This document shows positions 1 through 61,081 of a DNA stretch of 61,081 nucleotides, one piece after another. Below the pieces are notes generated by a model, which did no database searches, was not told the DNA's origin, and saw only the letters and a list, made by a program, of their open reading frames with translations. Made by a program: the position numbers and the translations under genes. Source of the stretch: Candidatus Woesearchaeota archaeon (GTDB taxonomy: Archaea; Nanobdellota; Nanobdellia; Woesearchaeales; GW2011-AR9); NCBI GenBank assembly GCA_018302605.1, contig JAGVZN010000010.1, forward strand, positions 3,932-65,012. Direction: 5' to 3'. The stretch's first letter is position 1; every line of letters begins with the position of its first letter.

Positions 1-2
1 TC

Positions 3-98
3 AATCCTGATCTTCCAGAAAGTTTAAGAATATCTTTTGTTGGTGGGTCTTGGGACACTTTCATTCCTTTAGAACTACGTTTAGAGAAGTTTGAATAA
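3..98 (+). CDS. C-terminal end of an unidentified protein (partial)
   Basis: An open frame enters from the left edge and reads about 31 residues ending in LRLEKFE before a TAA stop. Composition looks protein-like (GGSWDTFIPLEL), but no family is recognised. The last six codons and the stop lie inside the R1 repeat that starts at base 80, so the repeat appears to supply the end of the protein. The 5' part is outside the window. Confidence 0.4.
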   Translation, partial: NPDLPESLRISFVGGSWDTFIPLELRLEKFE

Positions 99-205
99 TT
101 CAATTATTGATCTACAAACTTCTCAAGAGAATTTGAAATAGTCGTAATTTTGGTCTGAAATAAACAATCCATCTGCAAAATTACTATTTTTCAAACTTCT
201 CTTTA
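80..205. repeat. R1 hairpin element, copy A
   Basis: The ends form an inverted repeat, AGAGAAGTTTGAA on the left and TTCAAACTTCTCT on the right. Inside are two smaller hairpins: GAAGTTTG with CAAACTTC around an AATAATT/AATTATT stem, and GTAATTTTG (144-152) with CAAAATTAC (176-184). A second copy at 49499-49687 keeps both ends and both stems but carries 62 extra bases. It lies between the end of the partial gene and the secF promoter. Confidence 0.85.
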
Positions 206-253
206 GAATAAGATCTTTTGGGAGGGATTCTAGTCAATTTCTATTAGCACAAT

Positions 254-263
254 CTTTATATAT
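254..263 (+). promoter_or_regulatory. TATA box of secF
   Basis: CTTTATATAT is centred about 28 bases before the secF ATG. This is the spacing expected for an archaeal TATA box whose transcript begins at or next to the start codon, and there is no ribosome binding site, so the mRNA is probably leaderless. Confidence 0.7.
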
Positions 264-286
264 CCACTATCCTCCCCGCTCCACCA

Positions 287-1213
287 ATGAACGAATTCCT
301 GAAAAGGATTTATGAACAAAAGTATAAAACACTTCTTCTCTTTCCGCTCTTGTTGATCGTCCTTGCTCTTCTTCAAATTGGCGTGCAGACGGCAGCAACC
401 GGCGACTTCGTGAATAAAGGCATCACGCTCAAAGGCGGCTCAACGATCACCTTGACATCGAGTTCTACCTTTTCGATGGGTACGGTGGAGATTGAAGCGT
501 TGGAAAATATTCTGCGGGAGACTTTTTCTCAAGCGGAAATCGATGTACGCACACTCAGCTCCCTCGGAGAAGTTACCGCGATCATCGTTGATTCTGATTA
601 TCAGCAACGCGAGGAAATCGATCCACTGGTCTCCGCGCTGTTAAAAGAGTTGCCTGTCGGTGAAGAGAATACCAGCGTTGAAATCATCGGCTCAGCGCTC
701 GGCGAGAGCTTTTTCAGAGAAACAGTTTATGCGTTATTGGCCGCATTTATCTTGATGGGTATTGTTGTTTTCATTTCTTTCCGGACGCTGATCCCCAGCG
801 CGACAGTCATTGCTGCGGTGCTTTCTGACATTATCGTGACCCTGGCGGTCTTTAACCTTACCGGGATTAAGTTAAGCACGGCAGGCATCGCTGCTTTCCT
901 CATGCTCATTGGCTATTCCGCCGATACAGACATCTTACTGAATACACGCGTCCTGAAGCGCAAAGATGGCCCGGTGATGGAACGGGTGTATGGCGCGATT
1001 AGGACAGGAATGACGATGACCCTGACCACATTGGCAGCATTGACCGTGGCGCTGTTTTTTGTCCAGTCGGACGTGATCAAGCAGATCATGATTATTTTAC
1101 TGATCGGCCTGATCGTCGACATAATCATGACCTGGATTCAGAACGTGGGATTACTGCGCTTATATCTGGAGAGGAAAGAAAAGAAAAAAGGTGTTGTCCA
1201 TGGCCAAATTTAA
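287..1213 (+). CDS. secF: Protein-export membrane protein SecF
   Basis: 308 residues. SecF forms the SecDF complex that uses the membrane potential to assist the SecY translocon on the outer face of the membrane. The layout fits the family: TM1 at about residues 16-36, an external domain with the LKGGSTITL strand, then five C-terminal helices from about 143, including the GYSADTDILLNTR segment that corresponds to the conserved SecF fourth-helix motif. The start is the ATG 24-28 bases after a TATA box. Its 3' end overlaps secD by 14 bases, so the two are co-transcribed, in the F-D order. Confidence 0.95.
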   Translation: MNEFLKRIYEQKYKTLLLFPLLLIVLALLQIGVQTAATGDFVNKGITLKGGSTITLTSSSTFSMGTVEIEALENILRETFSQAEIDVRTLSSLGEVTAIIVDSDYQQREEIDPLVSALLKELPVGEENTSVEIIGSALGESFFRETVYALLAAFILMGIVVFISFRTLIPSATVIAAVLSDIIVTLAVFNLTGIKLSTAGIAAFLMLIGYSADTDILLNTRVLKRKDGPVMERVYGAIRTGMTMTLTTLAALTVALFFVQSDVIKQIMIILLIGLIVDIIMTWIQNVGLLRLYLERKEKKKGVVHGQI

Positions 1214-2792
1214 GAGAATTCTTACTCATTGGCGGGTACTTCTCTTACTGATCTTTGTCGTATTTTCCTTGGTGGCGATCCAACCGCACTTTGGCAGCGT
1301 TGATGGCGTTGCTGTCCGCAGCGTGTCTCATAATTCTTCCGCGGCCAATGCGGGAATGACTAATCCTGCTCCTACGCTGCAGCCATTGGCGAAAGAACGT
1401 ATCCTTTCGGTTAACGGAAAAGTAGTGCATTCAGTCAGTGATTTTTATGCTATCGAACAGGCACTGCAATTGAACAGCAGTGTGCGCATCAAGACAAATC
1501 AGCAGACATATACGGCCCTCGCCGCGTTAGGGGATGATGGGGCTGTTGATCTAGGATTAAAAGTGTACGCTGCGCCATCCAGTAATCTGCGGAAAGGCTT
1601 GGATCTGGAAGGCGGGACACGTGTGTTGCTCAAACCCCAGGAGGAGATCTCTTCCGAAGAATTGGAATTGACGATCGGCAGCCTAAAAGAGCGCTTGAAC
1701 GTCTATGGTCTGAGCGATATTGTCGTGCGAGAGTCTAGCGATCTCAGCGGAGGCCAATATATCCTGATTGAGATGGCCGGTGTCACCGAAAATGAAGTTC
1801 GTGAACTGCTGGCGAAGCAAGGGAAATTTGAAGCAAAAATCGGAAACGAATCTGTTTTCCTCGGCGGAAAGAAAGATATTACCTACGTCTGCCGTAGTGC
1901 GGAATGTTCTGGTATCGATGCGTTTCAAGGCTGCAGTCAGGGCGGTGATGGTTATTACTGCCGCTTCTTTTTTGCCATAACTTTAAGTCCGGAAGCTGCA
2001 GAACGACAAGCAGCTGCGACAAAGAATTTAGGGTTGGCAGTGGCAACAGATTCCTCCGGCAGCTACTTGGATCAGGATTTGATTCTGTATCTTGATGATG
2101 TCCAAGTCGACCAGCTGAGGATCGGCGCCGAATTGCGAGGAAAGGTGACGACAAATGTCCAAATTTCCGGGTCAGGCACCGGTCGGACGGAACAAGAAGC
2201 GGTCAGTAATTCTTTGGAAAACATGAAACGCCTGCAGACGGTAATCATTACAGGAAGTCTGCCCGTGAAGCTGGAGGTGGTCAAATTAGATACGATCTCC
2301 CCCACGTTGGGGCGGGAATTCTTACATAATGTACTGCTCGTTGGCGCTTTGACTTTACTGTCAGTGGTCAGCGTCGTCGTCTGGCGTTACCGCAAAGTAA
2401 ATGTTGTCCTGCCAATGATCTTCATCCTGCTGTCCGAACTGATTATGATCCTGGGCTTTGCCGCTCTCGTCGGCTGGAATCTGGACCTGGCTGCCATTGC
2501 GGGAATCATCATCGTTATCGGAACGGGTGTAGACCATCTGATCATCATTACGGACGAGACGCTGCGCGGAAAGGACGAGACAAATTGGAAGCAGCGAATC
2601 AAAGGAGCGATGTCCATCGTTTTTGGGGCATTTTTTACGGTTGTCGCCGCAATGATTCCGCTGTTTTCTGCTGGTGCCGGGCTGTTGAAAGGATTTGCCC
2701 TGACCACCATTGCCGGCGCGATGTTCGGCGTCCTGATCGCCCGTCCGGCGTACGCAGCGATCATCGAGATTTTGGAGAGGGATAAGAATTAG
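1200..2792 (+). CDS. secD: Protein-export membrane protein SecD
   Basis: About 530 residues, partner of SecF in post-translocational pulling. TM1 is at residues 9-27. A PDZ-like region follows (GVAVRSV, NAGM, ILSVNGKVV), then the GLDLEGGTRVLL signature, the periplasmic-type P1 region with four cysteines, and six helices at the C-terminus including AGIIIVIGTGVDHLIIITDE. The ATG at 1200 is preferred; an in-frame GTG at 1191 would add three residues. Translation is probably coupled to secF, which ends at 1213. Confidence 0.95.
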   Translation: MAKFKRILTHWRVLLLLIFVVFSLVAIQPHFGSVDGVAVRSVSHNSSAANAGMTNPAPTLQPLAKERILSVNGKVVHSVSDFYAIEQALQLNSSVRIKTNQQTYTALAALGDDGAVDLGLKVYAAPSSNLRKGLDLEGGTRVLLKPQEEISSEELELTIGSLKERLNVYGLSDIVVRESSDLSGGQYILIEMAGVTENEVRELLAKQGKFEAKIGNESVFLGGKKDITYVCRSAECSGIDAFQGCSQGGDGYYCRFFFAITLSPEAAERQAAATKNLGLAVATDSSGSYLDQDLILYLDDVQVDQLRIGAELRGKVTTNVQISGSGTGRTEQEAVSNSLENMKRLQTVIITGSLPVKLEVVKLDTISPTLGREFLHNVLLVGALTLLSVVSVVVWRYRKVNVVLPMIFILLSELIMILGFAALVGWNLDLAAIAGIIIVIGTGVDHLIIITDETLRGKDETNWKQRIKGAMSIVFGAFFTVVAAMIPLFSAGAGLLKGFALTTIAGAMFGVLIARPAYAAIIEILERDKN

Positions 2793-2844
2793 CTGGAAGT
2801 AATCACTGCATCTTTCTTCATTACTATTCTTTAAACTCATCTAT

Positions 2845-3348
2845 TCAATTTTTTTTACTCAATAATTGAAGAACATACGGAATGATCAACACCAGCGAAA
2901 AGACAGCAGCAATCAGCCAAGGATTCTGCAGATCTGATGCAGTCTCCAATTTTTTGATAAATTCATTGGCGATGAACACGACGACAATCATGTTTGCTGC
3001 CGCAATCAACGGGATGAGAATACTTGCCCAGATGTGATGCTTCTGTTCCAGATGGCCAATATCAGTAATCAAATGTTTGTACAGGAAGCCGATCGTTCCT
3101 GCGAGGAGGACGATGATGCTGTACAGTAAAGCATCGTGAAAGACGAGGAGGAAAGGGATGAGCACCAGCGAGACAATAAAATTAGCGAAAATAATGACAA
3201 TTAGCGCACTCCAAAAAACAATTTTAGAAAAATGAGTATCGTAAGGGCGAGGAACATTGACAAAACGTTCTGCCCGGGCAATCTCACGTTCATTCCAACC
3301 TTTCTTTTGCAGGGAAGCGGGCTGGACATTCTTGGTCTGGGGAGTCAT
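2845..3348 (-). CDS. Four-helix integral membrane protein, unknown function
   Basis: 167 residues with a polar, basic N-terminus of about 40 residues and four predicted membrane helices (about 42-70, 72-90, 106-127, 142-163). No family recognised. Its ATG overlaps the stop of the upstream ParA/MinD-like gene by four bases (ATGA), so the two are translated together. This suggests, by context only, a membrane partner for that ATPase. It converges on secD. Confidence 0.8.
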   Translation of the reverse strand: MTPQTKNVQPASLQKKGWNEREIARAERFVNVPRPYDTHFSKIVFWSALIVIIFANFIVSLVLIPFLLVFHDALLYSIIVLLAGTIGFLYKHLITDIGHLEQKHHIWASILIPLIAAANMIVVVFIANEFIKKLETASDLQNPWLIAAVFSLVLIIPYVLQLLSKKN

Positions 3349-4061
3349 AAGGAATGCTGTAAGGTGATATGTTCAGCGATGGTGTTGAACGCGCGGGCAG
3401 AACGCGAGCGTGGATAGAGATAGTTTAATGGCATCTGGCGATGAAGTGATTTTCGCATCTTGCGGTCGTAGCGGATTTCAGCGATGATCGGATATCCCAC
3501 AATCTCTTCTACTTCCCGTCTGCTGAGCTCAAACCGGCCGCCGTGCGACATATTCAAGACAACTCCGGTGATCGTGTTATTATATGATTTTGCCAATTGA
3601 ATCGTCTTTAATCCGTCCATGACCGAACTGAGTGTCGGGTTGACTACCAAGAGCGCTTCATCGCTATTCTTGAGGATCTGGCTGACTTCGTAGCCTAGGC
3701 CACTAGGACAATCGACTAGAACAACATCAGAAACTTTGTTAAGATGTTCAAAAATCTTGTCAATCTTTTGCGGATTTGTCTTCTGAAACTCGCTGTATGA
3801 GGGGGAGGAAGGGACGAGCGAGAGACCGCTTTCGTGGAGATAGAGAACTTCTTTAAGGCTTTTTTCCTTGCGGATAAATTTGTTTAATGTGCCCTCCGGA
3901 GAGATTAATCCCAAGTGCAGGGCAAGATTAGGGGTGACCAGATTACCATCGACGAGAACGACCCGTTTTCCGAGATTGATCAAAGCTTGGCCAATATTGA
4001 GAGTACTGGTTGTCTTTCCCACACCTCCTTTCCCTGATACGATTGCGATAAATTTTGTCAT
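3345..4061 (-). CDS. MinD/ParA-type P-loop ATPase
   Basis: 238 residues from the chosen ATG. The deviant Walker A KGGVGKTT is at residues 11-18 with the signature Lys11. VVLVDGN replaces the usual DAD/DSD switch, and VVLVDCPSG is the Walker B region. Members of this SIMIBI family position proteins or nucleoids through ATP-dependent dimers, often at the membrane. The chosen start follows AAGAGGTTAT, a good ribosome binding site. An upstream in-frame ATG at 4088 is possible because an AT-rich TATA-like stretch lies near 4117-4128. Downstream it overlaps a four-helix membrane protein. Confidence 0.88.
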   Translation of the reverse strand: MTKFIAIVSGKGGVGKTTSTLNIGQALINLGKRVVLVDGNLVTPNLALHLGLISPEGTLNKFIRKEKSLKEVLYLHESGLSLVPSSPSYSEFQKTNPQKIDKIFEHLNKVSDVVLVDCPSGLGYEVSQILKNSDEALLVVNPTLSSVMDGLKTIQLAKSYNNTITGVVLNMSHGGRFELSRREVEEIVGYPIIAEIRYDRKMRKSLHRQMPLNYLYPRSRSARAFNTIAEHITLQHSL

Positions 4062-4194
4062 ATAACCTCTTTGGTCAGTGTTCTGCACACTGCGTGTGCT
4101 TAGTTAATGATAGAAGGGTATTTAATATTTTTGGCGTAGGAGAGTTTAGGTTGCAACGGAATCGGGGAAAGATCATGACATTGAAAAGAGATGA

Positions 4195-4683
4195 TTACGC
4201 AAACTCATCGACTTCTTTGCCGACGATCGTATCCCAGGCGTAGCGGAAAAATTGATGAACATATTTCTCGCAATTAACCAAGTTATCAATATTAACTTCT
4301 GCCGTCGAATGTTCAAACTCAACAATCAAGCCGACATGGCGGCGATATTCCTGCCTTCGTTGATGCGGTGCTTTAAGCAGGTTCCTAATAAATGTATAAA
4401 ACTCCAAGTAGCGGGCGATTTCTTTATCTTCCGGGTACTGCTCTCTCATCTTTGTTACACGCAAGCCGGGGCTTTTAGGAAGCACTGCCAAACGGCCTTC
4501 CTCACGGGCTTTTTCTAAGAAAGCTTCGATGATCAAATCAAAAGTGCCAACAAGCCGGTGCAAAGCATTGGTCAGGACATCAACCGTTCGGGTATATTTC
4601 AGGCTGACATAGATAATATGCTCGAGCCGTTTCAGCTCTTCTTTAGCTTCTAATAAATATTCATTCATGGGGGGTAGTATCAC
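4195..4683 (-). CDS. Helical protein, unknown function (HEPN-like?)
   Basis: 162 residues, predicted almost wholly alpha-helical. I do not recognise the family. The segment RRQEYRRHVGL contains an R-x5-H spacing of the kind seen in HEPN nucleases, but this alone is weak evidence. An alternative ATG lies at 4668. It follows the similar-sized helical gene at 4725-5198 by about 40 bases with no TATA box between, so the two probably form one operon. Confidence 0.7.
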   Translation of the reverse strand: MILPPMNEYLLEAKEELKRLEHIIYVSLKYTRTVDVLTNALHRLVGTFDLIIEAFLEKAREEGRLAVLPKSPGLRVTKMREQYPEDKEIARYLEFYTFIRNLLKAPHQRRQEYRRHVGLIVEFEHSTAEVNIDNLVNCEKYVHQFFRYAWDTIVGKEVDEFA

Positions 4684-4724
4684 TGTTTGCTCACGGCGAA
4701 AATTGGTGTGAGGAGTCCTCCTAT

Positions 4725-5198
4725 TTATTCCTTTCTATTAACGATTCTCTCGGCGGTCTGAATCAGCGCTTTGTTGGCATCAAGGTAGCGTCGGATATCA
4801 GGAACCGTCACTTGCTGGATCGTGAAGTCTTTGTCACAGATCATCAGGCGGTCTTCCCGGCGGAATTCAATCAGACTGCGCTGATGAAGTAGGAGGAGGG
4901 TTTGCACGATGTCAATAGCTTGTACCAGTTCAGGGTCAATCTTGTTTCGGCGTACGGATTTATAGCGGAAAAGATTGAATTTACTTTGGAAATCATCGAG
5001 AAAATGGGGGACAAGCTGGAGCTGTCTTTCATAGGAAAGGATGGCATTGATGGAATATTCCATAGATTGATGGATGTTGGAAAGAACCGCGAGGAGAATT
5101 TTGGGATCTTTGAGAAAAGGATGAGTTACGGTGAGAAGATGGAAAGCAGCATCGTATTGAAACTTCGCCCTGCCTATCGCTTCCAGATATTTTTCCAT
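4725..5198 (-). CDS. Helical protein, unknown function
   Basis: 157 residues, helical, not recognised. The ATG at 5198 is 23-30 bases from TTTTTATA (5221-5228 on the minus strand), as for leaderless genes here; the upstream ATG at 5210 is too close to that box. It is the first gene of a probable two-gene operon with 4195-4683. The two proteins have the same size and helical build but no obvious sequence identity. The R2 element begins 15 bases upstream of the TATA box. Confidence 0.7.
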   Translation of the reverse strand: MEKYLEAIGRAKFQYDAAFHLLTVTHPFLKDPKILLAVLSNIHQSMEYSINAILSYERQLQLVPHFLDDFQSKFNLFRYKSVRRNKIDPELVQAIDIVQTLLLLHQRSLIEFRREDRLMICDKDFTIQQVTVPDIRRYLDANKALIQTAERIVNRKE

Positions 5199-5242
5199 TG
5201 ATGATATCAAGAGAAAGAAGTATAAAAATTTATGTGTTAGTT

Positions 5243-5444
5243 GTACGTATTAAGTCTGTGCCGGGGCAGGTCGGCCTGCCTCGTCTCGCTCAGAAGCAGA
5301 GATCAGTTGAACAGAAGAATTATTCTCGAAGATAAGCGAGAATCTAACTTTTAGTTCAATAGCAACGCTCGGCAGGCCATCTTGACCAAGCCCGCACAGA
5401 CTTAACTTAATACCAAGCCCGCACAGACTTAACTTAATACGTAT
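5243..5444. repeat. R2 hairpin element, copy A
   Basis: Left arm GTACGTATTAAGTCTGTGC, right arm GCACAGACTTAACTTAATAC followed by GTA. Stems nest inward: GGG/CCC, GGTC/GACC, GGCCTGCC/GGCAGGCC, with an unpaired ATCTT in the right arm, then inner hairpins such as ATTCTCG/CGAGAAT. A 27-base piece of the right arm is tandemly duplicated (5386-5412 and 5413-5439). Its right end contains the last codons and stop of the NAC gene. Other copies or parts are at 6002, 36768, 40391 and 46548. Confidence 0.85.
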
Positions 5445-5781
5445 TGTTAGTTAAATCCAAAATTGCTTCAGCCAGATCACCCTGATGCTTTTTGATGGCT
5501 TCTTTGGCTGCTGTCTGATCAACACCGGCCTGATCCATGACTGCTTGAATATCTTCTGCAGAAATTTCCGGCATCGTCGAGAGGTTGCGTTCTTCAATAG
5601 TCCCGGAGATCTGGAAAGTTTCCTGCCCCATCATATTGACTTTGGCAACAGAAGGAGAGGTGATCACAATCTCTTTGTCCTCGGTGCGGATAATCACTTC
5701 CGTGGCGGGAATGTCTACCTGTTGGATGCCCATCTGCTTCATCATCTGCTGCATTTTCCGAGGGTTAAGTCCGGGAAGCAT
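5434..5781 (-). CDS. nac: Nascent polypeptide-associated complex protein (NAC)
   Basis: 115 residues. Archaeal NAC is a homodimer that binds nascent chains at the ribosomal exit tunnel. Residues about 15-65 form the NAC domain (TEVIIRTEDKEIVITSPSVAKVNMMGQETFQISG) and about 73-112 a C-terminal UBA domain. It starts five bases after the sec61-beta stop, so the two are one transcript. The final codons NTY and the TAA come from the terminal repeat of the R2 element, suggesting the original end was replaced or lengthened by the insertion. Confidence 0.93.
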   Translation of the reverse strand: MLPGLNPRKMQQMMKQMGIQQVDIPATEVIIRTEDKEIVITSPSVAKVNMMGQETFQISGTIEERNLSTMPEISAEDIQAVMDQAGVDQTAAKEAIKKHQGDLAEAILDLTNNTY

Positions 5782-5786
5782 GGTTC

Positions 5787-5957
5787 TCAGCTGAGGAGTC
5801 TTCCCCCAAAATAATTCAAAAGAATAAGAGCGACGATCACCAAAGCAATAAGAATGATCACACCTTTCGGAGAAATTTCCAGCTTGGAATGATATTCCTC
5901 AGTAAAACGGGTCAGTCCTCCCTGTCCGGAAGGCAAGCGTATGGGATCGTTGGCCAT
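5787..5957 (-). CDS. secG: Preprotein translocase subunit Sec61-beta (SecG)
   Basis: 56 residues. Small tail-anchored subunit of the SecYE-beta translocon. The protein begins MANDPIRLPSGQGGLTRF, the soluble part typical of archaeal Sec61-beta (PSGxxGLxRF), then one helix at about 31-50 after the conserved KLEISPKGV segment. The ATG is 21-31 bases downstream of CTTTATAAAA (5978-5988), so the message is leaderless. It is the first gene of a two-gene operon with NAC; both products act on nascent chains. Confidence 0.92.
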   Translation of the reverse strand: MANDPIRLPSGQGGLTRFTEEYHSKLEISPKGVIILIALVIVALILLNYFGGRLLS

Positions 5958-6001
5958 GGGTGGTTAATTTAGGCAGGATTTTATAAAGATTTCGGGAGGA
6001 A

Positions 6002-6054
6002 GTACGTATTGAGTTCAGTTTTAGTGCTTACCAACGAGTAAACTTAATACGTAC
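6002..6054. repeat. Miniature R2-like inverted repeat
   Basis: GTACGTATTGAGTT on the left pairs with AACTTAATACGTAC on the right with one mismatch, around a 25-base loop. These are the outer ends of R2 without the middle, so this is an internally deleted or minimal form. It separates the secG promoter from the 3' end of the methyltransferase gene. Confidence 0.75.
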
Positions 6055-6074
6055 GGAGAAAATAATAACTGTCT

Positions 6075-6761
6075 CTACAATCTCACTGCTTTAATTGCCA
6101 GATAGGGTACTTCCATTCCACTGGAATTTACTGGTGCGGTCATTTTTTCAACGCTAAAGCCGGCGCTTTCCAGAATATCTTGATAATCCTGCTTTGTCCA
6201 GTAATGATCAATAAACTCAAATTCGTGTTCTCCTTTAATCTGAGCCAAAATTGGATCTCCGCCTCTTCCGGTAAAGCCTGGCGCCTGGTGGACACTGATA
6301 TAATCGCTTTCGTAAGGCAAAGCCACGGCATTAGACGTAACTGCGACGTACGTACTGCCCGGAAGAAGCAGCCTGGCAATCGTGTTGTGGATCTCTACGA
6401 GTCCTTCTCTCGTCGGCACTTCCATCAGCACACAACAAGTGAAAGCAGCGGTGCAATGTTCAGAATATTCCCCCAGACGAGCATCGCTGGTATGATAATA
6501 TTCTATTCCCGGGGAAGGGAGTGATTCAGCAATGGCCAGCATCTGTTTGTTTCTTTCAACGCCCAGCACACGATAAGCCCTCCATTGGTGCAAGAGACGG
6601 GACGACCGCCCTGTGCCGCAGCCGAAATCCAAGACCAGCTTTTCTTCCAGATCTCCAAACATCCGTCTGGCGACGGCGAGAACTGTATCCATTTCTGGGA
6701 TGGAAATTTCAGCTGTCTGTTGATATGTTTTAGCTGTTTCTGTCGTATACGTTGTGACCAT
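6075..6761 (-). CDS. Class I SAM-dependent methyltransferase
   Basis: 228 residues. Motif I is VLDFGCGTGRS, followed by the acidic residue in VLGVERNKQML; the methyl donor is S-adenosylmethionine. The substrate cannot be told from sequence; small-molecule methyltransferases of the UbiE/ubiquinone-like type look similar. The start is set at the ATG giving MVTTYTTETA, because the longer reading frame (to 6818) would run into the RNase P RNA gene, whose 3' end is at 6783. Confidence 0.82.
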   Translation of the reverse strand: MVTTYTTETAKTYQQTAEISIPEMDTVLAVARRMFGDLEEKLVLDFGCGTGRSSRLLHQWRAYRVLGVERNKQMLAIAESLPSPGIEYYHTSDARLGEYSEHCTAAFTCCVLMEVPTREGLVEIHNTIARLLLPGSTYVAVTSNAVALPYESDYISVHQAPGFTGRGGDPILAQIKGEHEFEFIDHYWTKQDYQDILESAGFSVEKMTAPVNSSGMEVPYLAIKAVRL

Positions 6762-6782
6762 CGTCTTTCGTTTAAAAAGGTT

Positions 6783-7187
6783 GGTAGAGTGGCATAAGCC
6801 GCCTTCTGTCGGATCCAAAATGATTTCTGTGAATCATCGATGATCCGGGGAAGCATTTGACTAAGCGTTCATTCGAACTTGCACCGGCCAGGTCCACGGA
6901 AACAAGTTTCTGGGACCTTCCTATGATCATTGCCATAGAGCAGGGTTCGCCGTTTCATCGTTCCCATAACCAACGTCAAGGGGTTAACTTGCTGTTTTCG
7001 CAAACAGCTTCGCCATCGTTCCTGCGGGAACCTATCATCCTTAGTTATGGACGTGTCGTTTCTGAGCCAGAGCCACGGGATTTCTCCGTCTTTCATCTGA
7101 AAGTGGCCAGCATTATGAAGTTAATGCCAGACTGGTGGGCGGACTTTCCTGAGTGTTGAGCACCCTGCGCTTCCTGCCACTGCTACC
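6783..7187 (-). ncRNA. rnpB: RNase P RNA
   Basis: About 405 bases, read on the minus strand. The catalytic RNA of RNase P removes 5' leaders from pre-tRNAs. The conserved P4 5' strand appears as CAGGAAAGTCCGCC near the start, and the universal 3' motif GACAGAAGGCGGCTTATG near the end; CCGCC and GGCGG pair to form P4. The two termini pair as P1 (GGTAGCAGTGGCA with TGCCACTCTACC). Inner hairpins such as GCTGTTTGCGAAAACAGC are visible. A TATA box lies at 7208-7218 and a T-run follows the 3' end. The protein subunit Rpp29 is encoded at 21699. No protein frame here is convincing. Confidence 0.93.
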
Positions 7188-7207
7188 AAGAGGATATTTT
7201 ATCGGCT

Positions 7208-7218
7208 ATTTTTTAAAT
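7208..7218 (-). promoter_or_regulatory. TATA box of RNase P RNA gene
   Basis: On the minus strand the AT-rich ATTTAAAAAAT lies 21-31 bases upstream of the first paired base of P1, the expected place for an archaeal TATA box of a stable RNA gene. Confidence 0.6.
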
Positions 7219-7221
7219 GTT

Positions 7222-7422
7222 TTGGGAGAATTTGGGATCTGGAGTCAATGAGTGAATTTTCAGCACTGGCGGTCGGCGAGGCGCAAATGCGACTGGAAGG
7301 AGCATACGCCAAGTAGAGACAAGCTTTTCGACCATCAAGTGCGAAGCACCAGCGAGGAGAAAAGTTGTCCGTCGACCCGCCAGTGTGTGCTGAAAATTTA
7401 AATTAGTGCCCAAAATTACCCC
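7222..7422. repeat. R9 long inverted-repeat element
   Basis: AATTTTCAGCACTGGCGG (from 7255) pairs with CCGCCAGTGTGTGCTGAAAATT (to 7398) with a short bulge, and outer segments GAATTTGGG and CCCAAAATT (7399-7422 region) can extend the stem. Only one copy is seen. It fills the space between the rnpB promoter and the 3' end of the TraB-family gene; the reading frame over it has no protein-like features. Confidence 0.65.
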
Positions 7423-7459
7423 TGATTGAATAGGACAACCATTATCCATCAACTTCAAT

Positions 7460-8152
7460 TCACACCATCTCTACTTTCAATAACAGCTCTTCCATCCCTT
7501 TCTTATGGCCGGCTCCGACTACAACTAATATCTTTTTATCTTTATTTCCACGTACTAATTGGACGAGTTTCCGCACCATATACTTGTTTCGGTCTTCAAT
7601 GAGCGTTTTGTGGAGTGAAGGATAACGCTCTTTGAGATGCTCGATCATCTCGAGCAGTATTTCTTCGGGGGGGACACTGCGCAAGTCAAACTGGCTGATC
7701 TTCCACTTCTTCATCTGTTTCCGCGGCTGGATCAAGCCGAAGAGGATGTCTGAAGCAAAGCGCCCGCGTTCCCTCCAGGTAAAGCCTTTGGAGAATTTTT
7801 GCAAAGTAAGATGAATGGGCTGATCGATCAATGCGATTTGCAGGTTCTGCTTGCGGGCAATTTCCAAGGCAGTCTTCATTTCGGAACCCGGCGAAACTCC
7901 AACGCTTTTTCCTAACTTCTGCTGGATGTAATGGCCGAGGCGGGCGAAGAGGTAGCCTTTAAGCCCGAAGGAGCGCACTTGCTGGAGGTGGGAAGGCTGT
8001 TTATCTCGTCTTTCTCCTTGTAGAAGCACGCTCGCTCGTTGCGAGTCCAATTCTAAAGCGATGATCTGCGGCTGATATTCAGCGACAATTTTCTTCAATT
8101 CTTCGATGCTCTGTCTGGCAATATGCGACGTACCCAGTATCCTCAGATTCAT
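7460..8152 (-). CDS. TraB/PrgY-family protein
   Basis: 230 residues. Conserved TraB features are in order: GTSHIARQS at the N-terminus, ALELDSQRAS, PGSEMKTALEIA, an IDQPI segment where many relatives have IDR, EDRNKYMVRKL, and GAGHKKGME near the end. The family shares a fold with TIKI/erythromycin-esterase-like metalloproteases; the cellular role in archaea is unknown. The C-terminal membrane helices of long members are absent. A TATA-like CTTTAAATAC about 26 bases upstream makes the message leaderless. Confidence 0.85.
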   Translation of the reverse strand: MNLRILGTSHIARQSIEELKKIVAEYQPQIIALELDSQRASVLLQGERRDKQPSHLQQVRSFGLKGYLFARLGHYIQQKLGKSVGVSPGSEMKTALEIARKQNLQIALIDQPIHLTLQKFSKGFTWRERGRFASDILFGLIQPRKQMKKWKISQFDLRSVPPEEILLEMIEHLKERYPSLHKTLIEDRNKYMVRKLVQLVRGNKDKKILVVVGAGHKKGMEELLLKVEMV

Positions 8153-8222
8153 GGCTGTTCGATAACAGAAAAGTATTTAAAGCTACGCTCACTTAAACGG
8201 CATACAGCGAGGTGGATTTACC

Positions 8223-8498
8223 ATGTTGAAGATGAAGAGGGTATCTGAAGCATACGATTTAAAAGTATTCACGGACGGCGGCGATTATTTCGGCGATGTC
8301 GAAGATTGCCTAGTTATGTCTAATAAAGTTTCCGGGTGGAAGATTAAAGCGACGAAAAATTCATTCCTTAGTCGTGTCATCGGCAGTGCGAAAGGTGTGA
8401 TTGTGCCGCATCAGCTGGTCAAAGCGGTGGGTGATATCCTGATCATCTCCAAGACTGCGGTGCCTAGCAGCGGCCATCCCGACGAACCAGAAGAATAA
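8223..8498 (+). CDS. PRC-barrel domain protein
   Basis: 91 residues. The pattern LKVFTDGGDYFGDVEDCLV and GSAKGVIVPHQLVKAVGDILIIS is that of stand-alone archaeal PRC-barrel proteins, small beta barrels of unclear, possibly RNA- or cell-division-linked, function. A ribosome binding site GAGGTGG sits 7 bases before the ATG, and the AT-rich GTATTTAAAG at about 8174-8183 could serve both this gene and the divergent TraB-family gene. Confidence 0.85.
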   Translation: MLKMKRVSEAYDLKVFTDGGDYFGDVEDCLVMSNKVSGWKIKATKNSFLSRVIGSAKGVIVPHQLVKAVGDILIISKTAVPSSGHPDEPEE

Positions 8499-8520
8499 AA
8501 TGATTGATTAGAGTCCACAC

Positions 8521-8616
8521 ATGAAATTTCAGAAATACGTTCAAGATCTTCTGCATTACCAATTCTACAACGGTGATCTTGAGGAAGCTGAATACGAATT
8601 ATATGTGGCGGCGTAA
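8521..8616 (+). CDS. Possible 31-residue small protein
   Basis: MKFQKYVQDLL ... DLEEAEYELYVAA then TAA. The composition is protein-like and amphipathic, and it starts 22 bases after the PRC-barrel stop. There is no clear ribosome binding site and no recognised family. It may be a small protein of the same operon or chance. Confidence 0.3.
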   Translation: MKFQKYVQDLLHYQFYNGDLEEAEYELYVAA

Positions 8617-8703
8617 TGTTTTGGCATGAAGCGCCATCGTTTAGTTTCCAAATTATGCCTGAGAAGAGAAATTATTATATAGGAAAGTTGTTCTTTTCTG
8701 TTG

Positions 8704-8898
8704 ATGATTGATCCTTTGGTCGTACTGGAAGTGATGGTCGCGATCATCGTCGCCCTCTTCTTAGGAAATATTCTTCGGGCTACTTTAAAAATATTATTTT
8801 ATGTATTGATATTTGTCCTGGTGATGGTCTTTGTGTTCGGAGTATCTTATAATGAGATGGTCAGCTGGGTGATGAAAGTAGTGTTGTGGGCGTTTTAA
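8704..8898 (+). CDS. Small two-helix membrane protein
   Basis: 64 residues, almost entirely two membrane helices (about 6-24 and 27-48) with a short tail. Function unknown. ATTATATAG centred near 8678 is 26 bases before the ATG, a clear leaderless promoter, which argues that this is a real gene. Confidence 0.65.
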   Translation: MIDPLVVLEVMVAIIVALFLGNILRATLKILFYVLIFVLVMVFVFGVSYNEMVSWVMKVVLWAF

Positions 8899-8967
8899 GG
8901 GAATTTCTGTGGTTAAAGAAAAATAATTCAAAAGAAAAAAATAATTCAAAAGAATAAGATAAAAAGC

Positions 8968-9444
8968 TTAGATCTTCAGTTTTCCTGCATTCAAAAGTAG
9001 TTTTTCTTTTCCTTCCGGATCAAAGTTGATGCTAAACATGGAATCTGATAGAGAAGAATCCTGCTTTGCTCTTAATAAGAGATAATAGTCTTTGCTTTCG
9101 TCAGTACCTCCTGCGTAGGCTTGATATAAACCAACTTTCAAGAGAGCACCGCCTTTTATCCCCCCAGCATAATCTTGATAAAGATATTCTAACTCAATGG
9201 TTTCGCCGGTTTCAATATCTTTGAGCAGTATAAATTTTGGATTTACTTTGGAAGGGGCGTCCGCACCTTGATACTGGTAGAGGTGAAGCTTTCCGGTTCC
9301 ATCGGGCAGAGCAAAATAATCCCCTTTTACAACCAATTGGCCTCCGGTACTTGTTGCCTGTCCTGCCAAAGTTTCCCCCGGCGCACAGGCCACCACAAAC
9401 AATGTCAAAACCATTAATCCTAAAACTACCGCCATTTTCTTCAT
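8968..9444 (-). CDS. Secreted lipoprotein, unknown function
   Basis: 158 residues. The start MKKMAVVLGLMVLTLFVVACAPG is a signal peptide ending in a lipobox (VVAC), so Cys20 is probably lipid-modified and the protein is anchored outside the membrane. The rest is short beta-strand-rich sequence (LVVKGDYFALPDGTGKLHLYQYQG) with no recognised domain. The start is favoured by AGGTGAT five bases upstream and by CTTTAAATAG at 9488-9497. A longer frame to 9612 would cross the rfcS start and is rejected. Confidence 0.8.
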   Translation of the reverse strand: MKKMAVVLGLMVLTLFVVACAPGETLAGQATSTGGQLVVKGDYFALPDGTGKLHLYQYQGADAPSKVNPKFILLKDIETGETIELEYLYQDYAGGIKGGALLKVGLYQAYAGGTDESKDYYLLLRAKQDSSLSDSMFSINFDPEGKEKLLLNAGKLKI

Positions 9445-9575
9445 GAGTATCACCTGATTAATTGATGGAATAACAGAAACCATTGATCTATTTAAAGATG
9501 CGTTACCCCCCCCCGTCGTAAAATGATTTTTTGGAATACGAAAACTTATAAAGAGATCGGGGTCTAAATCTTTCC

Positions 9576-10556
9576 ATGGAATCAACCATCTGGACGGAAA
9601 AATATCGGCCAAGCACGTTTGATGAAGTGCGCGGACAGAAAGAAATCATCGAAAAAGTCCGTGCGTTCGTGGCTAGCGGCAGTATGCCTCATCTGCTGTT
9701 CAGCGGTCCAGCAGGAGTAGGAAAGACGACGCTCTCGTTAGTTATTGCCAAACAGCTTTTTGGCGAAAATTGGCGGCAGAATACCTTAGAGCTTAACGCT
9801 TCAGATGAGCGGGGGATTGATGTTGTCCGCGTCAAAGTTAAAGATTTTGCCCGAACCAAAGCGATCGGTGATGTACCATTCAAGCTAATCTATCTGGACG
9901 AGAGCGATGCGCTGACCAAAGAGGCGCAGCAGGCACTGCGGCGGACGATGGAGAATTATACCAAGACATGCCGTTTTATTTTGTCGTGCAACTATTCATC
10001 AAAGATTATCGATCCGATCCAGAGCAGATGCGCAGTGTTTAGATTTAAACCGTTGAGTAAAGAGGATATCGATTTATTCGTGCGTGAGAGATTGTTAAAG
10101 AAAGAATTTGAGTGCAGTGGTCCGGATCAAAATGCTGTTTATCGACAGGTGATTGATGCACTTTATGAAGTTTCTCAGGGAGACATGCGGAGGGTGATGA
10201 ATATATTACAGAGTTGCGCGGTGTTAAAGAAGTATATCACCGCGGATGATGTCTATTCGATGGCTTCGGTAGCCAAGCCGAAAGAGATCGAAAGCGTCTT
10301 GGAATTGGCCGCAAAAGGCAATTTTGTCGAATCGAGAAAAAAACTGCTCGATCTGATGCTGCAATATGGGTTGGCTGGCTTGGATGTCATCAAGCAAATT
10401 CAACAGGGGATCTGGCATCTCCCAATTGATGACCGGCAGAAAGTAGCATTGATCGATAAATGCGGTGAAGTGGAATTCCGCATGGTTGAAGGAAGTGATG
10501 AATATTTACAATTAGAAAGCTTTTTGGCATTTGTGGCAATGGTCGGGATGAAGTAA
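9576..10556 (+). CDS. rfcS: Replication factor C small subunit
   Basis: 326 residues. AAA+ clamp-loader subunit that, with RfcL, places the PCNA ring on primed DNA. Walker A GPAGVGKTT is at residues 44-52; Walker B reads LIYLDESDAL, DESD in place of the usual DEAD; sensor-1 SCNYSSKI and the arginine-finger SRC motif are present. The C-terminal collar fold follows. Length is typical. Leaderless: TTATAAAG is centred 27 bases before the ATG. Confidence 0.96.
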   Translation: MESTIWTEKYRPSTFDEVRGQKEIIEKVRAFVASGSMPHLLFSGPAGVGKTTLSLVIAKQLFGENWRQNTLELNASDERGIDVVRVKVKDFARTKAIGDVPFKLIYLDESDALTKEAQQALRRTMENYTKTCRFILSCNYSSKIIDPIQSRCAVFRFKPLSKEDIDLFVRERLLKKEFECSGPDQNAVYRQVIDALYEVSQGDMRRVMNILQSCAVLKKYITADDVYSMASVAKPKEIESVLELAAKGNFVESRKKLLDLMLQYGLAGLDVIKQIQQGIWHLPIDDRQKVALIDKCGEVEFRMVEGSDEYLQLESFLAFVAMVGMK

Positions 10557-10573
10557 GGGCATCATCCGGTCTA

Positions 10574-10596
10574 AAACGCGGAGTATTCCACCACTC
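10574..10596 (+). repeat. R3 element, truncated copy
   Basis: AACGCGGAGTATTCCACC, followed by ACTC, is identical to the left end of the copies at 31687 and 55466. Here the right half is not recognisable; the rest of the gap to 10658 is AT-rich and shows nothing else. It lies after rfcS. Confidence 0.7.
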
Positions 10597-10658
10597 CCCA
10601 CATTACTAATAAATAAACAACTCTTTGTATAAATTATTTTGTCGTTTACTATAACTCC

Positions 10659-11561
10659 CTATTTTGCGCTTTCTTTCACTCTCAATTTCTCCTGAATCAA
10701 GTCCTGATACTTGTAGTCTAACGTCAATTTGACCTGACGGACTTCCAGTGTCTTAGCGGCAAGTGCTTGTTTTAACTTACAGACAACATCAACCTTGCCG
10801 TTGACGAGGCGCGCTTCATCCACCTTTCCTCCTGATTTGCATTCCCAAGCTGGATCGTCGATGGAGAATCCAAGTCTATTAGTCAAACCAAAATCACCGG
10901 TGAGCGTGCTTACATCACCGGTTCCTTTGTTTTCAACGGTAAACTTAAGGGCAACTATCCCCTTGCCTGCCGGTTCTTCACTGACCGCCGTAACAGTAAC
11001 TGGAGCGGCAGACACAAAGAATTTCTTCGCCCCTTGAACTTCACAGACACGCTTGTCGGTAAGATCTTCTTTGAGACATATCTCTGGAACGATGACCTGG
11101 GTCTGATATTTATATTGAACATTGGCAAACCACGTGCGATCGAGCAACCCGACAACCTTGCTCTTCATTTTGGCATCGCTGGAGAATGAGATGGTTTCTT
11201 CTCCACCGTTGGGAAGGAGATCAGAAATCTTTTCTATACTGCCTGTATTCTTCAGCGTCCACGATGGAATCCCTGCAAATTCTTCCTTGGACAGGCCGGT
11301 TAGGGTCACGCTTACATCATCTTTTTGAATCTCATATTCTCCTTTGTTGCGGATAGTTACTTCCACGGGGAAAGTTTCGGTATCAAAAATGCTGGATACT
11401 CCTGCTTCTTCAACGCCAAACGGCTCAAATTCAGCAACGACACCTTGCGTTCCACCAATGAAGACACCGGTTGTTTGGGTCTGCTGTTCACTGCCGCCGC
11501 AGGATGTCAATAAGAATAAACTGAAGATAAGTATGGGCACTAAGATCATTCTTTTATTCAT
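10659..11561 (-). CDS. Lipoprotein with two beta-sandwich-like repeats
   Basis: 300 residues. A signal peptide with lipobox LLTSC (Cys21) is followed by a Gly/Gln/Thr linker. Two regions (about 35-150 and 170-295) look like Ig/CARDB-type extracellular beta domains: VTIRNKGEYEIQKDDVSVTLTG and KFTVENKGTGDVSTLTG. Paired cysteines in the second domain (EICLKED, KRVCEV, WECKSG, VVCKLK) may form disulfides. It resembles the gene upstream (11618-12568), the protein at 42607 and the tail of 40625. A GAGG ribosome site precedes the ATG; it is likely the second gene of an operon. Confidence 0.82.
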   Translation of the reverse strand: MNKRMILVPILIFSLFLLTSCGGSEQQTQTTGVFIGGTQGVVAEFEPFGVEEAGVSSIFDTETFPVEVTIRNKGEYEIQKDDVSVTLTGLSKEEFAGIPSWTLKNTGSIEKISDLLPNGGEETISFSSDAKMKSKVVGLLDRTWFANVQYKYQTQVIVPEICLKEDLTDKRVCEVQGAKKFFVSAAPVTVTAVSEEPAGKGIVALKFTVENKGTGDVSTLTGDFGLTNRLGFSIDDPAWECKSGGKVDEARLVNGKVDVVCKLKQALAAKTLEVRQVKLTLDYKYQDLIQEKLRVKESAK

Positions 11562-11617
11562 GCTATCGCCTCTTTGGTTTGTAATGTGATTGTAAAGGTG
11601 TTTCTTCTTAATAAAGG

Positions 11618-12568
11618 TTACTGCGGGGTCTTGACGATCCGGATTGATTTCTGGAATGATTGCATGTAATTATAATCTAAGTCAATCAAAAGTGGGCTTT
11701 CAAACGCACCGGTTCCCGGAACATTAAATGAGCAGACAATCTTGCCATTGCCGTTGTTAAGGCGGATGAGACCGCCGGCCGGGCTGCAATTGATCAATGA
11801 GCCGCCGCTGAATTGGACGCTGTACGCAACTCTGTCTAGATCGGTCAAATCTGGGGAAGGCTGGCCGCAGGATTGAAGATCGGAGTAAGGGCTAAGGACT
11901 TTTCCCACGCCGAAATTCTGGACATTAATCTCAAAAACGGCACGTGCCCCGACCATGTTGACTCCGACATAAGAAATCCCCACGGGAGCGCCCTGGCCGC
12001 CGCCCATACTCACACTTCGAGGTGTACACACTTTTTGTTCGGTAGTGATTTGATACAATGCCGGATCGACGCAGACCTGAGGGCTTGCCCGCGTGTGATA
12101 ATTGTAACAAGTCTGGATATTCAAAGTGGGATTGTATTCAAAAACACCTTCCGGAAGGAAGATGCTGGAAGAGCGGATCTCTAATTGATTTGATTCCCCT
12201 TCTATGTTGTAGATACTTTTCCCGGGTAATCTGCCGATGCGTTCGGCACAAGAACGCGGGATGTGCAGACCGCCCCGAATGATGCTCTGGTCAATTCCCG
12301 TAATCCGAACAAAGCAGGAACTGGCATCAAGATCGTGATTTCCTTTGTTCTGAACTTCCAGGATGAGATCCAGCTGATCTTGGTCATATAATGTCGGCGG
12401 GGGGAAATTGGCCAGCAGACTGACTTCCACCCCCTGCGAACCGCTTTGCACCTGTTTTAAAGCAGCAGCGGTATCTAAAGGAGTTTGTCCTGGTCCTTGA
12501 GGAGAGCAAGAGGTGAGAAAAAAGATAAAAGCCAGAAATACTATACTGATAACCATCCTCTTTTGCAT
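11618..12568 (-). CDS. Lipoprotein, paralogue of neighbour
   Basis: 316 residues. Signal peptide and lipobox FFLTSC (Cys21), then an N-terminal beta domain with LILEVQNKGNHDLDASSC and a C-terminal domain with QTCYNYHTRASPQVCVDP, QGAPVGISYVGVNMV, INVQNFGVGKV and a closing IDLDYNYMQSFQKSIRIV. The same order occurs in 10659-11561 and 42607-43491. Six or more cysteines suggest disulfides outside the cell. Leaderless, with CTTATATAAC (about 12590-12599) as TATA box. It is divergent from the ferredoxin gene. Confidence 0.82.
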   Translation of the reverse strand: MQKRMVISIVFLAFIFFLTSCSPQGPGQTPLDTAAALKQVQSGSQGVEVSLLANFPPPTLYDQDQLDLILEVQNKGNHDLDASSCFVRITGIDQSIIRGGLHIPRSCAERIGRLPGKSIYNIEGESNQLEIRSSSIFLPEGVFEYNPTLNIQTCYNYHTRASPQVCVDPALYQITTEQKVCTPRSVSMGGGQGAPVGISYVGVNMVGARAVFEINVQNFGVGKVLSPYSDLQSCGQPSPDLTDLDRVAYSVQFSGGSLINCSPAGGLIRLNNGNGKIVCSFNVPGTGAFESPLLIDLDYNYMQSFQKSIRIVKTPQ

Positions 12569-12654
12569 CTGTTGAATAAACGTTTTTAGTTATATAAGTC
12601 TTTTGGTGAATCGCTTCGCAAAATCTTATAAAGAAATAGGCCGTTCTGATCACT

Positions 12655-12897
12655 ATGGAAAAGATGAAAATAGTCCATTTCAAGAAGGACTGCATCAGCT
12701 GCGGCGCTTGTGCAGCAATCGCGCCGGAATATTGGGAAATGGATGCGGAAGGGCTTTCGACATTAAAAGGTTCCAAGAAAGTGGACGATCATTTTGAATT
12801 AGAGATTGACACGGAAGAAGCACGGGCGGCGAATCAGGAAGCAGCGGATGTCTGTCCGGTGAATATTATTCATTTGAAGAAGAAAGATGAGAAATAG
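12655..12897 (+). CDS. Ferredoxin, single [4Fe-4S] cluster
   Basis: 80 residues. Cys13, Cys16 and Cys19 in CISCGAC plus the distant Cys in CPVNII make a four-cysteine site for one [4Fe-4S] cluster. The lengthened loop with EYWEMD is like other monocluster ferredoxins of archaea and bacteria. It carries single electrons in the cytoplasm; the partner is not encoded nearby. The CTTATAAAG box is centred 25 bases before the ATG. Confidence 0.92.
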   Translation: MEKMKIVHFKKDCISCGACAAIAPEYWEMDAEGLSTLKGSKKVDDHFELEIDTEEARAANQEAADVCPVNIIHLKKKDEK

Positions 12898-12904
12898 ATG
12901 TGTT

Positions 12905-13062
12905 GTATTTGTTTAGCTTTTCCGGCAGGCCGCGCATCCGAGCGGAAATCTGCAAAAGTATTTTCTGCTTCTCGCTGTGAACCAGAAGATTTCCGCGCCA
13001 AGCTAGGAACAAAGTCTCTTCAGATGCGCGCATCTTGGCCTTGCCGCCAGCTAAACAAATAC
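12905..13062. repeat. R4 hairpin element, copy A
   Basis: Ends GTATTTGTTTAGCT and AGCTAAACAAATAC are perfect inverted repeats. Inside, GGCAGGCC/GGCC and GCGCATC/GATGCGC stems follow, with ATCTT unpaired in the right arm between them, and an inner perfect stem GCGGAAATCT/AGATTTCCGC. A shorter copy at 56943-57049 keeps the ends and the inner stem. It fills the gap between the ferredoxin and the next gene. Confidence 0.85.
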
Positions 13063-13121
13063 GATGTTTTCTGATGATGAAGATTCCTCAAAGAGATAGA
13101 TAGGATCAAAAATCGAGACTT

Positions 13122-13403
13122 CTATTTTATCCGATGCTCTTTCTGCAGCTGATGGGCAAAGGCGATCTGATGACGGCGTAATTTGGCCAGAATTTTGTTG
13201 TGCTCTCCCATTAGCTGATGAATGTCTGTGACACGCCGGGCATGCTTATGCTGATGTCTGGCTTTTTCTTCCGGTGATGTTGCTTTGTAATGTTTCTCCA
13301 GATGTTTCTGCGCTTTTTGGCTATACTTCTGCACCTTCTTGTTGACTTTGACCAAATCTTTAGAAAGGACGTAGAGATAGGCTGCTTCGTTGGCAAGAGA
13401 CAT
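13122..13403 (-). CDS. Basic coiled-coil protein, unknown function
   Basis: 93 residues, wholly helical, rich in Lys, His and Gln (KKVQKYSQKAQKHLEKHYK; RHQHKHARR). It could bind nucleic acid, but no domain is recognised. TTTATATAGG about 23 bases upstream fits a leaderless start at this ATG. It lies directly downstream of the nop5-fibrillarin operon on the same strand. Confidence 0.7.
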   Translation of the reverse strand: MSLANEAAYLYVLSKDLVKVNKKVQKYSQKAQKHLEKHYKATSPEEKARHQHKHARRVTDIHQLMGEHNKILAKLRRHQIAFAHQLQKEHRIK

Positions 13404-13433
13404 ACGATCAGAATAATCATTGCCTATATAAAA

Positions 13434-14108
13434 TTATTTTTTCACAATGATCATACAATGATCTTTCTCTAACGGCTCCAGAATACGATAATCAATGACT
13501 GTCAATTCTGCTTCTACTTTCTTACGGACTTCTTCGAAGATCTGTTTTGACTTTTTCTTTGGATCAATACTGCGTGCTTTGACCGCCAGCAGGCCATACC
13601 CTCCTTTTTTGAGGAAAAGACGGCAGTTCTCCACAAAAATCTCTGCCTGATTCCTTTGGGCGATATCCTGATAGACAATATCGGCGCCGCAGATGCGCTT
13701 TTCATATTCTTCAGGATGGTTGGCATCGGCCAGGATGGGAATAATATTTTTCCGCTCTTCAGCGAGGAAAACCAGATCGCGCATCACTCGGGGCGCAGGA
13801 TCTATGCCAAAGATCAACCCCTCTTTTCCAACCATATCGCTGACAAAACTGATCGTGTAGCCATGGCTGGCACCAAGGTAGAGGACAACATCACCTTGAC
13901 GGATGCCAATGTTTGTCGCGCCTTTGACGACGGCAGCTGCCAATTTGCTGCGGGTCGGATCGATTTCACGGTATTCTTCCTTTTGGGCCCGTATTGTTCT
14001 CTCCCGGAAATGCGTCTTCCCCTGAAGAATGCTTTTGGTGCATAACATCCTCCCTCTTTCGTCCTGGTATAATCCAAAGACCCGATGCGGCTTGATTTTA
14101 GTGCTCAT
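13434..14108 (-). CDS. flpA: Fibrillarin-like rRNA/tRNA 2'-O-methyltransferase
   Basis: 224 residues. Catalytic subunit of the C/D-box sRNP, using SAM to methylate ribose 2'-OH at guided sites. The SAM site YLGASHGYTISFVSD, the IFGIDPAPRVMRDL strand and the DIVYQDIAQRNQ motif are typical; VKARSID holds the catalytic lysine region. Its ATG overlaps the nop5 stop by ATGA, so the partner proteins are made from one message. Confidence 0.95.
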   Translation of the reverse strand: MSTKIKPHRVFGLYQDERGRMLCTKSILQGKTHFRERTIRAQKEEYREIDPTRSKLAAAVVKGATNIGIRQGDVVLYLGASHGYTISFVSDMVGKEGLIFGIDPAPRVMRDLVFLAEERKNIIPILADANHPEEYEKRICGADIVYQDIAQRNQAEIFVENCRLFLKKGGYGLLAVKARSIDPKKKSKQIFEEVRKKVEAELTVIDYRILEPLEKDHCMIIVKK

Positions 14109-14989
14109 CCAAACCTCTTTTCTAATTCTTTTTTGTATTCTCCGGCTTTCAACTCTCCCTTAAAATAATCCAGCCGGGTGCATAACGATAGTTTGTCGGC
14201 GAGTTGGCGGGCAGCTTTTCCTTTCAAATCTTTAGCCGCGCCCTGGATGAGAGGATGTTGGAAAAGAACACCATACTTTGGTACTCGTGCGCCGGTCTTG
14301 ATGTGGCGGAAGAGTGCCTTTTCTGCTCCTAAAAGCTGGATCGTCGAAGCGGGCAAGAGGGCAAGACGTTTTAATCCTTTCCCCAACTCGAGGAGGCGCG
14401 CGCCGATGGTCGCACCAGCAAGTTCTAAAAGATTAGGGCAATATTCCTGCATCACTTTCTGCAGATAGCGGTCTTGTTCCTGGCGCAGCCGGTAAAGCTG
14501 TTGGATCTGCTTGGCGAGAAGCACGAGCTCCTGGACATGATGCTGTTCTAAATCGGCACCCATCGTTTCGGTGATAGCATATTCTTTCTGCAGTTCAACC
14601 CGTGTCTTGGTGATGATCAATTCTACAAAACGCTCGTGATTCGTCACTTTTTCGGACAGTTCGGGAAGATAGAGACCGCACCATTCGCGCAGGCGTTTAG
14701 CAAGAAGGTTGCAGATCTGGTCTAACTCACCGATGGTCGAGATACTTTGGATGATCAAGGCATCGCTGTTCACCGCATTTCTGATTGCTTCTTTAGTCAG
14801 GATGAGATTACGCGCAGATAATTCTTGATAATATCGTTTGTCTTTGAGAAGAAAAAGTGCAGCTTGTCTTTTTTCCGTGGGAAGAGGGATCAGCCTCTGT
14901 GCTTCTTTTGTATCTTTGAGTATTTTTATCTCTTGCATTTTCTCATCGACGGCTACCTGGCCGAGGAGATGGAGGAACACGTATTTCAT
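14105..14989 (-). CDS. nop5: Nop5/Nop56-type C/D sRNP scaffold protein
   Basis: 294 residues. Bridges fibrillarin to L7Ae-bound C/D RNA. The coiled-coil/NOSIC region is central, and the Nop domain is clear: GATIGARLLELGKGLKRLALLPASTIQLLGAEKALF, then HPLIQGAAKDLKGKAARQLADKLSLCTRLDYF. The lysine-rich tail of larger relatives is missing. The ATG giving MKYVFLHLLGQV is chosen because it sits 22-31 bases from the box at 15011-15020; the longer frame to 15058 would cross that promoter. Confidence 0.94.
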   Translation of the reverse strand: MKYVFLHLLGQVAVDEKMQEIKILKDTKEAQRLIPLPTEKRQAALFLLKDKRYYQELSARNLILTKEAIRNAVNSDALIIQSISTIGELDQICNLLAKRLREWCGLYLPELSEKVTNHERFVELIITKTRVELQKEYAITETMGADLEQHHVQELVLLAKQIQQLYRLRQEQDRYLQKVMQEYCPNLLELAGATIGARLLELGKGLKRLALLPASTIQLLGAEKALFRHIKTGARVPKYGVLFQHPLIQGAAKDLKGKAARQLADKLSLCTRLDYFKGELKAGEYKKELEKRFG

Positions 14990-15010
14990 GGGACGGGCAG
15001 GGAGGCGCAA

Positions 15011-15020
15011 GCTATATAAA
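15011..15020. promoter_or_regulatory. Shared TATA box for nop5 and divergent zinc-ribbon gene
   Basis: GCTATATAAA is nearly symmetrical. It is centred about 27 bases from the nop5 ATG on the minus strand and about 30 from the ATG of 15046 on the plus strand. No other TATA-like site is present between the two starts, so one box may drive both leaderless genes. Confidence 0.65.
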
Positions 15021-15045
15021 CTTTCTCGTAATTTTGTCGATTGCG

Positions 15046-15279
15046 ATGAGCGGGACATTACCCTTTTTCAAAGAGAGATGTGATTATTGCCATCACGATC
15101 TTCCTCAATCCCGCTCACATTGGGAAGGGAAAGACGGCTCTCACCATTACAAGAATATTGATTGTTCAAACTGCCGGAGAACGAATTGGATTCACGTCCA
15201 TTTTCAGGGTTCGGGCCACGACAGTTTTCGTGAGAAGATGACGATAGAATCAATGGTCAGCAAAGTACGGGAGAGGTAA
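15046..15279 (+). CDS. Small zinc-ribbon-like protein
   Basis: 77 residues. Two CxxC pairs (CDYC at 12-15, CSNC near 40-43) and several histidines (HWEGKDGSHHYKN, HVHFQGSGHDSF) point to a bound zinc ion. No known family. The ATG giving MSGTLPFF is chosen by its distance from the shared TATA box. Divergent from nop5; function unknown. Confidence 0.75.
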   Translation: MSGTLPFFKERCDYCHHDLPQSRSHWEGKDGSHHYKNIDCSNCRRTNWIHVHFQGSGHDSFREKMTIESMVSKVRER

Positions 15280-15307
15280 GATGAAACTAAAATACGTACT
15301 ATTTTTA

Positions 15308-15470
15308 GGCACTGTAGAAAAAGTCGTCCGTCTGGCCTGAAGATTGACCGTGATAAGCGATCTGCTGGAACAGGTGTGAAAAAGATAAGATTGACTGGCT
15401 GGTTCTGCAACCACGAACACAACTGGTTTTCGCCACGGTCAATGACTATGACGACTTTTTCTATATCGCC
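15308..15470. mobile_element. R5 MITE-like element, copy A, with direct repeats
   Basis: The ends are GGC ... GCC, with GTAGAAAAAGTCGTC and GACGACTTTTTCTAT as terminal inverted repeats (14 of 15 match), then an inner perfect stem TTGACCGTG/CACGGTCAA. CTATTTTTA lies on both sides (15299-15307 and 15471-15479), a likely 9-bp target duplication. The left end resembles 40233-40384 (GGCTCTGTC, AAAAAGTC, CTGGCC). It has no coding capacity. It accounts for most of the gap 15280-15480. Confidence 0.82.
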
Positions 15471-15484
15471 CTATTTTTAGAAAT

Positions 15485-15696
15485 CTTTATAAATAAGTGA
15501 CCTCCCCAGTGGTACTCGACGCACAAAAGGTTATCATTACACTGATCAGCCAGACTGATTAAATGATGATGATCACGCCGCCTGAAAAAGCAACCATCAC
15601 CGGAAGTCAGAACTGATATTCTTTGATGGAAGCTCTCCATAGGCAATTATCATTGAGTGTTGCAGAAGAGGTCTAAAAGAAATATCGGTATTTATC
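15485..15696 (+). promoter_or_regulatory. Promoter and ~180-nt leader of the ribosomal super-operon
   Basis: CTTTATAAATA (15485-15495) is a strong TATA box; the same 15-base context AAATCTTTATAAATA precedes L34e. Transcription from it would leave about 180 untranslated bases before the L3 ATG, unlike the leaderless norm here. The leader contains ATGATGATGATC and several CTGA blocks and could be a regulatory RNA or hold a small RNA. No ribosome site is obvious before L3. No protein frame. Confidence 0.5.
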
Positions 15697-16659
15697 ATGC
15701 CACGATCACGACATCCACGACGGGGAAGTATGCAGTTTTGGCCTAGAAAGCGCTCTCGGCATACACTTGTCCGCATCCGTTCCTGGGTAGCTGAATCCAA
15801 AGCAAAACCACTCGGTTTCATCGGCTTCAAAGCGGGGATGACCCATCTGCATGTTCTGGACAACCGTCCCAAATCACCCACTAAAGGGGAAAACATTTTT
15901 GTTCCTTCTACCATCATCGAATGTCCGCCAATGACCGTTGCGGGAATCGCTTTCTATGTCCAGACCGCAACCGGTCTGCGCAAAGTCAATTCCGTCATGG
16001 CTGAGAAATTAGACAAAGATCTTAGCCGGCGTATTCAACTTCCGAAACAGAAGAAAGACAAAGTCGCTGCTGATTACGATGATCTTCGCCTTCTTGTTCA
16101 CACGAATCCCAAACAAACCTCTACTGGAAGCAAACGTCCTAAATTGTTGGAGATCGCTCTGGGTGGATCTAAAGAAGAAAAAATGAATTTCGCCCAAAGC
16201 ACCTTGGGAAAAGAGATCAGCATCGGCGACGTTTTCGCCGCGGGCACGAGTGTTGATGTACACGGTGTTTCCAAAGGGAAAGGTTTCCAAGGAACAGTCA
16301 AGCGTTTTGGTGTTCCGATCCGCCAACACAAAGCAGAGAAGACGAAACGTGGTATCGGAAATCTTGGTTCATGGAAACCAAAACACGTTCAGTTTACCGT
16401 TGCTCAATCGGGGAAGATGGGTTATCACTCTCGTACAGAATATAATAAACAAATCTTGAAAGTGGGAAGTAAAGTTTCTGAGATCAACCCCGCGGGGGGC
16501 ATCGTCCGCTATGGGTTGCTCCGCCAAAACTATGTATTGTTACGCGGATCAGTTGTCGGACCAAAGAAACGTGAACTTGTCCTTACTCCTTCTTTACGGC
16601 CTAATCCTAAAATGACGAAAGAGGCGCCAGAGATCCATTATACATCTCTCCATAGCTAA
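15697..16659 (+). CDS. rpl3: Large ribosomal subunit protein L3 (uL3)
   Basis: 320 residues, archaeal/eukaryotic length. It reaches the peptidyl-transferase centre. N-terminal PRSRHPRRGSMQFWPRKRS and the W-loop region VHGVSKGKGFQGTVKRFGV with the conserved HxxxK(T) segment are diagnostic. First gene of the super-operon; one base separates it from L4. Confidence 0.97.
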   Translation: MPRSRHPRRGSMQFWPRKRSRHTLVRIRSWVAESKAKPLGFIGFKAGMTHLHVLDNRPKSPTKGENIFVPSTIIECPPMTVAGIAFYVQTATGLRKVNSVMAEKLDKDLSRRIQLPKQKKDKVAADYDDLRLLVHTNPKQTSTGSKRPKLLEIALGGSKEEKMNFAQSTLGKEISIGDVFAAGTSVDVHGVSKGKGFQGTVKRFGVPIRQHKAEKTKRGIGNLGSWKPKHVQFTVAQSGKMGYHSRTEYNKQILKVGSKVSEINPAGGIVRYGLLRQNYVLLRGSVVGPKKRELVLTPSLRPNPKMTKEAPEIHYTSLHS

Positions 16660-16660
16660 G

Positions 16661-17467
16661 ATGAAACTAACAACCTATTCACTGCAGAAACAGAAAAGGG
16701 CGGACACGGAACTCCCTCCGCAGTTCGCGGAGTCCTATCGTCCAGACTTGATTAAACGATCAGTCCATGCTTTGCAAAGTGCGGCGCGGCAAGCCTATGG
16801 TGCGTCCACAGAGGCTGGCTACCGCCATTCTTCCCGGATCAGCAAGCGCCGTCGGAATTACCGCGGCTGTTACGGCTTTGGCATCAGTCGAGTCAATAGG
16901 AAAATCCTTTCCCGACGGGGAACGAGGATGTTTTGGGTGGGTGCATTTTCTCCCCAGACGGTTGGTGGAAGACGAGCTCATCCTCCCAAGCAGATCAAGA
17001 TCCTGGAGAAACTGATCAATAGAAAAGAAAACCAGAAAGCGATCCGTTCGGCAATGGCGGCAACATTAAATAAAGATCTCGTTGCCCAACGAGGGCATCA
17101 ACTGCCTTCAGAATATCCTTTTATTGTCGAGTCTGCTTTAGAACAGGCGCAAAAGACGAAAGACGTCGAAGAAGCTCTCGTCAAACTTGGTTTTGAGAAC
17201 GAATTAGAACGCTCATTAATCAAAAAAGTCCGAGCGGGGATAGCGACTATGCGCGGCCGGAAATATAAACGAAAAAAAGGATTGCTGATCGTCACGGGCG
17301 GCGATTGTCCACTGGTCAAAGCAGCACGTAATCTTTCGGGCATTGATGTAGTCAAAGCACAGGATCTCAATGCCGAACTGCTTGCTCCGGGCGCTTTTCC
17401 AGGGAGAGTAACTCTCTGGACAGAACACGCTCTTGATGTCCTCAAAAAAGAAAAATTATTTGTATAA
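16661..17467 (+). CDS. rpl4: Large ribosomal subunit protein L4 (uL4)
   Basis: 268 residues. Tunnel-wall protein. The extended loop YRHSSRISKRRRNYRGCYGFGISRVNRK and the C-terminal ALDVLKKEKLFV are typical of archaeal L4. It starts one base after the L3 stop and is followed by L23 after 17 bases. Confidence 0.97.
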   Translation: MKLTTYSLQKQKRADTELPPQFAESYRPDLIKRSVHALQSAARQAYGASTEAGYRHSSRISKRRRNYRGCYGFGISRVNRKILSRRGTRMFWVGAFSPQTVGGRRAHPPKQIKILEKLINRKENQKAIRSAMAATLNKDLVAQRGHQLPSEYPFIVESALEQAQKTKDVEEALVKLGFENELERSLIKKVRAGIATMRGRKYKRKKGLLIVTGGDCPLVKAARNLSGIDVVKAQDLNAELLAPGAFPGRVTLWTEHALDVLKKEKLFV

Positions 17468-17484
17468 TCATCTTCACTCACACT

Positions 17485-17862
17485 ATGGCAACACCAACAA
17501 AAAAAACCACGGCAATGGAAAAGAAGGCTAGGCCTGCCTCTGTTTGGGGAGCGAAAAAGTCTGCTGGACGGGCAGCTGGACGAGCCGAGACATCCTCTTC
17601 GTTCGATCCCTACGCCGTGCTTAAAGCGCCCCTTTCAACGGAGAAAAGCATCCGCCAGATCGAGTTTGAGAACAAGCTGGTCTTTGCTGTTGATCGCAGC
17701 GCGACGAAACGGGATGTGAAGAGGGCTGTAGAACAGCTTTTCAAAGTTAAAGTTGCCGCCGTGAACATTCAAAATGCCTTTCAGGGGACAAAACGAGCCT
17801 ACGTCCGTTTAGCCAGCGGTAGCCTGGCTTCAGATGTCAGCGCCGATCTCGGTCTCATCTAA
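17485..17862 (+). CDS. rpl23: Large ribosomal subunit protein L23 (uL23)
   Basis: 125 residues. The core from about residue 45 (AVLKAPLSTEKSIRQIEFENKLVFAVDRSATKRDVKRAVEQLF) is standard, located at the exit tunnel and a docking site for SRP and NAC. The first 42 residues form a Lys/Ala/Thr-rich extension not usual in archaeal L23 but like the basic tail of eukaryotic L23a. Confidence 0.95.
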   Translation: MATPTKKTTAMEKKARPASVWGAKKSAGRAAGRAETSSSFDPYAVLKAPLSTEKSIRQIEFENKLVFAVDRSATKRDVKRAVEQLFKVKVAAVNIQNAFQGTKRAYVRLASGSLASDVSADLGLI

Positions 17863-17889
17863 GCAAATACACAAAAGTAAAAATCTACC

Positions 17890-18600
17890 ATGGGTAAACG
17901 CATCATTCAACAACGCCGGGGAAGAGGTTCAAAGACCTACACTTCACCTAGCTTCCGCTTTAAAGGAGAAGTACGCCATCCTTTTGCTGACACAGAAGGC
18001 ACCGTTGTCGACTTAGTCCATTGCGGTGGCCACTCCGCCCCATTGATGCTGGTTTCCTATTTGACCGGCCAGAAACAAAAACAACTGGCCTTTGCCTCAG
18101 AAGGTGTCTGCGTCGGTGATAAAGTCGCTGTTGGAAGTGCGGCGGAAGTAAAGAACGGGCACGTTCTTCCTTTGCAGCAGATCCCGGAGGGAACATTGAT
18201 CCATAACATTGAATTACGCCCTGGCGACGGAGGAAAATTAGTGCGGTCATCAGGTTCCTTTGCTAAAGTCATTGCCCGATCAGAGAAAGATGTCCGGGTT
18301 TTGCTCCCTTCACGAAAAGAAAAACTCTTTTCTCCCGATTGTCGGGCATCAATTGGAACAATTGCGGGATCGGGGAGAACAGAAAAACCGTTCCTCAAAG
18401 CTGGAACCCGCTACCTGAAAATGCGTGTTCGCAATAAATTATATCCTCACGTCTGCGGCATTTCGATGAACGCGGTCGATCACCCTTTTGGGGGAAAATG
18501 TTCGCACATCAAAGGGCGTCCAACGCAATCACCACGCAATGCCCCACCGGGCCGCAAAGTTGGTAAGATTGCCCCGCGCCGTACAGGGAGAAAAAGATAA
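17890..18600 (+). CDS. rpl2: Large ribosomal subunit protein L2 (uL2)
   Basis: 236 residues. Core peptidyl-transferase protein. MGKRIIQQRRGRGSKTY is the archaeal start and VCGISMNAVDHPFGGKCSHIKGRP holds the conserved histidine loop (AVDHPFGG). Part of the continuous operon. Confidence 0.97.
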   Translation: MGKRIIQQRRGRGSKTYTSPSFRFKGEVRHPFADTEGTVVDLVHCGGHSAPLMLVSYLTGQKQKQLAFASEGVCVGDKVAVGSAAEVKNGHVLPLQQIPEGTLIHNIELRPGDGGKLVRSSGSFAKVIARSEKDVRVLLPSRKEKLFSPDCRASIGTIAGSGRTEKPFLKAGTRYLKMRVRNKLYPHVCGISMNAVDHPFGGKCSHIKGRPTQSPRNAPPGRKVGKIAPRRTGRKR

Positions 18601-18642
18601 AAGAGAAAAAGATAAACAAAGAAGATTACGGGGTTTACAATC

Positions 18643-19023
18643 ATGGCAAAAGAATTCACTTGGAGAGGAAAATCGGAAGAGGAGATTAAGAAGCTCGATC
18701 TCGCACAGTTTTCACTCCTCGTTCCCGCACGACAGCGCCGCACCCTGAAAAGAGGCTTTACCGATTTTCAGAAGAAGCTGTTAAAACGGCTGGAAGCGGG
18801 AGAAAATAATGTCAAAACGCATTGTCGTGATTTAATCATCCTTCCCCTGATGGTTGGACGGACATTGAAAATCTATAATGGGAAAGAATATGTTCCCGTG
18901 CTGATCGCTTCCGACATGATTGGTCATTATCTCGGCGAATTTGCCCATACACGCAAGAGCGTCTCACACAGCGCCGCAGGAATAGGAGCAACCCGATCGA
19001 GCAAGTCAGTGTCAGCGCGATAA
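18643..19023 (+). CDS. rps19: Small ribosomal subunit protein S19 (uS19)
   Basis: 126 residues, head of the 30S subunit. N-terminal FTWRGKSEEEIKKLDLAQFSLLVPARQRRTLKRG and the core VGRTLKIYNGKEYVPVLIASDMIGHYLGEFAHTRK are typical of archaeal S19. The 128-base spacer after it is A-rich and shows no convincing gene. Confidence 0.96.
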   Translation: MAKEFTWRGKSEEEIKKLDLAQFSLLVPARQRRTLKRGFTDFQKKLLKRLEAGENNVKTHCRDLIILPLMVGRTLKIYNGKEYVPVLIASDMIGHYLGEFAHTRKSVSHSAAGIGATRSSKSVSAR

Positions 19024-19151
19024 ACATGAAAGGGGAAAAACAGCTGGGAGAAAACAGCCTAATCTCCAAGATTGTAACTAAAAAAATCGTAACTAAAAAA
19101 ACAGAACTTAAAAAGTAAAAAAACAAAAAAAAACAACCAGAACAAATCCAG

Positions 19152-20135
19152 ATGGCCTCACATAATCTCGCAATTGGAAAAGAACAACTGGGGAAAGAAC
19201 ACCAAGCTTCAGCCCGATCCCTGAGCATTCCGGTCTCTACCAAGCATAGTATAGAAATTGCGAAAGCAGTTCGTTACAAGACAACAACGTACGCTAAGAA
19301 ATTTCTGGAAGATGTTGTTGCGCTGAAGAGGGCAGTTGAGTTTAAGACGTACGGTCATAATGTTGGACACAAAGCGGGTATGGCCGCCGGGCGCTTTCCA
19401 CAAAAAGCAGCTCAGCAGTTCCTCAAGCTGCTTCATTCCGTTGAAGCCAATGCCCAATTTCGGGGGTTGAATGTTGATGACCTCAAGATAGTCAAACTGA
19501 CCGCCAATCTTGCTTCCATCCCCTCTGGTGGAGGAAGACAACGCCATAAGACAAAACGAACCCATCTGGAGATTGTCGTCAAAGAGCGATCCCCAGCAGC
19601 AAAAAAGAACAAGAAAGGAACGGTTGCGGACAATTCAGTAAAAAGAAAAAGTGATGTTTCAGACAAAGTTACAGATAAAATTACAGATAAAATTACGGAT
19701 AGAGTTATGGCTAAGTCTCCCTCTCCTGAATCTCATCCCAAGATCTCCTCATCTGAGCAAGCCGGAAAGACCACCCTCGCGATGAGTGAGGCGGCCGCGG
19801 TTCATCATCCCGCCGATAATATCATCAATACAAAAACAGTTGGAGAAACTAAATCGGCGGTTGTCGAAAAAAACCGAGAGAAAGAAACGACGGCCGTCTC
19901 AGAAGTTTCAACTGGGCGAGTCTTGGCTCCCAAACAACCCTGGTTGAAATCTGAGCTTCCCAAACCGGAGCTAACCTCCCAAGAGCTTCTTAAACGGGCT
20001 CAAGCGCGGGCCGCCGAATTAAATCAAAGACAAAATCAGGAAAAATCAGTCGATGAAGTGTCCAAATTATATGCAGAATTATCCCAGAAAGGAACTTTGC
20101 GTAATACTAAAATGAGCACGGTGAAAAAAGAATGA
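19152..20135 (+). CDS. rpl22: Large ribosomal subunit protein L22 with long C-terminal tail
   Basis: 327 residues, about twice the usual ~150. The first ~155 are ordinary archaeal L22 (AKAVRYKTTTYAKKFLEDVVALKRAVEF, GHNVGHKAGMAAGRFPQKAAQQFLKLL, GGGRQRHKTKRTHLEIVV). The last ~170 are low-complexity, rich in Lys, Ser, Thr and Glu, with a short repeat DKVTDKITDKITDRV and a helical end (LLKRAQARAAELNQRQNQEKSVDEVSKLYAELS). The tail keeps the frame and overlaps S3 by ATGA, so it is translated. Confidence 0.95.
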   Translation: MASHNLAIGKEQLGKEHQASARSLSIPVSTKHSIEIAKAVRYKTTTYAKKFLEDVVALKRAVEFKTYGHNVGHKAGMAAGRFPQKAAQQFLKLLHSVEANAQFRGLNVDDLKIVKLTANLASIPSGGGRQRHKTKRTHLEIVVKERSPAAKKNKKGTVADNSVKRKSDVSDKVTDKITDKITDRVMAKSPSPESHPKISSSEQAGKTTLAMSEAAAVHHPADNIINTKTVGETKSAVVEKNREKETTAVSEVSTGRVLAPKQPWLKSELPKPELTSQELLKRAQARAAELNQRQNQEKSVDEVSKLYAELSQKGTLRNTKMSTVKKE

Positions 20136-21106
20136 TCGAACGTCAATTTGTCTCTCAGAAAACCAAAGAGTATTATATCCAGAAGTACATCGAAGGCCGT
20201 CTGCGCGGGGTGGGCATCTCTCAAATCCGGCTCAAGAAAATTCCTCTCGGAGAAAAGATTATCATTTCAGCGAGCAGGCCGAGTCTCATCGTCGGTTCAA
20301 AAGGCGCCAACATCAGAGATCTGACTCGAGTCCTGAAGACCGAATTCAAGATGGAAAATCCGCAAATTGAGATTGCCGAAGTCCAAAATATGTTTCTGGA
20401 TGCGAATGTTGTCGCTCAGCGCATAGCTGGTTCTCTGGAGCGCTTTGGCTCGGCGCGTTTCAAAAGTGTTGGCCACAAGATCATGGAGAATGTTGTCAAT
20501 TCCGGTGCGTTGGGCGTGGAAATAATCATCTCCGGAAAAATTCCCAGTTCCCGGGCAAAAAACTGGCGTTTCTACCAGGGATATCTTAAGAAGTGCGGGG
20601 ACATCGCCATCAGCGGGGTGCGCAAAGCGCAGGCTATTGCGTTGCTGAAAAGCGGAATCATCGGCATTAAAGTGGCAATTATGCCCCCAGATATCATCCT
20701 CCCGGATAAAGTTGAGATTCGAGAAAGCATTTCCACAGAAGTAGGCGAAACAGCGTCGTCTGCTTTGTCAATCGGTCAAGAACAATCAGAAAAACAGAAA
20801 GAGAGTTCAGAATCTGCTGATTCTACCTTTAAGAAAAAAGCATCTGCTAAAAAAAAGACAGCAACCCCTCGTAAAAGAAAAGCAAAAGAAACGGGGACTG
20901 GAGAAGAGGAAGTAAAAAGACTTTCCTCCCCAGATGACAAGGATAAGGTTCAGAAAACTGTTTCCAGTGATAAAGAAGATCCAGAATCAGCTGGGCAAAA
21001 CGTGGTTCCTGCTGAAGAAAATCAAAATGAAGAAAAACAAACAGCGGTGGAAGATGCTGAGCAAAAACCGGAGCAGTCCTCCTCTGCTGAAGGTTCAGGA
21101 CAATGA
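20132..21106 (+). CDS. rps3: Small ribosomal subunit protein S3 (uS3) with C-terminal tail
   Basis: 324 residues. Type-2 KH domain (ISASRPSLIVGSKGANIRDLTRVLK) and the C-terminal S3 domain (GVEIIISGKIPSSRAKNWRFYQGYLKKCGD) line the mRNA entry channel. After about residue 205 an extra ~115-residue Ser/Lys/Glu-rich tail follows. It overlaps L22 before and L29 after by four bases each. Confidence 0.96.
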   Translation: MIERQFVSQKTKEYYIQKYIEGRLRGVGISQIRLKKIPLGEKIIISASRPSLIVGSKGANIRDLTRVLKTEFKMENPQIEIAEVQNMFLDANVVAQRIAGSLERFGSARFKSVGHKIMENVVNSGALGVEIIISGKIPSSRAKNWRFYQGYLKKCGDIAISGVRKAQAIALLKSGIIGIKVAIMPPDIILPDKVEIRESISTEVGETASSALSIGQEQSEKQKESSESADSTFKKKASAKKKTATPRKRKAKETGTGEEEVKRLSSPDDKDKVQKTVSSDKEDPESAGQNVVPAEENQNEEKQTAVEDAEQKPEQSSSAEGSGQ

Positions 21107-21306
21107 AACGCTCAAAAGAATTACAATCATTAAGCTCTGGAGAATTACAAAAACGCTTGGAAGAGTTTAAAAAGGAGCTGTTGAAGCTGAATGTGCAGGT
21201 TGCCAGCGGAGCAAACACAGCTAATCCGGGTAAGCTTCGGCAGACAAAAAAAAGTATTGCGCGGATCAACGGTCTATTGTGCGGAAAAGGGGGTTCCTCG
21301 GAATAA
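21103..21306 (+). CDS. rpl29: Large ribosomal subunit protein L29 (uL29)
   Basis: 67 residues. Two-helix protein at the tunnel exit: LSSGELQKRLEEFKKELLKLNVQVASG and NPGKLRQTKKSIARINGLL. The ATG overlaps the S3 stop, and aIF1 starts on the base after its stop. Confidence 0.95.
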   Translation: MKRSKELQSLSSGELQKRLEEFKKELLKLNVQVASGANTANPGKLRQTKKSIARINGLLCGKGGSSE

Positions 21307-21618
21307 ATGATGGTTGGCGTGTGCAATCAATGTGGTCTTCCGACGGACCTTTGTGTCTGTGAGACCATCGCTCGTGAACAGCAGAAGATCACGGTCGGAA
21401 TAGAAAAGCGGAAGTTTGGTAAGAAGTATACGATCATCAAAGGATTCAAGAATGAAGTAAACATTGATGATATCTTCCGTAAGCTGAAATCAAAGTTTGC
21501 CTGCGGCGGGACAGCCAAGAATGGGCAGGTAGAACTTCAGGGTGATCACAAAGCCCGGATCAAAACAGTCTTAGTTGACCTTGGCTTTCCTGAAGAAACA
21601 ATTGAAGTTCAGCATTGA
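21307..21618 (+). CDS. Translation initiation factor aIF1 (SUI1)
   Basis: 103 residues. Helps choose the start codon on the 30S subunit. The N-terminus has a four-cysteine zinc site (CNQCGLPTDLCVC); the SUI1 core includes KKYTIIKGFKNEVNIDDIFRKLKSKFACGGTAKNGQVELQGDH. It directly abuts L29 and precedes Rpp29, the usual archaeal order. Confidence 0.95.
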   Translation: MMVGVCNQCGLPTDLCVCETIAREQQKITVGIEKRKFGKKYTIIKGFKNEVNIDDIFRKLKSKFACGGTAKNGQVELQGDHKARIKTVLVDLGFPEETIEVQH

Positions 21619-21698
21619 ATCAAAATCGGCATTGAATAAAAAGCAAAACACAAAAATCAGGCAAAACAAAAATCACGGCCAACACAATCAATCTACCA

Positions 21699-21953
21699 AT
21701 GGCTTCAGAAGCGATGTTTTCCCGGGGGATAATCGGGAAGAGAATCATCATCATAGACGCGACGAACAAAAGTTTGGTCAGCCTGCATGGACTTGTCGTT
21801 GACGAGACAAGATCAACGTTTGTGGTCGAGACGGCAGATCATCAGACAAAACGGCTGCTCAAGTCGGCAATCACTTTCCGACTGGAAGGCGAACAAGACG
21901 TGCTTCACGGCGCGGCGCTGAAGAAGCGGCCTGAAGAACGCCTGAAAGGATAA
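21699..21953 (+). CDS. rnp1: RNase P protein component 1 (Rpp29/POP4)
   Basis: 84 residues, compact form of the Sm-like beta barrel that works with Rpp21 on the specificity domain of RNase P RNA. FSRGIIGKRIIIIDATNKSLVSLHGLVVDETRSTFVVETADHQTKRLLKSAITFRL is the diagnostic core. Its RNA partner is encoded at 6783-7187. Confidence 0.93.
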   Translation: MASEAMFSRGIIGKRIIIIDATNKSLVSLHGLVVDETRSTFVVETADHQTKRLLKSAITFRLEGEQDVLHGAALKKRPEERLKG

Positions 21954-21973
21954 GAACAGGAAGGATATCCAAA

Positions 21974-22441
21974 ATGAGAACAGAAATCATGGGCGCAACA
22001 GCGCCACAAAAAGATTGTACTGATGGAAAATGCCCTTTCCATGGAGAGATTCTTGTAAAGAGAGAACTCCTTAAAGGGAAGGTAATCAAGAAAGATGTCA
22101 GCCGTTCAGCGACAATCGAATGGTTTAGACCGTTCTTTGTCAAAAAATATGAGCGATACGAAGTCCGGCGTTACCGCCTGCGAACGCATAACCCATCCTG
22201 CATCAATGCAGCTATCGGCGATGAAGTTCTCGTCGCCAAGACCAGGCCGCTTAGCAAGACAAAGCACCATATTATCTTACAGGTATTAGATACCGCTTCC
22301 CGAAGCAAGAACTCCGAGAAAAGTACCCTTGCCGTTTCGAAGAAAAAGAAAGCAAAGAATCTTTTGGCAGGTAATCCGCAAGATGTTAATCAGAAAGATA
22401 CTAATCCTTCAGATGGAAGAGAACCGGGTGATGATCAATGA
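21974..22441 (+). CDS. rps17: Small ribosomal subunit protein S17 (uS17)
   Basis: 155 residues. The archaeal signature CTDGKCPFHGEILVKREL is followed by the OB-fold core GKVIKKDVSRSATIEW, RYEVRRYRLRTHNPSC and GDEVLVAKTRPLSKTKHHIILQVL. About 45 extra charged residues follow. The stop overlaps the L14 ATG. An internal ATG giving MGATAPQ is an alternative start five codons in. Confidence 0.95.
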   Translation: MRTEIMGATAPQKDCTDGKCPFHGEILVKRELLKGKVIKKDVSRSATIEWFRPFFVKKYERYEVRRYRLRTHNPSCINAAIGDEVLVAKTRPLSKTKHHIILQVLDTASRSKNSEKSTLAVSKKKKAKNLLAGNPQDVNQKDTNPSDGREPGDDQ

Positions 22442-22839
22442 AAGGCGTCAAAAGCAGGATCACTCGATCCCTTCCTTCACAGGCTCGGATTACTGCGTGT
22501 GACAACTCGGGAGCGAAAATACTCAAGGTCATTTCCGTGATCGGGCATAAGACCGTTCGCGGTCGCATTCCTGCAGCAGGAGTTGGTGATTTAGTATTGG
22601 CCTCTGTAAAGAAAGGAAAATTAGAGATGCGTAAAACGGTCGTGCCGGTGATCATCGTCCGGCAGAAGAAAGAGTATCGCCGCTCTAACGGGATGAGGGT
22701 CGCGTTTGAAGATAATGCGGGGGTAGTCCTCAAAGACATGAAAGGGAATCCAAAAGGTACAATCTTTAAAGGGCCGATCGCCAAGGAAGTCGCTGAGCGC
22801 TGGCCGGCTGTCGCCAAAGTCGCGAGCATGATCCTCTAA
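22438..22839 (+). CDS. rpl14: Large ribosomal subunit protein L14 (uL14)
   Basis: 133 residues. ARITACDNSGAKILKVISVIGHK, RIPAAGVGDLVLASVKKGK and the basic VIIVRQKKEYRRSNGMRVAFEDNAGVV are standard. It forms an inter-subunit bridge and the binding site of aIF6. It overlaps S17 by four bases. Confidence 0.97.
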   Translation: MKGVKSRITRSLPSQARITACDNSGAKILKVISVIGHKTVRGRIPAAGVGDLVLASVKKGKLEMRKTVVPVIIVRQKKEYRRSNGMRVAFEDNAGVVLKDMKGNPKGTIFKGPIAKEVAERWPAVAKVASMIL

Positions 22840-22888
22840 GAGAAAATCAATCTGAAACACCAAGATGAAAAATAAAACAAAATATCCG

Positions 22889-22946
22889 GAACAAAACACC
22901 ATTATCCTCAACAACCAGAACAAAACACCATTATCCTCAACAACCA
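22889..22946 (+). repeat. Tandem 29-bp duplication before L24
   Basis: A 29-base unit starting GAACAAAACACCATTATC occurs twice head to tail and ends on the first base of the L24 ATG. As 29 is not a multiple of three, the open frame over it reads two different peptides and is not protein-like; this sets the L24 start at 22946. Confidence 0.85.
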
Positions 22947-23485
22947 TGACCGAAAGAACAAAATTCACCACCACATGGAAAAAGAGTTCACAAGCGCGCA
23001 AACAGCGGAAATATATTCACCGCGCACCGCTTCACATTAAGCAGAAGCTGATGCACGCCCACCTTGCGCAAGCACTCCGCGAAAAATACGCTGGTCTCCG
23101 CCGGCTGCAGTTGCGTAAAGGAGATAAAGTCAAAGTCATGCGCGGAGAGTTCAAAAGCAAGGACGGAAAAGTAGAACGTGTCCTCCTCAAAAAAAATCGT
23201 GCTTATATCGCTGGTTTGGACCGGCTGAAAGCGGATGGATCAAAAGTTCCGGTTCCGATCCATCCCTCTAACCTGATGATCCTGGAACTTGATCTGGGAG
23301 ATAGAAAAAGAAAAGCAAAGCTGGCTGCTGAGAAGTCGGCTGGAAGAAATTCAAAGGGAAGAAATCAAAAGATCACCAAGTCCAACAAAACAGTCAAGTC
23401 CGGTAAAGGGGGTATTGTTCAAAACACTCCCTCTCTGCGTGTAAACCAGAACCAGCAATCTGACAAGCGAGGTCACAACGAATGA
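22946..23485 (+). CDS. rpl24: Large ribosomal subunit protein L24 (uL24)
   Basis: 179 residues from MTERTKFTTTWKKSSQARKQRKY, where homology to archaeal L24 begins. The KOW motif is LRKGDKVKVMRGEFKSKDGKVERVLLKKNRAYIAGL. It initiates 50S assembly. The last ~55 residues are a Lys/Ser/Asn-rich tail beyond the usual end. The longer frame to 22865 only translates a tandem duplication. The stop overlaps the S4e ATG. Confidence 0.95.
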   Translation: MTERTKFTTTWKKSSQARKQRKYIHRAPLHIKQKLMHAHLAQALREKYAGLRRLQLRKGDKVKVMRGEFKSKDGKVERVLLKKNRAYIAGLDRLKADGSKVPVPIHPSNLMILELDLGDRKRKAKLAAEKSAGRNSKGRNQKITKSNKTVKSGKGGIVQNTPSLRVNQNQQSDKRGHNE

Positions 23486-24222
23486 AAAATCATCTTAAAA
23501 GAGTAACGTCGCCTAAAACATGGGCATTGCCGCGTCGGGGGCGGGTCTTTATCACCCGACCTCTTCCGAGTGGACACCCCATCGATCAAGGGATGCCTTT
23601 AGGCCTGGTGCTGCGCGATATGCTCGCCTTAGCGTTGACAATGTCCGAGGTACGGAAGATCCTCCTCAGCAAAGAAGTGCTGGTCGATGGAAAGAGACGG
23701 AAAGATCATCGTTTCCACGTCGGCCTTTTCGATGTCATCTCTTTCCCCGGTTTAGGAAAACAGTATCGGATGGTCCTTAATCAGAACGGCTACCTCGCAC
23801 TGATTCCCATCCCTGCTGCCGAGGCCTCGTTGAAGCTGGGAAAAGTGCTGGGCAAGAGCATCTTGAAAAGTGGAAAAGTTCAGTATCATCTTCATGACGG
23901 TAGAAATCTGTCCACCAAAAGTGTATCAAAAGTGGGCGATACATTCCTCTTCACCGTGCCTGCACAAGAAGTACAAAAAGTTTTTCCCCTCAAAGAAGGG
24001 GCAAAGATCATCACCTACGCCGGAAAAAATGCTGGCCGGGTGGGAATGATCCGGAAAATTGCTGGCCGGGAAAGTACCTATAATGCGGGTGGGAAAGATG
24101 TTGAGACGGTTACACGACATCTCTTTGTTGTCGGCGAGAAAGAGATGGCTTTAACTGTTGTCGTCGCAGAACAACGGAAAGCATCAGCAGCATCTACACC
24201 CGTTACAATATCAAACACATGA
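23482..24222 (+). CDS. rps4e: Small ribosomal subunit protein S4e (eS4)
   Basis: 246 residues. N-terminal LKRVTSPKTWALPRRGRVFITRPLPSGHP, an S4-type RNA-binding segment (LLSKEVLVDGKRRKDHRFHVGLFDVISFP), the central RS4E domain and a C-terminal KOW motif (IITYAGKNAGRVGMIRKI) occur in order. Specific to archaea and eukaryotes. Confidence 0.96.
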   Translation: MKNHLKRVTSPKTWALPRRGRVFITRPLPSGHPIDQGMPLGLVLRDMLALALTMSEVRKILLSKEVLVDGKRRKDHRFHVGLFDVISFPGLGKQYRMVLNQNGYLALIPIPAAEASLKLGKVLGKSILKSGKVQYHLHDGRNLSTKSVSKVGDTFLFTVPAQEVQKVFPLKEGAKIITYAGKNAGRVGMIRKIAGRESTYNAGGKDVETVTRHLFVVGEKEMALTVVVAEQRKASAASTPVTISNT

Positions 24223-24245
24223 ACAAAAGCAAGGAATAAAACCCA

Positions 24246-24776
24246 ATGGCAACGAAAACAAAAACGAATGGGAATCCGATGAGGAACATCCACATCGCTA
24301 AAGTAACACTCAATATCGGCGCCGGAAAAGATGAAAATGTCCTCAAGAAAGGTTTCACCCTCCTGCAAAAGATCACCCCTCTCAAGCCGGTAAAGACGAC
24401 TACCAAAAAAAGGATTCCGGGATGGTCGCTTCGTCCCGGCTTGGAAATTGGCACGATGGTAACGGTACGAAAAAATGCTGATGTGTTGCTGAAGCGGCTG
24501 CTTGTCGCTAAGGAAAACACTCTCGCCGCAAGTAATTTCGATGAGCGGGGAAATTTCGCTTTCGGCATTCCGGAATATATCGAAATCGAAGGGTTGGAAT
24601 ACGATCCTGAATTGAAGATTATGGGTCTGGAAGCTGCAGTTACATTGGAACGGCCCGGTTATCGAATAAAGCGTCGGAAAATCAGGTCGGCTCGAGTCGG
24701 GAAAAGTCACCAGATCACCAAAGAAGAAGCAGTGGCTTTCATCCGCGCCGCATTTGGAGTCGAGGTACAGCCATGA
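24246..24776 (+). CDS. rpl5: Large ribosomal subunit protein L5 (uL5)
   Basis: 176 residues. It binds 5S rRNA in the central protuberance. MRNIHIAKVTLNIGAGKDENVLKKGFTLL and the loop AASNFDERGNFAFGIPEYIEIEGLEYDPELKIMGLEAAVTLERPGYRI are diagnostic. It is followed by a 118-base AT-rich spacer with no gene seen. Confidence 0.96.
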   Translation: MATKTKTNGNPMRNIHIAKVTLNIGAGKDENVLKKGFTLLQKITPLKPVKTTTKKRIPGWSLRPGLEIGTMVTVRKNADVLLKRLLVAKENTLAASNFDERGNFAFGIPEYIEIEGLEYDPELKIMGLEAAVTLERPGYRIKRRKIRSARVGKSHQITKEEAVAFIRAAFGVEVQP

Positions 24777-24894
24777 ACATAAACGACAGATATCTTTGTT
24801 CGAATGTTTATCCCCAAAATAATCTATCCTCACAAATGATCAATGATAATTCATCTATCAAAAAGGGAAATAGCAGAGGGGGAAATAAGCTACA

Positions 24895-25125
24895 ATGACA
24901 ACAAGCGATTGGCGGAAAATGTTCACCCAACTGAACGCTAAGCCGGTAAAAAAAGCGAAATACACCAAGCACAATCAACCACGTTCCCGTTCGTGCGGCG
25001 TGACGCTGCGGAAATGCAAAAACTGCGGGCGTGATGGCGGTCATATCAATAAGTATGGTCTTCATCTCTGCCGTCAGTGTTTCCGGGAGATGGCCTTGAA
25101 TCTTGGTTTCAAAAAATATAGCTGA
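24895..25125 (+). CDS. rps14: Small ribosomal subunit protein S14 (uS14), zinc type
   Basis: 76 residues, slightly longer than the usual ~55. The zinc site is [27 protein letters not shown] (two CxxC pairs), with RSRSCGVT upstream. It is in the 30S head. It starts after GGGGGAAATAAGCTACA. Confidence 0.95.
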
Positions 25126-25251
25126 ACCAACAGAGAACCAACAATAAATGTTGAACCAACCAAAAATGAAAAGACAAAGTAAGACGGAAAAGATGGATAG
25201 GGATAGAATCGGCTACAAAGAAGCATTAAGATCAGTGAGGATTGATTAAAA

Positions 25252-25641
25252 ATGTTAAATGATCCATTGGCGGCGGCCTTAACAAAAATAATGAACGCGG
25301 AAAAAGTAGGGAAGCGTGAAGTAGTTCTCCGACCGGCTTCGAAAATGTTAAAAGTTATCCTGCGTCTGATGAACGAACAGAACTATCTTGGAATGTTTGA
25401 GGAAATTGATGACGGGAAGGGGGGGCATCTCAAAGTGTATCTTCTCGGAAATATCAATCATTGTGGGGTCATCAAACCTCGTTTCTCCACAAAGTATCAG
25501 AATGTTGAAAAATGGGAAAAACGTTATCTTCCCGCGAAAGATTTTGGAGTCATTTTCATCACCACTCCGCAGGGGATTACGACGCATCTTGATGCTAAAG
25601 AAAAACAAACGGGGGGCCGCCTGTTGGCATATGTCTATTAG
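25252..25641 (+). CDS. rps8: Small ribosomal subunit protein S8 (uS8)
   Basis: 129 residues. DPLAAALTKIMNAEKVGKREVVLRPASKMLKVILRLMNEQNYLG and the C-terminal FGVIFITTPQGITTHLDAKEKQTGGRLLAYVY match archaeal S8. The spacer upstream (25126-25251) contains a 33-codon open stretch judged doubtful. Confidence 0.96.
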   Translation: MLNDPLAAALTKIMNAEKVGKREVVLRPASKMLKVILRLMNEQNYLGMFEEIDDGKGGHLKVYLLGNINHCGVIKPRFSTKYQNVEKWEKRYLPAKDFGVIFITTPQGITTHLDAKEKQTGGRLLAYVY

Positions 25642-25652
25642 GTGAAAAGATC

Positions 25653-26195
25653 ATGAAAGCAGAAATTATCCGGGAGATTGCATTTGGGGCTGGCGTTTCA
25701 GCAACCCTCAACGGAGAAATGCTTACGGTCAAAGGTCCCAAAGGAGAGGTGTCCCGGTCGTTCCGCAGCCCTTCCATAACCACTACTATCAATCAAGGAA
25801 AAATTGTCTTGCAGGTGAAAAAAGGAACAAAAAGGGAGAAGACAATGATCGGCACTTTTGAAGCGCATATCGCCAATATGATCAAAGGAGTCCAGGAACA
25901 CCACACCTACAAGCTAAAAATCTGCTCCAGCCACTTTCCGATGAATGTCAGTGTCGTGGGCAAGGAATTGCTCATCAAGAACTTTCTGGGTGAAGCAGTT
26001 CCACGAAAAGCGAAAATTGTTCCTGGGGCAGATGTTAAAGTCAACGGGAACGAGATTATTGTCACCAGTCCTGATCGTGAATTGGCAGGAATGATGGCTT
26101 CCCGGATCGAGAACCTCTGTCGGATCACCAATCGTGACCGCAGAATCTTCCAGGATGGGTGTTATATCACTCATAAAGTGGGGAGAGCAATCTAG
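25653..26195 (+). CDS. rpl6: Large ribosomal subunit protein L6 (uL6)
   Basis: 180 residues, two repeated L6 domains: VSATLNGEMLTVKGPKGEVSRSF near the start and VSVVGKELLIKNFLGEAVPRKAKIVPGADVKVNGNEIIVTSPD in the second. It lies near the sarcin-ricin loop and the elongation factor site. Confidence 0.96.
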   Translation: MKAEIIREIAFGAGVSATLNGEMLTVKGPKGEVSRSFRSPSITTTINQGKIVLQVKKGTKREKTMIGTFEAHIANMIKGVQEHHTYKLKICSSHFPMNVSVVGKELLIKNFLGEAVPRKAKIVPGADVKVNGNEIIVTSPDRELAGMMASRIENLCRITNRDRRIFQDGCYITHKVGRAI

Positions 26196-26266
26196 ACTCC
26201 GGGAGGGGATGTTTAATCATCACCCTCATCGTCATCAAAACAACATGATTCAATAACTAAAACAAC

Positions 26267-26947
26267 ATGGTAAACACAATCCAGTTACAGAAGCGCAGAA
26301 TTGCCAAGCGGCGTAAGCCTAGCTTTGTGGTCAAGGAATCCCACTTCATCGCTCGTGTTAAAAAACGTTGGAGGCTTCCTCGTGGACTACATTCCGCGGC
26401 TCGGCAACGCTATCGCGGCCGCCCGGCACAGCCGCACCCAGGTTACGGTTCCCCGCAGGAAGTTCGTGGTCTTTCCCGAGAGGGGCTGATCCCCGTGCGC
26501 GTTCACACGGAACGTGATTTTTCCTTGCTCACGCCGGGGGTGCATGGTGCAGTGATCGGCCGAAGTGTTGGCAGCCGAAAGAAACTGGCCCTCTTGCAGC
26601 TGGCTCAGGAAAAGAAAATCAAAATCATTTACGTCAAAGATGTCTTTTCTTTGGTAACGAAAATGAAAGAGACACTGGCTCGCCGGCAGGAAGTACGCCG
26701 CTCCCAGAAACAGGAGAAGATGAAAAAGCAAGTTGAGCATCGCAAGAAGTCCGCTGAGAAAGAGAAAAAAGAGGACAAAGTCAAAGCAGGAGAAGAGAAA
26801 ACTGAAAATCAAACTGCACCGGGGAAAGAAATAACTTCCGCTGGTCGTGAAAACACAATTAACGTTATTGAATCGTCTTCCAATCAACATGCTGAAAAAG
26901 ACGAAGAGCGTAAGCTTGCCGAGAAAACGATGATCAAGAGGCAATAA
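26267..26947 (+). CDS. rpl32e: Large ribosomal subunit protein L32e (eL32) with long tail
   Basis: 226 residues, about 90 more than usual. The core (KPSFVVKESHFIARVKKRWRLPRGLHSAARQRYRGRPAQPHPGYGSPQEVRGL and VGSRKKLALLQLAQEKKIKI) ends near residue 135. A Lys/Glu-rich, probably coiled-coil tail follows (KQEKMKKQVEHRKKSAEKEKKEDKVK and onward). Confidence 0.95.
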   Translation: MVNTIQLQKRRIAKRRKPSFVVKESHFIARVKKRWRLPRGLHSAARQRYRGRPAQPHPGYGSPQEVRGLSREGLIPVRVHTERDFSLLTPGVHGAVIGRSVGSRKKLALLQLAQEKKIKIIYVKDVFSLVTKMKETLARRQEVRRSQKQEKMKKQVEHRKKSAEKEKKEDKVKAGEEKTENQTAPGKEITSAGRENTINVIESSSNQHAEKDEERKLAEKTMIKRQ

Positions 26948-26989
26948 TTACGCGATGAAAATAAGAAATAATCAACAAGGAGAAAGCTG

Positions 26990-27517
26990 ATGAATACTAA
27001 GAAAAGACTCGCCGCAAAAATCCTGAAAACATCTCACCAGAAAGTACGTTTTGCAGACGGATCTCTGGAAGAGATCAGCAAGGCAATTACCCGCGCAGAT
27101 ATGCGTGGCCTGATTGCCGTCGGCAAAATAAAAAAGATCACTCCCAATGAGCAATCCCGTGTTCGGGCAAGAGAGAATGCCGCGCAGAAAAGCAAGGGAC
27201 GGCGCAAAGGGAAAGGGAGCAGGAAAGGGCGCAAGTTTTCCCGGATCAGTAGGAAAGACCAATGGATGACAAAGATCCGCCTGCAGCGCGTTTTCCTTAA
27301 AGAATTGAGGGAAAGGGAATTACTTTCCCCGACGCAATACCGTCTGTTATACGCCAAGAGCAAAGGGGGCTATTTCCGGAACAAACGGCACATCAAATTG
27401 TACCTCTCTGAGCAGAACTTGCTGCGCGGAGATGAGGTCCCAGAAAAAGGGATGCCTAACAGAAAAGAACAACCTCCAAAAACAAAGATGAGCAGAGAGA
27501 AGGGGCACACTCCATAA
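26990..27517 (+). CDS. rpl19e: Large ribosomal subunit protein L19e (eL19)
   Basis: 175 residues. KKRLAAKILKTSHQKVRFADGSLEEISKAITRADMRGLI, the basic KGRRKGKGSRKGRK stretch and the helical ending typical of archaeal L19e, plus ~25 extra basic residues. AAGGAGAAAGCTG before the ATG is a good ribosome binding site. Confidence 0.96.
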   Translation: MNTKKRLAAKILKTSHQKVRFADGSLEEISKAITRADMRGLIAVGKIKKITPNEQSRVRARENAAQKSKGRRKGKGSRKGRKFSRISRKDQWMTKIRLQRVFLKELRERELLSPTQYRLLYAKSKGGYFRNKRHIKLYLSEQNLLRGDEVPEKGMPNRKEQPPKTKMSREKGHTP

Positions 27518-27629
27518 TCAGTCCTCAATGGAGTGTCTAAAACCTCACCAAGAGACGTCCCCCCCAAGAGAAAAAAATAGTCCAAAAATAATACCTAAAT
27601 AATACAAAAAAAGCAAAAAAAGCAACAAC

Positions 27630-28199
27630 ATGAAACCAACACGACCCAAAACAGTACCCTATCGACGTAAGAGAGAAGTAAAGACAAATTATACTAAACG
27701 GCTTACTCTTCTTCTCTCCGGAAAACCACGGCTGGTTGTTCGTCTGACCAACACACAGGTTCTGGCTCAGGTTGCTGAATTCACCCTCACTGGCGATAAG
27801 ATCATCGCCGCGGCTTCAGGCAGTGATCTCCGCAAGCTGGGTTGGCAATATTCCACCAAGAATCTGCCAGCGGCGTACTTGACTGGCTTCCTCATCGGCA
27901 AGAGGGCTGTCAAAAAAGGATGCAAAGAGAGCATTTTGGATACAGGTAATGTCTCTCCGATCCATAAAGGGCGTTTTTATGCTTTCTTGAAAGGCGCACT
28001 GGATGCGGGTTTTCAGGTGCCATTTAATCTCAAGAAAGACATCTTCGCAGAGGAGGAGAGGATTATGGGGAAACATATCATTGAACATGCTCCCCTTGTT
28101 CAAAAAGGAAGCAGACAATATACGCAATATTTAAAAAGCGGTGCTCTCCCCGAGAACATCTCAAAACAGTTTCAGACAATTAAACAGAAGATAAACTAA
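27630..28199 (+). CDS. rpl18: Large ribosomal subunit protein L18 (uL18)
   Basis: 189 residues. 5S rRNA-binding. VPYRRKREVKTNYTKRLTLLLSGKPRLVVRLTNTQVLAQVAEF and the LDTGNVSPIHKGRFYAFLKGALDAG segment match the archaeal form. A ~110-base A-rich spacer separates it from L19e. Confidence 0.96.
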   Translation: MKPTRPKTVPYRRKREVKTNYTKRLTLLLSGKPRLVVRLTNTQVLAQVAEFTLTGDKIIAAASGSDLRKLGWQYSTKNLPAAYLTGFLIGKRAVKKGCKESILDTGNVSPIHKGRFYAFLKGALDAGFQVPFNLKKDIFAEEERIMGKHIIEHAPLVQKGSRQYTQYLKSGALPENISKQFQTIKQKIN

Positions 28200-28315
28200 A
28201 ATCTGAATCATAAAATCAGATCAACTTAAACCCAACTCAAGAAATAAAATTTAAAACAAGATCAACTAAGAAAAATCAAATTAACTACAACAATTCAAAA
28301 AAAGAATATCCTCCC

Positions 28316-29134
28316 ATGGCACCACCCAAGAAAATAAAACGAGCGGAAGAAGAGCCAGTAGTAGTAGAACCAGTGGAAGAAAAAAAGAATGAAGAAGTCT
28401 CCAAAGAGATCGAAGAAGTCCCTCGGCTTCACGCAGATTGGAAACCGATCACTTCGTTAGGAAGACGGGTGAAAGACGGCGAAATAACTTCTATCGATCA
28501 GATTTTTGATTCCGGCCTGCCGATCCTTGAACCACAGATCGTCGATACGTTAGTTTCTCATTTGGAAGACGATCTCCTCTTGGTCGGGCAGGCGAAAGGG
28601 AAGTTCGGTGGTGGTCAGCGTCGAATCTTCCGGCAAACGCAGAAGAAGACAAAAGAAGGAAACAAAATCAAATTCACGACCGTTGCTGTTGTTGGTAACC
28701 GTGATGGTTATGTTGGAATCGGCATCGGCAAGAGTGGTGAAACAGTCCCATCTAGAGATAAAGCACGTCGTTCTGCTCGTCTCGGCCTGATCCGTGTACG
28801 TCGGGGAAGCGGCACATGGGAATCTGCCTCGAGGGAACCAACTTCCATCCCTTTTGCAGTAATGGGGCGCTGCGGTTCTGTTCGCATAACTTTGATGCCC
28901 GCCCCTAAAGGAAAAGGTCTCTGTGTGGAAAAAGAGTGTGCGAAGATCCTTGCTTTGGCGGGGATAAAAGATATCTGGAGCAAGACGCAAGGTCAAACAA
29001 AAACCAAATTGAATCTCATCTACGCGCTCATGGATGCGCTAAAGAAATTATCAGAAGTGAAGATCCAACCGGGAGATATTCCAAAACTTGGAATTTTGGA
29101 AGGTTCTCTGCGCAATCGAGCGATGGGGGAATAA
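28316..29134 (+). CDS. rps5: Small ribosomal subunit protein S5 (uS5)
   Basis: 272 residues. The double-stranded RNA-binding core KFTTVAVVGNRDGYVGIGIGKSGETVPSRDKARRSARL is followed by the C-terminal domain ending GSLRNRAMGE. The first ~40 residues are a strongly acidic extension (EEEPVVVEPVEEKKNEEVSKEIEEV) not usual in archaeal S5. It is at the mRNA entry site. Confidence 0.96.
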   Translation: MAPPKKIKRAEEEPVVVEPVEEKKNEEVSKEIEEVPRLHADWKPITSLGRRVKDGEITSIDQIFDSGLPILEPQIVDTLVSHLEDDLLLVGQAKGKFGGGQRRIFRQTQKKTKEGNKIKFTTVAVVGNRDGYVGIGIGKSGETVPSRDKARRSARLGLIRVRRGSGTWESASREPTSIPFAVMGRCGSVRITLMPAPKGKGLCVEKECAKILALAGIKDIWSKTQGQTKTKLNLIYALMDALKKLSEVKIQPGDIPKLGILEGSLRNRAMGE

Positions 29135-29148
29135 TCATAAACAAGACA

Positions 29149-29661
29149 ATGGCAGCGACAACAACACCTCTCGACGGGAAGAAAAACAGGAAAAGAGAGA
29201 ATAAACCGGCAGTGAAAGAGGCGGCTTCTTCAAAAGCGGCAAAAATTGCCGTTGTGCTGATCCGAGGAATGATCGATATGGACCGACCATTGAAAGATGC
29301 TTTGCGTATCCTACGTCTTCATCGGAAGAATCATTGCGTCATCGTCGAAGATAATCGCATCTCGCGGGGAATGATCCAGAAAGTAAAAGATTATGTCACT
29401 TGGGGCGAGATCTCTCCAGAAACCTATACGGAGCTGATCGGTAAGCGGGGAAAAGAATTTAAAGCCCGGCAAACCGATCGCAAACAGAAATATTCGTATG
29501 CGGTGATTGAGTTTCAGGGGAAAAAATACAAGCCTTATTTTGCCCTGAATCCACCACTCAAAGGGTTTGGCCGAAAAGGGATCAAGGTTGCGTTCCGGGT
29601 GGGCGGGGCTTTGGGAAATCGCGGTGAAAAAATCAATGATCTCCTCAGGAGGATGATGTAA
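29149..29661 (+). CDS. rpl30: Large ribosomal subunit protein L30 (uL30)
   Basis: 170 residues from MAATTTPLDGKKNRKR. Core: KIAVVLIRGMIDMDRPLKDALRILRLHRKNHCVIVEDNRISRGMIQKVKDYVTWGEI, with the archaeal C-terminal domain FALNPPLKGFGRKGIKVAFRVGGALGNRGEKINDLLRRM. The start is placed after the S5 stop; a longer frame reaching 28936 overlaps S5 and has no homologous sequence. Confidence 0.95.
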   Translation: MAATTTPLDGKKNRKRENKPAVKEAASSKAAKIAVVLIRGMIDMDRPLKDALRILRLHRKNHCVIVEDNRISRGMIQKVKDYVTWGEISPETYTELIGKRGKEFKARQTDRKQKYSYAVIEFQGKKYKPYFALNPPLKGFGRKGIKVAFRVGGALGNRGEKINDLLRRMM

Positions 29662-29771
29662 ATCCAAATGTATTTGGTTCAAAATTAATTTGATAAATGG
29701 TAATCACTAATAATCACTAATAATATCCATCACCAATAATCAAATAACCAATTAGATGAAAGCTACACACC

Positions 29772-30221
29772 ATGGTTGTCTACAAACGAAAAAAAGTGAA
29801 TCGATACCGCGGACATAGTAACCACGGTGGAGGCGCGAGAAAGAAGCGCCGAGGCGCGGGTAGTCGCGGTGGCCGCGGGATGGCAGGAACGGGAAAACGT
29901 GCTGGCCAGAAGAAAGCAGGCATGCCTCCCGTCTTAGGTAGTCATGGTTTCCGTCCGCTTCGTCGTGTCCTCCATGAGAAAATAACTACCATTAGTTACT
30001 TCACTCCCGAGAATGTTGAACGGCTGGTAGAGGGAGGGAAAGCAGTGAGAGAAGGACAATTAATTTCCATCGATCTGACAGAAATGGGGTATACTAAGCT
30101 TCTTGGAACAGGCAAAACTACCCAAAAGCTTAAAATTACTGTTGCTTCTTGTAGTAAAAGAGCTGCTGAGAAGATCAAAGCAGCAGGTGGCAGTGTGGCA
30201 GCGGAAAATATTACGGAATAA
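29772..30221 (+). CDS. rpl15: Large ribosomal subunit protein L15 (uL15)
   Basis: 149 residues. The Gly/Arg-rich N-terminus YRGHSNHGGGARKKRRGAGSRGGRGMAGTGKRAGQKK is typical, as is the C-terminal folded domain around IDLTEMGYTKLLGTGKTTQKLKITVASCSKRA. It is directly upstream of secY, the conserved order. Confidence 0.96.
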   Translation: MVVYKRKKVNRYRGHSNHGGGARKKRRGAGSRGGRGMAGTGKRAGQKKAGMPPVLGSHGFRPLRRVLHEKITTISYFTPENVERLVEGGKAVREGQLISIDLTEMGYTKLLGTGKTTQKLKITVASCSKRAAEKIKAAGGSVAAENITE

Positions 30222-30289
30222 TCAGCTCCACAGAAGAGGCAGGATTGGGGAGTAAGATTGGTGGGTTAGATTTGTAGGTTAGATTGGCT

Positions 30290-31678
30290 ATGGCATTACT
30301 GGAAAGAATTATTTCGTACCTCCCCGAAGTGCGTGGGCCACTGCAAAAAAAACTTCCTTTCAGTCAGAAGCTTAAATGGACACTGCTGATCCTGGTTATT
30401 TTTTATGTGTTGGGTCTCATCCCACTTTTTGGGCTTGGTGAGAATTCATTGCAGCAATTTGAATTTCTTTCGATTATCTTAGGGGCATCATTTGGAAGTA
30501 TCATCTCCTTGGGGATTGGTCCATTGGTTACTGCTTCTATCGTTCTTCAGCTGTTGTCCGGAACGGGAATCCTGAAATTAGATCTATCATCTCCGGAAGG
30601 CAAAAAGAAATTTCAGGGATTGCAAAAGATTGCCGGTGTTTTTTTTGTCGTTCTTGAAGGGGCAATCTATGTCTTGATGGGGGGTTTGGCACCTTCCGCC
30701 GCACTTGTCGGAACGCCTCTTTTTCAACAGCTCCAATTGATTTTGATTATCCAACTGATCGTCGGCGGTCTGCTGATCATGCTCATGGACGGGGTTGTCA
30801 GCAAATGGGGCTTCGGCTCAGGTCTTTCATTGTTTATTGCTGCCGGTGTTGCTCAACAGATATTTATCCGTACTTTTAACTTCCTGCCTTCACCGACGAA
30901 CCCAGATATCGCGGCGGGGGCAATCCCCGCAATCTTCCAGTCGATTGCGCGGGGTGATCTGACAACAGTGACACTGGAGCTGGCGGCGATCATCTCCACC
31001 CTCCTTGTTTTTGCGATCTGTGTCTACGGCCAATCGATGAAAGTGGAAATTCCTCTCTCATTCGGTCGAGTGCGGGGATATGGAATGCGCTGGCCGCTTA
31101 ACTTTTTTTATACCTCAAATATTCCGGTAATCCTCGTCGCGGCCTTGCTGGCGAATATCCAACTCTTTGCCCAACTACTCCAGCGTTGGGGGCATCCTCT
31201 GCTCGGAACATTCAATGGGAGCACTCCTGTCAGCGGCTTGGTCTATTGGTTAAGTAATCCTAATATCGTCCAAAGTATCATTACTGGCGGTCTTACCTGG
31301 ACTCAAGTCGGACAGGCTCTGGTCTATATCCTGATTATGGTCGTCGGGGCGATCGTGTTCAGTGCGTTTTGGGTCCAGACAGCAGGCATGGATGCGAAAA
31401 GCCAGGCGAAACAGATCCTTAATTCTGGGCTGCAGATCCCTGGTTTCCGTCGTGATGAACGGGTCCTAGAGAAAGTTTTGAATCGTTATATCTGGCCGCT
31501 GACTATTGCCGGCGGGGCGGCGATCGGCCTCTTGGCTGCGCTTGCTGATCTGACAGGTGCTCTCTCTCAGGGAACGGGAATTTTATTGGCGGTGATGATT
31601 GTCTACAAGCTCTACGAAGAGATTGCCAAACAGCACATGATGGATATGCACCCTGGTTTGAGAAAGTTCATGGAGTAG
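30290..31678 (+). CDS. secY: Preprotein translocase subunit SecY (Sec61-alpha)
   Basis: 462 residues, ten membrane helices. Pore subunit of the translocon. Plug and TM2 region: QFEFLSIILGASFGSIISLGIGPLVTASIVLQLLSG; cytoplasmic loop PLSFGRVRGYGMRWPLNFFYTSNIPVILV; C-terminal QHMMDMHPGLRKFM. The ATG at 30290 is favoured over a TTG two codons upstream. Sec61-beta, SecD and SecF are elsewhere in this window; SecE is not. Confidence 0.97.
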   Translation: MALLERIISYLPEVRGPLQKKLPFSQKLKWTLLILVIFYVLGLIPLFGLGENSLQQFEFLSIILGASFGSIISLGIGPLVTASIVLQLLSGTGILKLDLSSPEGKKKFQGLQKIAGVFFVVLEGAIYVLMGGLAPSAALVGTPLFQQLQLILIIQLIVGGLLIMLMDGVVSKWGFGSGLSLFIAAGVAQQIFIRTFNFLPSPTNPDIAAGAIPAIFQSIARGDLTTVTLELAAIISTLLVFAICVYGQSMKVEIPLSFGRVRGYGMRWPLNFFYTSNIPVILVAALLANIQLFAQLLQRWGHPLLGTFNGSTPVSGLVYWLSNPNIVQSIITGGLTWTQVGQALVYILIMVVGAIVFSAFWVQTAGMDAKSQAKQILNSGLQIPGFRRDERVLEKVLNRYIWPLTIAGGAAIGLLAALADLTGALSQGTGILLAVMIVYKLYEEIAKQHMMDMHPGLRKFME

Positions 31679-31686
31679 ACTAATTG

Positions 31687-31757
31687 AAACGCGGAGTATT
31701 CCACCACTCTCCACAGTGAAAAGAATATTTCACTGGGACACTAATTGGAATACGCTC
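31687..31757. repeat. R3 hairpin element, second copy
   Basis: It starts AACGCGGAGTATTCCACC like the copies at 10574 and 55466 and ends TTGGAATACGCTC, an inverted repeat of the start. Inside, CAGTGAAA/TTTCACTG forms a hairpin. ACG borders both the start (31689-31691) and the GGAAT near the right end (31752-31754), matching the ACG duplication at 55466, but this may be chance. It lies 8 bases after the secY stop. Confidence 0.7.
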
Positions 31758-31834
31758 ATCCCAAGAGATATGTCCCAGAGATCTGGTTCAAAATCAGCAA
31801 CAAATTTATAAAGAATTTACCTTAAGTGATCTAT

Positions 31835-32596
31835 ATGTCATTCCTTGATCCGGTTTTAAATCCTGTACTCGGGCCATTAGTTAATTTCAGTCCGTTCTGG
31901 GCGATCGTTATCTTATCTTTTGTGGTTTCATTCTTAAGCACAATCGCCTACAAGTATTTTACCGATCAGGAAAAGATGAAGAACCTGAAGATGAAACAGA
32001 AAGAGTATCAGAAACAGATGAAAGAGCTTCGGTCTCAGCCGGAAAAGATGATTGCAGTGCAGAAAGAAGCGATGAAATCAAATGCTGAGTACATGAAAAT
32101 GTCATTCAAGCCGATGCTGATCACCATGCTTCCTTTGTTATTGATCATTGGATGGATGGCCGGTCATCTGGCTTTTGAGCCGATCTTTCCGCAGGAAACG
32201 TACAGCCTAACTGCTTTCTTCAAAGAAAGCGCAACCGGAAATGCTGAGCTCATTGCCGGAGAGGGGACGGAAGTGTTGAATGGAGTTTCCCAGGGGATCA
32301 CTGGTGGTGTAGTTACGTGGAATTTACGCAGCCAGGAAGGAGATCATTCCCTGACGGTCAAACTCGGACAGCAGGAAGGAAGCACAAATGTCCGGATCAC
32401 CAAAGATGTACACTCCGCTGAACCGCTCACAACGCTGGAACATTCCGACATCGAGAAATTGCAGATCAATTATAAGCCGTTGAAACCGTTAGGAGAAATG
32501 AGTTTTTTTGGCTGGCAGCCAGGGTGGCTGGGATTGTATTTCATCTTCTCGCTGGTCAGCAGCTTGTTGTTCAGGAAATTGTTGAAGATTTATTGA
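31835..32596 (+). CDS. EMC3/TMCO1/YidC-like membrane insertase (DUF106)
   Basis: 253 residues. TM1 (about 19-40), a charged coiled coil (EKMKNLKMKQKEYQKQMKELRSQPEKMIAVQKEAMKSNAEYMKMSF), TM2 (about 93-110), an external beta-rich insertion of ~110 residues, and TM3 near the C-terminus. This is the Oxa1-superfamily archaeal form that inserts membrane proteins near SecY. The external insertion is longer than I expect for the family. Leaderless: TTTATAAAG is centred 26 bases before this ATG; a GTG nine bases upstream is less likely. Confidence 0.88.
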   Translation: MSFLDPVLNPVLGPLVNFSPFWAIVILSFVVSFLSTIAYKYFTDQEKMKNLKMKQKEYQKQMKELRSQPEKMIAVQKEAMKSNAEYMKMSFKPMLITMLPLLLIIGWMAGHLAFEPIFPQETYSLTAFFKESATGNAELIAGEGTEVLNGVSQGITGGVVTWNLRSQEGDHSLTVKLGQQEGSTNVRITKDVHSAEPLTTLEHSDIEKLQINYKPLKPLGEMSFFGWQPGWLGLYFIFSLVSSLLFRKLLKIY

Positions 32597-32695
32597 CGTA
32601 GAAATTGTGCAAAAATAGGTAATCAGGAGATCTGGTGCCCCCTCTCATCTTCCGCAATCAATATTTTTGCCCTGTAATGAAAATAGGGGCGAAAT

Positions 32696-32856
32696 CTTTA
32701 TAAATACTCTCTGAAAATAAGACAAAGTCCCGGGGGGATTTGATCTTGGAGGCAACTCGGATCACGGAAGTTATTATTGTTTCGTGTTCTCAGTTGTTTA
32801 GCATTAAACTTAGATAAATTAAACTTAGATAAAATTAAACGAATGAGGTATCCACT
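32696..32856 (+). promoter_or_regulatory. Promoter and ~125-nt leader of L34e-L14e
   Basis: CTTTATAAATA (32696-32706), in the same AAATCTTTATAAATA context as the L3 promoter, predicts transcription from about 32730. The leader has possible pairings (GATC twice around a loop at 32751-32762; CACGGAA with TTTCGTG) and a short repeat AAACTTAGATAAA twice, then GAGGT seven bases before the ATG. No protein frame. Confidence 0.5.
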
Positions 32857-33132
32857 ATGCCACGAGGAATGTTTAAATCAGGACGATTACGGAAAATATT
32901 CGTGAAGACACCCGGCGGTGTAACACATATTCATTACCGCCAACGGAAACCGAGCAAAGCTATCTGCAGCGTCTGTAAAAAGCCTTTAGCCGGCGTGCCC
33001 CGCGAAATGCCGGCGACGTTACGGAATATGCCCAAGACCGCAAAGAGACCAGAAAGGCCATACGGTGGTGTTCTGTGTTCAACCTGCATGCGGGTTATGT
33101 TTCAGCAAAAAGCACGAGGTGAGTCAGCATGA
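32857..33132 (+). CDS. rpl34e: Large ribosomal subunit protein L34e (eL34)
   Basis: 91 residues. PRGMFKSGRLRKIFVKTPGGVTHIHYRQRKPSKAICSVCKKPLAGVPR and CSTCMRVMF give the zinc CxxC pairs of L34e. In many archaea the cytidylate kinase gene follows; here L14e follows at once with an ATGA overlap. Confidence 0.96.
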   Translation: MPRGMFKSGRLRKIFVKTPGGVTHIHYRQRKPSKAICSVCKKPLAGVPREMPATLRNMPKTAKRPERPYGGVLCSTCMRVMFQQKARGESA

Positions 33133-33500
33133 GTATTTTTGATATCGGAAGAATGTGTTTAAAGATCGCTGGTCGTGACGCAGGCCGGAAATGTGTTGTG
33201 GTGGAGAACCTTGATGCACAGTTTGTGGTCGTTGATGGTGATGTCCGCCGCCGGAAAGTGAATACAAAACATCTCGAGCCGCTGGAAATAACTGTTGACT
33301 TGAAAGGAAAGACAAGTCATGCTGATGTCAAAGCCGCTTTCTCTCAATTAGGTCATGCGGTCTGGGAGTCAAAAGCAAAGAAACCGGCAGCACGATCAGT
33401 TCACCTGAAGAAGAGGCGAGAGGCTCCGGCTGAAGATAAGAAAGCAGTGAAGAAGAAAGTGATTAAAGCGGCTGAAGAGACGGTTAGTCCAGAAGCTTAA
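33129..33500 (+). CDS. rpl14e: Large ribosomal subunit protein L14e (eL14)
   Basis: 123 residues. DIGRMCLKIAGRDAGRKCVVVENLDAQFVVVDGDVRRRKVNTKHLEPL is the KOW-type core of archaeal L14e. The remaining ~50 residues are a basic tail. It converges on pheT with only 14 bases between the stops. Confidence 0.95.
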   Translation: MSIFDIGRMCLKIAGRDAGRKCVVVENLDAQFVVVDGDVRRRKVNTKHLEPLEITVDLKGKTSHADVKAAFSQLGHAVWESKAKKPAARSVHLKKRREAPAEDKKAVKKKVIKAAEETVSPEA

Positions 33501-33514
33501 TTATTTTTATCTTT

Positions 33515-35173
33515 TTATTTCTCTTTTCCTTTCACTATCTCAAATAACATCTCTAAATCTAATTCAAACCCGACAGCAGGCATCAATAACCCCCAGGATG
33601 CGAGGACAGATGGAGCAAATTCTCCGATTAGCCCCAATTCCTGATTCCGGCAGCAAATCATCCCGATCCGCCCGCGGATAAAACTAGGGTGCTCCATTTC
33701 TTTCACCGCATATTCCAGCCCCAGTGCGGAGAACAAAGCATCCAAGATCTGCCTGATCTCGGTGAAATCAACTTTTTCATGACAAAGCATGACTGCCAGA
33801 TGCTCCTTTTCTTCAATACCTGTTTCCGTTTTCTTGTTTGCCACAAATGTTCGGCCGATCTCGAAGAGATTTTGGGGGTATTGGTGATGCTGATTATCGG
33901 TCAGGACACGAAGAAGGTTTGGGATAATCCAATTGCGCAGATGATTATGCTCGCCGAGAGCGTTTTTCAGCGGCAGAGTCTTGTTTTCTCCAATCTGCAT
34001 TTTTTCGACAAGGTCTTCTTTGGTGGAAAGATGGTAATTCTTAGTTTCCAGCAGGCGTAGTCCAACTAAGACCTCGCGGATTTTCCTCGCAAAGACTTCA
34101 AAAGGATCCTCCTCGCCAATTGTGGCAACATTGGGAATTGTTTCTTTGAAATTTTCATAGCCGTAGGCAATGGCAATATCTTCCGCGAGATCGACTTGGT
34201 GGAGGATATCGGCGCGATAAGCGGGGATGAGTACGGAACCATTTTCCCAACCGTATCCCATGCGTTCAAAGAGGACGGCAATTTCTGTATCTTTTAATAA
34301 TAATCCCAATAATCTGTTAATATAAGAAAGGTCAACCAGCATTTTCTTCGGCTGGAGTTTTGGGGTAATGACCATCTTATCGCTGTAGACAACTTCGACA
34401 CTGTAGATCTCTCCTCCCATATCAGCTAGTGCCGTCGTAATCATATTAAGGGCGACTTCGACATTGCGCAGGTCTGTTCCCGTACATTCCACAAAGACAT
34501 TTTTAGTCTTTTCATCAACTTTTCCAGTATCATCTGAATTAGTAAAAGGGAGCATACACATGACCTTATTTTTAGCATCAATAAAGAAAGGATATTCTTT
34601 CCAACCTTCGGTAAGATGCTTGTAGGCTTTTCCTTTGGGATGCAATTCTGGAACGGCGGCAGCACAGACTTCCGTTTCAAAGCCGAGAGGCTTAAATTTT
34701 ATGTTTTTGGGATCGTGAGCGATATAATTGATCGGGAAAGAAATATTCTCCAGAGGATAAATCCCGTACGCTGATTTCTTTCTGTTTCTTCCGTGGGTCG
34801 TAGCCAATTTCTCTTGGATCTGCATGATCTGTCGAATGCGTTCGTCATCAAGGGTAAGATTCTTGACAATGGCGCAGGCAGTATAAGGACGCATCGTTAC
34901 GGAGGAATCGACAATCACCTTACAGCCGCTTTCTTTGACGTGGTATTTTTGGAGACCTGTCTTGATCCCGATAAACGAAGAGAAAGCGCGAGCAAAGCCT
35001 TGCTCTGAGAGCATATCCGGCCGATTAGGAAAGATTTCCACCGTAATCTCATTATTTTCGATCTTTTCCAAATCGGTACCAAGCATGCTGATGCGATCTT
35101 TGAGCTCTTCCAGAGGGAGAATCTTTCCGACGAGTTGTTCAAAGACTTGTTTATTAATTGTTATCGTGGGCAT
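33515..35173 (-). CDS. pheT: Phenylalanyl-tRNA synthetase beta subunit
   Basis: 552 residues, archaeal/eukaryotic-type beta chain. B1 domain at the start, B3/B4 in the middle (EVCAAAVPELHPKGKAYKHLTEGWKEYPFFIDAKNKVMCMLPFTNSDDTGKV), B5 DNA-binding-like domain, and a C-terminal catalytic-like module lacking class II motifs. It pairs with PheS to form the (alpha-beta)2 enzyme. Downstream of pheS with a 32-base gap, same operon. Confidence 0.96.
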   Translation of the reverse strand: MPTITINKQVFEQLVGKILPLEELKDRISMLGTDLEKIENNEITVEIFPNRPDMLSEQGFARAFSSFIGIKTGLQKYHVKESGCKVIVDSSVTMRPYTACAIVKNLTLDDERIRQIMQIQEKLATTHGRNRKKSAYGIYPLENISFPINYIAHDPKNIKFKPLGFETEVCAAAVPELHPKGKAYKHLTEGWKEYPFFIDAKNKVMCMLPFTNSDDTGKVDEKTKNVFVECTGTDLRNVEVALNMITTALADMGGEIYSVEVVYSDKMVITPKLQPKKMLVDLSYINRLLGLLLKDTEIAVLFERMGYGWENGSVLIPAYRADILHQVDLAEDIAIAYGYENFKETIPNVATIGEEDPFEVFARKIREVLVGLRLLETKNYHLSTKEDLVEKMQIGENKTLPLKNALGEHNHLRNWIIPNLLRVLTDNQHHQYPQNLFEIGRTFVANKKTETGIEEKEHLAVMLCHEKVDFTEIRQILDALFSALGLEYAVKEMEHPSFIRGRIGMICCRNQELGLIGEFAPSVLASWGLLMPAVGFELDLEMLFEIVKGKEK

Positions 35174-35205
35174 GTGCTTGTTTATTGATAGTTATGGCGG
35201 GCATG

Positions 35206-36723
35206 TTAACGCAGCCAGAGTTTCATTTCGCGTAATTGTTTAATATCGTTCTTATAAAGATCGCGGATGTCGGTGATTTTCCAATATTCTCCGATGATCC
35301 TTCCCATCCCCTGTCCCCAGGCCAGAACGGGACAGTCAAAACCAAGGAGCGGCTTGACCACCTCTGGCCGGAAGATTCCTGCTCCTCCTAACTCGATCCA
35401 TTGTTTCTTGATTGGATGAAATACGTCAACTTCCAGGCTTGGTTCGGTGTAGGGAAAATGAGCAGGCCGCATCCGAACGGCAGAGTAGCCCATCTTTTTG
35501 TAGAATTGAGTGAGGTAGCCTTTGAGGTGTTTCAGATTAGCATGAGGATCAACGACAATCCCTTCCACTTGGTAGAATTCAAAGAGATGCTTCCAATCTA
35601 ATGCTTCGTTGCGGAAGACGCGCCCGACGGCAAAGAATTTTGCGGGGAGATCTTCTTTCTTGAGCCGTGACAAGGTCTGAGCGGAGAGAACAGTTGTGTG
35701 GGTGCGGAGGAGAAGCTGTTTTGTTTCTTCTTCGGAGAAAGCATATCTCCAGCCAGCGCTTCCCGTATCTCCCCCATTCTCATGTACTTCTTTAACTTTT
35801 TTCCAAAGCGGCGGAAGTTTCGCTTTTCCTTCTACATAGAAAGTATCCTGCATCTCACGGGCAGGATGATCCTGCGGAACGAAGAGCGCATCCAAGTCCC
35901 AGAAAGCAGATTGAACGTAGTTGCCCGTCATCTCCTTAAAGCCAAGGTCAAGCCAAATCTGTTTGATATATTCCAATGCTTCGTTGTCAAAGTGTTTTTT
36001 TCCCTGAAAAATTTTAGGGACGTTAATTTCAACATCATAGGAGCGGAAAGTCTTTTCTTTCCAGCTGCCCATCCGGAGCATGCCCGGAGTGAGACGATTG
36101 ACTACCTCCGCGCTGAGGTCTTCTTTGAGCAGTTCGTGGCCGCGCGGGCTAAGAGTGACGGTTATTTTCTTTTCGTCACGGACGGAGATCAGTTCTTTTC
36201 TTTTTCTTAGTTCTTCTACGATGGTCCTATCTTTTGCTTCTTCGTATTCTTTGGGAAAAACGTGGAGGAGGAAATATTCTTCGGGCCATTCCAGATTACG
36301 AATCTTTTTTCCTTCTTCCGTGATTTTGACAGAAAGCCCTTCCTGTTGAGAGATCTCTACGGCGTTTTTTCTCTTCAGAAGACCAACACAGGCCGTCGCT
36401 TCTTCACGGCTAAGCTTGGCTTTTTTGGTAATGACATTGAGGCCTTTAAATGACTCATCTAATGCTTTAAGGAAGCGTTTTTCGGGCAACCCCTCTTTTT
36501 TGTATGTTTGTCCGTTCTTCTCTAGATGGATACTCTTTCTTTTCTCACTTTGAATTTTAATAATCTCTTTGTTTTCGAGCCATTGCAACGCGCGCATGAC
36601 TTCTACTTCAGTTAATTTGGCGTTCTTGGCGATGCTGCTTAATTCTAAGTGCTGTTGGAGAACGGGAAGAACTTGCCTTTCCAATGGGTGCAGTTTGGCT
36701 ACAATATTCTTGATATCGTCCAT
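35206..36723 (-). CDS. pheS: Phenylalanyl-tRNA synthetase alpha subunit
   Basis: 505 residues, archaeal type with N-terminal winged-helix domains for tRNA binding, then the class II catalytic core: motif 2 FAVGRVFRNEALDWKHLFEFYQVEG and motif 3 GFDCPVLAWGQGMGRIIGEYW, with the phenylalanine pocket around FPYTEPSLEVDVFHP. Leaderless: TTTTATAAATT about 26 bases upstream of the ATG. Confidence 0.97.
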   Translation of the reverse strand: MDDIKNIVAKLHPLERQVLPVLQQHLELSSIAKNAKLTEVEVMRALQWLENKEIIKIQSEKRKSIHLEKNGQTYKKEGLPEKRFLKALDESFKGLNVITKKAKLSREEATACVGLLKRKNAVEISQQEGLSVKITEEGKKIRNLEWPEEYFLLHVFPKEYEEAKDRTIVEELRKRKELISVRDEKKITVTLSPRGHELLKEDLSAEVVNRLTPGMLRMGSWKEKTFRSYDVEINVPKIFQGKKHFDNEALEYIKQIWLDLGFKEMTGNYVQSAFWDLDALFVPQDHPAREMQDTFYVEGKAKLPPLWKKVKEVHENGGDTGSAGWRYAFSEEETKQLLLRTHTTVLSAQTLSRLKKEDLPAKFFAVGRVFRNEALDWKHLFEFYQVEGIVVDPHANLKHLKGYLTQFYKKMGYSAVRMRPAHFPYTEPSLEVDVFHPIKKQWIELGGAGIFRPEVVKPLLGFDCPVLAWGQGMGRIIGEYWKITDIRDLYKNDIKQLREMKLWLR

Positions 36724-36767
36724 TTTGGGGAATAATGGGGATTAATTTATAAAATTATAGTTGATAG

Positions 36768-36833
36768 GTATGTATTCAGTTAAGTCTGTGCTGGCTGGGT
36801 CAAGATTGGTCTGCCTATGTATGTATTAAGTCT
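36768..36833 (-). repeat. R2 partial copy (one arm, reversed)
   Basis: Read on the minus strand the middle gives ATCTTGACC and then CAGCCAGCACAGACTTAAC and TGAATACATAC, the right arm of R2. A second end-like GTATGTATTAAGTCT follows on the plus strand. It looks like a rearranged or decayed R2. It lies between the TrmB-like regulator and the pheS promoter. Confidence 0.7.
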
Positions 36834-36887
36834 CTCTTTCAAAAATGAATTAAGAATAAAAAGAACCGAAAAATAAAAAGAAGAATC

Positions 36888-37682
36888 CTACTTCAATGTC
36901 CAGAAATGATTGAACATCTGGTCCATCGAACTGGTGAAGTAGGGTGTCTTGACCCAGATTCCCAAATCGTAGGAAGGATGCACTTCTTTGTCGTCAATGG
37001 TCATGAAAACGATATCTTTCCCATCGACAGTGATGAACCGGGAAGTCACCTTGCTGTTATGCTTTACTTCGGCAAAGTTCTTGACCCCCTCATAAGCTTC
37101 CTTGTTTTCTTTGGTCAGCGGCGCAGCGATGCGAATCTTGACACCACGGCGTTTTGCTTTTTCAAAAGAGCTTTTCAGACCTTCCACTTTGCGCATGAAG
37201 CCGCTGTCTGTGGTCATAATATTGACATTCTCTTTGGCGTTCTTGATCAGGAGATCGAGATGGTTGTAGACATTATTCCGTCCACGCAGGCTGCCGCTCA
37301 TCTCGGAAGGGTCAACAAGGTTGATCCCCTGGGTATGTAATGTTTCCAATTCTTCCAGAAGCGGCGAATTTTTGACGGTATCCAGCCGCTTGACTTTTTC
37401 CTGCGCTTCCACATGCATATTTTTTTTCACGCGGTCAACGACTTCACTTGGCGGGATGGCGATGTACTTGATCGGCTTTCCTAATTTCATGACGACAAAT
37501 CCCTTTTTCTCCAGCGATTCCAGGACATCGTAGCTCCGAGAACGGGGTACGTCAGCAATGTCAGATAGTTCTCCGGCGGTAGAAACACCTCTTGACAACA
37601 AAGCAGCCCACAGCTTCACTTCATATAAATTTAAATCAAAATGGCGTCGTAATTTACTCAACATTTCCTCTTTTACAATCAT
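36888..37682 (-). CDS. TrmB-family transcriptional regulator
   Basis: 264 residues. N-terminal winged helix (LNLYEVKLWAALLSRGVSTAGELSDIADVPRSRSYDVLESLEKKGFVV) is the TrmB DNA-binding domain; a short coiled coil and a phospholipase-D-like C-terminal domain follow, as in TrmBL-type regulators that sense small molecules. The start with MIVKEEMLSK is chosen because GGAGGGG lies six bases upstream. A symmetrical site just upstream (37698-37713) suggests self-regulation. Confidence 0.9.
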   Translation of the reverse strand: MIVKEEMLSKLRRHFDLNLYEVKLWAALLSRGVSTAGELSDIADVPRSRSYDVLESLEKKGFVVMKLGKPIKYIAIPPSEVVDRVKKNMHVEAQEKVKRLDTVKNSPLLEELETLHTQGINLVDPSEMSGSLRGRNNVYNHLDLLIKNAKENVNIMTTDSGFMRKVEGLKSSFEKAKRRGVKIRIAAPLTKENKEAYEGVKNFAEVKHNSKVTSRFITVDGKDIVFMTIDDKEVHPSYDLGIWVKTPYFTSSMDQMFNHFWTLK

Positions 37683-37697
37683 ATAAACCCCTCCTTT

Positions 37698-37713
37698 TTT
37701 CACAGATGTGAAA
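37698..37713. promoter_or_regulatory. Inverted repeat, probable operator of the TrmB-like gene
   Basis: TTTCACAGATGTGAAA is a perfect 7-base inverted repeat around GA. It lies about 6-20 bases upstream of the ribosome binding site of the regulator, downstream of TATA-like stretches, so a protein bound there would block transcription or initiation. Binding by the TrmB-like protein itself is inferred from position. Confidence 0.5.
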
Positions 37714-37865
37714 TTGTCCCAAAAACTGTTTATTCTTCCGTCGATAAAGTTTTCGTTACTTGTCTATTACTAATATTAACTACTATTAAAAGGTTGTGGT
37801 TTTTGAAAATAATGGTCGTTGTATTTTCTTATCAAGATATATTTTTGGATGATGAGCGGACGATG

Positions 37866-38918
37866 CTATCGCATTTTATATCGCAGCAATGCTGCAATTC
37901 CCCCCAACCCGTCGATTCTTTTCCCGCTGTCATGCTCGGAAGTGATCAGGTGGATCTTCCCTTGCAGGGCATCTATTTTTTTCATCAATTCATCCAGTTC
38001 GCGATACTTCTTCTGCTCACGATATTGCTTAATTGTTTTGTCGGTGACAACCAAATCACTGATCGCACCCGCAAAAGCTGCTTTCTGAACTTCTTCCCAG
38101 CCATAAACTGCCAAATTTTCCTTGCTGATCTCCTGAAGCACTTGTTCCACTAATAACTGTTCTTCCCTGATCCGGCTTTGTTTGAGCACGTCTTTGAGTT
38201 CTGGCCTCTTGATCACTTCGTCCAACGCGCTTTCGCTGACATCAGAACAGGTGGCAAGAACGGTCTTGGTTTTCAATTCTTTGGCGACGATCTTACGAAG
38301 AACATCTTCTTTATAAAATGCCGGTGAAGCAAGAATGATCCGTTCCGGATTATAGCGATCGTTATAGGCCTCTATGGTTTTGATGATCTCCTCATAAAAA
38401 TCTTTTTTGATCTCCTGAAGTTTCGCTTTTTTAGGCACTTCTCCTTGGATCCTGCCCAGAATCTCGTAGCCAAATTTTTTGGTCAAAGCGAATAATGCTT
38501 CTTCGCGGTCAAAGACGCAGAGTAAATAAGCGTATTTTATCTTTCCGGCTTCTTCTAACTTTTGTTTGTGGTGGGTCAGCCATTGTTCTTTGGTGATCGT
38601 GCCTTCACTGTCTAGCTCAAAAGAGATAGTTTGGTAACTGCCACGGGGGATGTCTTCCGGTCCTTCCTTGATCGTTCCATTGATGCGCAGGGCATGGCCA
38701 GCGGAACTGAACTCAATGGTTTCTGCTTCAATCGTGACTTTGAATGTTTTTTTCGCAACTTTTGCGTTTTCACCATCACCGATCTTGACTTTTCGGGTGG
38801 TGATTCCCGTGATCTGATCTCCCGTCTCAATGATCTGGCTGAGATACCAAAAGTCGTCGGGATCGTTGACCCTGAACCGCACTATTCCTTTTTTAAAATC
38901 AAGCTGAAGCGTTTGCAT
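37866..38918 (-). CDS. pelA: Pelota (ribosome rescue factor)
   Basis: 350 residues. An aRF1 paralogue that enters the A site of stalled ribosomes and, with ABCE1, splits them. N-terminal domain with GIVRFRVNDPDDFWYLSQIIETGDQITGITTRKV, central domain RIILASPAFYKEDVLRKIVAKELK, C-terminal L30e-like domain VYGWEEVQKAAFAGAISDLVVTDK. No GGQ motif, as expected for pelota. Leaderless with a TATA box near 38938-38949. Confidence 0.96.
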   Translation of the reverse strand: MQTLQLDFKKGIVRFRVNDPDDFWYLSQIIETGDQITGITTRKVKIGDGENAKVAKKTFKVTIEAETIEFSSAGHALRINGTIKEGPEDIPRGSYQTISFELDSEGTITKEQWLTHHKQKLEEAGKIKYAYLLCVFDREEALFALTKKFGYEILGRIQGEVPKKAKLQEIKKDFYEEIIKTIEAYNDRYNPERIILASPAFYKEDVLRKIVAKELKTKTVLATCSDVSESALDEVIKRPELKDVLKQSRIREEQLLVEQVLQEISKENLAVYGWEEVQKAAFAGAISDLVVTDKTIKQYREQKKYRELDELMKKIDALQGKIHLITSEHDSGKRIDGLGGIAALLRYKMR

Positions 38919-39005
38919 AAAATGCCCGAAGCAGATGTTCTATAAATAACTTTATATATTTCCAGTGTTTTGTGTGGATTGATGATTCAAAGAGGGTTAG
39001 GCTTG

Positions 39006-40193
39006 ATGGATGACAAAAGAGCTCAAGCAGCGGGAGGCGCAGCCGTGTTTGTGGCGATCATCGCCGCTTTGCTGATCGTGTTCATCATTCTCGTCAACCC
39101 GCAAGAAAGGGCTGAACTTCTGGGTGAACCAACAGCCCCATCTTCGGTAAGCAGCATTACTCCCTCGGGATCGTTGGTCAAATCTTTATTGAAAGCGACT
39201 CCCGGAAGAATTGATTATTTTGCACAATCAGAAATAAACCATCCTTTGCCCATCGTGACAGTCCAGACCCGGACGGAAACAAAGGTCCTCGCTGAGAAAA
39301 ATGTTGCGTATGCGAAAAACGCTCTCTTTTCCGACCGCGAGGATTCGCTCTCTTTTTCCATTCCCGATTTGATCAATACGGGCAGCGTCGTTATTGGTTT
39401 CCAGCTCAAGGAGTTGAGCGGGACGTTGAAAGTATCGTTGAATGGGGAAGAAATCCTGCGGGCCGGTGAAAGTGAAAAAATAAAGCCCGTCGTCGTTCCC
39501 AGGAATCTGCTCAAAGAAGATAATGTTATGGCTATTAGCGTTTCGTCGCCGGGCGCAGCTTTCTGGCGGACGCACGCCGTCCAGCTGGAAAATCTGCAAG
39601 TGGTCGCCGATGTAACCAGCCTAGAAGGACAGTCGTCGAAGAATGTATTTATCATCTCTGAGGTGGAAAAGAAGAATATAGAGAAATTTGTCTTGAAAGT
39701 TCGACCGCAGTGTGTATTGGCTTTAGTGGGGAAATTGTCTATCGTGATGAATAGCAAAGAAGTCTATGCCGGTCTTCCAGACTGTGATCTAGGTCTGCTG
39801 TCATTGGAATTATCCCTCGAGAATGTCTATCAGGGTGAAAACGAAATTATTTTTTCCACTGAAAAGGGTTCATATCTCTTAAGTCATATCAATTTGATCT
39901 CCACACTCCGCTCTCTGGAATTTCCCACCTATTATTTTGAATTATCCGAAGAGGATTATCAGAAAGTGATCAAGAATAACCTGAAAGCGCGCCTGGCGTT
40001 GAGTTTTGTGGATGTCGTAGCGGTTAAGGAAGCGGATCTTTATTTTAATGGCCATCGTCTCCCTTTTGATACCAAAGATGTGGTCTTCACGGTCGATGTC
40101 AATGACTTCGTGGTGCAGGGAAGCAATGCGCTGAAGATCAGCCCGCGCAAGACGCTGGAAGTGCGTGAGTTGAGATTAGATTTGGTGAAGTGA
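39006..40193 (+). CDS. Membrane-anchored extracellular beta-rich protein
   Basis: 395 residues. The N-terminus DDKRAQAAGGAAVFVAIIAALLIVFIILV is a single helix preceded by a short charged stretch, similar in layout to class III (type IV pilin-like) signals, though this is uncertain. The remainder is beta-strand-rich with two similar halves (VSLNGEEILRAGESEKIKPVVVPRNLLKEDN; LYFNGHRLPFDTKDVVFTVDVNDFVVQGSN). Family unknown. GAGGG lies nine bases before this ATG; an upstream ATG at 38982 fits a leaderless start from TTTATATA (38951-38958). Confidence 0.78.
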   Translation: MDDKRAQAAGGAAVFVAIIAALLIVFIILVNPQERAELLGEPTAPSSVSSITPSGSLVKSLLKATPGRIDYFAQSEINHPLPIVTVQTRTETKVLAEKNVAYAKNALFSDREDSLSFSIPDLINTGSVVIGFQLKELSGTLKVSLNGEEILRAGESEKIKPVVVPRNLLKEDNVMAISVSSPGAAFWRTHAVQLENLQVVADVTSLEGQSSKNVFIISEVEKKNIEKFVLKVRPQCVLALVGKLSIVMNSKEVYAGLPDCDLGLLSLELSLENVYQGENEIIFSTEKGSYLLSHINLISTLRSLEFPTYYFELSEEDYQKVIKNNLKARLALSFVDVVAVKEADLYFNGHRLPFDTKDVVFTVDVNDFVVQGSNALKISPRKTLEVRELRLDLVK

Positions 40194-40232
40194 ACTTTTG
40201 TTTTTCTCCGTTTCGCAACTTCACTCGTTGTA

Positions 40233-40384
40233 GGCTCTGTCAAAAAAGTCAGCCGCCTGGCCAAGAGGTTGCCTGAGAACTGCAATCTCCCCAAGTTATT
40301 GGTGCTTCTTGGCTGTAATCTAAGCAGCTGGAGAAGCATGAAGGCAACGGCCAGGCTGACTTTTTTGAGATTTTCTACAGAGCC
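40233..40384. mobile_element. R5 MITE-like element, copy B
   Basis: GGCTCTGT/ACAGAGCC ends, then AAAAAAGTCAGCC/GGCTGACTTTTTT and CTGGCC/GGCCAG stems. The left end matches 15308 at most positions. No clear direct repeat flanks it, possibly because R2 copy B begins six bases to its right. No coding frame. Confidence 0.75.
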
Positions 40385-40390
40385 CACATC

Positions 40391-40566
40391 GTACGTATTA
40401 AGTCTATGCTTGGACAAGTCGGCCTGCCTCGTCTCGTCCAGAAGCAGAGAGCAGTTGAACTGAAGAGTTATTCTCAGAGATCGGCGAGACTCTGAATTTC
40501 TTGTTCAAAGCCACCGCTCGGCAGGCCATCTTGACCTAGCCCGCACAGACATAACTTAATGCGTAC
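40391..40566. repeat. R2 hairpin element, copy B
   Basis: GTACGTATTAAGTCTATGC on the left and GCACAGACATAACTTAATGC plus GTAC on the right. It keeps GGCCTGCC/GGCAGGCC and the right-arm ATCTTGACC; inner stems differ from copy A by several paired changes (TTCTC region). With R5 copy B it fills the gap 40194-40580; a TATA box (TTTTTATAG near 40578) for the next gene follows. Confidence 0.85.
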
Positions 40567-40624
40567 CACTCGTCGCAAGATTTTTATAGGCTCCTAACTT
40601 ACATCTGATTACAAAGAGGTAGAT

Positions 40625-42610
40625 GTGGCAGCTGGAAAAGATGATCCCGGAACTGAACAAGATGTTTCTGCTACAAAAGACGAGGCTTCAGCTACAAAGG
40701 ATGAGGCCTCGGCAGTAAGAAGATTAGGTTCTTCGTTTAGGAGCTGGGCGACTACGTACGACAGAGAAAGTGAACTCTCCCAAGCCCGAGCTTTAAAATC
40801 TGGTGCGCAGAGTGTCGGCCGTGGCGCGGGAAAAGCAGTTGGCGCGGTTGGCGGAGCGGTAGGAGGAAGTGCCGCTGCCGTTGGCGGGACGATGCTGGCC
40901 GGCGCGAAGAGTTCTGCGGTAATGCTCGTCGTCCTGGGAGCCATCGCGTATTCTCTTCGCCTGCTTCAGTTCAATCCAGCAGTCCTCTTAGCTTTTTCCA
41001 TCGCATTGTTTTTTATTTCAGGTTATGCTGTTGCGGCTAAGTTAGAACGTGAACGGTTGGCTGTGTTGCTGCCGATGATTCTCTTTTTGGTCTGGTATTG
41101 GGCTTTGGATGCAACACTGGAGCCGACGCAATTAGTCTGGTTCCTGGCCATCGCCGCAGCTGTCTTTGCTCTTGTCGGCCTGCTGACCAAAGGAGCAGCT
41201 CTTCCCGCTGAGGCAATCGGCTTTCTCCCAGTCCTTATTTTGTTCTTAGATGTGGGATTATTACCATTCATGATCCAGAAATTAGATTTGACGATTGGCC
41301 CGGTGCTGGAAGTGTTATTATTCCTCCCCTGGTGGTTGATGACCGGCTTGTTATTATTGCCGGCGCAGCCGACAGAAAGCAAAGGGCTGAATAGTGTTCT
41401 GGGATTATTGAAGATTGTTTCTTTCATCGTGTTGGTGTTAGCACTGGTCCTTCCGGGAATTCCTGACGTTGGTTATGAAACGGTTAAATCAGAACTGCCC
41501 ACGTTTCAGGAATTACAGCAAGCGCAGACAGACGTGCTGGGAAAACTTCCCGCGGGTGAGCATCCTTTCATTGCTAATATGATGTGTCTGCTCGGCGGTG
41601 ATTTTACCGATATCAACGGCTGTGTCTTAGGGCGGCAGCGGCGTTCGCAGCTGACCGCATTATGTCAGAAGAAAGAGGAAGTGAAACAGAAAGTCGTCGG
41701 GCTGAATGACTGCATTGTTGAAGAACAGAAGAAAATTACGGAAAGTGCGCAGACAGCCGGGGCTGTCGATAAGAATATCCACCCCACATTGGCTCGTCTG
41801 GAAATTCCACAAGCGCCTTTGCAATATGCGGCTCGTCCGACGTATTCGGCTACTTTACTGGTGGAGAATCCACGGTTAGAGGAACTGGACTTTCTGCTCA
41901 ACTGCACTTTCCGCAAAGGCAGCGAGGTCATCGCGGGAGAAGTGTCTGCCCAAGGAGATACGGGGCGGGAAGTGCCCCTGCTGGTGAAAACTGAAGCCGC
42001 CCAGATTCCGCTGACTTGTTCACCGGTTCAGGATCTGATCGAGAAAGAAAAAACGTCATATACAATGGCCATCCAGGCAACAATCCGCAAGATGAAGACG
42101 GAATCATCTCTGGAACGGGCATTTCTGGGGCAAGTGGGCAGCGCGGAAGAGCAGAGAATTGCAACTCAAGAATTGATTCGGGATCGGTTCTCTTCTGCGC
42201 AGAAAGTGTCTTCCAAAGCGCCGGCTGAATTTGCGCGGATCAATTTTGGCGTGGGCAGCCCAGAACAGAATCCGATCATCACTTCGACGGACATTCCCCG
42301 CTTTGTCGCTTCCGTGGAGAATGTTGCCGGCGGCAAGATTTTAGCGATCAACTCTTTTTCCTATTCATTGGCGGAGCGCGGCTTTACGGTGCGCAGCGGC
42401 CAGCAGGATTGTTTATCTGGCAAAGAGCTTGTTCTTCCTGATGATGTTCCCCATTCGTTCGGATTAAGCACCTGTTTCCTTAATCTGCCGGGAGATCTCA
42501 GTAATTTTCAGGGGAAACCAAAAGTAGAGACCTTCTTTGCGACGTTAGTCTATGATTATAGCATTACGCGTGAAGCGACAGTGCAGGTGCAGGTGATTGA
42601 TCTCGGATGA
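40625..42610 (+). CDS. Large membrane protein with extracellular Cys domain
   Basis: 661 residues. The cytoplasmic N-terminus has a duplicated ATKDEAS unit and a Gly/Ala-rich stretch. About eight membrane helices occupy residues 95-285, then a ~370-residue external part with cysteine pairs (MMCLLGG, NGCVLG, ALCQKK, LNDCIVEE) and a beta-rich end (YSATLLVENPRLEELDFLLNCTF; LVYDYSITREATVQVQV) like the lipoprotein family at 10659, 11618 and 42607. Starts at GTG after GAGGTA. It overlaps the next gene by ATGA. Confidence 0.82.
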   Translation: MAAGKDDPGTEQDVSATKDEASATKDEASAVRRLGSSFRSWATTYDRESELSQARALKSGAQSVGRGAGKAVGAVGGAVGGSAAAVGGTMLAGAKSSAVMLVVLGAIAYSLRLLQFNPAVLLAFSIALFFISGYAVAAKLERERLAVLLPMILFLVWYWALDATLEPTQLVWFLAIAAAVFALVGLLTKGAALPAEAIGFLPVLILFLDVGLLPFMIQKLDLTIGPVLEVLLFLPWWLMTGLLLLPAQPTESKGLNSVLGLLKIVSFIVLVLALVLPGIPDVGYETVKSELPTFQELQQAQTDVLGKLPAGEHPFIANMMCLLGGDFTDINGCVLGRQRRSQLTALCQKKEEVKQKVVGLNDCIVEEQKKITESAQTAGAVDKNIHPTLARLEIPQAPLQYAARPTYSATLLVENPRLEELDFLLNCTFRKGSEVIAGEVSAQGDTGREVPLLVKTEAAQIPLTCSPVQDLIEKEKTSYTMAIQATIRKMKTESSLERAFLGQVGSAEEQRIATQELIRDRFSSAQKVSSKAPAEFARINFGVGSPEQNPIITSTDIPRFVASVENVAGGKILAINSFSYSLAERGFTVRSGQQDCLSGKELVLPDDVPHSFGLSTCFLNLPGDLSNFQGKPKVETFFATLVYDYSITREATVQVQVIDLG

Positions 42611-43491
42611 GAACGGAAAATAGAATGGTCAGAACGGTTTTAATCAGCAGCGTCTTGCTGATGGCACTATTTGTCATCGGTTGTGGCAGTGGCGATCAGC
42701 AGACATTACAAAAAAATTACAAGCTTGGTTATGCCCTGCCGGCGCTGGTTATTGATGAACAGCGTTCTCCTACGGTGTTTTACGAGAATCGGCCTTTCTC
42801 TTTGGTCCTGACGCTGTTTAATCGGGCGGGATACCCTTTGCAGAATGTTCGGGTGACGCTGGCCAATTACGATCAGACGTTCTTGTCCATCGCTAATCCG
42901 CAGCAGTTTTTCCCGCAGATCGAAGAGAATAATGCCTACAATGATGATAACGGCGGGAGAGTGGATATGGTGTTTACTGGTGATGTGCTTGATCTGCACG
43001 GCGCTGAAGAACGACGGGAACCGTATCGGCTGTATGCCTCCTACGATTCTAAGATGGAATTCGCGCCGACAATCTGCGTGAACGCCGCCCGTTATGATGT
43101 GTTTGATGCTGGCTGCCAGATGCCCAAAAGCAAAGTTTCATTTTCGGGACAGGGCGCGCCTCTCGCGGTCACTTCCCTGGAAGAAATCGTGTTGAGTGGG
43201 GACGTAGCGGAGCTGGAATTGCGCTTACGATTGGAGAACAAAGGAAATGGGGACATTAAGAATATCCGCTTAGGGCAGGCGCGTTTAGGCAACACTCCCC
43301 TCGCCTGCCAGTTCAAAGACGTGTTGGAGAATGCCGACAAAAGTGTTTCGTTCAAGAGCAACCGGAAAGATGGGGAAATCTTATGCACCGCAACATTAGT
43401 TGAGAAAAGTTCTTATCAGACTGCGCTGTTCATCGAATTCTTTTACAGCTACGAATTGAGTGTCGCCCGGCAGATGACGATCAAACGATAA
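42607..43491 (+). CDS. Lipoprotein, same family as 10659 and 11618
   Basis: 294 residues. Signal peptide with lipobox FVIGC (Cys26). N-terminal beta domain (FSLVLTLFNRAGYPLQNVRVTLANYD), middle TICVNAARYDVFDAGCQMPK and GQGAPLAVTSLEEIVLS, C-terminal LRLENKGNGDIKNIRLG and FIEFFYSYELSVARQMTI. The same motif order occurs in the two lipoproteins near 11 kb. Translationally coupled to the large membrane protein before it, suggesting a surface complex. Confidence 0.85.
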   Translation: MRTENRMVRTVLISSVLLMALFVIGCGSGDQQTLQKNYKLGYALPALVIDEQRSPTVFYENRPFSLVLTLFNRAGYPLQNVRVTLANYDQTFLSIANPQQFFPQIEENNAYNDDNGGRVDMVFTGDVLDLHGAEERREPYRLYASYDSKMEFAPTICVNAARYDVFDAGCQMPKSKVSFSGQGAPLAVTSLEEIVLSGDVAELELRLRLENKGNGDIKNIRLGQARLGNTPLACQFKDVLENADKSVSFKSNRKDGEILCTATLVEKSSYQTALFIEFFYSYELSVARQMTIKR

Positions 43492-43535
43492 ATTTATATA
43501 TCTTCTTCTTCTGAAAGTATTAAAATGAGGTGTGA

Positions 43536-44375
43536 ATGATGAAAAAATTAATGTTATTATCCGTGGTTCTGATTAGTGTTTTATTTGTGGTTGCCGGCTG
43601 TCAGCCGGCGGATGATGCCGAGGCTTTAGCCGGGCAGGCGATTAAATCAGATGTGCTCAAGTGCGGCAAAAATGCTGAATGTAACGTATTAGCGAAGAAA
43701 TGTATCTTAGCAGAAAAGTGTACTGAAACTGCTAATGCCTGTAAATCTCAATGCGGTAATGATAGAAAGTGTACTGCTGCTTGCGCTAAAACTCAAGCTT
43801 CTTGCGCCAACCCTTGTTATGACACCGCCTTAGCTGCAACGCTGAACAAGCCAGTCGCAGCGAGCTGTGTTGATTCTGATGCCGTTGGCGGCAGTGATGG
43901 GCATGATGCGAAAGCGTATAAAATGCAGGGTTATGTCAAAGACAAAAGTGTTAATTTAAATACCGCTGCTAAGTATGCCAACGTAGTAGGTGATCAAATT
44001 AAAGACAAATGTAATCCAGATGGAAAATTAGTTGAACAGTTATGCAGCGGCGGCTTTTGGGAACCTGAGACGATTGATTGTGTTTCGGAGGTAGGTCCTG
44101 GATCAGAGTGCTTTGCAGGAGCATGCGTAACCTGTGAAGATAAAGTAGTTTGTACAGTGAAAAAGAGTTGGGATAATACTATGCAGAAAATGGTGACTAC
44201 ACATGTGTATGCAAATAACACCAATACTTGTGATCCCCTTGGAGAACAAGGCACTCTCTGCGGTTCCACTGAGGATACTTGTGCACCAGGTTCTGGATGT
44301 AAAACATCAATTCCAACTCCTGTGGGAAACACTTCCGCCGGCGGAAATAGTTCTGGTGGAAACGCTTCCCAATAA
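43536..44375 (+). CDS. Cysteine-rich lipoprotein
   Basis: 279 residues. Lipobox VVAGC (Cys22). About 25 cysteines in two clusters (CGKNAECNVLAKKCILAEKCTETANACKSQCGNDRKC; then ECFAGACVTCEDKVVC and CAPGSGC), and a Gly/Ser/Asn-rich C-terminus. Probably disulfide-bonded outside the cell; function unknown. GAGGTGTGA precedes the ATG, with TTTATATA near 43493. Confidence 0.8.
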   Translation: MMKKLMLLSVVLISVLFVVAGCQPADDAEALAGQAIKSDVLKCGKNAECNVLAKKCILAEKCTETANACKSQCGNDRKCTAACAKTQASCANPCYDTALAATLNKPVAASCVDSDAVGGSDGHDAKAYKMQGYVKDKSVNLNTAAKYANVVGDQIKDKCNPDGKLVEQLCSGGFWEPETIDCVSEVGPGSECFAGACVTCEDKVVCTVKKSWDNTMQKMVTTHVYANNTNTCDPLGEQGTLCGSTEDTCAPGSGCKTSIPTPVGNTSAGGNSSGGNASQ

Positions 44376-44507
44376 AAATAGATTTTTTTTCTTTTTTTCT
44401 TTTTATCCTCAAATTTAATGCGGAGGTTATCCTTCTATGGGTACAAAAAAGATCCGATAATCACTGCTTTCTCCCGTGCTGTGTGAAGAAAATGTTCTCC
44501 CACCAAA

Positions 44508-44753
44508 GTATTCTTATTCGGTTCTAGGGCAGTGTGCAAAGCTTGAAAAGATAGTGATTACGACTTTATTCTCGTCAGCCCAAAGTTTAGAGAGATGGAT
44601 TGGGAAGAACGGTCAGCAAAAGTATCCCACCAGAAAAGAAACATTCCCGCAGCAATGGGCATTATCTGCTACACTCCTGAGGAATTTGAGAAGAAGAAAA
44701 AACAGATCAGCATTGTCCAGCGGGTAGTGAAAGAAGAGATTGAGATTCTCTAA
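44508..44753 (+). pseudogene. MNT-type nucleotidyltransferase remnant
   Basis: One frame reads VFLFGSRA, then an in-frame TGA (44544-44546), then KDSDYDFILVSPKFREMDWEERSAKV and GIICYTPEEFEKKKKQISIVQRVVKEEIEIL. This is the core GSx(n)DSDYD motif and tail of the minimal nucleotidyltransferase family, often toxin-antitoxin partners. The N-terminal helix is missing and a stop interrupts the frame, so it is decayed. It lies after a T-rich stretch (44384-44404) that could terminate the previous transcript. Confidence 0.75.
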
Positions 44754-44756
44754 GCA

Positions 44757-44993
44757 CTATTTTTTTCTTTTTGTCAATTCAGCCAACTTTTCTTCGTCAA
44801 AACCAATTAATATCTGACCATCAACATCAATCGTCGGCGTACAGAACTGACTTGTCTTCTGCAGAATTTCATCACGAGCATCTTCACTGTCTTCCAGATC
44901 TTTTTCAATGAATGATACGCGATGCCGTCGCAGCCACTGCTTAGCCTGAGTAGACCACGGACAGGTCGGTGTAGTATAGATTGCAACTTCCAT
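44757..44993 (-). CDS. Glutaredoxin-like thiol protein
   Basis: 78 residues. Thioredoxin fold with the N-terminal redox site TPTCPWSTQAKQWL, where CPWS has a single active Cys, and the cis-Pro segment FCTPTIDVDGQILIGFDEEKL. Closest in form to NrdH/glutaredoxin-like archaeal proteins. Leaderless, sharing one TATA box with the divergent exported Cys protein. Confidence 0.88.
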   Translation of the reverse strand: MEVAIYTTPTCPWSTQAKQWLRRHRVSFIEKDLEDSEDARDEILQKTSQFCTPTIDVDGQILIGFDEEKLAELTKRKK

Positions 44994-45013
44994 TTTTGGC
45001 TTGGTGTGGATAG

Positions 45014-45025
45014 GTTTATATATAC
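45014..45025. promoter_or_regulatory. Shared TATA box for divergent genes
   Basis: GTTTATATATAC is nearly palindromic and is centred about 26 bases from both flanking ATGs (44993 minus, 45045 plus). There is no second candidate, so one element may serve both directions. Confidence 0.65.
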
Positions 45026-45044
45026 TTTTTCGTTTGGAAGAGCT

Positions 45045-45392
45045 ATGTTCCCGGTTCGGAGATGGGTGGTCCTCAATGTTACTCTGGGAATTATTGCGAT
45101 CATTCTCGGCTTGTATCTTGCGGGAATCTCTCCCCCCGCGGTGGGCAAGGTCCTCTCCGTCCTGGATCGTTCGCTCCCTCTATGCCTGGTCGAATGGAAA
45201 AGCACGTTCACACCGTGGGATGATCTTGACCAATGCTGTCTGCAGGCGCGAAAACAGTTATCTTGTGAAAATGAGGATCAGACTATTGACGGGCAAAAGC
45301 TGACTAAATTTTGCACAACCGGAAAAACGAGCGTGAAATTTCATCTCAATCAAAAAGCATATTCCTACTGTCGAAGCCAGGTTATCTGGTAA
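45045..45392 (+). CDS. Exported or membrane-anchored Cys-containing small protein
   Basis: 115 residues. One N-terminal helix (about 8-30) followed by an external part with six cysteines (PLCLVEW, DQCCLQARKQLSC, KFCTTGK, YCRSQVIW). No family recognised. The ATG is fixed by the shared TATA box. Its divergent neighbour is a glutaredoxin-like protein, which suggests, by context only, a thiol-related function. Confidence 0.7.
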   Translation: MFPVRRWVVLNVTLGIIAIILGLYLAGISPPAVGKVLSVLDRSLPLCLVEWKSTFTPWDDLDQCCLQARKQLSCENEDQTIDGQKLTKFCTTGKTSVKFHLNQKAYSYCRSQVIW

Positions 45393-45428
45393 TCCTGATC
45401 AAAGCAAAAAAAGAAGAGACCAGAAAGC

Positions 45429-46538
45429 ATGAAGAAAAATAGAACCTGGCGAAATGTCTTCCAAGGCGGTAATCGGCAGTTTCATCAGCGTATCTTTTGG
45501 ATACTTTTAGCCGTTGTCCTGATTCTGGCTGTCTTTTCTTTGTTGAAAGCGATGGGCCTGTTGATTTCGGCCCAGCCAACTCCGCTCATCGTTGAAAATA
45601 CGATTGATCTCGCTTCATTGTCATTGGAACAGAAAATTGCCCAGATGATCATCGTCGCCGGACAGAAATGGAATATGCAGGCATGGAAACGTCTGCAATT
45701 AGGCGGGATCCATCTCTATGCCAAAGCAAATGAAAGTATTTTTCAGGAAACGATCGGTCAATTTCAGAAAGGGATGGCCATCCCTTTCTTTGTTACGATT
45801 GATCTAGAGGGATGTCAAAACCCCTTTGCCGTGTTCAAGAATTTTACGGCAGCTTCCGAGATCACGACGCTCGATGCGGCATTGAAAAAAGGAGAAGAGG
45901 AAGGTGCCTATCTTTCCGCATTGGGGGTCACCGTAAATTTCGCGCCAGTGGTCGATCTGGAGGACACGATTTGGAAATGCCGCAGTTTCCTCGGGGATGC
46001 GGAAATGATTGCTGTACTGGCCGAAGCCTATGTTTCCGGCCTGCAAGAAGAGAATATTTTGGCGACGGCAAAGCATTTTCCGGGGAAAACGCTGGTTGTG
46101 CAGGATCCGCACAAATACCTGGTGGCGGCCAGCATCTCTGCTGCTGATCTTCTGCCTTATCAGCGCTTATCTTCTTTGGTCAAGGCAATCATGATCAGCC
46201 ATGTGATCTCTTCCGGTTCCCTCGATTCACAGGGCATCCCGGCGGCGGCATCTCCTGAGGCAGTGCGGATTCTCCGGGAAGGATTTGCAGGTCTGATCGT
46301 TACGGACGAGGTTAATATGCTGGGACTGACAAAATTTTATCCCACATTAGACAAAATGTATCTCGCCGTGTTCAAAGCGGGAAATGATCTCGTTCTTAAT
46401 TTCAATGAAGATCCGTATGAGATCCAACGGATGATTGCGGTGATTAAGGAGGCAGTAGAGCGTGGAGAGATACCCGAGGAGAGGATCAATGCTTCCGTGC
46501 GCCGCATCCTGCAAGCCAAAGGATTTAATGTGAGCTGA
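45429..46538 (+). CDS. Membrane-anchored GH3 glycosidase, NagZ-like
   Basis: 369 residues. N-terminal anchor at about 22-44, then a GH3 TIM barrel: LGGIHLYAKAN, FVTIDLEGC, LGVTVNFAPVVDLE, the NagZ signature region KHFPGKTLVVQDPH (residues 215-228) and the nucleophile motif VTDEVNML (Asp293). The D-x-H pair used as acid/base in NagZ is kept (Asp226, His228), although the usual HG after KHFPG is KT. It probably removes N-acetyl-glucosaminyl-type sugars outside the cell. Confidence 0.88.
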   Translation: MKKNRTWRNVFQGGNRQFHQRIFWILLAVVLILAVFSLLKAMGLLISAQPTPLIVENTIDLASLSLEQKIAQMIIVAGQKWNMQAWKRLQLGGIHLYAKANESIFQETIGQFQKGMAIPFFVTIDLEGCQNPFAVFKNFTAASEITTLDAALKKGEEEGAYLSALGVTVNFAPVVDLEDTIWKCRSFLGDAEMIAVLAEAYVSGLQEENILATAKHFPGKTLVVQDPHKYLVAASISAADLLPYQRLSSLVKAIMISHVISSGSLDSQGIPAAASPEAVRILREGFAGLIVTDEVNMLGLTKFYPTLDKMYLAVFKAGNDLVLNFNEDPYEIQRMIAVIKEAVERGEIPEERINASVRRILQAKGFNVS

Positions 46539-46547
46539 TCGTCGCGG

Positions 46548-46570
46548 TACAGACTTAACTTAATACATAC
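46548..46570 (+). repeat. R2 end fragment
   Basis: GTACAGACTTAACTTAATAC followed by ATAC is the right terminal arm of R2 alone. It lies 10 bases after the GH3 stop and directly before the AAAAAAGC repeats of R8. Confidence 0.7.
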
Positions 46571-46578
46571 AAAAAAGC

Positions 46579-46743
46579 GGCACAATCCATTTTGTGAGTG
46601 ATGGTGAGCCGTCGCTGAAGCCAATTTTAAGAAATTTCAGAGATACAGAAGAAAATTGGCCCAGTTCCAGTATTATTTCCAGTATTATAGCTATCCTTCA
46701 GCGACCATTTGGCGTCACCATCACTCACTTTTCGGATTGTGCC
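46579..46743. mobile_element. R8a MITE-like element flanked by AAAAAAGC
   Basis: GGCACAATCC ... GGATTGTGCC ends, then GTGAGTGATGGTGA/TCACCATCACTCAC and GTCGCTGAAG/CTTCAGCGAC stems, and an inner CCAATTTT/AAAATTGG stem. AAAAAAGC lies at 46571-46578 and 46744-46751, an 8-bp direct repeat. The ends resemble those of R7. No coding frame. Confidence 0.85.
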
Positions 46744-46751
46744 AAAAAAGC

Positions 46752-46915
46752 GGCTAATATGAAACCCTCTCGCGTTGCTTGGTTACTGCCAGCTCCGCAC
46801 TTGCTGTAGAACACAATCAGCGACGTTCCCCGTAGGGGGCAACCCCTTTGTCGCTTTGATATTTCTATCGAGAATGCTCCGCAAAGGGCAGTAACTACAG
46901 GGTTTCATATTAGCC
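46752..46915. mobile_element. R8b MITE-like element flanked by AAAAAAGC
   Basis: GGCTAATATGAAACCCT ... AGGGTTTCATATTAGCC are perfect 17-base terminal repeats; inner stems include TTACTGCC/GGGCAGTAA and AGCGAC/GTCGCT. The same AAAAAAGC precedes (46744-46751) and follows (46917-46924). Different sequence from R8a, same target. With R8a it fills the gap before S3Ae. Confidence 0.85.
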
Positions 46916-47004
46916 CAAAAAAGCGACATCTTTTTAAAGGAATCACTGCTTTAGCAGGAACGGGTATCTATAAAATAACTACATCCGGGCTTATCCAAGA
47001 CAAC

Positions 47005-47793
47005 ATGACAAAAGCAACCGACAAAAAACAAGTAAGCAGAGTTAAAACCAAGAAAAAATCTTGGTTTAGAGTTATCGCTCCTCCTTTCTTCGGGCAGCTG
47101 CAGATCGGGGAAACATATGTCGAAAATCCGGAAACTATTCTGGGGCGAAAGATAGACGTCAATCTCAAAGAATTGACGAATAACATCAAAGACCAGAGTG
47201 CTTATGTTTCTTTTCGGATGATCAGTGCAGAAGGAGCACAGGTTCATACCGAGCCGATGGGTTTTTATCTCACACCCTCTCATGTTAAGCGCCTTGTTCG
47301 AAAGAGTACGTCGCGCTTGGATGATTATTTTGTTTTTTCGACAAAAGCGGGAGAGCGTGTCATTATCAAGACGATTATGGTTACCAGATCCAAAATCCAG
47401 CGTTCGGTGAGGACAGCGCTCAGTTCAACATTGCGTTCCCTTCTTCAGGAGGAGTTCCAAAAGACGGATTTCAACGGCTTCCTTTCGTTATTGATCGGCG
47501 GACGTCTGCGTAAAACATTATTTGCATTGAACAAGATCAGCCCTCTCCGCGAAGCGGCGGTCCGGGTTGCTTCACTTCAAGTGAAAAAAGATGGTCAGCG
47601 CATAACTGCAGAAACTTCCTCCGCGCTGGCTGCTGAAGAAATGCCGGCAGCTGACGAGAACACGGAGGATCAAGCTGAAGATGCCTTTGTTGAGGAACCG
47701 GAAGAGGCCGCCGAGGAAGAAGCTGCTGAGGTGGAGGCCATAGTTGAAAGTGCTGATGGCGAACAATCCAACGACGAAGAAGGAACAGCATAA
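47005..47793 (+). CDS. rps3ae: Small ribosomal subunit protein S3Ae (eS1)
   Basis: 262 residues. KKSWFRVIAPPFFGQLQIGETYVENPETILGRKIDVNLKELT, HVKRLVRKSTSRLDDYF and the IMVTRSKIQRSVRTALSSTLRSLLQEEF helix are diagnostic of S3Ae. The last ~55 residues are a very acidic Ala/Glu tail. It sits on the platform near the mRNA exit. TCTATAAAAT (46968-46977) is the TATA box. Confidence 0.95.
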   Translation: MTKATDKKQVSRVKTKKKSWFRVIAPPFFGQLQIGETYVENPETILGRKIDVNLKELTNNIKDQSAYVSFRMISAEGAQVHTEPMGFYLTPSHVKRLVRKSTSRLDDYFVFSTKAGERVIIKTIMVTRSKIQRSVRTALSSTLRSLLQEEFQKTDFNGFLSLLIGGRLRKTLFALNKISPLREAAVRVASLQVKKDGQRITAETSSALAAEEMPAADENTEDQAEDAFVEEPEEAAEEEAAEVEAIVESADGEQSNDEEGTA

Positions 47794-47814
47794 TATCTCT
47801 CTTCTTTTTGCCAG

Positions 47815-48411
47815 ATGAAATTCCTTGCTTGTACGGATATGCACGAAAATAGAGAAGCACTCAAAGCGTTAGTCAAGAGAGCTTCTGAATCGGATATCGA
47901 TTTTGTGGTTTGTATGGGAGATATCTCCTCGTTTGGAAATGGGCTGCGTACCGTTCTCAAAGCATTTAGCGATCTTGAGAAGACATTTTATGTTGTTCCG
48001 GGGAATCACGAGGAAGGGCGTGACTTTGAGGGAATCGTCAAAGATTTTCCGCATTGCATCAACCTCCATCTGAAAGCGGCATCGATCAAAGAGTATGTTT
48101 TTTTGGGCTACGGCGGCGGCGGGTTTACGATGAAAGACGCAAATTTTCGAAAGATTGCCCGCCAATGGTACGGAAAATTTAACGGGAAGAAAATTGTATT
48201 ACTGACACATCAGCCGCCATTTGGCACAAAGTTAGATAGGCTTGGCGACCGCCACGTGGGAAATGTTGATTTTCATGATTTCATCCTGCGGATCAAGCCG
48301 AAACTGGCGATTTCCGGACATCTTCATGAGACTGTCGGGGAGATGGACACGCTGGGGGAAACGAAACTGATCAATCCCGGCTGGGATGGGATGGTTATTG
48401 AATTGAATTAA
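47815..48411 (+). CDS. Calcineurin-like metallophosphoesterase
   Basis: 198 residues. All metal-binding motifs are present: Asp8 and His10 (TDMH), MGDISSFGN, GNHE, a THQPPFGTKLD histidine, and SGHLHETVG. Small archaeal members cleave phosphodiesters; the substrate is unknown. It follows S3Ae by 22 bases in the same direction. Confidence 0.9.
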   Translation: MKFLACTDMHENREALKALVKRASESDIDFVVCMGDISSFGNGLRTVLKAFSDLEKTFYVVPGNHEEGRDFEGIVKDFPHCINLHLKAASIKEYVFLGYGGGGFTMKDANFRKIARQWYGKFNGKKIVLLTHQPPFGTKLDRLGDRHVGNVDFHDFILRIKPKLAISGHLHETVGEMDTLGETKLINPGWDGMVIELN

Positions 48412-48462
48412 GGGATTTCTTGTTCAGTTATTTTTATATAGTTCGTGTTCTTCACCAGGGTT

Positions 48463-49503
48463 ATGGCTTTAACCACTCCATTTACTTCTCTTCCCGGCCT
48501 AATCTTGTCGGATCTTGCGGAAATCAAGAAGAAAGATGCGCTGTTTAAAGAAGTGAAGAGACGGTTAAAAAAAAATTATCCCGTCAAAAAAGTTGCCAAT
48601 CTCCAGAAGAAATATCTCAAAAAGCCAGAATCGTTTCAGGCAGAATTTGCTCGTCTTGTCGATGATTTTGTCAAAGATTATACCTTCTTCCGAGAAGCGT
48701 ATGGTTCTTTATTGAGAGCAATTATTGAGACGTTGAATGTGGCAGAGAAGAGTGAATACAATGAATTGTTATCGATAGAGGAGATCATTCTGAAGATTGA
48801 AGCACGAGCAAAAGAAAAAGGGGGGGAGTTCTATTTTCCGGAAGCGGGAAAGAAACAGTTTGCCAAAGCATTTCGCGGGGCGATGCGCGATCTGGCTGCT
48901 CAATTGAAAATGGAATATGATACTCTTTCGGGGTTAGCGCGGGGAAAACGGACTGCTGCCGGCTTCTTCTCTCGGTTTGTGAATGCTCGTTCAGCTGAAC
49001 GTAAAGGGATGCGTGCTGCGGGAAAATTACGCGGACAGATTGACCATACTCAGGTAGTGCTGAAGCATCTTGAATTGGAGCTGCAACAAGGAGTACAGCA
49101 GGATTTTCTTCTGCTGATGCTGCAATTTGTGGCCGAAGTAGCGAAGACAGATGAATTGTATCGGCAATTAAAGAAAGATCTGGAAATTCTGATCCAAGAC
49201 ATCCGTAATGAAGTAGAAGATGTCGTGCTGAAGATTGCCCCGTTCATCGCCCTGATTCAAAATGATCGGCGGGCTATGGAAAGAATTGCGGCAGCGCGGG
49301 CGGCATTTGTGAAAATGCAGGAACAAATCGTTGCCGCGCTGGAAAAAGAAAAATCGTGGCCGAAATATGATGAAGCAACTCTGCGGAGGATAATGCGGAG
49401 CGATCTTATCTTATTGGCAACATTACGGGGTATTTCTCAAAGAGCAGTACAAGGCATTGTTGCTGATGTCGTGCATCGGGAATTAGGGACTCAGCAGGTT
49501 TAG
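48463..49503 (+). CDS. Helical protein, unknown function
   Basis: 346 residues, predicted helical throughout with likely coiled coils (about 10-55, 200-260, 265-300). No family recognised. The ATG giving MALTTPF is 26 bases after ATTTTTATATAG, so leaderless; the longer frame from 48445 is less likely. Its TAG stop (49501-49503) is the first part of the R1 element, so the insertion may define the C-terminus. Confidence 0.75.
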   Translation: MALTTPFTSLPGLILSDLAEIKKKDALFKEVKRRLKKNYPVKKVANLQKKYLKKPESFQAEFARLVDDFVKDYTFFREAYGSLLRAIIETLNVAEKSEYNELLSIEEIILKIEARAKEKGGEFYFPEAGKKQFAKAFRGAMRDLAAQLKMEYDTLSGLARGKRTAAGFFSRFVNARSAERKGMRAAGKLRGQIDHTQVVLKHLELELQQGVQQDFLLLMLQFVAEVAKTDELYRQLKKDLEILIQDIRNEVEDVVLKIAPFIALIQNDRRAMERIAAARAAFVKMQEQIVAALEKEKSWPKYDEATLRRIMRSDLILLATLRGISQRAVQGIVADVVHRELGTQQV

Positions 49504-49687
49504 AGAAGTTTGAATAATTCAATTATTTGTCTACAAACTTCATGAAAAATGAAAACTATCATTTTTCAGAACCAAAAACAAATCGTCGTTTGTTTTTGTG
49601 TTCTCAAGAGAATTTGAAACGGGCGTAATTTTGGCATGAAACCAGCGATTTATTCGCCAAAATTACTCTTTTTCAAACTTCTCTTTA
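49499..49687. repeat. R1 hairpin element, copy B
   Basis: Same ends and two core hairpins as 80-205 (GTAATTTTGG/CCAAAATTAC here), plus 62 extra bases (49542-49603) that fold into two perfect hairpins: TGAAAAATGA/TCATTTTTCA and CAAAAACAAA/TTTGTTTTTG. It lies exactly between the stops of two convergent genes and begins at the stop codon of the first. Confidence 0.88.
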
Positions 49688-49688
49688 A

Positions 49689-50642
49689 TCATTCCTCTTT
49701 CTTCTTCTCAATCGCATCCATGAACACTTTGCTGATCTTGACGGCAACACCTTTGTCTTTGGTATTGATCTCAACACCAGACATCACCGCTTCACCGATG
49801 GCGACGAGCTCGTCTTTGAGGGTCATGATGGCAACGGTTTCCCCTTTGCGGAAATTCTCTAACTTACTAATGCCCGGAATGGCCAATGCCCGGCCGTGGG
49901 TAACGCTTTGAATTGTCGTATCCAAAATCCAGCATTTAGAAATAGGTTTCAACGCTTTTTCCATCGGCTGGATACAGTGGCGAAGAAAGGTGTCATTGTT
50001 TTCGCCGCGGTAAAAATGGATGGCATCATCAAGATCGTTGAGGGTGATCAGAGTATCTTTTTCACTGAATGGTCCGGCCTGTGTTCTTCTTAACTCAACC
50101 ATATGCGCGCCTATGTCGAGTGCTTGTCCGAGGTCATGGCAAAGCTTACGGATATATGTTCCCGCCTGGCATCTGACGCGAAAAAGAACTTCTCTGCCAT
50201 TGATTTCCAGAATCTCAAATTCGTAAATCTCTCTTTCTCGCAACTGACGCTTGATTGCGCTCTTGACTGGAGGCAGCTGCTTGATCTTGCCGATGAATTG
50301 CTTTGTGGTGTTTTGAAGTGTCTGTTCATCTATGTCTTTATGCAGATGCATGACGCAGACATATTCTTTTGGTGCAGTGAGCAGAAATTGGACGATCCGC
50401 GTGGCTTTGCCCAAGGCGACCGGTTGAACACCAGAAACCTGCGGATCAAGTGTCCCGGAATGGCCGGCTTTATCGATCTTTAGGATTTTCTTGACATAAT
50501 CAGACGTTTGGTGTGATGTTGGGCCTTTTGGTTTGTCGATGTTGACGATGCCATAATGGATCATCTCTTCCGTTGTTCTTTCTTCCGGAGCTTTGCCAAA
50601 TATTCCTACGGCTTCTTTCTTGATGAAGAGCTGAGTGTCCAT
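49689..50642 (-). CDS. cbf5: tRNA/rRNA pseudouridine synthase Cbf5
   Basis: 317 residues. Catalytic subunit of H/ACA sRNPs. HYGIVNIDKPKGPTSHQTSDYVKKIL, catalytic Asp in GHSGTLDPQVSG, VRCQAGTYIRKLCHDLGQALDIGAHMVELRRTQAGPF, then a C-terminal PUA domain. In many archaea cbf5 ends the super-operon after L14e; here it lies 16 kb away. Leaderless: TTTTTAAAAC about 26 bases upstream. Confidence 0.95.
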   Translation of the reverse strand: MDTQLFIKKEAVGIFGKAPEERTTEEMIHYGIVNIDKPKGPTSHQTSDYVKKILKIDKAGHSGTLDPQVSGVQPVALGKATRIVQFLLTAPKEYVCVMHLHKDIDEQTLQNTTKQFIGKIKQLPPVKSAIKRQLREREIYEFEILEINGREVLFRVRCQAGTYIRKLCHDLGQALDIGAHMVELRRTQAGPFSEKDTLITLNDLDDAIHFYRGENNDTFLRHCIQPMEKALKPISKCWILDTTIQSVTHGRALAIPGISKLENFRKGETVAIMTLKDELVAIGEAVMSGVEINTKDKGVAVKISKVFMDAIEKKKEE

Positions 50643-50711
50643 AATTATCTAGCGGGAGAAGTTGTTTTAAAAATGTTCGTATGAGAAAATCACTAACCAG
50701 TGAAATGACTT

Positions 50712-51095
50712 TTAATTTGTTACTGATGCTGTTTCTGCTTTCTGTTCGGGAGCTTCGGTTTCTTTTTTGGATGTTTTTACTCCCGCTTTCTTCTGCGGCG
50801 CTCTCTCTTTCTTTTCCACACCAAACAATTCGGCGCGGGCAATTCCTGTTTCGTCTTTTGTGACGGTCACTTTTACATGATGAGGCGGGTTCTTGATGCC
50901 GTGTTGCCATAATTTTTCGTTGACATCTTTTCCCAGACGGACTTCCGGGGTTTTCATGTGGCGCACCAGAAACTGCTTGAGGGCGATAACTGCTTTGTTC
51001 GTGCGTTTCCAGTTTGGAACTTTTTGGTATTCTTTACGCAAGGGAACATTATACGTCCTTTCCACTGTTTTTTCCGATTCTTTTTTTGCGGCCAT
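50712..51095 (-). CDS. rpl31e: Large ribosomal subunit protein L31e (eL31)
   Basis: 127 residues. TVERTYNVPLRKEYQKVPNWKRTNKAVIALKQFLVRHMKTPEVRLGKDVNEKLWQHGIKNPPHHVKVTV is the full L31e core, followed by a ~40-residue Lys/Ala/Glu tail. It is downstream of L39e, the common archaeal order. Confidence 0.95.
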   Translation of the reverse strand: MAAKKESEKTVERTYNVPLRKEYQKVPNWKRTNKAVIALKQFLVRHMKTPEVRLGKDVNEKLWQHGIKNPPHHVKVTVTKDETGIARAELFGVEKKERAPQKKAGVKTSKKETEAPEQKAETASVTN

Positions 51096-51191
51096 GGTGG
51101 TTTGGTTGATCTGGTGAGATTATGCTCCCGGTCATATATTATGTTTTGATGATGTTATTGATTATCAGTTCATTCATGATCATTTCATTCA

Positions 51192-51365
51192 TTACGCTTT
51201 GGTTTTGGTTCTGCGCCAGCTGCGCTTCACTTCCGTATGGCGCGAGGGATGGACGCGCCGTCCTTTTCCGTAGACTTTGAAAACAGTCCAAAAAGGAGCC
51301 CATTTTGTCTGCTTGCTCAGCCTGATCAGACGTCTTTTGCGAGCGGGATGTTTGTTTGTGGCCAT
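51192..51365 (-). CDS. rpl39e: Large ribosomal subunit protein L39e (eL39)
   Basis: 57 residues: MATNKHPARKRRLIRLSKQT, then KWAPFWTVFKVYGKGRR and a basic end RRTKTKA. Tunnel protein specific to archaea and eukaryotes. It begins 18 bases after the S19e stop, so S19e-L39e-L31e are probably one transcript. Confidence 0.95.
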   Translation of the reverse strand: MATNKHPARKRRLIRLSKQTKWAPFWTVFKVYGKGRRVHPSRHTEVKRSWRRTKTKA

Positions 51366-51383
51366 TGTTGAGAGATTAATCTT

Positions 51384-51818
51384 TTATTTGCTTTCTTTGA
51401 AGAGCTGCATGGCGATCTTATCGAGGAAGGATGTCCCTTTGGGGGTGAGGATCCGCCCTTTATGTACTCCTTTTTCTGTCTGTCGCAGCAAACCGGATTT
51501 TTCCAACTGCTGGAGAATGGAACGGACGATGGATCCGGAGGCGGGATAGAAATGTTCCGGCTTATGGCCGCGATTCTTGCGTCCGCCGTATTTGGTGCGA
51601 AGTTTTTGCGTACCGATGGGGCCTAATTTAGCAACGACGCGAAGAATGGATGCTGAACGGAAGTACCACCAATCTTCCTGGTCTGGGGTCCGTTCTTTGT
51701 GATGACCGGTCTTGACGAAAGCAGACCATGGTTCTGGCTGGACTAATTTGTTCGCTTTGAGCTCTTCTGCTGCCCGCTGGACCAGTTTTTCCGGATTTAC
51801 AATCAGTATATGTGACAT
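51384..51818 (-). CDS. rps19e: Small ribosomal subunit protein S19e (eS19)
   Basis: 144 residues. [84 protein letters not shown] is diagnostic. It is in the 30S head. Leaderless with CTTTATAAATC (51840-51850). Confidence 0.96.
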
Positions 51819-51860
51819 TGGCTCATCAGGATTGGTGGTGATTTATAAAGGTTTCGTGAT

Positions 51861-51915
51861 GCGAATCAGTTTTGGGATTATATGACTTAGTTTGGGGATT
51901 ATATAGTTGATTCGC
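51861..51915. promoter_or_regulatory. Inverted and direct repeat upstream of S19e
   Basis: GCGAATCA (51861-51868) pairs with TGATTCGC (51908-51915) around two near-copies of TTTGGGATTATAT. It lies just upstream of the S19e TATA box and could be a regulator site or the end of another element. The stretch to 52009 shows nothing else. Confidence 0.3.
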
Positions 51916-52009
51916 GAGATAATTCGGAGGTGTATAGTCGTCCAACTTCGTTTGACAAGAAAATTCCCTCACACGCTGATGAGTGAAACTAAATACCTAC
52001 TCGATTAAA

Positions 52010-52245
52010 GCACAATTCAAAAAGTAAGTGATATAGTAAACTGCGCAATTATCTGTAATATCAACCAACGAGAGAGTGCTGCCGGCCGTTCGGTCTGGCG
52101 AAAACCAGAAGGGGAACGCTGCTTCTCGAAGAGTCGTGATCAACGGATAGTTTTCGCTCCAACATCTTTAGTGGAAAGCACTTCAGACCGAACATCTTGG
52201 CCAAGCAGCACTCTCCGGCGCTATCACTCCCAAAAAGGATTGTGC
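52010..52245. repeat. R7 hairpin element
   Basis: Outer ends GCACAATT and GGATTGTGC, then AGTGATATAG/CTATCACT, then a core hairpin (52072-52215): GAGAGTG/CACTCTC, CTG/CAG, GGCC/GGCC, GTTCGGTCT/AGACCGAAC with ATCTT unpaired in the right arm and AAG facing CC, and an inner GCGAAAAC/GTTTTCGC. The outer ends resemble R8a. No coding frame. Confidence 0.8.
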
Positions 52246-52292
52246 CTCCATTCAGAACATTTTAAATATCTTCTTTGTTTCTTCCAATACTG

Positions 52293-52982
52293 GTGGTCGT
52301 TTTGTTAAGAAAGAAGGTGCTCCTCGTACTCCTGATTATTTTAACTATTTCTCTCGTCGCAGCACAAAATGAATCAATCTCTCCCGCGACGGGAAAAGCC
52401 AGTTCGGCGGGAGAGGCAAATGATGGTTTTAAGAAATTTCTGGATGATCCTGCTAAGATCAAAGGCGTGACGATTACAGATAAAGGCGGCGGCGGTGCAG
52501 CGCCGCTGGAGAAGCCTTTGTTTGTTTCTTCGTCTGGAAAGACGCCAGCGGACGGCGAGAATAAATTTATTCAGTTTATCTTTTGGCTAGGCAGTTTATC
52601 TTTTCTCTTCGGCGGGCAGGCGGAAAACCAGCTCTGCGGTTTCTTGAGAATTCTCCTGGCGTTTCTCGTCTTTACGATCCTCTATTTTCTGGCGTCGATG
52701 ATCCCTGGATTAACGCGTGGAGTAGCGATTACGATCAGCATCATTTTGGCGATACTCGTTGCCGTTTTCACGCCTTGTGTCGTGTTGTTGGCTTGGGGGA
52801 CATCGTATGCGACGATTTTTGCTTTCGTCGTTATCTTCGGTCCGGTGCTGGCAGGGTTGGCGTTGTTATTATTTACACCGACTCCCAATCGCAGGACGGC
52901 ATTTTTGAAATTAGTGAGCGTGCTGGCGTTGATGTGGCTGGTCTATTCGATCAGTTTCTGGGCAAAACAATTGGGCGGGTGA
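52293..52982 (+). CDS. Polytopic membrane protein, family M copy 1
   Basis: 229 residues from GTG (a TTG at 52275 is possible). A signal peptide-like start (LLRKKVLLVLLIILTISLVAAQ) is followed by an ~80-residue external linker and four helices. The core SMIPGLTRGVAITISIILAILVAVF, LLAWGTSYATIFAFVVIFGP and FTPTPNRRTAFLKLVSVLAL is shared with 53232 and more weakly with 55755. Function unknown. ATTTTAAATA (52259-52268) fits as TATA box. It has no directly following soluble partner, unlike the other two. Confidence 0.72.
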   Translation: MVVLLRKKVLLVLLIILTISLVAAQNESISPATGKASSAGEANDGFKKFLDDPAKIKGVTITDKGGGGAAPLEKPLFVSSSGKTPADGENKFIQFIFWLGSLSFLFGGQAENQLCGFLRILLAFLVFTILYFLASMIPGLTRGVAITISIILAILVAVFTPCVVLLAWGTSYATIFAFVVIFGPVLAGLALLLFTPTPNRRTAFLKLVSVLALMWLVYSISFWAKQLGG

Positions 52983-52997
52983 GTCTGCTCCGAATGA

Positions 52998-53171
52998 GGC
53001 TTTGTGTAAAAAGTGCTGCTCCGCAGGTTGTGCCGTGCCCAGCGCCGCTGTTCGGATTGTTGTTTGGACAAAGATTCGCTATGTTTACGTTCAACAGCGG
53101 ACAGTAACTTTGTCTTACGAATCGTAGTTCGCTGTGCACCTCTTGGCACAACATACTTTTTACACAAAGCC
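52998..53171. mobile_element. R6 MITE-like element with perfect ends and direct repeats
   Basis: Perfect 16-base terminal repeats GCTTTGTGTAAAAAGT/ACTTTTTACACAAAGC inside GGC...GCC ends. TCCGAATGA flanks both sides (52989-52997 and 53172-53180). Inner stems GTTGTGCC/GGCACAAC, CCGCTGTT/AACAGCGG, GACAAAG/CTTTGTC and GATTCG/CGAATC nest toward the centre. It lies between two paralogous membrane genes. No coding frame. Confidence 0.88.
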
Positions 53172-53231
53172 TCCGAATGAGAAAAGTTTAAATAGGATAA
53201 CATTTTAATATCCTCCAGACAGAGGTGTTGT

Positions 53232-53786
53232 ATGATCATCAAGAAAACTTATACACTGGTTTTAATCGTACTCTTATTGCTTCCTAGTTTTGCATTAGCT
53301 GCAAACCATGGGTCTTCGGCACCGTCGGGTGACTCTTCGTTTGATATTGGTGAATTTGTTTCCAAGATCATCGGCGTCGGCCAGCTTACGTTTCTGGGCA
53401 GTTCAGACAATCAATTTGTCGGATTTATCCGGATATTGATGGCCATTTTACTGTTTACCCTTCTCTATTTTCTGCTCTCGATGATCCCCGGCTTGACACG
53501 GGGCGTGGGCATCGCCATCGGAATCTTGTTAGCCATCCTGGTCAGTGTGTTCCTCCCTCAAGATGTTTTAATCGCTTGGGGGAATTCCTATGCAACCCTG
53601 TTTTCGTTCGTGATCATCTTTGGGCCGATTATCGGTCTTGGTGCTTTTTTGATCTTTACGCCAACACCCGGTCGGGGTGTTGCGTTCATCAAACTAGTTT
53701 CAGTCTTGGCGCTGTGGTGGCTGGTAGCGCATATTTCAACATGGGCGCATGAGCTTGGAAGCTATGTTGCGCCGGTGGTAGTCTAA
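53232..53786 (+). CDS. Polytopic membrane protein, family M copy 2
   Basis: 184 residues. Signal peptide (TLVLIVLLLLPSFALAA), a short external stretch, then four helices with SMIPGLTRGVGIAIGILLAILVSVF, LIAWGNSYATLFSFVIIFGP and FTPTPGRGVAFIKLVSVLAL. It is closest to copy 1. GAGGTG lies before the ATG and GTTTAAATAG upstream. It is followed one base after its stop by the single-pass helical protein at 53788. Confidence 0.78.
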   Translation: MIIKKTYTLVLIVLLLLPSFALAANHGSSAPSGDSSFDIGEFVSKIIGVGQLTFLGSSDNQFVGFIRILMAILLFTLLYFLLSMIPGLTRGVGIAIGILLAILVSVFLPQDVLIAWGNSYATLFSFVIIFGPIIGLGAFLIFTPTPGRGVAFIKLVSVLALWWLVAHISTWAHELGSYVAPVVV

Positions 53787-53787
53787 A

Positions 53788-54426
53788 ATGGTAGGCTTAA
53801 CTGATTTCGCGGGATGGATAGATGCGATTGAATCATATGCTCATGTTATTTTTATTGTCCTAGTTATCTATTATACGTGGCTGGTGATTAAAGGTGGAGA
53901 TAAGGACGGCAAATCTGCGGATAAAGCATGGGGAGCTGGTCCTGCTGCGGGGAAAGGAGTATGGAACTGGACTAAAAAAGTTGGAAGAAAAGCGAAGCGT
54001 GGGATGGGTTTAGAAGAGAAGCTGGTACTTGCCGAATATGCAGATCTGGAAGCATTAAAGAAAGCACTGAATAGTTCGAAAGTGACTGATGATGCTTCAT
54101 TAAAGAAAGCGGTCGGAGCAGGAAGAAGAAAAGCCAAGCGCCATGAAGCTAGAGCCTACCGTCGTCTGAATCAGCTGCAGAAGACAGTTGAAGATATGGA
54201 GTTAGATCCAAAAAGAAATAAAGCAGCTAAAGCTTTATTTACTCGGATGACTGTCTTCACTAAAGAGATTGTGGAAGCACTCAGGAATTTTGATAACACT
54301 TTAGAGGGGACTAAAACGGTTCCAAATAAAAAAACCGGGATGAATGCGGAATTGGATAAAGCGATTACTGCTGATCGTGGTTTCGTCGCTGAATTAGAAA
54401 AGTTAAAGAAAGTCATTTATGGATAA
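53788..54426 (+). CDS. Single-pass helical protein, family S copy 1
   Basis: 212 residues. One N-terminal helix in the membrane (about 17-33), a basic stretch (WNWTKKVGRKAKRG), then a long alpha-helical cytoplasmic part (AYRRLNQLQKTVEDMELDP; FTRMTVFTKEIVEALRNFDNTL). Same plan and length as 56287. Coupled to the membrane protein before it, so the two probably interact. A T-rich stretch after the stop (54430-54464) is a likely terminator. Confidence 0.75.
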   Translation: MVGLTDFAGWIDAIESYAHVIFIVLVIYYTWLVIKGGDKDGKSADKAWGAGPAAGKGVWNWTKKVGRKAKRGMGLEEKLVLAEYADLEALKKALNSSKVTDDASLKKAVGAGRRKAKRHEARAYRRLNQLQKTVEDMELDPKRNKAAKALFTRMTVFTKEIVEALRNFDNTLEGTKTVPNKKTGMNAELDKAITADRGFVAELEKLKKVIYG

Positions 54427-54904
54427 TTTTTTCTGTTCTTTTTTCAACTAATTTTTTTTCTTGTAGGGTGAGACGCTTTCGGCAAATTTCTGATGACTTG
54501 TATTCACAATAATTAGATCTATTTCTGTTTTTTTGGGGATCAAACCCACTACCCACTGGTCAAGTGTGCGGATGAAGTTTATATACTTCTTTCTTTCTTA
54601 AGACTTTCATGAAAATGACCCCCACTGAATTATCTGTATTTGAAGGTCAACATATTCGTAAAGTCTGGTATAACAATGAATGGTTCTTTTCCGTTATTGA
54701 TATTGTTGGTATTCTTTCAGAAAGTAAAGATCCGAGAAATTACTGGAAAGTTCTCAAATTTCGTCTTATTGAAGAATCTGGTAATGAAACGGTTACAAAT
54801 TGTAACCAGTTGAAACTCTCTGCTGAAGATGGTGCTGAAGATGGAAAATTAAGAGAGACAGATTGTGTTAATACTGAAGGAGCATTTAGGCTTATCCAAT
54901 CTAT

Positions 54905-54993
54905 AGTAATTGTGAAATATTTTCGAACTTTTTGTCACAATTACTAATAGCAAATGTGTGATTCAAATATTTGAATACTTAACACATTTGCTA
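54905..54993. mobile_element. Small two-hairpin insertion in the BRO/DinD gene
   Basis: 89 bases made of GTAATTGTGA/TCACAATTAC and AGCAAATGTGT/ACACATTTGCT hairpins, the second around the palindrome ATTCAAATATTTGAAT. TAT is duplicated at both borders (54902-54904, 54994-54996). Removing it with one TAT restores the reading frame LIQSIPSPKAEPFK. It has no relative elsewhere in the window and no coding capacity. Confidence 0.85.
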
Positions 54994-55468
54994 TATTCCT
55001 TCTCCTAAAGCTGAACCGTTTAAGCTTTGGCTGGCAAGAGTTGGTTACGAGAGAGTTCAAGAGATTGAGAATCCAGAATTAGCCCAGAAACGGATGAGAG
55101 AACTGTACAAAGAAAAAGGCTATTCGGAAAGCTGGATTGAAAGGAGAATAAGGGGGGTCGTCATCCGAGATGAATTAACAGATGAATGGAAGAAGAGAGA
55201 TGTAGGTGCAGAAAAAGAGTATGCACTCCTTACTGCCGAGATATCAAAAGCAACTTTCAGCATAACTCCTCGCGAATATAAAGAATTCAAAGGCTTAAAG
55301 AAAGAAAATCTCGGAGATCATATGGATGATCTTGAACTCATCTTTACCATGCTTGGAGAAAAGGTTACGACTGAGATCACCAAAAAAGAAGATGCTCGGG
55401 GGATTGTCGAAAACAAAGATGCTGCTCAAAGGGGGGGGAAAGTAGCCGGAAAAGCGAGAGTTGAAACG

Positions 55469-55617
55469 CGGAGTATTCCACCACTCTTTCGAGTGGTGGT
55501 TTGCAAGCAAACCACTTATTTATCAGTGGAATACTTGCGTGCTCAAAATTAGGCAGGGGTGAGCGAAGCGAACATGCCACCGGTCTATTTGACCGGTGGT
55601 ACCCTGCCTATTTTGAC
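55469..55617. mobile_element. R3 element inserted in the BRO/DinD gene
   Basis: 149 bases. Left hairpin: GGAGTATTCCAC/GTGGAATACTTGC with inner CCACCACTC/GAGTGGTGG and GGTTTGC/GCAAACC. Right hairpin: GTGCTCAAAAT/ATTTTGACAC with AGGCAGGG/CCCTGCCT and CCACCGGTC/GACCGGTGG. ACG is duplicated at both borders (55466-55468, 55618-55620). Removal restores KARVETEKELGQS. The left end matches 10574 and 31687. Confidence 0.88.
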
Positions 55618-55754
55618 ACGGAGAAAGAATTAGGTCAATCAATCATTTCTTCTGAAAATTATTTACATTTGGCAGAAAGAAAGAAGAGAAAATTGTTTTC
55701 TGACAAAAAATAGCCAGCAAAAACCTTATATACCTCTAAATTATTCTTCTATCT

Positions 55755-56285
55755 ATGAAAAAGATGTGGTTTGTCTCAGTACTGCTGGCCATCCCCTTTG
55801 CCACCGCGTTAGATGTTGTTGGCACGTTGGGTAATGTCTGGGACCGCATTTTAGGAATCGGCAGTCTCAATTTTCTGGGTGTGTCCGCCGGCGTGGGTGT
55901 TACTGCCCTGACGCGCATCCTGATCTGGATTCTGATGTTTACGATCTTTTTTGCAGTGATGACCGGCCTGAAAGGGGCGACCGGAAGTACTGGTTCGATC
56001 TTTGGTCTGTTTAGCCGAACGCAAGCAGGTATTGTCGCTGCGGTGATCGCGACGATTGCCGCGATTTTCCTGCCACCGGATGTGTTATTGGCCACAGGCA
56101 CAGGCTGGGCAACAGCAGTAGCGTTATTGCTCATTGGCGGGCCAATCGTCGGCTTGGCATATTTATTGTATACCCTTCCCGGAAGAGGGCAGGATACGAA
56201 AACGACGGTATTTGTTAAGTTGATCTTATGCTTTTTTTTATATTGGATCTTATCGGCAATGAGAGGTTATGTAACACAATTTTAA
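55755..56285 (+). CDS. Polytopic membrane protein, family M copy 3
   Basis: 176 residues. Short signal-like start (FVSVLLAIPFATA), then four helices. It aligns with copies 1 and 2 over LGIGSLNFLGVSAGV, IAAIFLPPDVLLATGTGWATAVALLLIGGP and TVFVKLILCFFLYWIL but is more divergent. Leaderless with CTTATATACC. One base separates it from its single-pass partner at 56287. Confidence 0.78.
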   Translation: MKKMWFVSVLLAIPFATALDVVGTLGNVWDRILGIGSLNFLGVSAGVGVTALTRILIWILMFTIFFAVMTGLKGATGSTGSIFGLFSRTQAGIVAAVIATIAAIFLPPDVLLATGTGWATAVALLLIGGPIVGLAYLLYTLPGRGQDTKTTVFVKLILCFFLYWILSAMRGYVTQF

Positions 56286-56286
56286 C

Positions 56287-56928
56287 ATGGCAGAAGCTTC
56301 AATCGTGACCGGGACAATTGCTGAATTTATTGATGGCGCTTTATTTTTTGTGATGCTGATGATTGGGTACTATATCGTCCGTCTGTTCATCGTTCCGCCA
56401 CCATCCAAAGAAGAGCGCACGGCAAAGAGAAAAGAGTTGGAAGAACAGCGTGCCAAATGGGGAGAGTGGGTGGGAAGCAAGTTTAAAGAGCGGAAACATA
56501 AAGCCCAGAAAGAACAGCGCAAAGGCGATGTCAGTGTTGTCAAAGATAATATCAAAGATGCGCTGGAAGGGATGGAAGATATTCATTCATTGTTAAATCG
56601 GGGAAACATCGTAAAAACGAAGACGACAATTAATCGCGTCAAGCGGGACTTGTATCATACAGTGAGCAATCTGCGTTTGCTGCGGAGAAAACACGAAGGC
56701 GCAGACCGTCAAACGCTGCAGAAAGCGATTGATGAGGTTCATGCGATTGAACAGGCCTTTGTTGCTGATGTCGAGCATAAGATTCCTTCCACAGTTGATC
56801 CTGATCACACCAAGTATGCGAATAGTGTCAAAGATCCTATAGATGCAGTTGTGAAATTACGGGGCTCACTGGGAACGATCTGGAATGATTTAGAAGATTT
56901 CCATGCTAAGTTTCCCGCTACTCCCTAA
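56287..56928 (+). CDS. Single-pass helical protein, family S copy 2
   Basis: 213 residues. N-terminal helix (about 14-37), a charged stretch (SKEERTAKRKELEEQRAKWGEW), then helical bundles (HSLLNRGNIVKTKTTINRVKRDLYHTVSNLRLLRRKHEG). Same architecture as 53788 but low identity. Co-transcribed with family M copy 3. Confidence 0.75.
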   Translation: MAEASIVTGTIAEFIDGALFFVMLMIGYYIVRLFIVPPPSKEERTAKRKELEEQRAKWGEWVGSKFKERKHKAQKEQRKGDVSVVKDNIKDALEGMEDIHSLLNRGNIVKTKTTINRVKRDLYHTVSNLRLLRRKHEGADRQTLQKAIDEVHAIEQAFVADVEHKIPSTVDPDHTKYANSVKDPIDAVVKLRGSLGTIWNDLEDFHAKFPATP

Positions 56929-56942
56929 CTATTGGTTCTTTG

Positions 56943-57049
56943 GTATTTGTTTAGCTTCTCCGGCAGGCCGTGCATCCGAGCGGAAATATGCAAAGATATT
57001 TTCTGCTTTTCGCTGTGAAACAAAAGATTTCCGCACCAAAAACAAATAC
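56943..57049. repeat. R4 hairpin element, copy B (shortened)
   Basis: GTATTTGTTTAGCT at the left and AAACAAATAC at the right, with GGCAGGCCGTGCATCC and the inner GCGGAAAT/ATTTCCGC stem kept. The right-arm segment holding ATCTTGGCC is deleted. Confidence 0.8.
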
Positions 57050-57063
57050 GTTTTTTGTAGGAA

Positions 57064-57369
57064 TTATTTTGGCTTTTCGTAAATTAAACGGTATCTGCCA
57101 CTCATCCTTTGAAACATTAACGGATGACGGCCGTCGGCACACTCATGGGTTACAGAAGAATAACGATTATGGTCACCCGATAATTCTATTGGCTCCAAAC
57201 AATTAACACACTGGATTATCTTCACCAGATCGTCTTTTTGTGGGCAGGCTGTTTCGCACCATTCACGGTCTGGGTCGAAAAAGAGCCTGCAGGATCGATT
57301 GGGGCACAATAAATAGGTTGTCTTTGTGTCTAGTTCTGATTTCTGGATAGTACCGTTGGCGAGATCCAC
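57064..57369 (-). CDS. Small zinc-ribbon protein
   Basis: 101 residues. Cysteine pairs CPNRSC, CETACP, CVNC and a later HECADGRH suggest one or two zinc ribbons. No family recognised. It starts at GTG, with TTTTTATG about 26 bases upstream. It ends close to the R4 element. Confidence 0.6.
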   Translation of the reverse strand: MDLANGTIQKSELDTKTTYLLCPNRSCRLFFDPDREWCETACPQKDDLVKIIQCVNCLEPIELSGDHNRYSSVTHECADGRHPLMFQRMSGRYRLIYEKPK

Positions 57370-57416
57370 TCATAGAAACTATACAACCTGAGCATAAAAA
57401 CTTTGTGTCAAAAATC

Positions 57417-57671
57417 TTACAATACTTTCACTTTCTGTCCCAACGCCTGCCCCGGAAGCCCTTTCTCAGGGAAGATAACCCGGACATTGCCTTTGCGGCC
57501 ATGCAGAGCAGAAATTGTGCCCTGAATCTGTGTTCCGGCCGGAGAAGTCCAGACCACTTTCTTACCGATCACTTTCTGCGCTTCTTCGGCGCTGTCCGCG
57601 GCTTTCAGCACCATCTGGTGCGAATTGACTCTATACCGGCTTTGCCGGAAATGCATAACGGTTGCTTCCAT
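57417..57671 (-). CDS. rpl35ae: Large ribosomal subunit protein L35Ae (eL33)
   Basis: 84 residues. The ending VIGKKVVWTSPAGTQIQGTISALHGRKGNVRVIFPEKGLPGQALGQKVKVL is the conserved L35Ae barrel. Leaderless with TATTTATAAAT (about 57692-57702). Divergent from herA. Confidence 0.93.
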   Translation of the reverse strand: MEATVMHFRQSRYRVNSHQMVLKAADSAEEAQKVIGKKVVWTSPAGTQIQGTISALHGRKGNVRVIFPEKGLPGQALGQKVKVL

Positions 57672-57776
57672 GTTTAAGCTGGAAAGGGGGTTTATTTATA
57701 AATATTTTCGTTCTCGGTGGTGTTTTGTTGAATGGAAAACCTAAATGATTAAAAAAGAATGGTCTACTGTTATTCT

Positions 57777-59297
57777 ATGCTCAAAGGCCAGGTCGTCTCC
57801 GGTGATTTTGGAAAAATTGTGATGCGGGTGAAAGCAGATGCTCCTGTCGAATTGGGAGAACTCGTCGTGATTGAAGAACAGGGAGAGAAATTCATCCTGC
57901 AAGTCTATGATCTGCTCTATGGCAGCCAAATCTCTTCGCAGAATTTGGAAATGGTCGCCGGGATGAGCCTGGAAGAAGGCGGTTTCCAGATGCTCGATGA
58001 GCAGCTGCGTAATTATCAGCTGGCGTTATTGAAACCAGTATTGACAACGAGCGGACAGAGCCGGATGTGCAAGAAACTGCCGCCATTTTTTACAAAGGTA
58101 CGGGCAATAACCAAAGATGACTTGTTGTTTATGACCAAGCCGCTTCATCCGCTGTTCTTGGGAAGTTTGCGCAGCGGCAGTACGGCGCTTGATTTTGACT
58201 TATTTCTGCCGGGAAAAGAGGCATTAAGCCATCACGTTCTGATTCCCGCAAGTACAGGAAAAGGAAAATCAAATCTGATGTCCTGCATGTTATGGGGCCT
58301 GACTAGCGGTGATTTCGCCGGTGTGTTAGTCCTTGATCCTCACGATGAATATTACGGCCGTGTCGGCTTGGGATTGAAAGATCATCCACGGCATGATCAA
58401 ATCTGTTATTATACTCCGGCCAGGCCGCCGCCGGGGGCGCGGACATTAAAAGTTCACCTGACAAAATTGAAGCCGGAGCATTTTCAGGGAGCGATTGCGT
58501 TGTCTGATCCCCAGCGGCAATGTTTGTTTGTCTATTACAAGAGATTTAAACCGGATTGGATCAAGGCAATTTTGGAAGAACGGCGGATCGAAAATGTGCA
58601 ATTTCATGAAGATACAATCTCTGTCGTGAAACGGAAATTATTGGCTTTGCTTGATCTCGATTTCGAAGCCGGGCAATTTCAGTGCAGTGGTATCTTTGAC
58701 GATGTCGCCGGGATGAATACAATCACTGAAATTTGCCTAGAGCTGGAACGGGGAAAAACAGTGATTATCGATACGAGCTATTTCTCCGGCTCGTTGGAGA
58801 TCATGGTTGGAAGCATCATTGCCTCAGAGATTTTTGATAAGTACAAATATTACAAGCGTATCGGCCAGCTTGAGGACAAGCCCGTCATTTCCGTTGTCCT
58901 GGAAGAAGCCCCCAGGGTGTTGGGAAAGAAAGTACTCGAGCAAGGAAGCAATGTGTTTGATTCAATTGCGCGGGAAGGGCGGAAATTTAAGATCGGTCTC
59001 ATTGCCATCACCCAACTGCCCTCAGAGATCCCCAAAAACATTCTGGCGAACATGAACACAAAGATCATTTTGGGGATGGAGATGGGCTCGGAGAGACAAG
59101 CCGTGATCGAATCATCGCCACAGGATTTGAGTCAAGACAATCGCAACATCGCGTCGCTGGATAAAGGAGAGGCGATTGTTACGTCAACGTTCACGCGGTT
59201 TGCCGTACCCGTGAAAATCCCGCTGTTCAGTGAGTATGTGAAATTGGCAAAGAAGAAAGTGGATGTTGAAGTCAGTTTTAGGGGAATAGGAGAGTGA
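57777..59297 (+). CDS. herA: HerA-type hexameric ATPase
   Basis: 506 residues. N-terminal HAS barrel ([31 protein letters not shown]), Walker [23 protein letters not shown], Walker [13 protein letters not shown], and the [24 protein letters not shown] sensor/arginine region. HerA pumps DNA and with NurA resects double-strand ends; NurA is not encoded next to it, so a different partner or role is possible. The ATG is chosen from MLKGQVVSG. Confidence 0.9.
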
Positions 59298-59336
59298 TTC
59301 CAACACGTATTTAAACTCCAACTGATTTCTCTTCAG

Positions 59337-60239
59337 ATGAAACATTCATTTAAAGTAACCTGGGTGTTACTCTTATTATTTCTCTTAATTCAATTCATTG
59401 GTATTGCCGTACTCCAACAATATGTTGATGTTTCACAAAGCACCGCAGAAGAGATTGTCTTTGCGGAACTGCCCATCGGCGAGCGGCCGCCGTTGGAAGA
59501 GAATAATTCTTATATCACGATAATCTTCGCGGTTCTCTTGGGAACGGGCCTGGCTTTCCTGCTCATGCACTATCACTTGGTCTGGCTGTGGAAAGCCTGG
59601 TTTTTTATCGCCGTGTTCACCACTCTTCTGATCTCTTTCGGTGCTTTCCTTCCCGTGTGGTTAGCATTTATTCTTTCTTTTGTCTTGACGACATGGCGGT
59701 TAATTAAACCAAATTTTTTTATACAGACAGGAACAGAATTATTTGTCTATCCCGGGCTGGCAGCAATCTTTGTGCCGTTGTTTTCGCTGACATCAATCAG
59801 TATCCTGCTGGTCTTGATCTCGTTTTATGATGCCTATGCGGTCTGGAAATCAAAACACATGATCACTCTAGCTAAGTCACAGGCAAAAGCAAAAATCTTT
59901 GCCGGCTTATTGGTGCCCTATGCCGTGCGCAAACAAGAGCTCGTCTCCCCTCGTCAGCAAAAGTTAGGAAAAGAAGAAAAGAAAAGAAAGAACGGAAAGT
60001 ATTTGATCAGAACGGCCATCTTGGGTGGTGGAGATGTGGCCTTTCCTTTATTGTTCGCCGGGGTTGTGTTTAAAGAGCTGGGGTTGTGGCAGAGTCTGAT
60101 CATCCCTCTATTTGCCGCTCTCGGCTTGGGATTATTATTCTGGAAAGCCAAAGAAAAGAAATTCTATCCGGCGATGCCGTTCATCAGTATCGGCTGTTTT
60201 GTGGGATTATTGGTGGTATGGTTGATCGGGTTGTTGTAA
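59337..60239 (+). CDS. Presenilin/signal-peptide-peptidase-like aspartyl protease
   Basis: 300 residues with about eight to nine helices. The YD motif (SFYDAYAVW, Asp165), GGGD (ILGGGDVAFP, Asp233) in place of GxGD, and YPAMPFISIG resembling the PALP motif are all in the right order. Archaeal homologues cleave helices inside the membrane. A charged cytoplasmic loop (about 200-222) separates the two catalytic helices. Leaderless: TATTTAAACT 21-30 bases before the ATG. Confidence 0.85.
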   Translation: MKHSFKVTWVLLLLFLLIQFIGIAVLQQYVDVSQSTAEEIVFAELPIGERPPLEENNSYITIIFAVLLGTGLAFLLMHYHLVWLWKAWFFIAVFTTLLISFGAFLPVWLAFILSFVLTTWRLIKPNFFIQTGTELFVYPGLAAIFVPLFSLTSISILLVLISFYDAYAVWKSKHMITLAKSQAKAKIFAGLLVPYAVRKQELVSPRQQKLGKEEKKRKNGKYLIRTAILGGGDVAFPLLFAGVVFKELGLWQSLIIPLFAALGLGLLFWKAKEKKFYPAMPFISIGCFVGLLVVWLIGLL

Positions 60240-60280
60240 AGAATGAATAATTTTATATAGAAAAGTGGTATTCTGACCTT

Positions 60281-60433
60281 ATGGCCAAGCCAATCAGAGC
60301 AACCCCTACCCTTCGTGGTCAGGATGCTATCCGTTTCGTAAAGCAGATGATTAAAGAGGAACGAAATCCGACTCCAAAGAGGATTGCGACAATTCGGAGA
60401 GCGTTAAAGACAAAATTTAATGTTATTAACTAA
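60281..60433 (+). CDS. 50-residue small protein, possible antitoxin
   Basis: MAKPIRATPTLRGQDAIRFV ... TIRRALKTKFNVIN. Basic N-terminus and helical rest; similar short proteins with the MARPI-ATPxLxGKDA pattern accompany archaeal toxins, from memory of such families. Leaderless with ATTTTATATAG centred 26 bases upstream. Its 3' end overlaps the convergent GNAT gene by 30 bases. Confidence 0.7.
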   Translation: MAKPIRATPTLRGQDAIRFVKQMIKEERNPTPKRIATIRRALKTKFNVIN

Positions 60434-60958
60434 ATCAAAGAACATGGGTGTTATTCCTTTCTCTCTTTCTTTTAATGAACTAAATCCTTGTTTTTTATAA
60501 AAATGAATTGCATCGTTTTCTTTGTTTCTCTTTGCATCTAAAACTAAAAATCGGCAACCGGAATATCTCTCATAAACTTGAAAAGCAATTTTAATGACAA
60601 AATCTATCATTAGAGTCCCTACTCCCCTCCGAAGGAATCGATTATCAACACACAATCTTCCTATTTTGATAGCAGGCAGAGAATGATATTGTATTCCTTT
60701 CTCACGGAAGCCCGTTTTCAAATTCCCCTCAAGATTAATCCTATCATTCAGTACAGTGATGTATCCTACCAACTTATCACTCCTCAGAAACCATAAATAA
60801 GTGACAGATATGCGTTTTTTCTGGTTTTCTAATGCATCCTCAACTAGAAATTTCATCAATTCTTTTTCATAAGACTGAAAGTCTTTAATGTTATGCCTTT
60901 CAGTAAGTCTTTCAATAGTAATCTCGTTTGGGTTAATTTTCGACAAACTTTCTGACAT
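60404..60958 (-). CDS. GNAT-family acetyltransferase
   Basis: 184 residues. Acetyl-CoA-binding loop RRGVGT after the IGRLCVDNRFL strand, then LVLDAKRNKENDAIHFYKKQGF. This layout is shared with protein/tRNA acetylating GNATs such as TacT/AtaT-like toxins, but many other GNATs look similar. It begins five bases after the stop of an upstream gene and converges on the 50-residue protein. Confidence 0.85.
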   Translation of the reverse strand: MSESLSKINPNEITIERLTERHNIKDFQSYEKELMKFLVEDALENQKKRISVTYLWFLRSDKLVGYITVLNDRINLEGNLKTGFREKGIQYHSLPAIKIGRLCVDNRFLRRGVGTLMIDFVIKIAFQVYERYSGCRFLVLDAKRNKENDAIHFYKKQGFSSLKEREKGITPMFFDLVNNIKFCL

Positions 60959-60963
60959 CTTAG

Positions 60964-61080
60964 CTAAAACCCTTTCACCGGCGAATGATAGTTTCCATAG
61001 CCAGTGGGAGAGATGGTCAGCCCGTCGCTGGCGGCTATCGTCTGGACTCCTGTTGCCTGCTGGATCAAGCGTGCTTCATG
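60964..61080 (-). CDS. C-terminal end of an unidentified protein (partial)
   Basis: About 38 residues enter from the right edge: HEARLIQQATGVQTIAASDG, then LTISPTGYGNYHSPVKGF and a TAG stop. The family is not recognised. Five bases separate its stop from the GNAT start, so they are co-transcribed. Confidence 0.5.
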   Translation of the reverse strand, partial: HEARLIQQATGVQTIAASDGLTISPTGYGNYHSPVKGF

Positions 61081-61081
61081 C

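Follow-up and report, generated by a model that had tools for sequence, protein, structure and literature searches.

Probable serial insertion of two unrelated miniature transposons at the upstream edge of a candidate archaeal core promoter

Transposons that are aimed at promoters are known in bacteria and yeast. Elements of the TnGBS/ISLre2 (p-MULT 3) and ISKra4 (p-MULT 4) groups are inserted 15–17 bp upstream of bacterial sigmaA promoters, and their contact with the initiation complex has been proposed by analogy with the Ty3–TFIIIB system (Guerillot et al. 2014, PMC3942029). A C/D(2)H motif that closely follows the second catalytic Asp is a mark of p-MULT enzymes, and the archaeal Mutator-like insertion sequence ISH6 (p-MULT 2) is suspected to favor AT-rich promoter regions (PMC3942029). 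In the open-access literature we found no description of promoter-aimed insertion sequences or transposons from archaea, the closest account being the same study (PMC3942029). This is not proof of novelty; the archaeal BRE/TATA case presented here is apparently new within that literature.

The window analyzed here is a stretch of 61,081 nucleotides from a Candidatus Woesearchaeota archaeon, the genome of which (G000) is 1.16 Mb in 32 contigs and about 90% complete. Like the TnGBS/ISLre2 and ISKra4-group transposons, the elements in this genome are DDE elements at a fixed promoter distance that leave the promoter intact. They differ in that they lie at archaeal BRE/TATA sequences instead of sigmaA promoters, come from unrelated families that include an IS5-type one instead of the Mutator superfamily only, and are miniature elements that are repeatedly stacked (PMC3942029). 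They may work like the TnGBS group, membership in which would rest, beyond promoter phasing, on analogy.

Other described systems share part of this pattern. As with yeast Ty3 and TFIIIB, integration would here be set by a complex of TBP and a TFIIB-like factor at the promoter; as far as that study describes it, Ty3 uses a retroelement integrase near the start site of Pol III genes, whereas the present elements are cut-and-paste DNA elements upstream of the BRE (PMC3942029). ISH6 duplicates the AT-rich motif itself (AANATNTT; PMC3942029), whereas in the present elements the duplication does not include the TATA box, which follows at a fixed 6 bp. The IS5 family is matched by one autonomous relative (L146) in its PF01609 DDE domain, NCBIfam IS5_2 score above the cut-off, length of about 1 kb, and 9-bp duplication; unlike that family, the related b-type elements are promoter-phased. 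The Correia elements of Neisseria are likewise short, non-coding inverted-repeat elements upstream of genes that are sometimes clustered, but a base-exact promoter phase, which is present here, is not mentioned for them in the excerpted account (PMC10969869).

Elements a and b and their repeated target

The initial annotation of this site reported that the motif AAAAAAGC occurs before, between, and after two different elements, and this is what the borders show (46571–46578, 46744–46751, and 46917–46924; Table 1). From left to right, the layers are a family-c remnant, AAAAAAGC, a, AAAAAAGC, b, CAAAAAAGC, GACATC, TTTTTAAA, and a gene, so that the relevant unit of the a/b site reaches rightward to the BRE and TATA positions at 46925–46938. 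The c remnant adjoins the first AAAAAAGC copy directly and is the same end that full c copies have at 5243–5443 and elsewhere. The inverted repeats are 29 nt long and 83% identical in a, and 17 nt long and 100% identical in b. Since the duplications of b are 9 bp long, the last target copy has 9 bp rather than 8; the C at its start repeats the base with which a ends, and C46743 plus the second copy constitute the 9-bp left duplication of b.

Table 1. Features of the eS1 site and of other insertions in the window
Feature	Position	Strand	Remarks
Family-c end remnant	46547–46570	-	Reads GTATGTATTAAGTTAAGTCTGTAC on minus strand; outermost stack layer
Target copy 1, AAAAAAGC	46571–46578		Left duplication of a
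Element a, 165 bp, non-autonomous	46579–46743	+	Inverted ends GGCACAATCC...GGATTGTGCC
Target copy 2, AAAAAAGC	46744–46751		Right duplication of a
Element b, 164 bp, non-autonomous	46752–46915	+	Perfect 17-bp inverted ends GGCTAATATGAAACCCT
Target copy 3, CAAAAAAGC	46916–46924		9-bp right duplication of b
BRE position, GACATC	46925–46930	+	Between target and TATA; conserved in same-genus genome G002
TATA box TTTTTAAA	46931–46938	+	Starts exactly 6 bp beyond target duplication
Presumed ribosomal protein eS1 (S3Ae) gene, 262-aa ORF	47005–47793	+	Downstream of targeted promoter
Second a-type element	52009–52246	+	c-type end adjoins left; phased BRE/TATA GAACAT-TTTAAATA right
Family-d element, GGCTTTGTGTAAAAAGT ends	52998–53171	+	9-bp duplication TCCGAATGA, phased TATA TTTAAATA
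Family-e element, GGC-TGTAGAAAAAGTC ends	15308–15470	+	9-bp duplication CTATTTTTA, phased TATA TTTATAAA
Family-c element, GTACGTATTAAGTCTG ends	5243–5443	+	8-bp duplication TGTTAGTT
Another stack: e-like (40233–40384), then c (40391 to about 40566)	40233–40566	+	

Base composition had been named as a possible cause of the repeated motif. The bare 8-mer is indeed common, with 12 matches in the window versus 8.4 expected in shuffles, but composition was rejected as the cause of its placement, which is not due to chance because the copies are flush with the exact borders of two recurring inverted-repeat elements and because other copies of these elements carry their own, different duplications.

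The ORF downstream, which we take from its protein sequence to encode ribosomal protein eS1, has homologs in 32 of 34 relatives. Genome G002 is from the same genus, and its eS1 protein is 67% identical; there, CGACATCTTTTTAAAGG is conserved upstream of the gene, and this conservation supports the prediction of a functional core promoter at eS1. The window TATA box is TTTTTAAA with GACATC in the BRE position and so lacks the AA of the BRE consensus; the phased box is a candidate promoter, and another TATA-like site, TCTATAAAAT, lies closer to the eS1 start codon. The single-insert alleles that the annotation had proposed to seek were not recovered: among the related genomes, no single-insert or empty allele of the exact eS1 locus was found, and G002 carries a degraded b-like end (GGGTTTTAGATTAGCC) at the same point upstream of eS1.

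Both a and b have the features of MITEs, being short, noncoding, and multicopy, with terminal inverted repeats and target duplications. The genome contains five other near-full copies of a and dozens of related ends, the best of these copies being 85–92% identical to the window element and flanked by 8-bp target duplications; those seen at other a copies are CGATTTCC, GCTGGTTA, GTAATCGG, and TATTTGGC. Element b is present in full at two further sites, in copies that are 99 and 96% identical and have 9-bp target duplications: one is flanked by AAGAGTAGC and the remaining one by GTGGGAAAA/GTGGAAAA, from which one G has apparently been lost. Repeats of 8–9 bp, which the annotation had proposed to look for at other GGC...GCC elements, are present at further copies of a (8 bp) and b (9 bp) and at family e (GGC-TGTAGAAAAAGTC ends, 9 bp). 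Across related genomes, the duplication is 8 bp at a-type ends and 9 bp at b-type ends, and in many genera each kind of end is conserved independently of the other, with variable interiors.

These genomes are fragmented metagenome assemblies in which repeats break contigs. In G019, G239, and G347, many contigs begin roughly 65–215 bp from a b-type end, so b-type elements probably break assemblies and their copy numbers are underestimated.

Several further repeats were observed. A hairpin-like stretch inside b (GCGACGTTCCCCGTAGGGGGCAACCCCTTTGTCGC, window about 46817–46851) recurs apart from b ends in other genera (G023, G031, G004, G008, and G053), and b may carry it as an older nested repeat. 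Four a-type elements (L025, L030, L032, and L035) are interrupted at an internal point by other elements (GTAACGAAAACTCGCC..., AACTCCGCACTTTGTGCGGAGCC...), which form another nested family. The insert in L032 contains the complement of AAACGCGGAGTATTCCACCACTC, a repeat with three window copies (10574–10602, 31687–31715, and 55464–55492). Another repeat family (GTTTAGAGAAGTTTGAATAAT ... TTTTTCAAACTTCTCTTTA) is present at window positions 79–208 and 49498–49687, with related ends in L012 and L025.

The ends of a and b are matched by different transposase-encoding elements, all of them (L105, L120, L127, and L146) in other genera than that of the window. For a, these are L105, at both ends, and L127 and L120, at one end each. 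L105, a 1401-bp element bounded by a-type ends and flanked by an 8-bp duplication, encodes a DDE-like transposase that has an internal deletion; in L120 and L127, a-type ends are found next to members of this transposase family. The L127 copy, which matches a genome of the same order as the window (G246), is truncated. The L105 and L127 proteins have no Pfam or NCBIfam match over the cut-off; a distant homolog of the L127 protein (L123) matches IS66 at 4e-5, just over the cut-off, and Mutator at 3e-4, below it. L127 also has the C(2)H motif of prokaryotic Mutator-like enzymes (IITD...QKCLLHLNK); its catalytic Asp, Asp, and Glu are candidates chosen by eye only, and its structure model has a mean pLDDT of 42.5, too low to use. 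These features hint that the a-type transposase may be a divergent Mutator/IS66-like DDE enzyme. The b ends are matched by L146, a 1019-bp autonomous element that encodes a 305-aa IS5-family transposase (PF01609, E=9e-14; NF033579 IS5_2, 145 bits versus a cut-off of 140) and has a 9-bp duplication, AAATAGAAG, read from its flanks.

In the window's own genome, at about 90% completeness, neither a protein search for the a transposase nor a search through b ends for the b transposase found one. An IS1595-type transposase (PF12762) was looked for in the same genome and not found, and viral contigs contained no relatives of the a and b transposases.

Position of insertions relative to the BRE and TATA box

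Unique flanks were scanned outward from the element ends for TTTAWAWA at 7/8 or better, with flanks from related genomes de-duplicated by sequence only. A TATA start was found 14 bp from the element end in 37 of 115 a flanks (P about 1e-46) and 15 bp from it in 22 of 61 b flanks (P about 1e-24), each against a background of about 1%. Both peaks are a single base wide; other distances mostly had 0–4 matches for a and 0–7 for b, with a shoulder 1–2 bp past the b peak. Because a duplicates 8 bp and b duplicates 9 bp, both peaks fall 6 bp beyond the duplication.

Since every insertion has two flanks, only one of which needs a promoter, matches were also counted per element. Among elements with a target duplication, a phased TATA box (6/8 or better) was present in 27 of 31 a elements and all 11 b elements, compared with means of 2.8 (a) and 1.1 (b) at other offsets. 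Each of the four a exceptions (window a, L028, L032, and L039) has another element on one flank, and tracing of two of them placed the promoter on the other side of that neighbor, which is b for window a and c for L028. These counts show that a and b are inserted at one fixed position relative to the TATA box.

The six bases between the duplication and the TATA box read GAAAnn, the archaeal BRE, in the direction of the gene, and the strong flank logo is confined to BRE and TATA, the duplication itself having no strong motif. The BRE core AA is present at 77 of 99 targeted TATA boxes; among window sites, the corresponding counts are 20 of 87 for promoter-like ones and 17 of 144 for other TATA-like ones. 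T is enriched 18–19 bp after the TATA start (0.55 and 0.68), at about -12/-11. An ORF of at least 80 codons starts 20–110 bp downstream of 69 of 86 TATA-side flanks, compared with 79 of the 194 remaining flanks (P 5.5e-10, odds ratio 5.9). An early reading in which the TATA box pointed into the element was rejected, as both the BRE logo and the ORF starts indicate a gene on the side away from the element. The common target of a and b at eS1 follows from this preference, since both favor, base-exactly, the upstream edge of archaeal core promoters.

Three further families in the same genome have the same phase as a and b: c peaks at 14 bp (17/56 flanks; 38 genome matches), e at 15 bp (18/64), and d at 15 bp (5/15). 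A repeat that was considered as a sixth promoter-aimed family, D2, is equally numerous in this genome and was rejected as not phased (4/71). D2 (ends GTATTTGTTTAGCT; window 12905–13062 and 56943–57039) has 46 genome matches and 8-bp duplications and serves as an internal control.

Stacking is repeated. At 14 distinct sites in this genome, including that at eS1 and leaving out one spurious match, the end of another element lies exactly one duplication away. In the stack at 40233, the phased TATA box TTTTTATA lies on the right, after CACTCGTC-GCAAGA. At the c copy at 5243–5443, a phased TATA-like TTTTTATA lies on the left, in minus-strand direction, and at the a-type element at 52009 the target copies (TCGATTAA/TCCATTCA) match in only 6 of 8 positions. 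Contig C12 of the same genome contains the string TATA, GCTGGTTA, c, GCTGGTTA, a, GCTGGTTA, which is an independent replicate of the repeated-target pattern in the window. The exact borders, the separate duplications of other copies, and this replicate bear out the proposal in the annotation of serial insertion into a duplicated target.

Order of insertion and the targeting mechanism

Based on these results, we consider it very probable that a and b are unrelated non-autonomous transposons, each with its own transposase, that were serially inserted at the BRE edge of the eS1 promoter because several families aim there. Each insertion would duplicate the 8 or 9 bp adjoining the BRE, with no damage to BRE, TATA box, or start site. 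As the promoter-side target is thereby regenerated, the site could be struck again, which would give rise to stacks with the youngest member nearest the TATA box. For the eS1 site, we infer the order c, then a, then b. The additional C in target copy 3, the last base of a duplicated in the 9-bp copy of b, indicates that b was inserted after a. Because the c end (...CATAC) could also have supplied this C, the order is based on the distance rule, on the higher identity of b to its sister copy (99%, versus 92% for a), and on the fact that c is truncated.

As for what sets the position, the phasing slightly favors a mechanism in which TBP/TFB, bound at the TATA box and BRE, serves as the docking site of the integration complex. 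Docking would fix the strand cut on the TATA-proximal side at 6 bp upstream of that box, and the transposase would set the other cut 8 or 9 bp further out. A fixed TATA-proximal cut with a variable distal cut, common to unrelated enzymes, fits a complex placed against the upstream edge of the TFB footprint. It is, in our view, an even chance that the IS5-type, the Mutator/IS66-like, and three more families all use the promoter-bound TBP/TFB complex as a docking site and cut at the upstream edge of that complex; this would be an archaeal counterpart of Ty3–TFIIIB targeting, spanning transposase superfamilies and stacking elements at promoters.

Transposases with a sequence preference are common, and the main alternative to docking is that each enzyme here reads the BRE/TATA DNA itself (e.g. 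GAAAnnTTTAWAWA or its bendability) with no host factor, as a convergent preference. This would leave the same pattern as docking, and it agrees with a strong flank logo limited to BRE and TATA. However, this preference and its distance would have to be identical in unrelated enzymes (IS5-type and Mutator/IS66-like) and in five families; the TATA-proximal cut is fixed although duplication length differs; and a BRE accompanies targeted TATA boxes much more frequently than it does other TATA-like sites, the targeted boxes usually preceding genes. We therefore view direct reading as possible but rather doubtful. Very improbable is random intergenic insertion with selection retaining only promoter-sparing copies: insertion just upstream of the BRE does spare the promoter, and most insertions are between genes, but selection could not attain a one-base peak when offsets 7–40 beyond the duplication, which are equally harmless, have 0–2 matches each in a, and D2 in the same genome is not phased.

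The annotation had also suggested one transposase acting on several end sequences, and a and b do both end in GGC...GCC at a common target, with families d and e having GGCTCTGT-like ends. The 8- versus 9-bp duplications, the separately conserved ends, and the different transposases found with them (L105/L120/L127 versus L146) argue against this suggestion, to which we give slightly less credence than to selection. That a and b, being adjacent, moved together as one composite element is barely conceivable and was rejected: other a copies stand alone or beside other families, other b copies have no a, and there is no second a–b pair. Of these readings, serial insertion by separate systems aimed at the core promoter is the one that we prefer.

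The use of the same strategy at archaeal BRE/TATA promoters, with base precision and by several unrelated families, points to a docking platform of the host that the families share. In addition, the insertions can serve as markers of core promoters, as the edge of an element gives the position and direction of the BRE and TATA box in uncultured archaea that lack transcript maps, and the stacks give the relative order of insertion events at one promoter.
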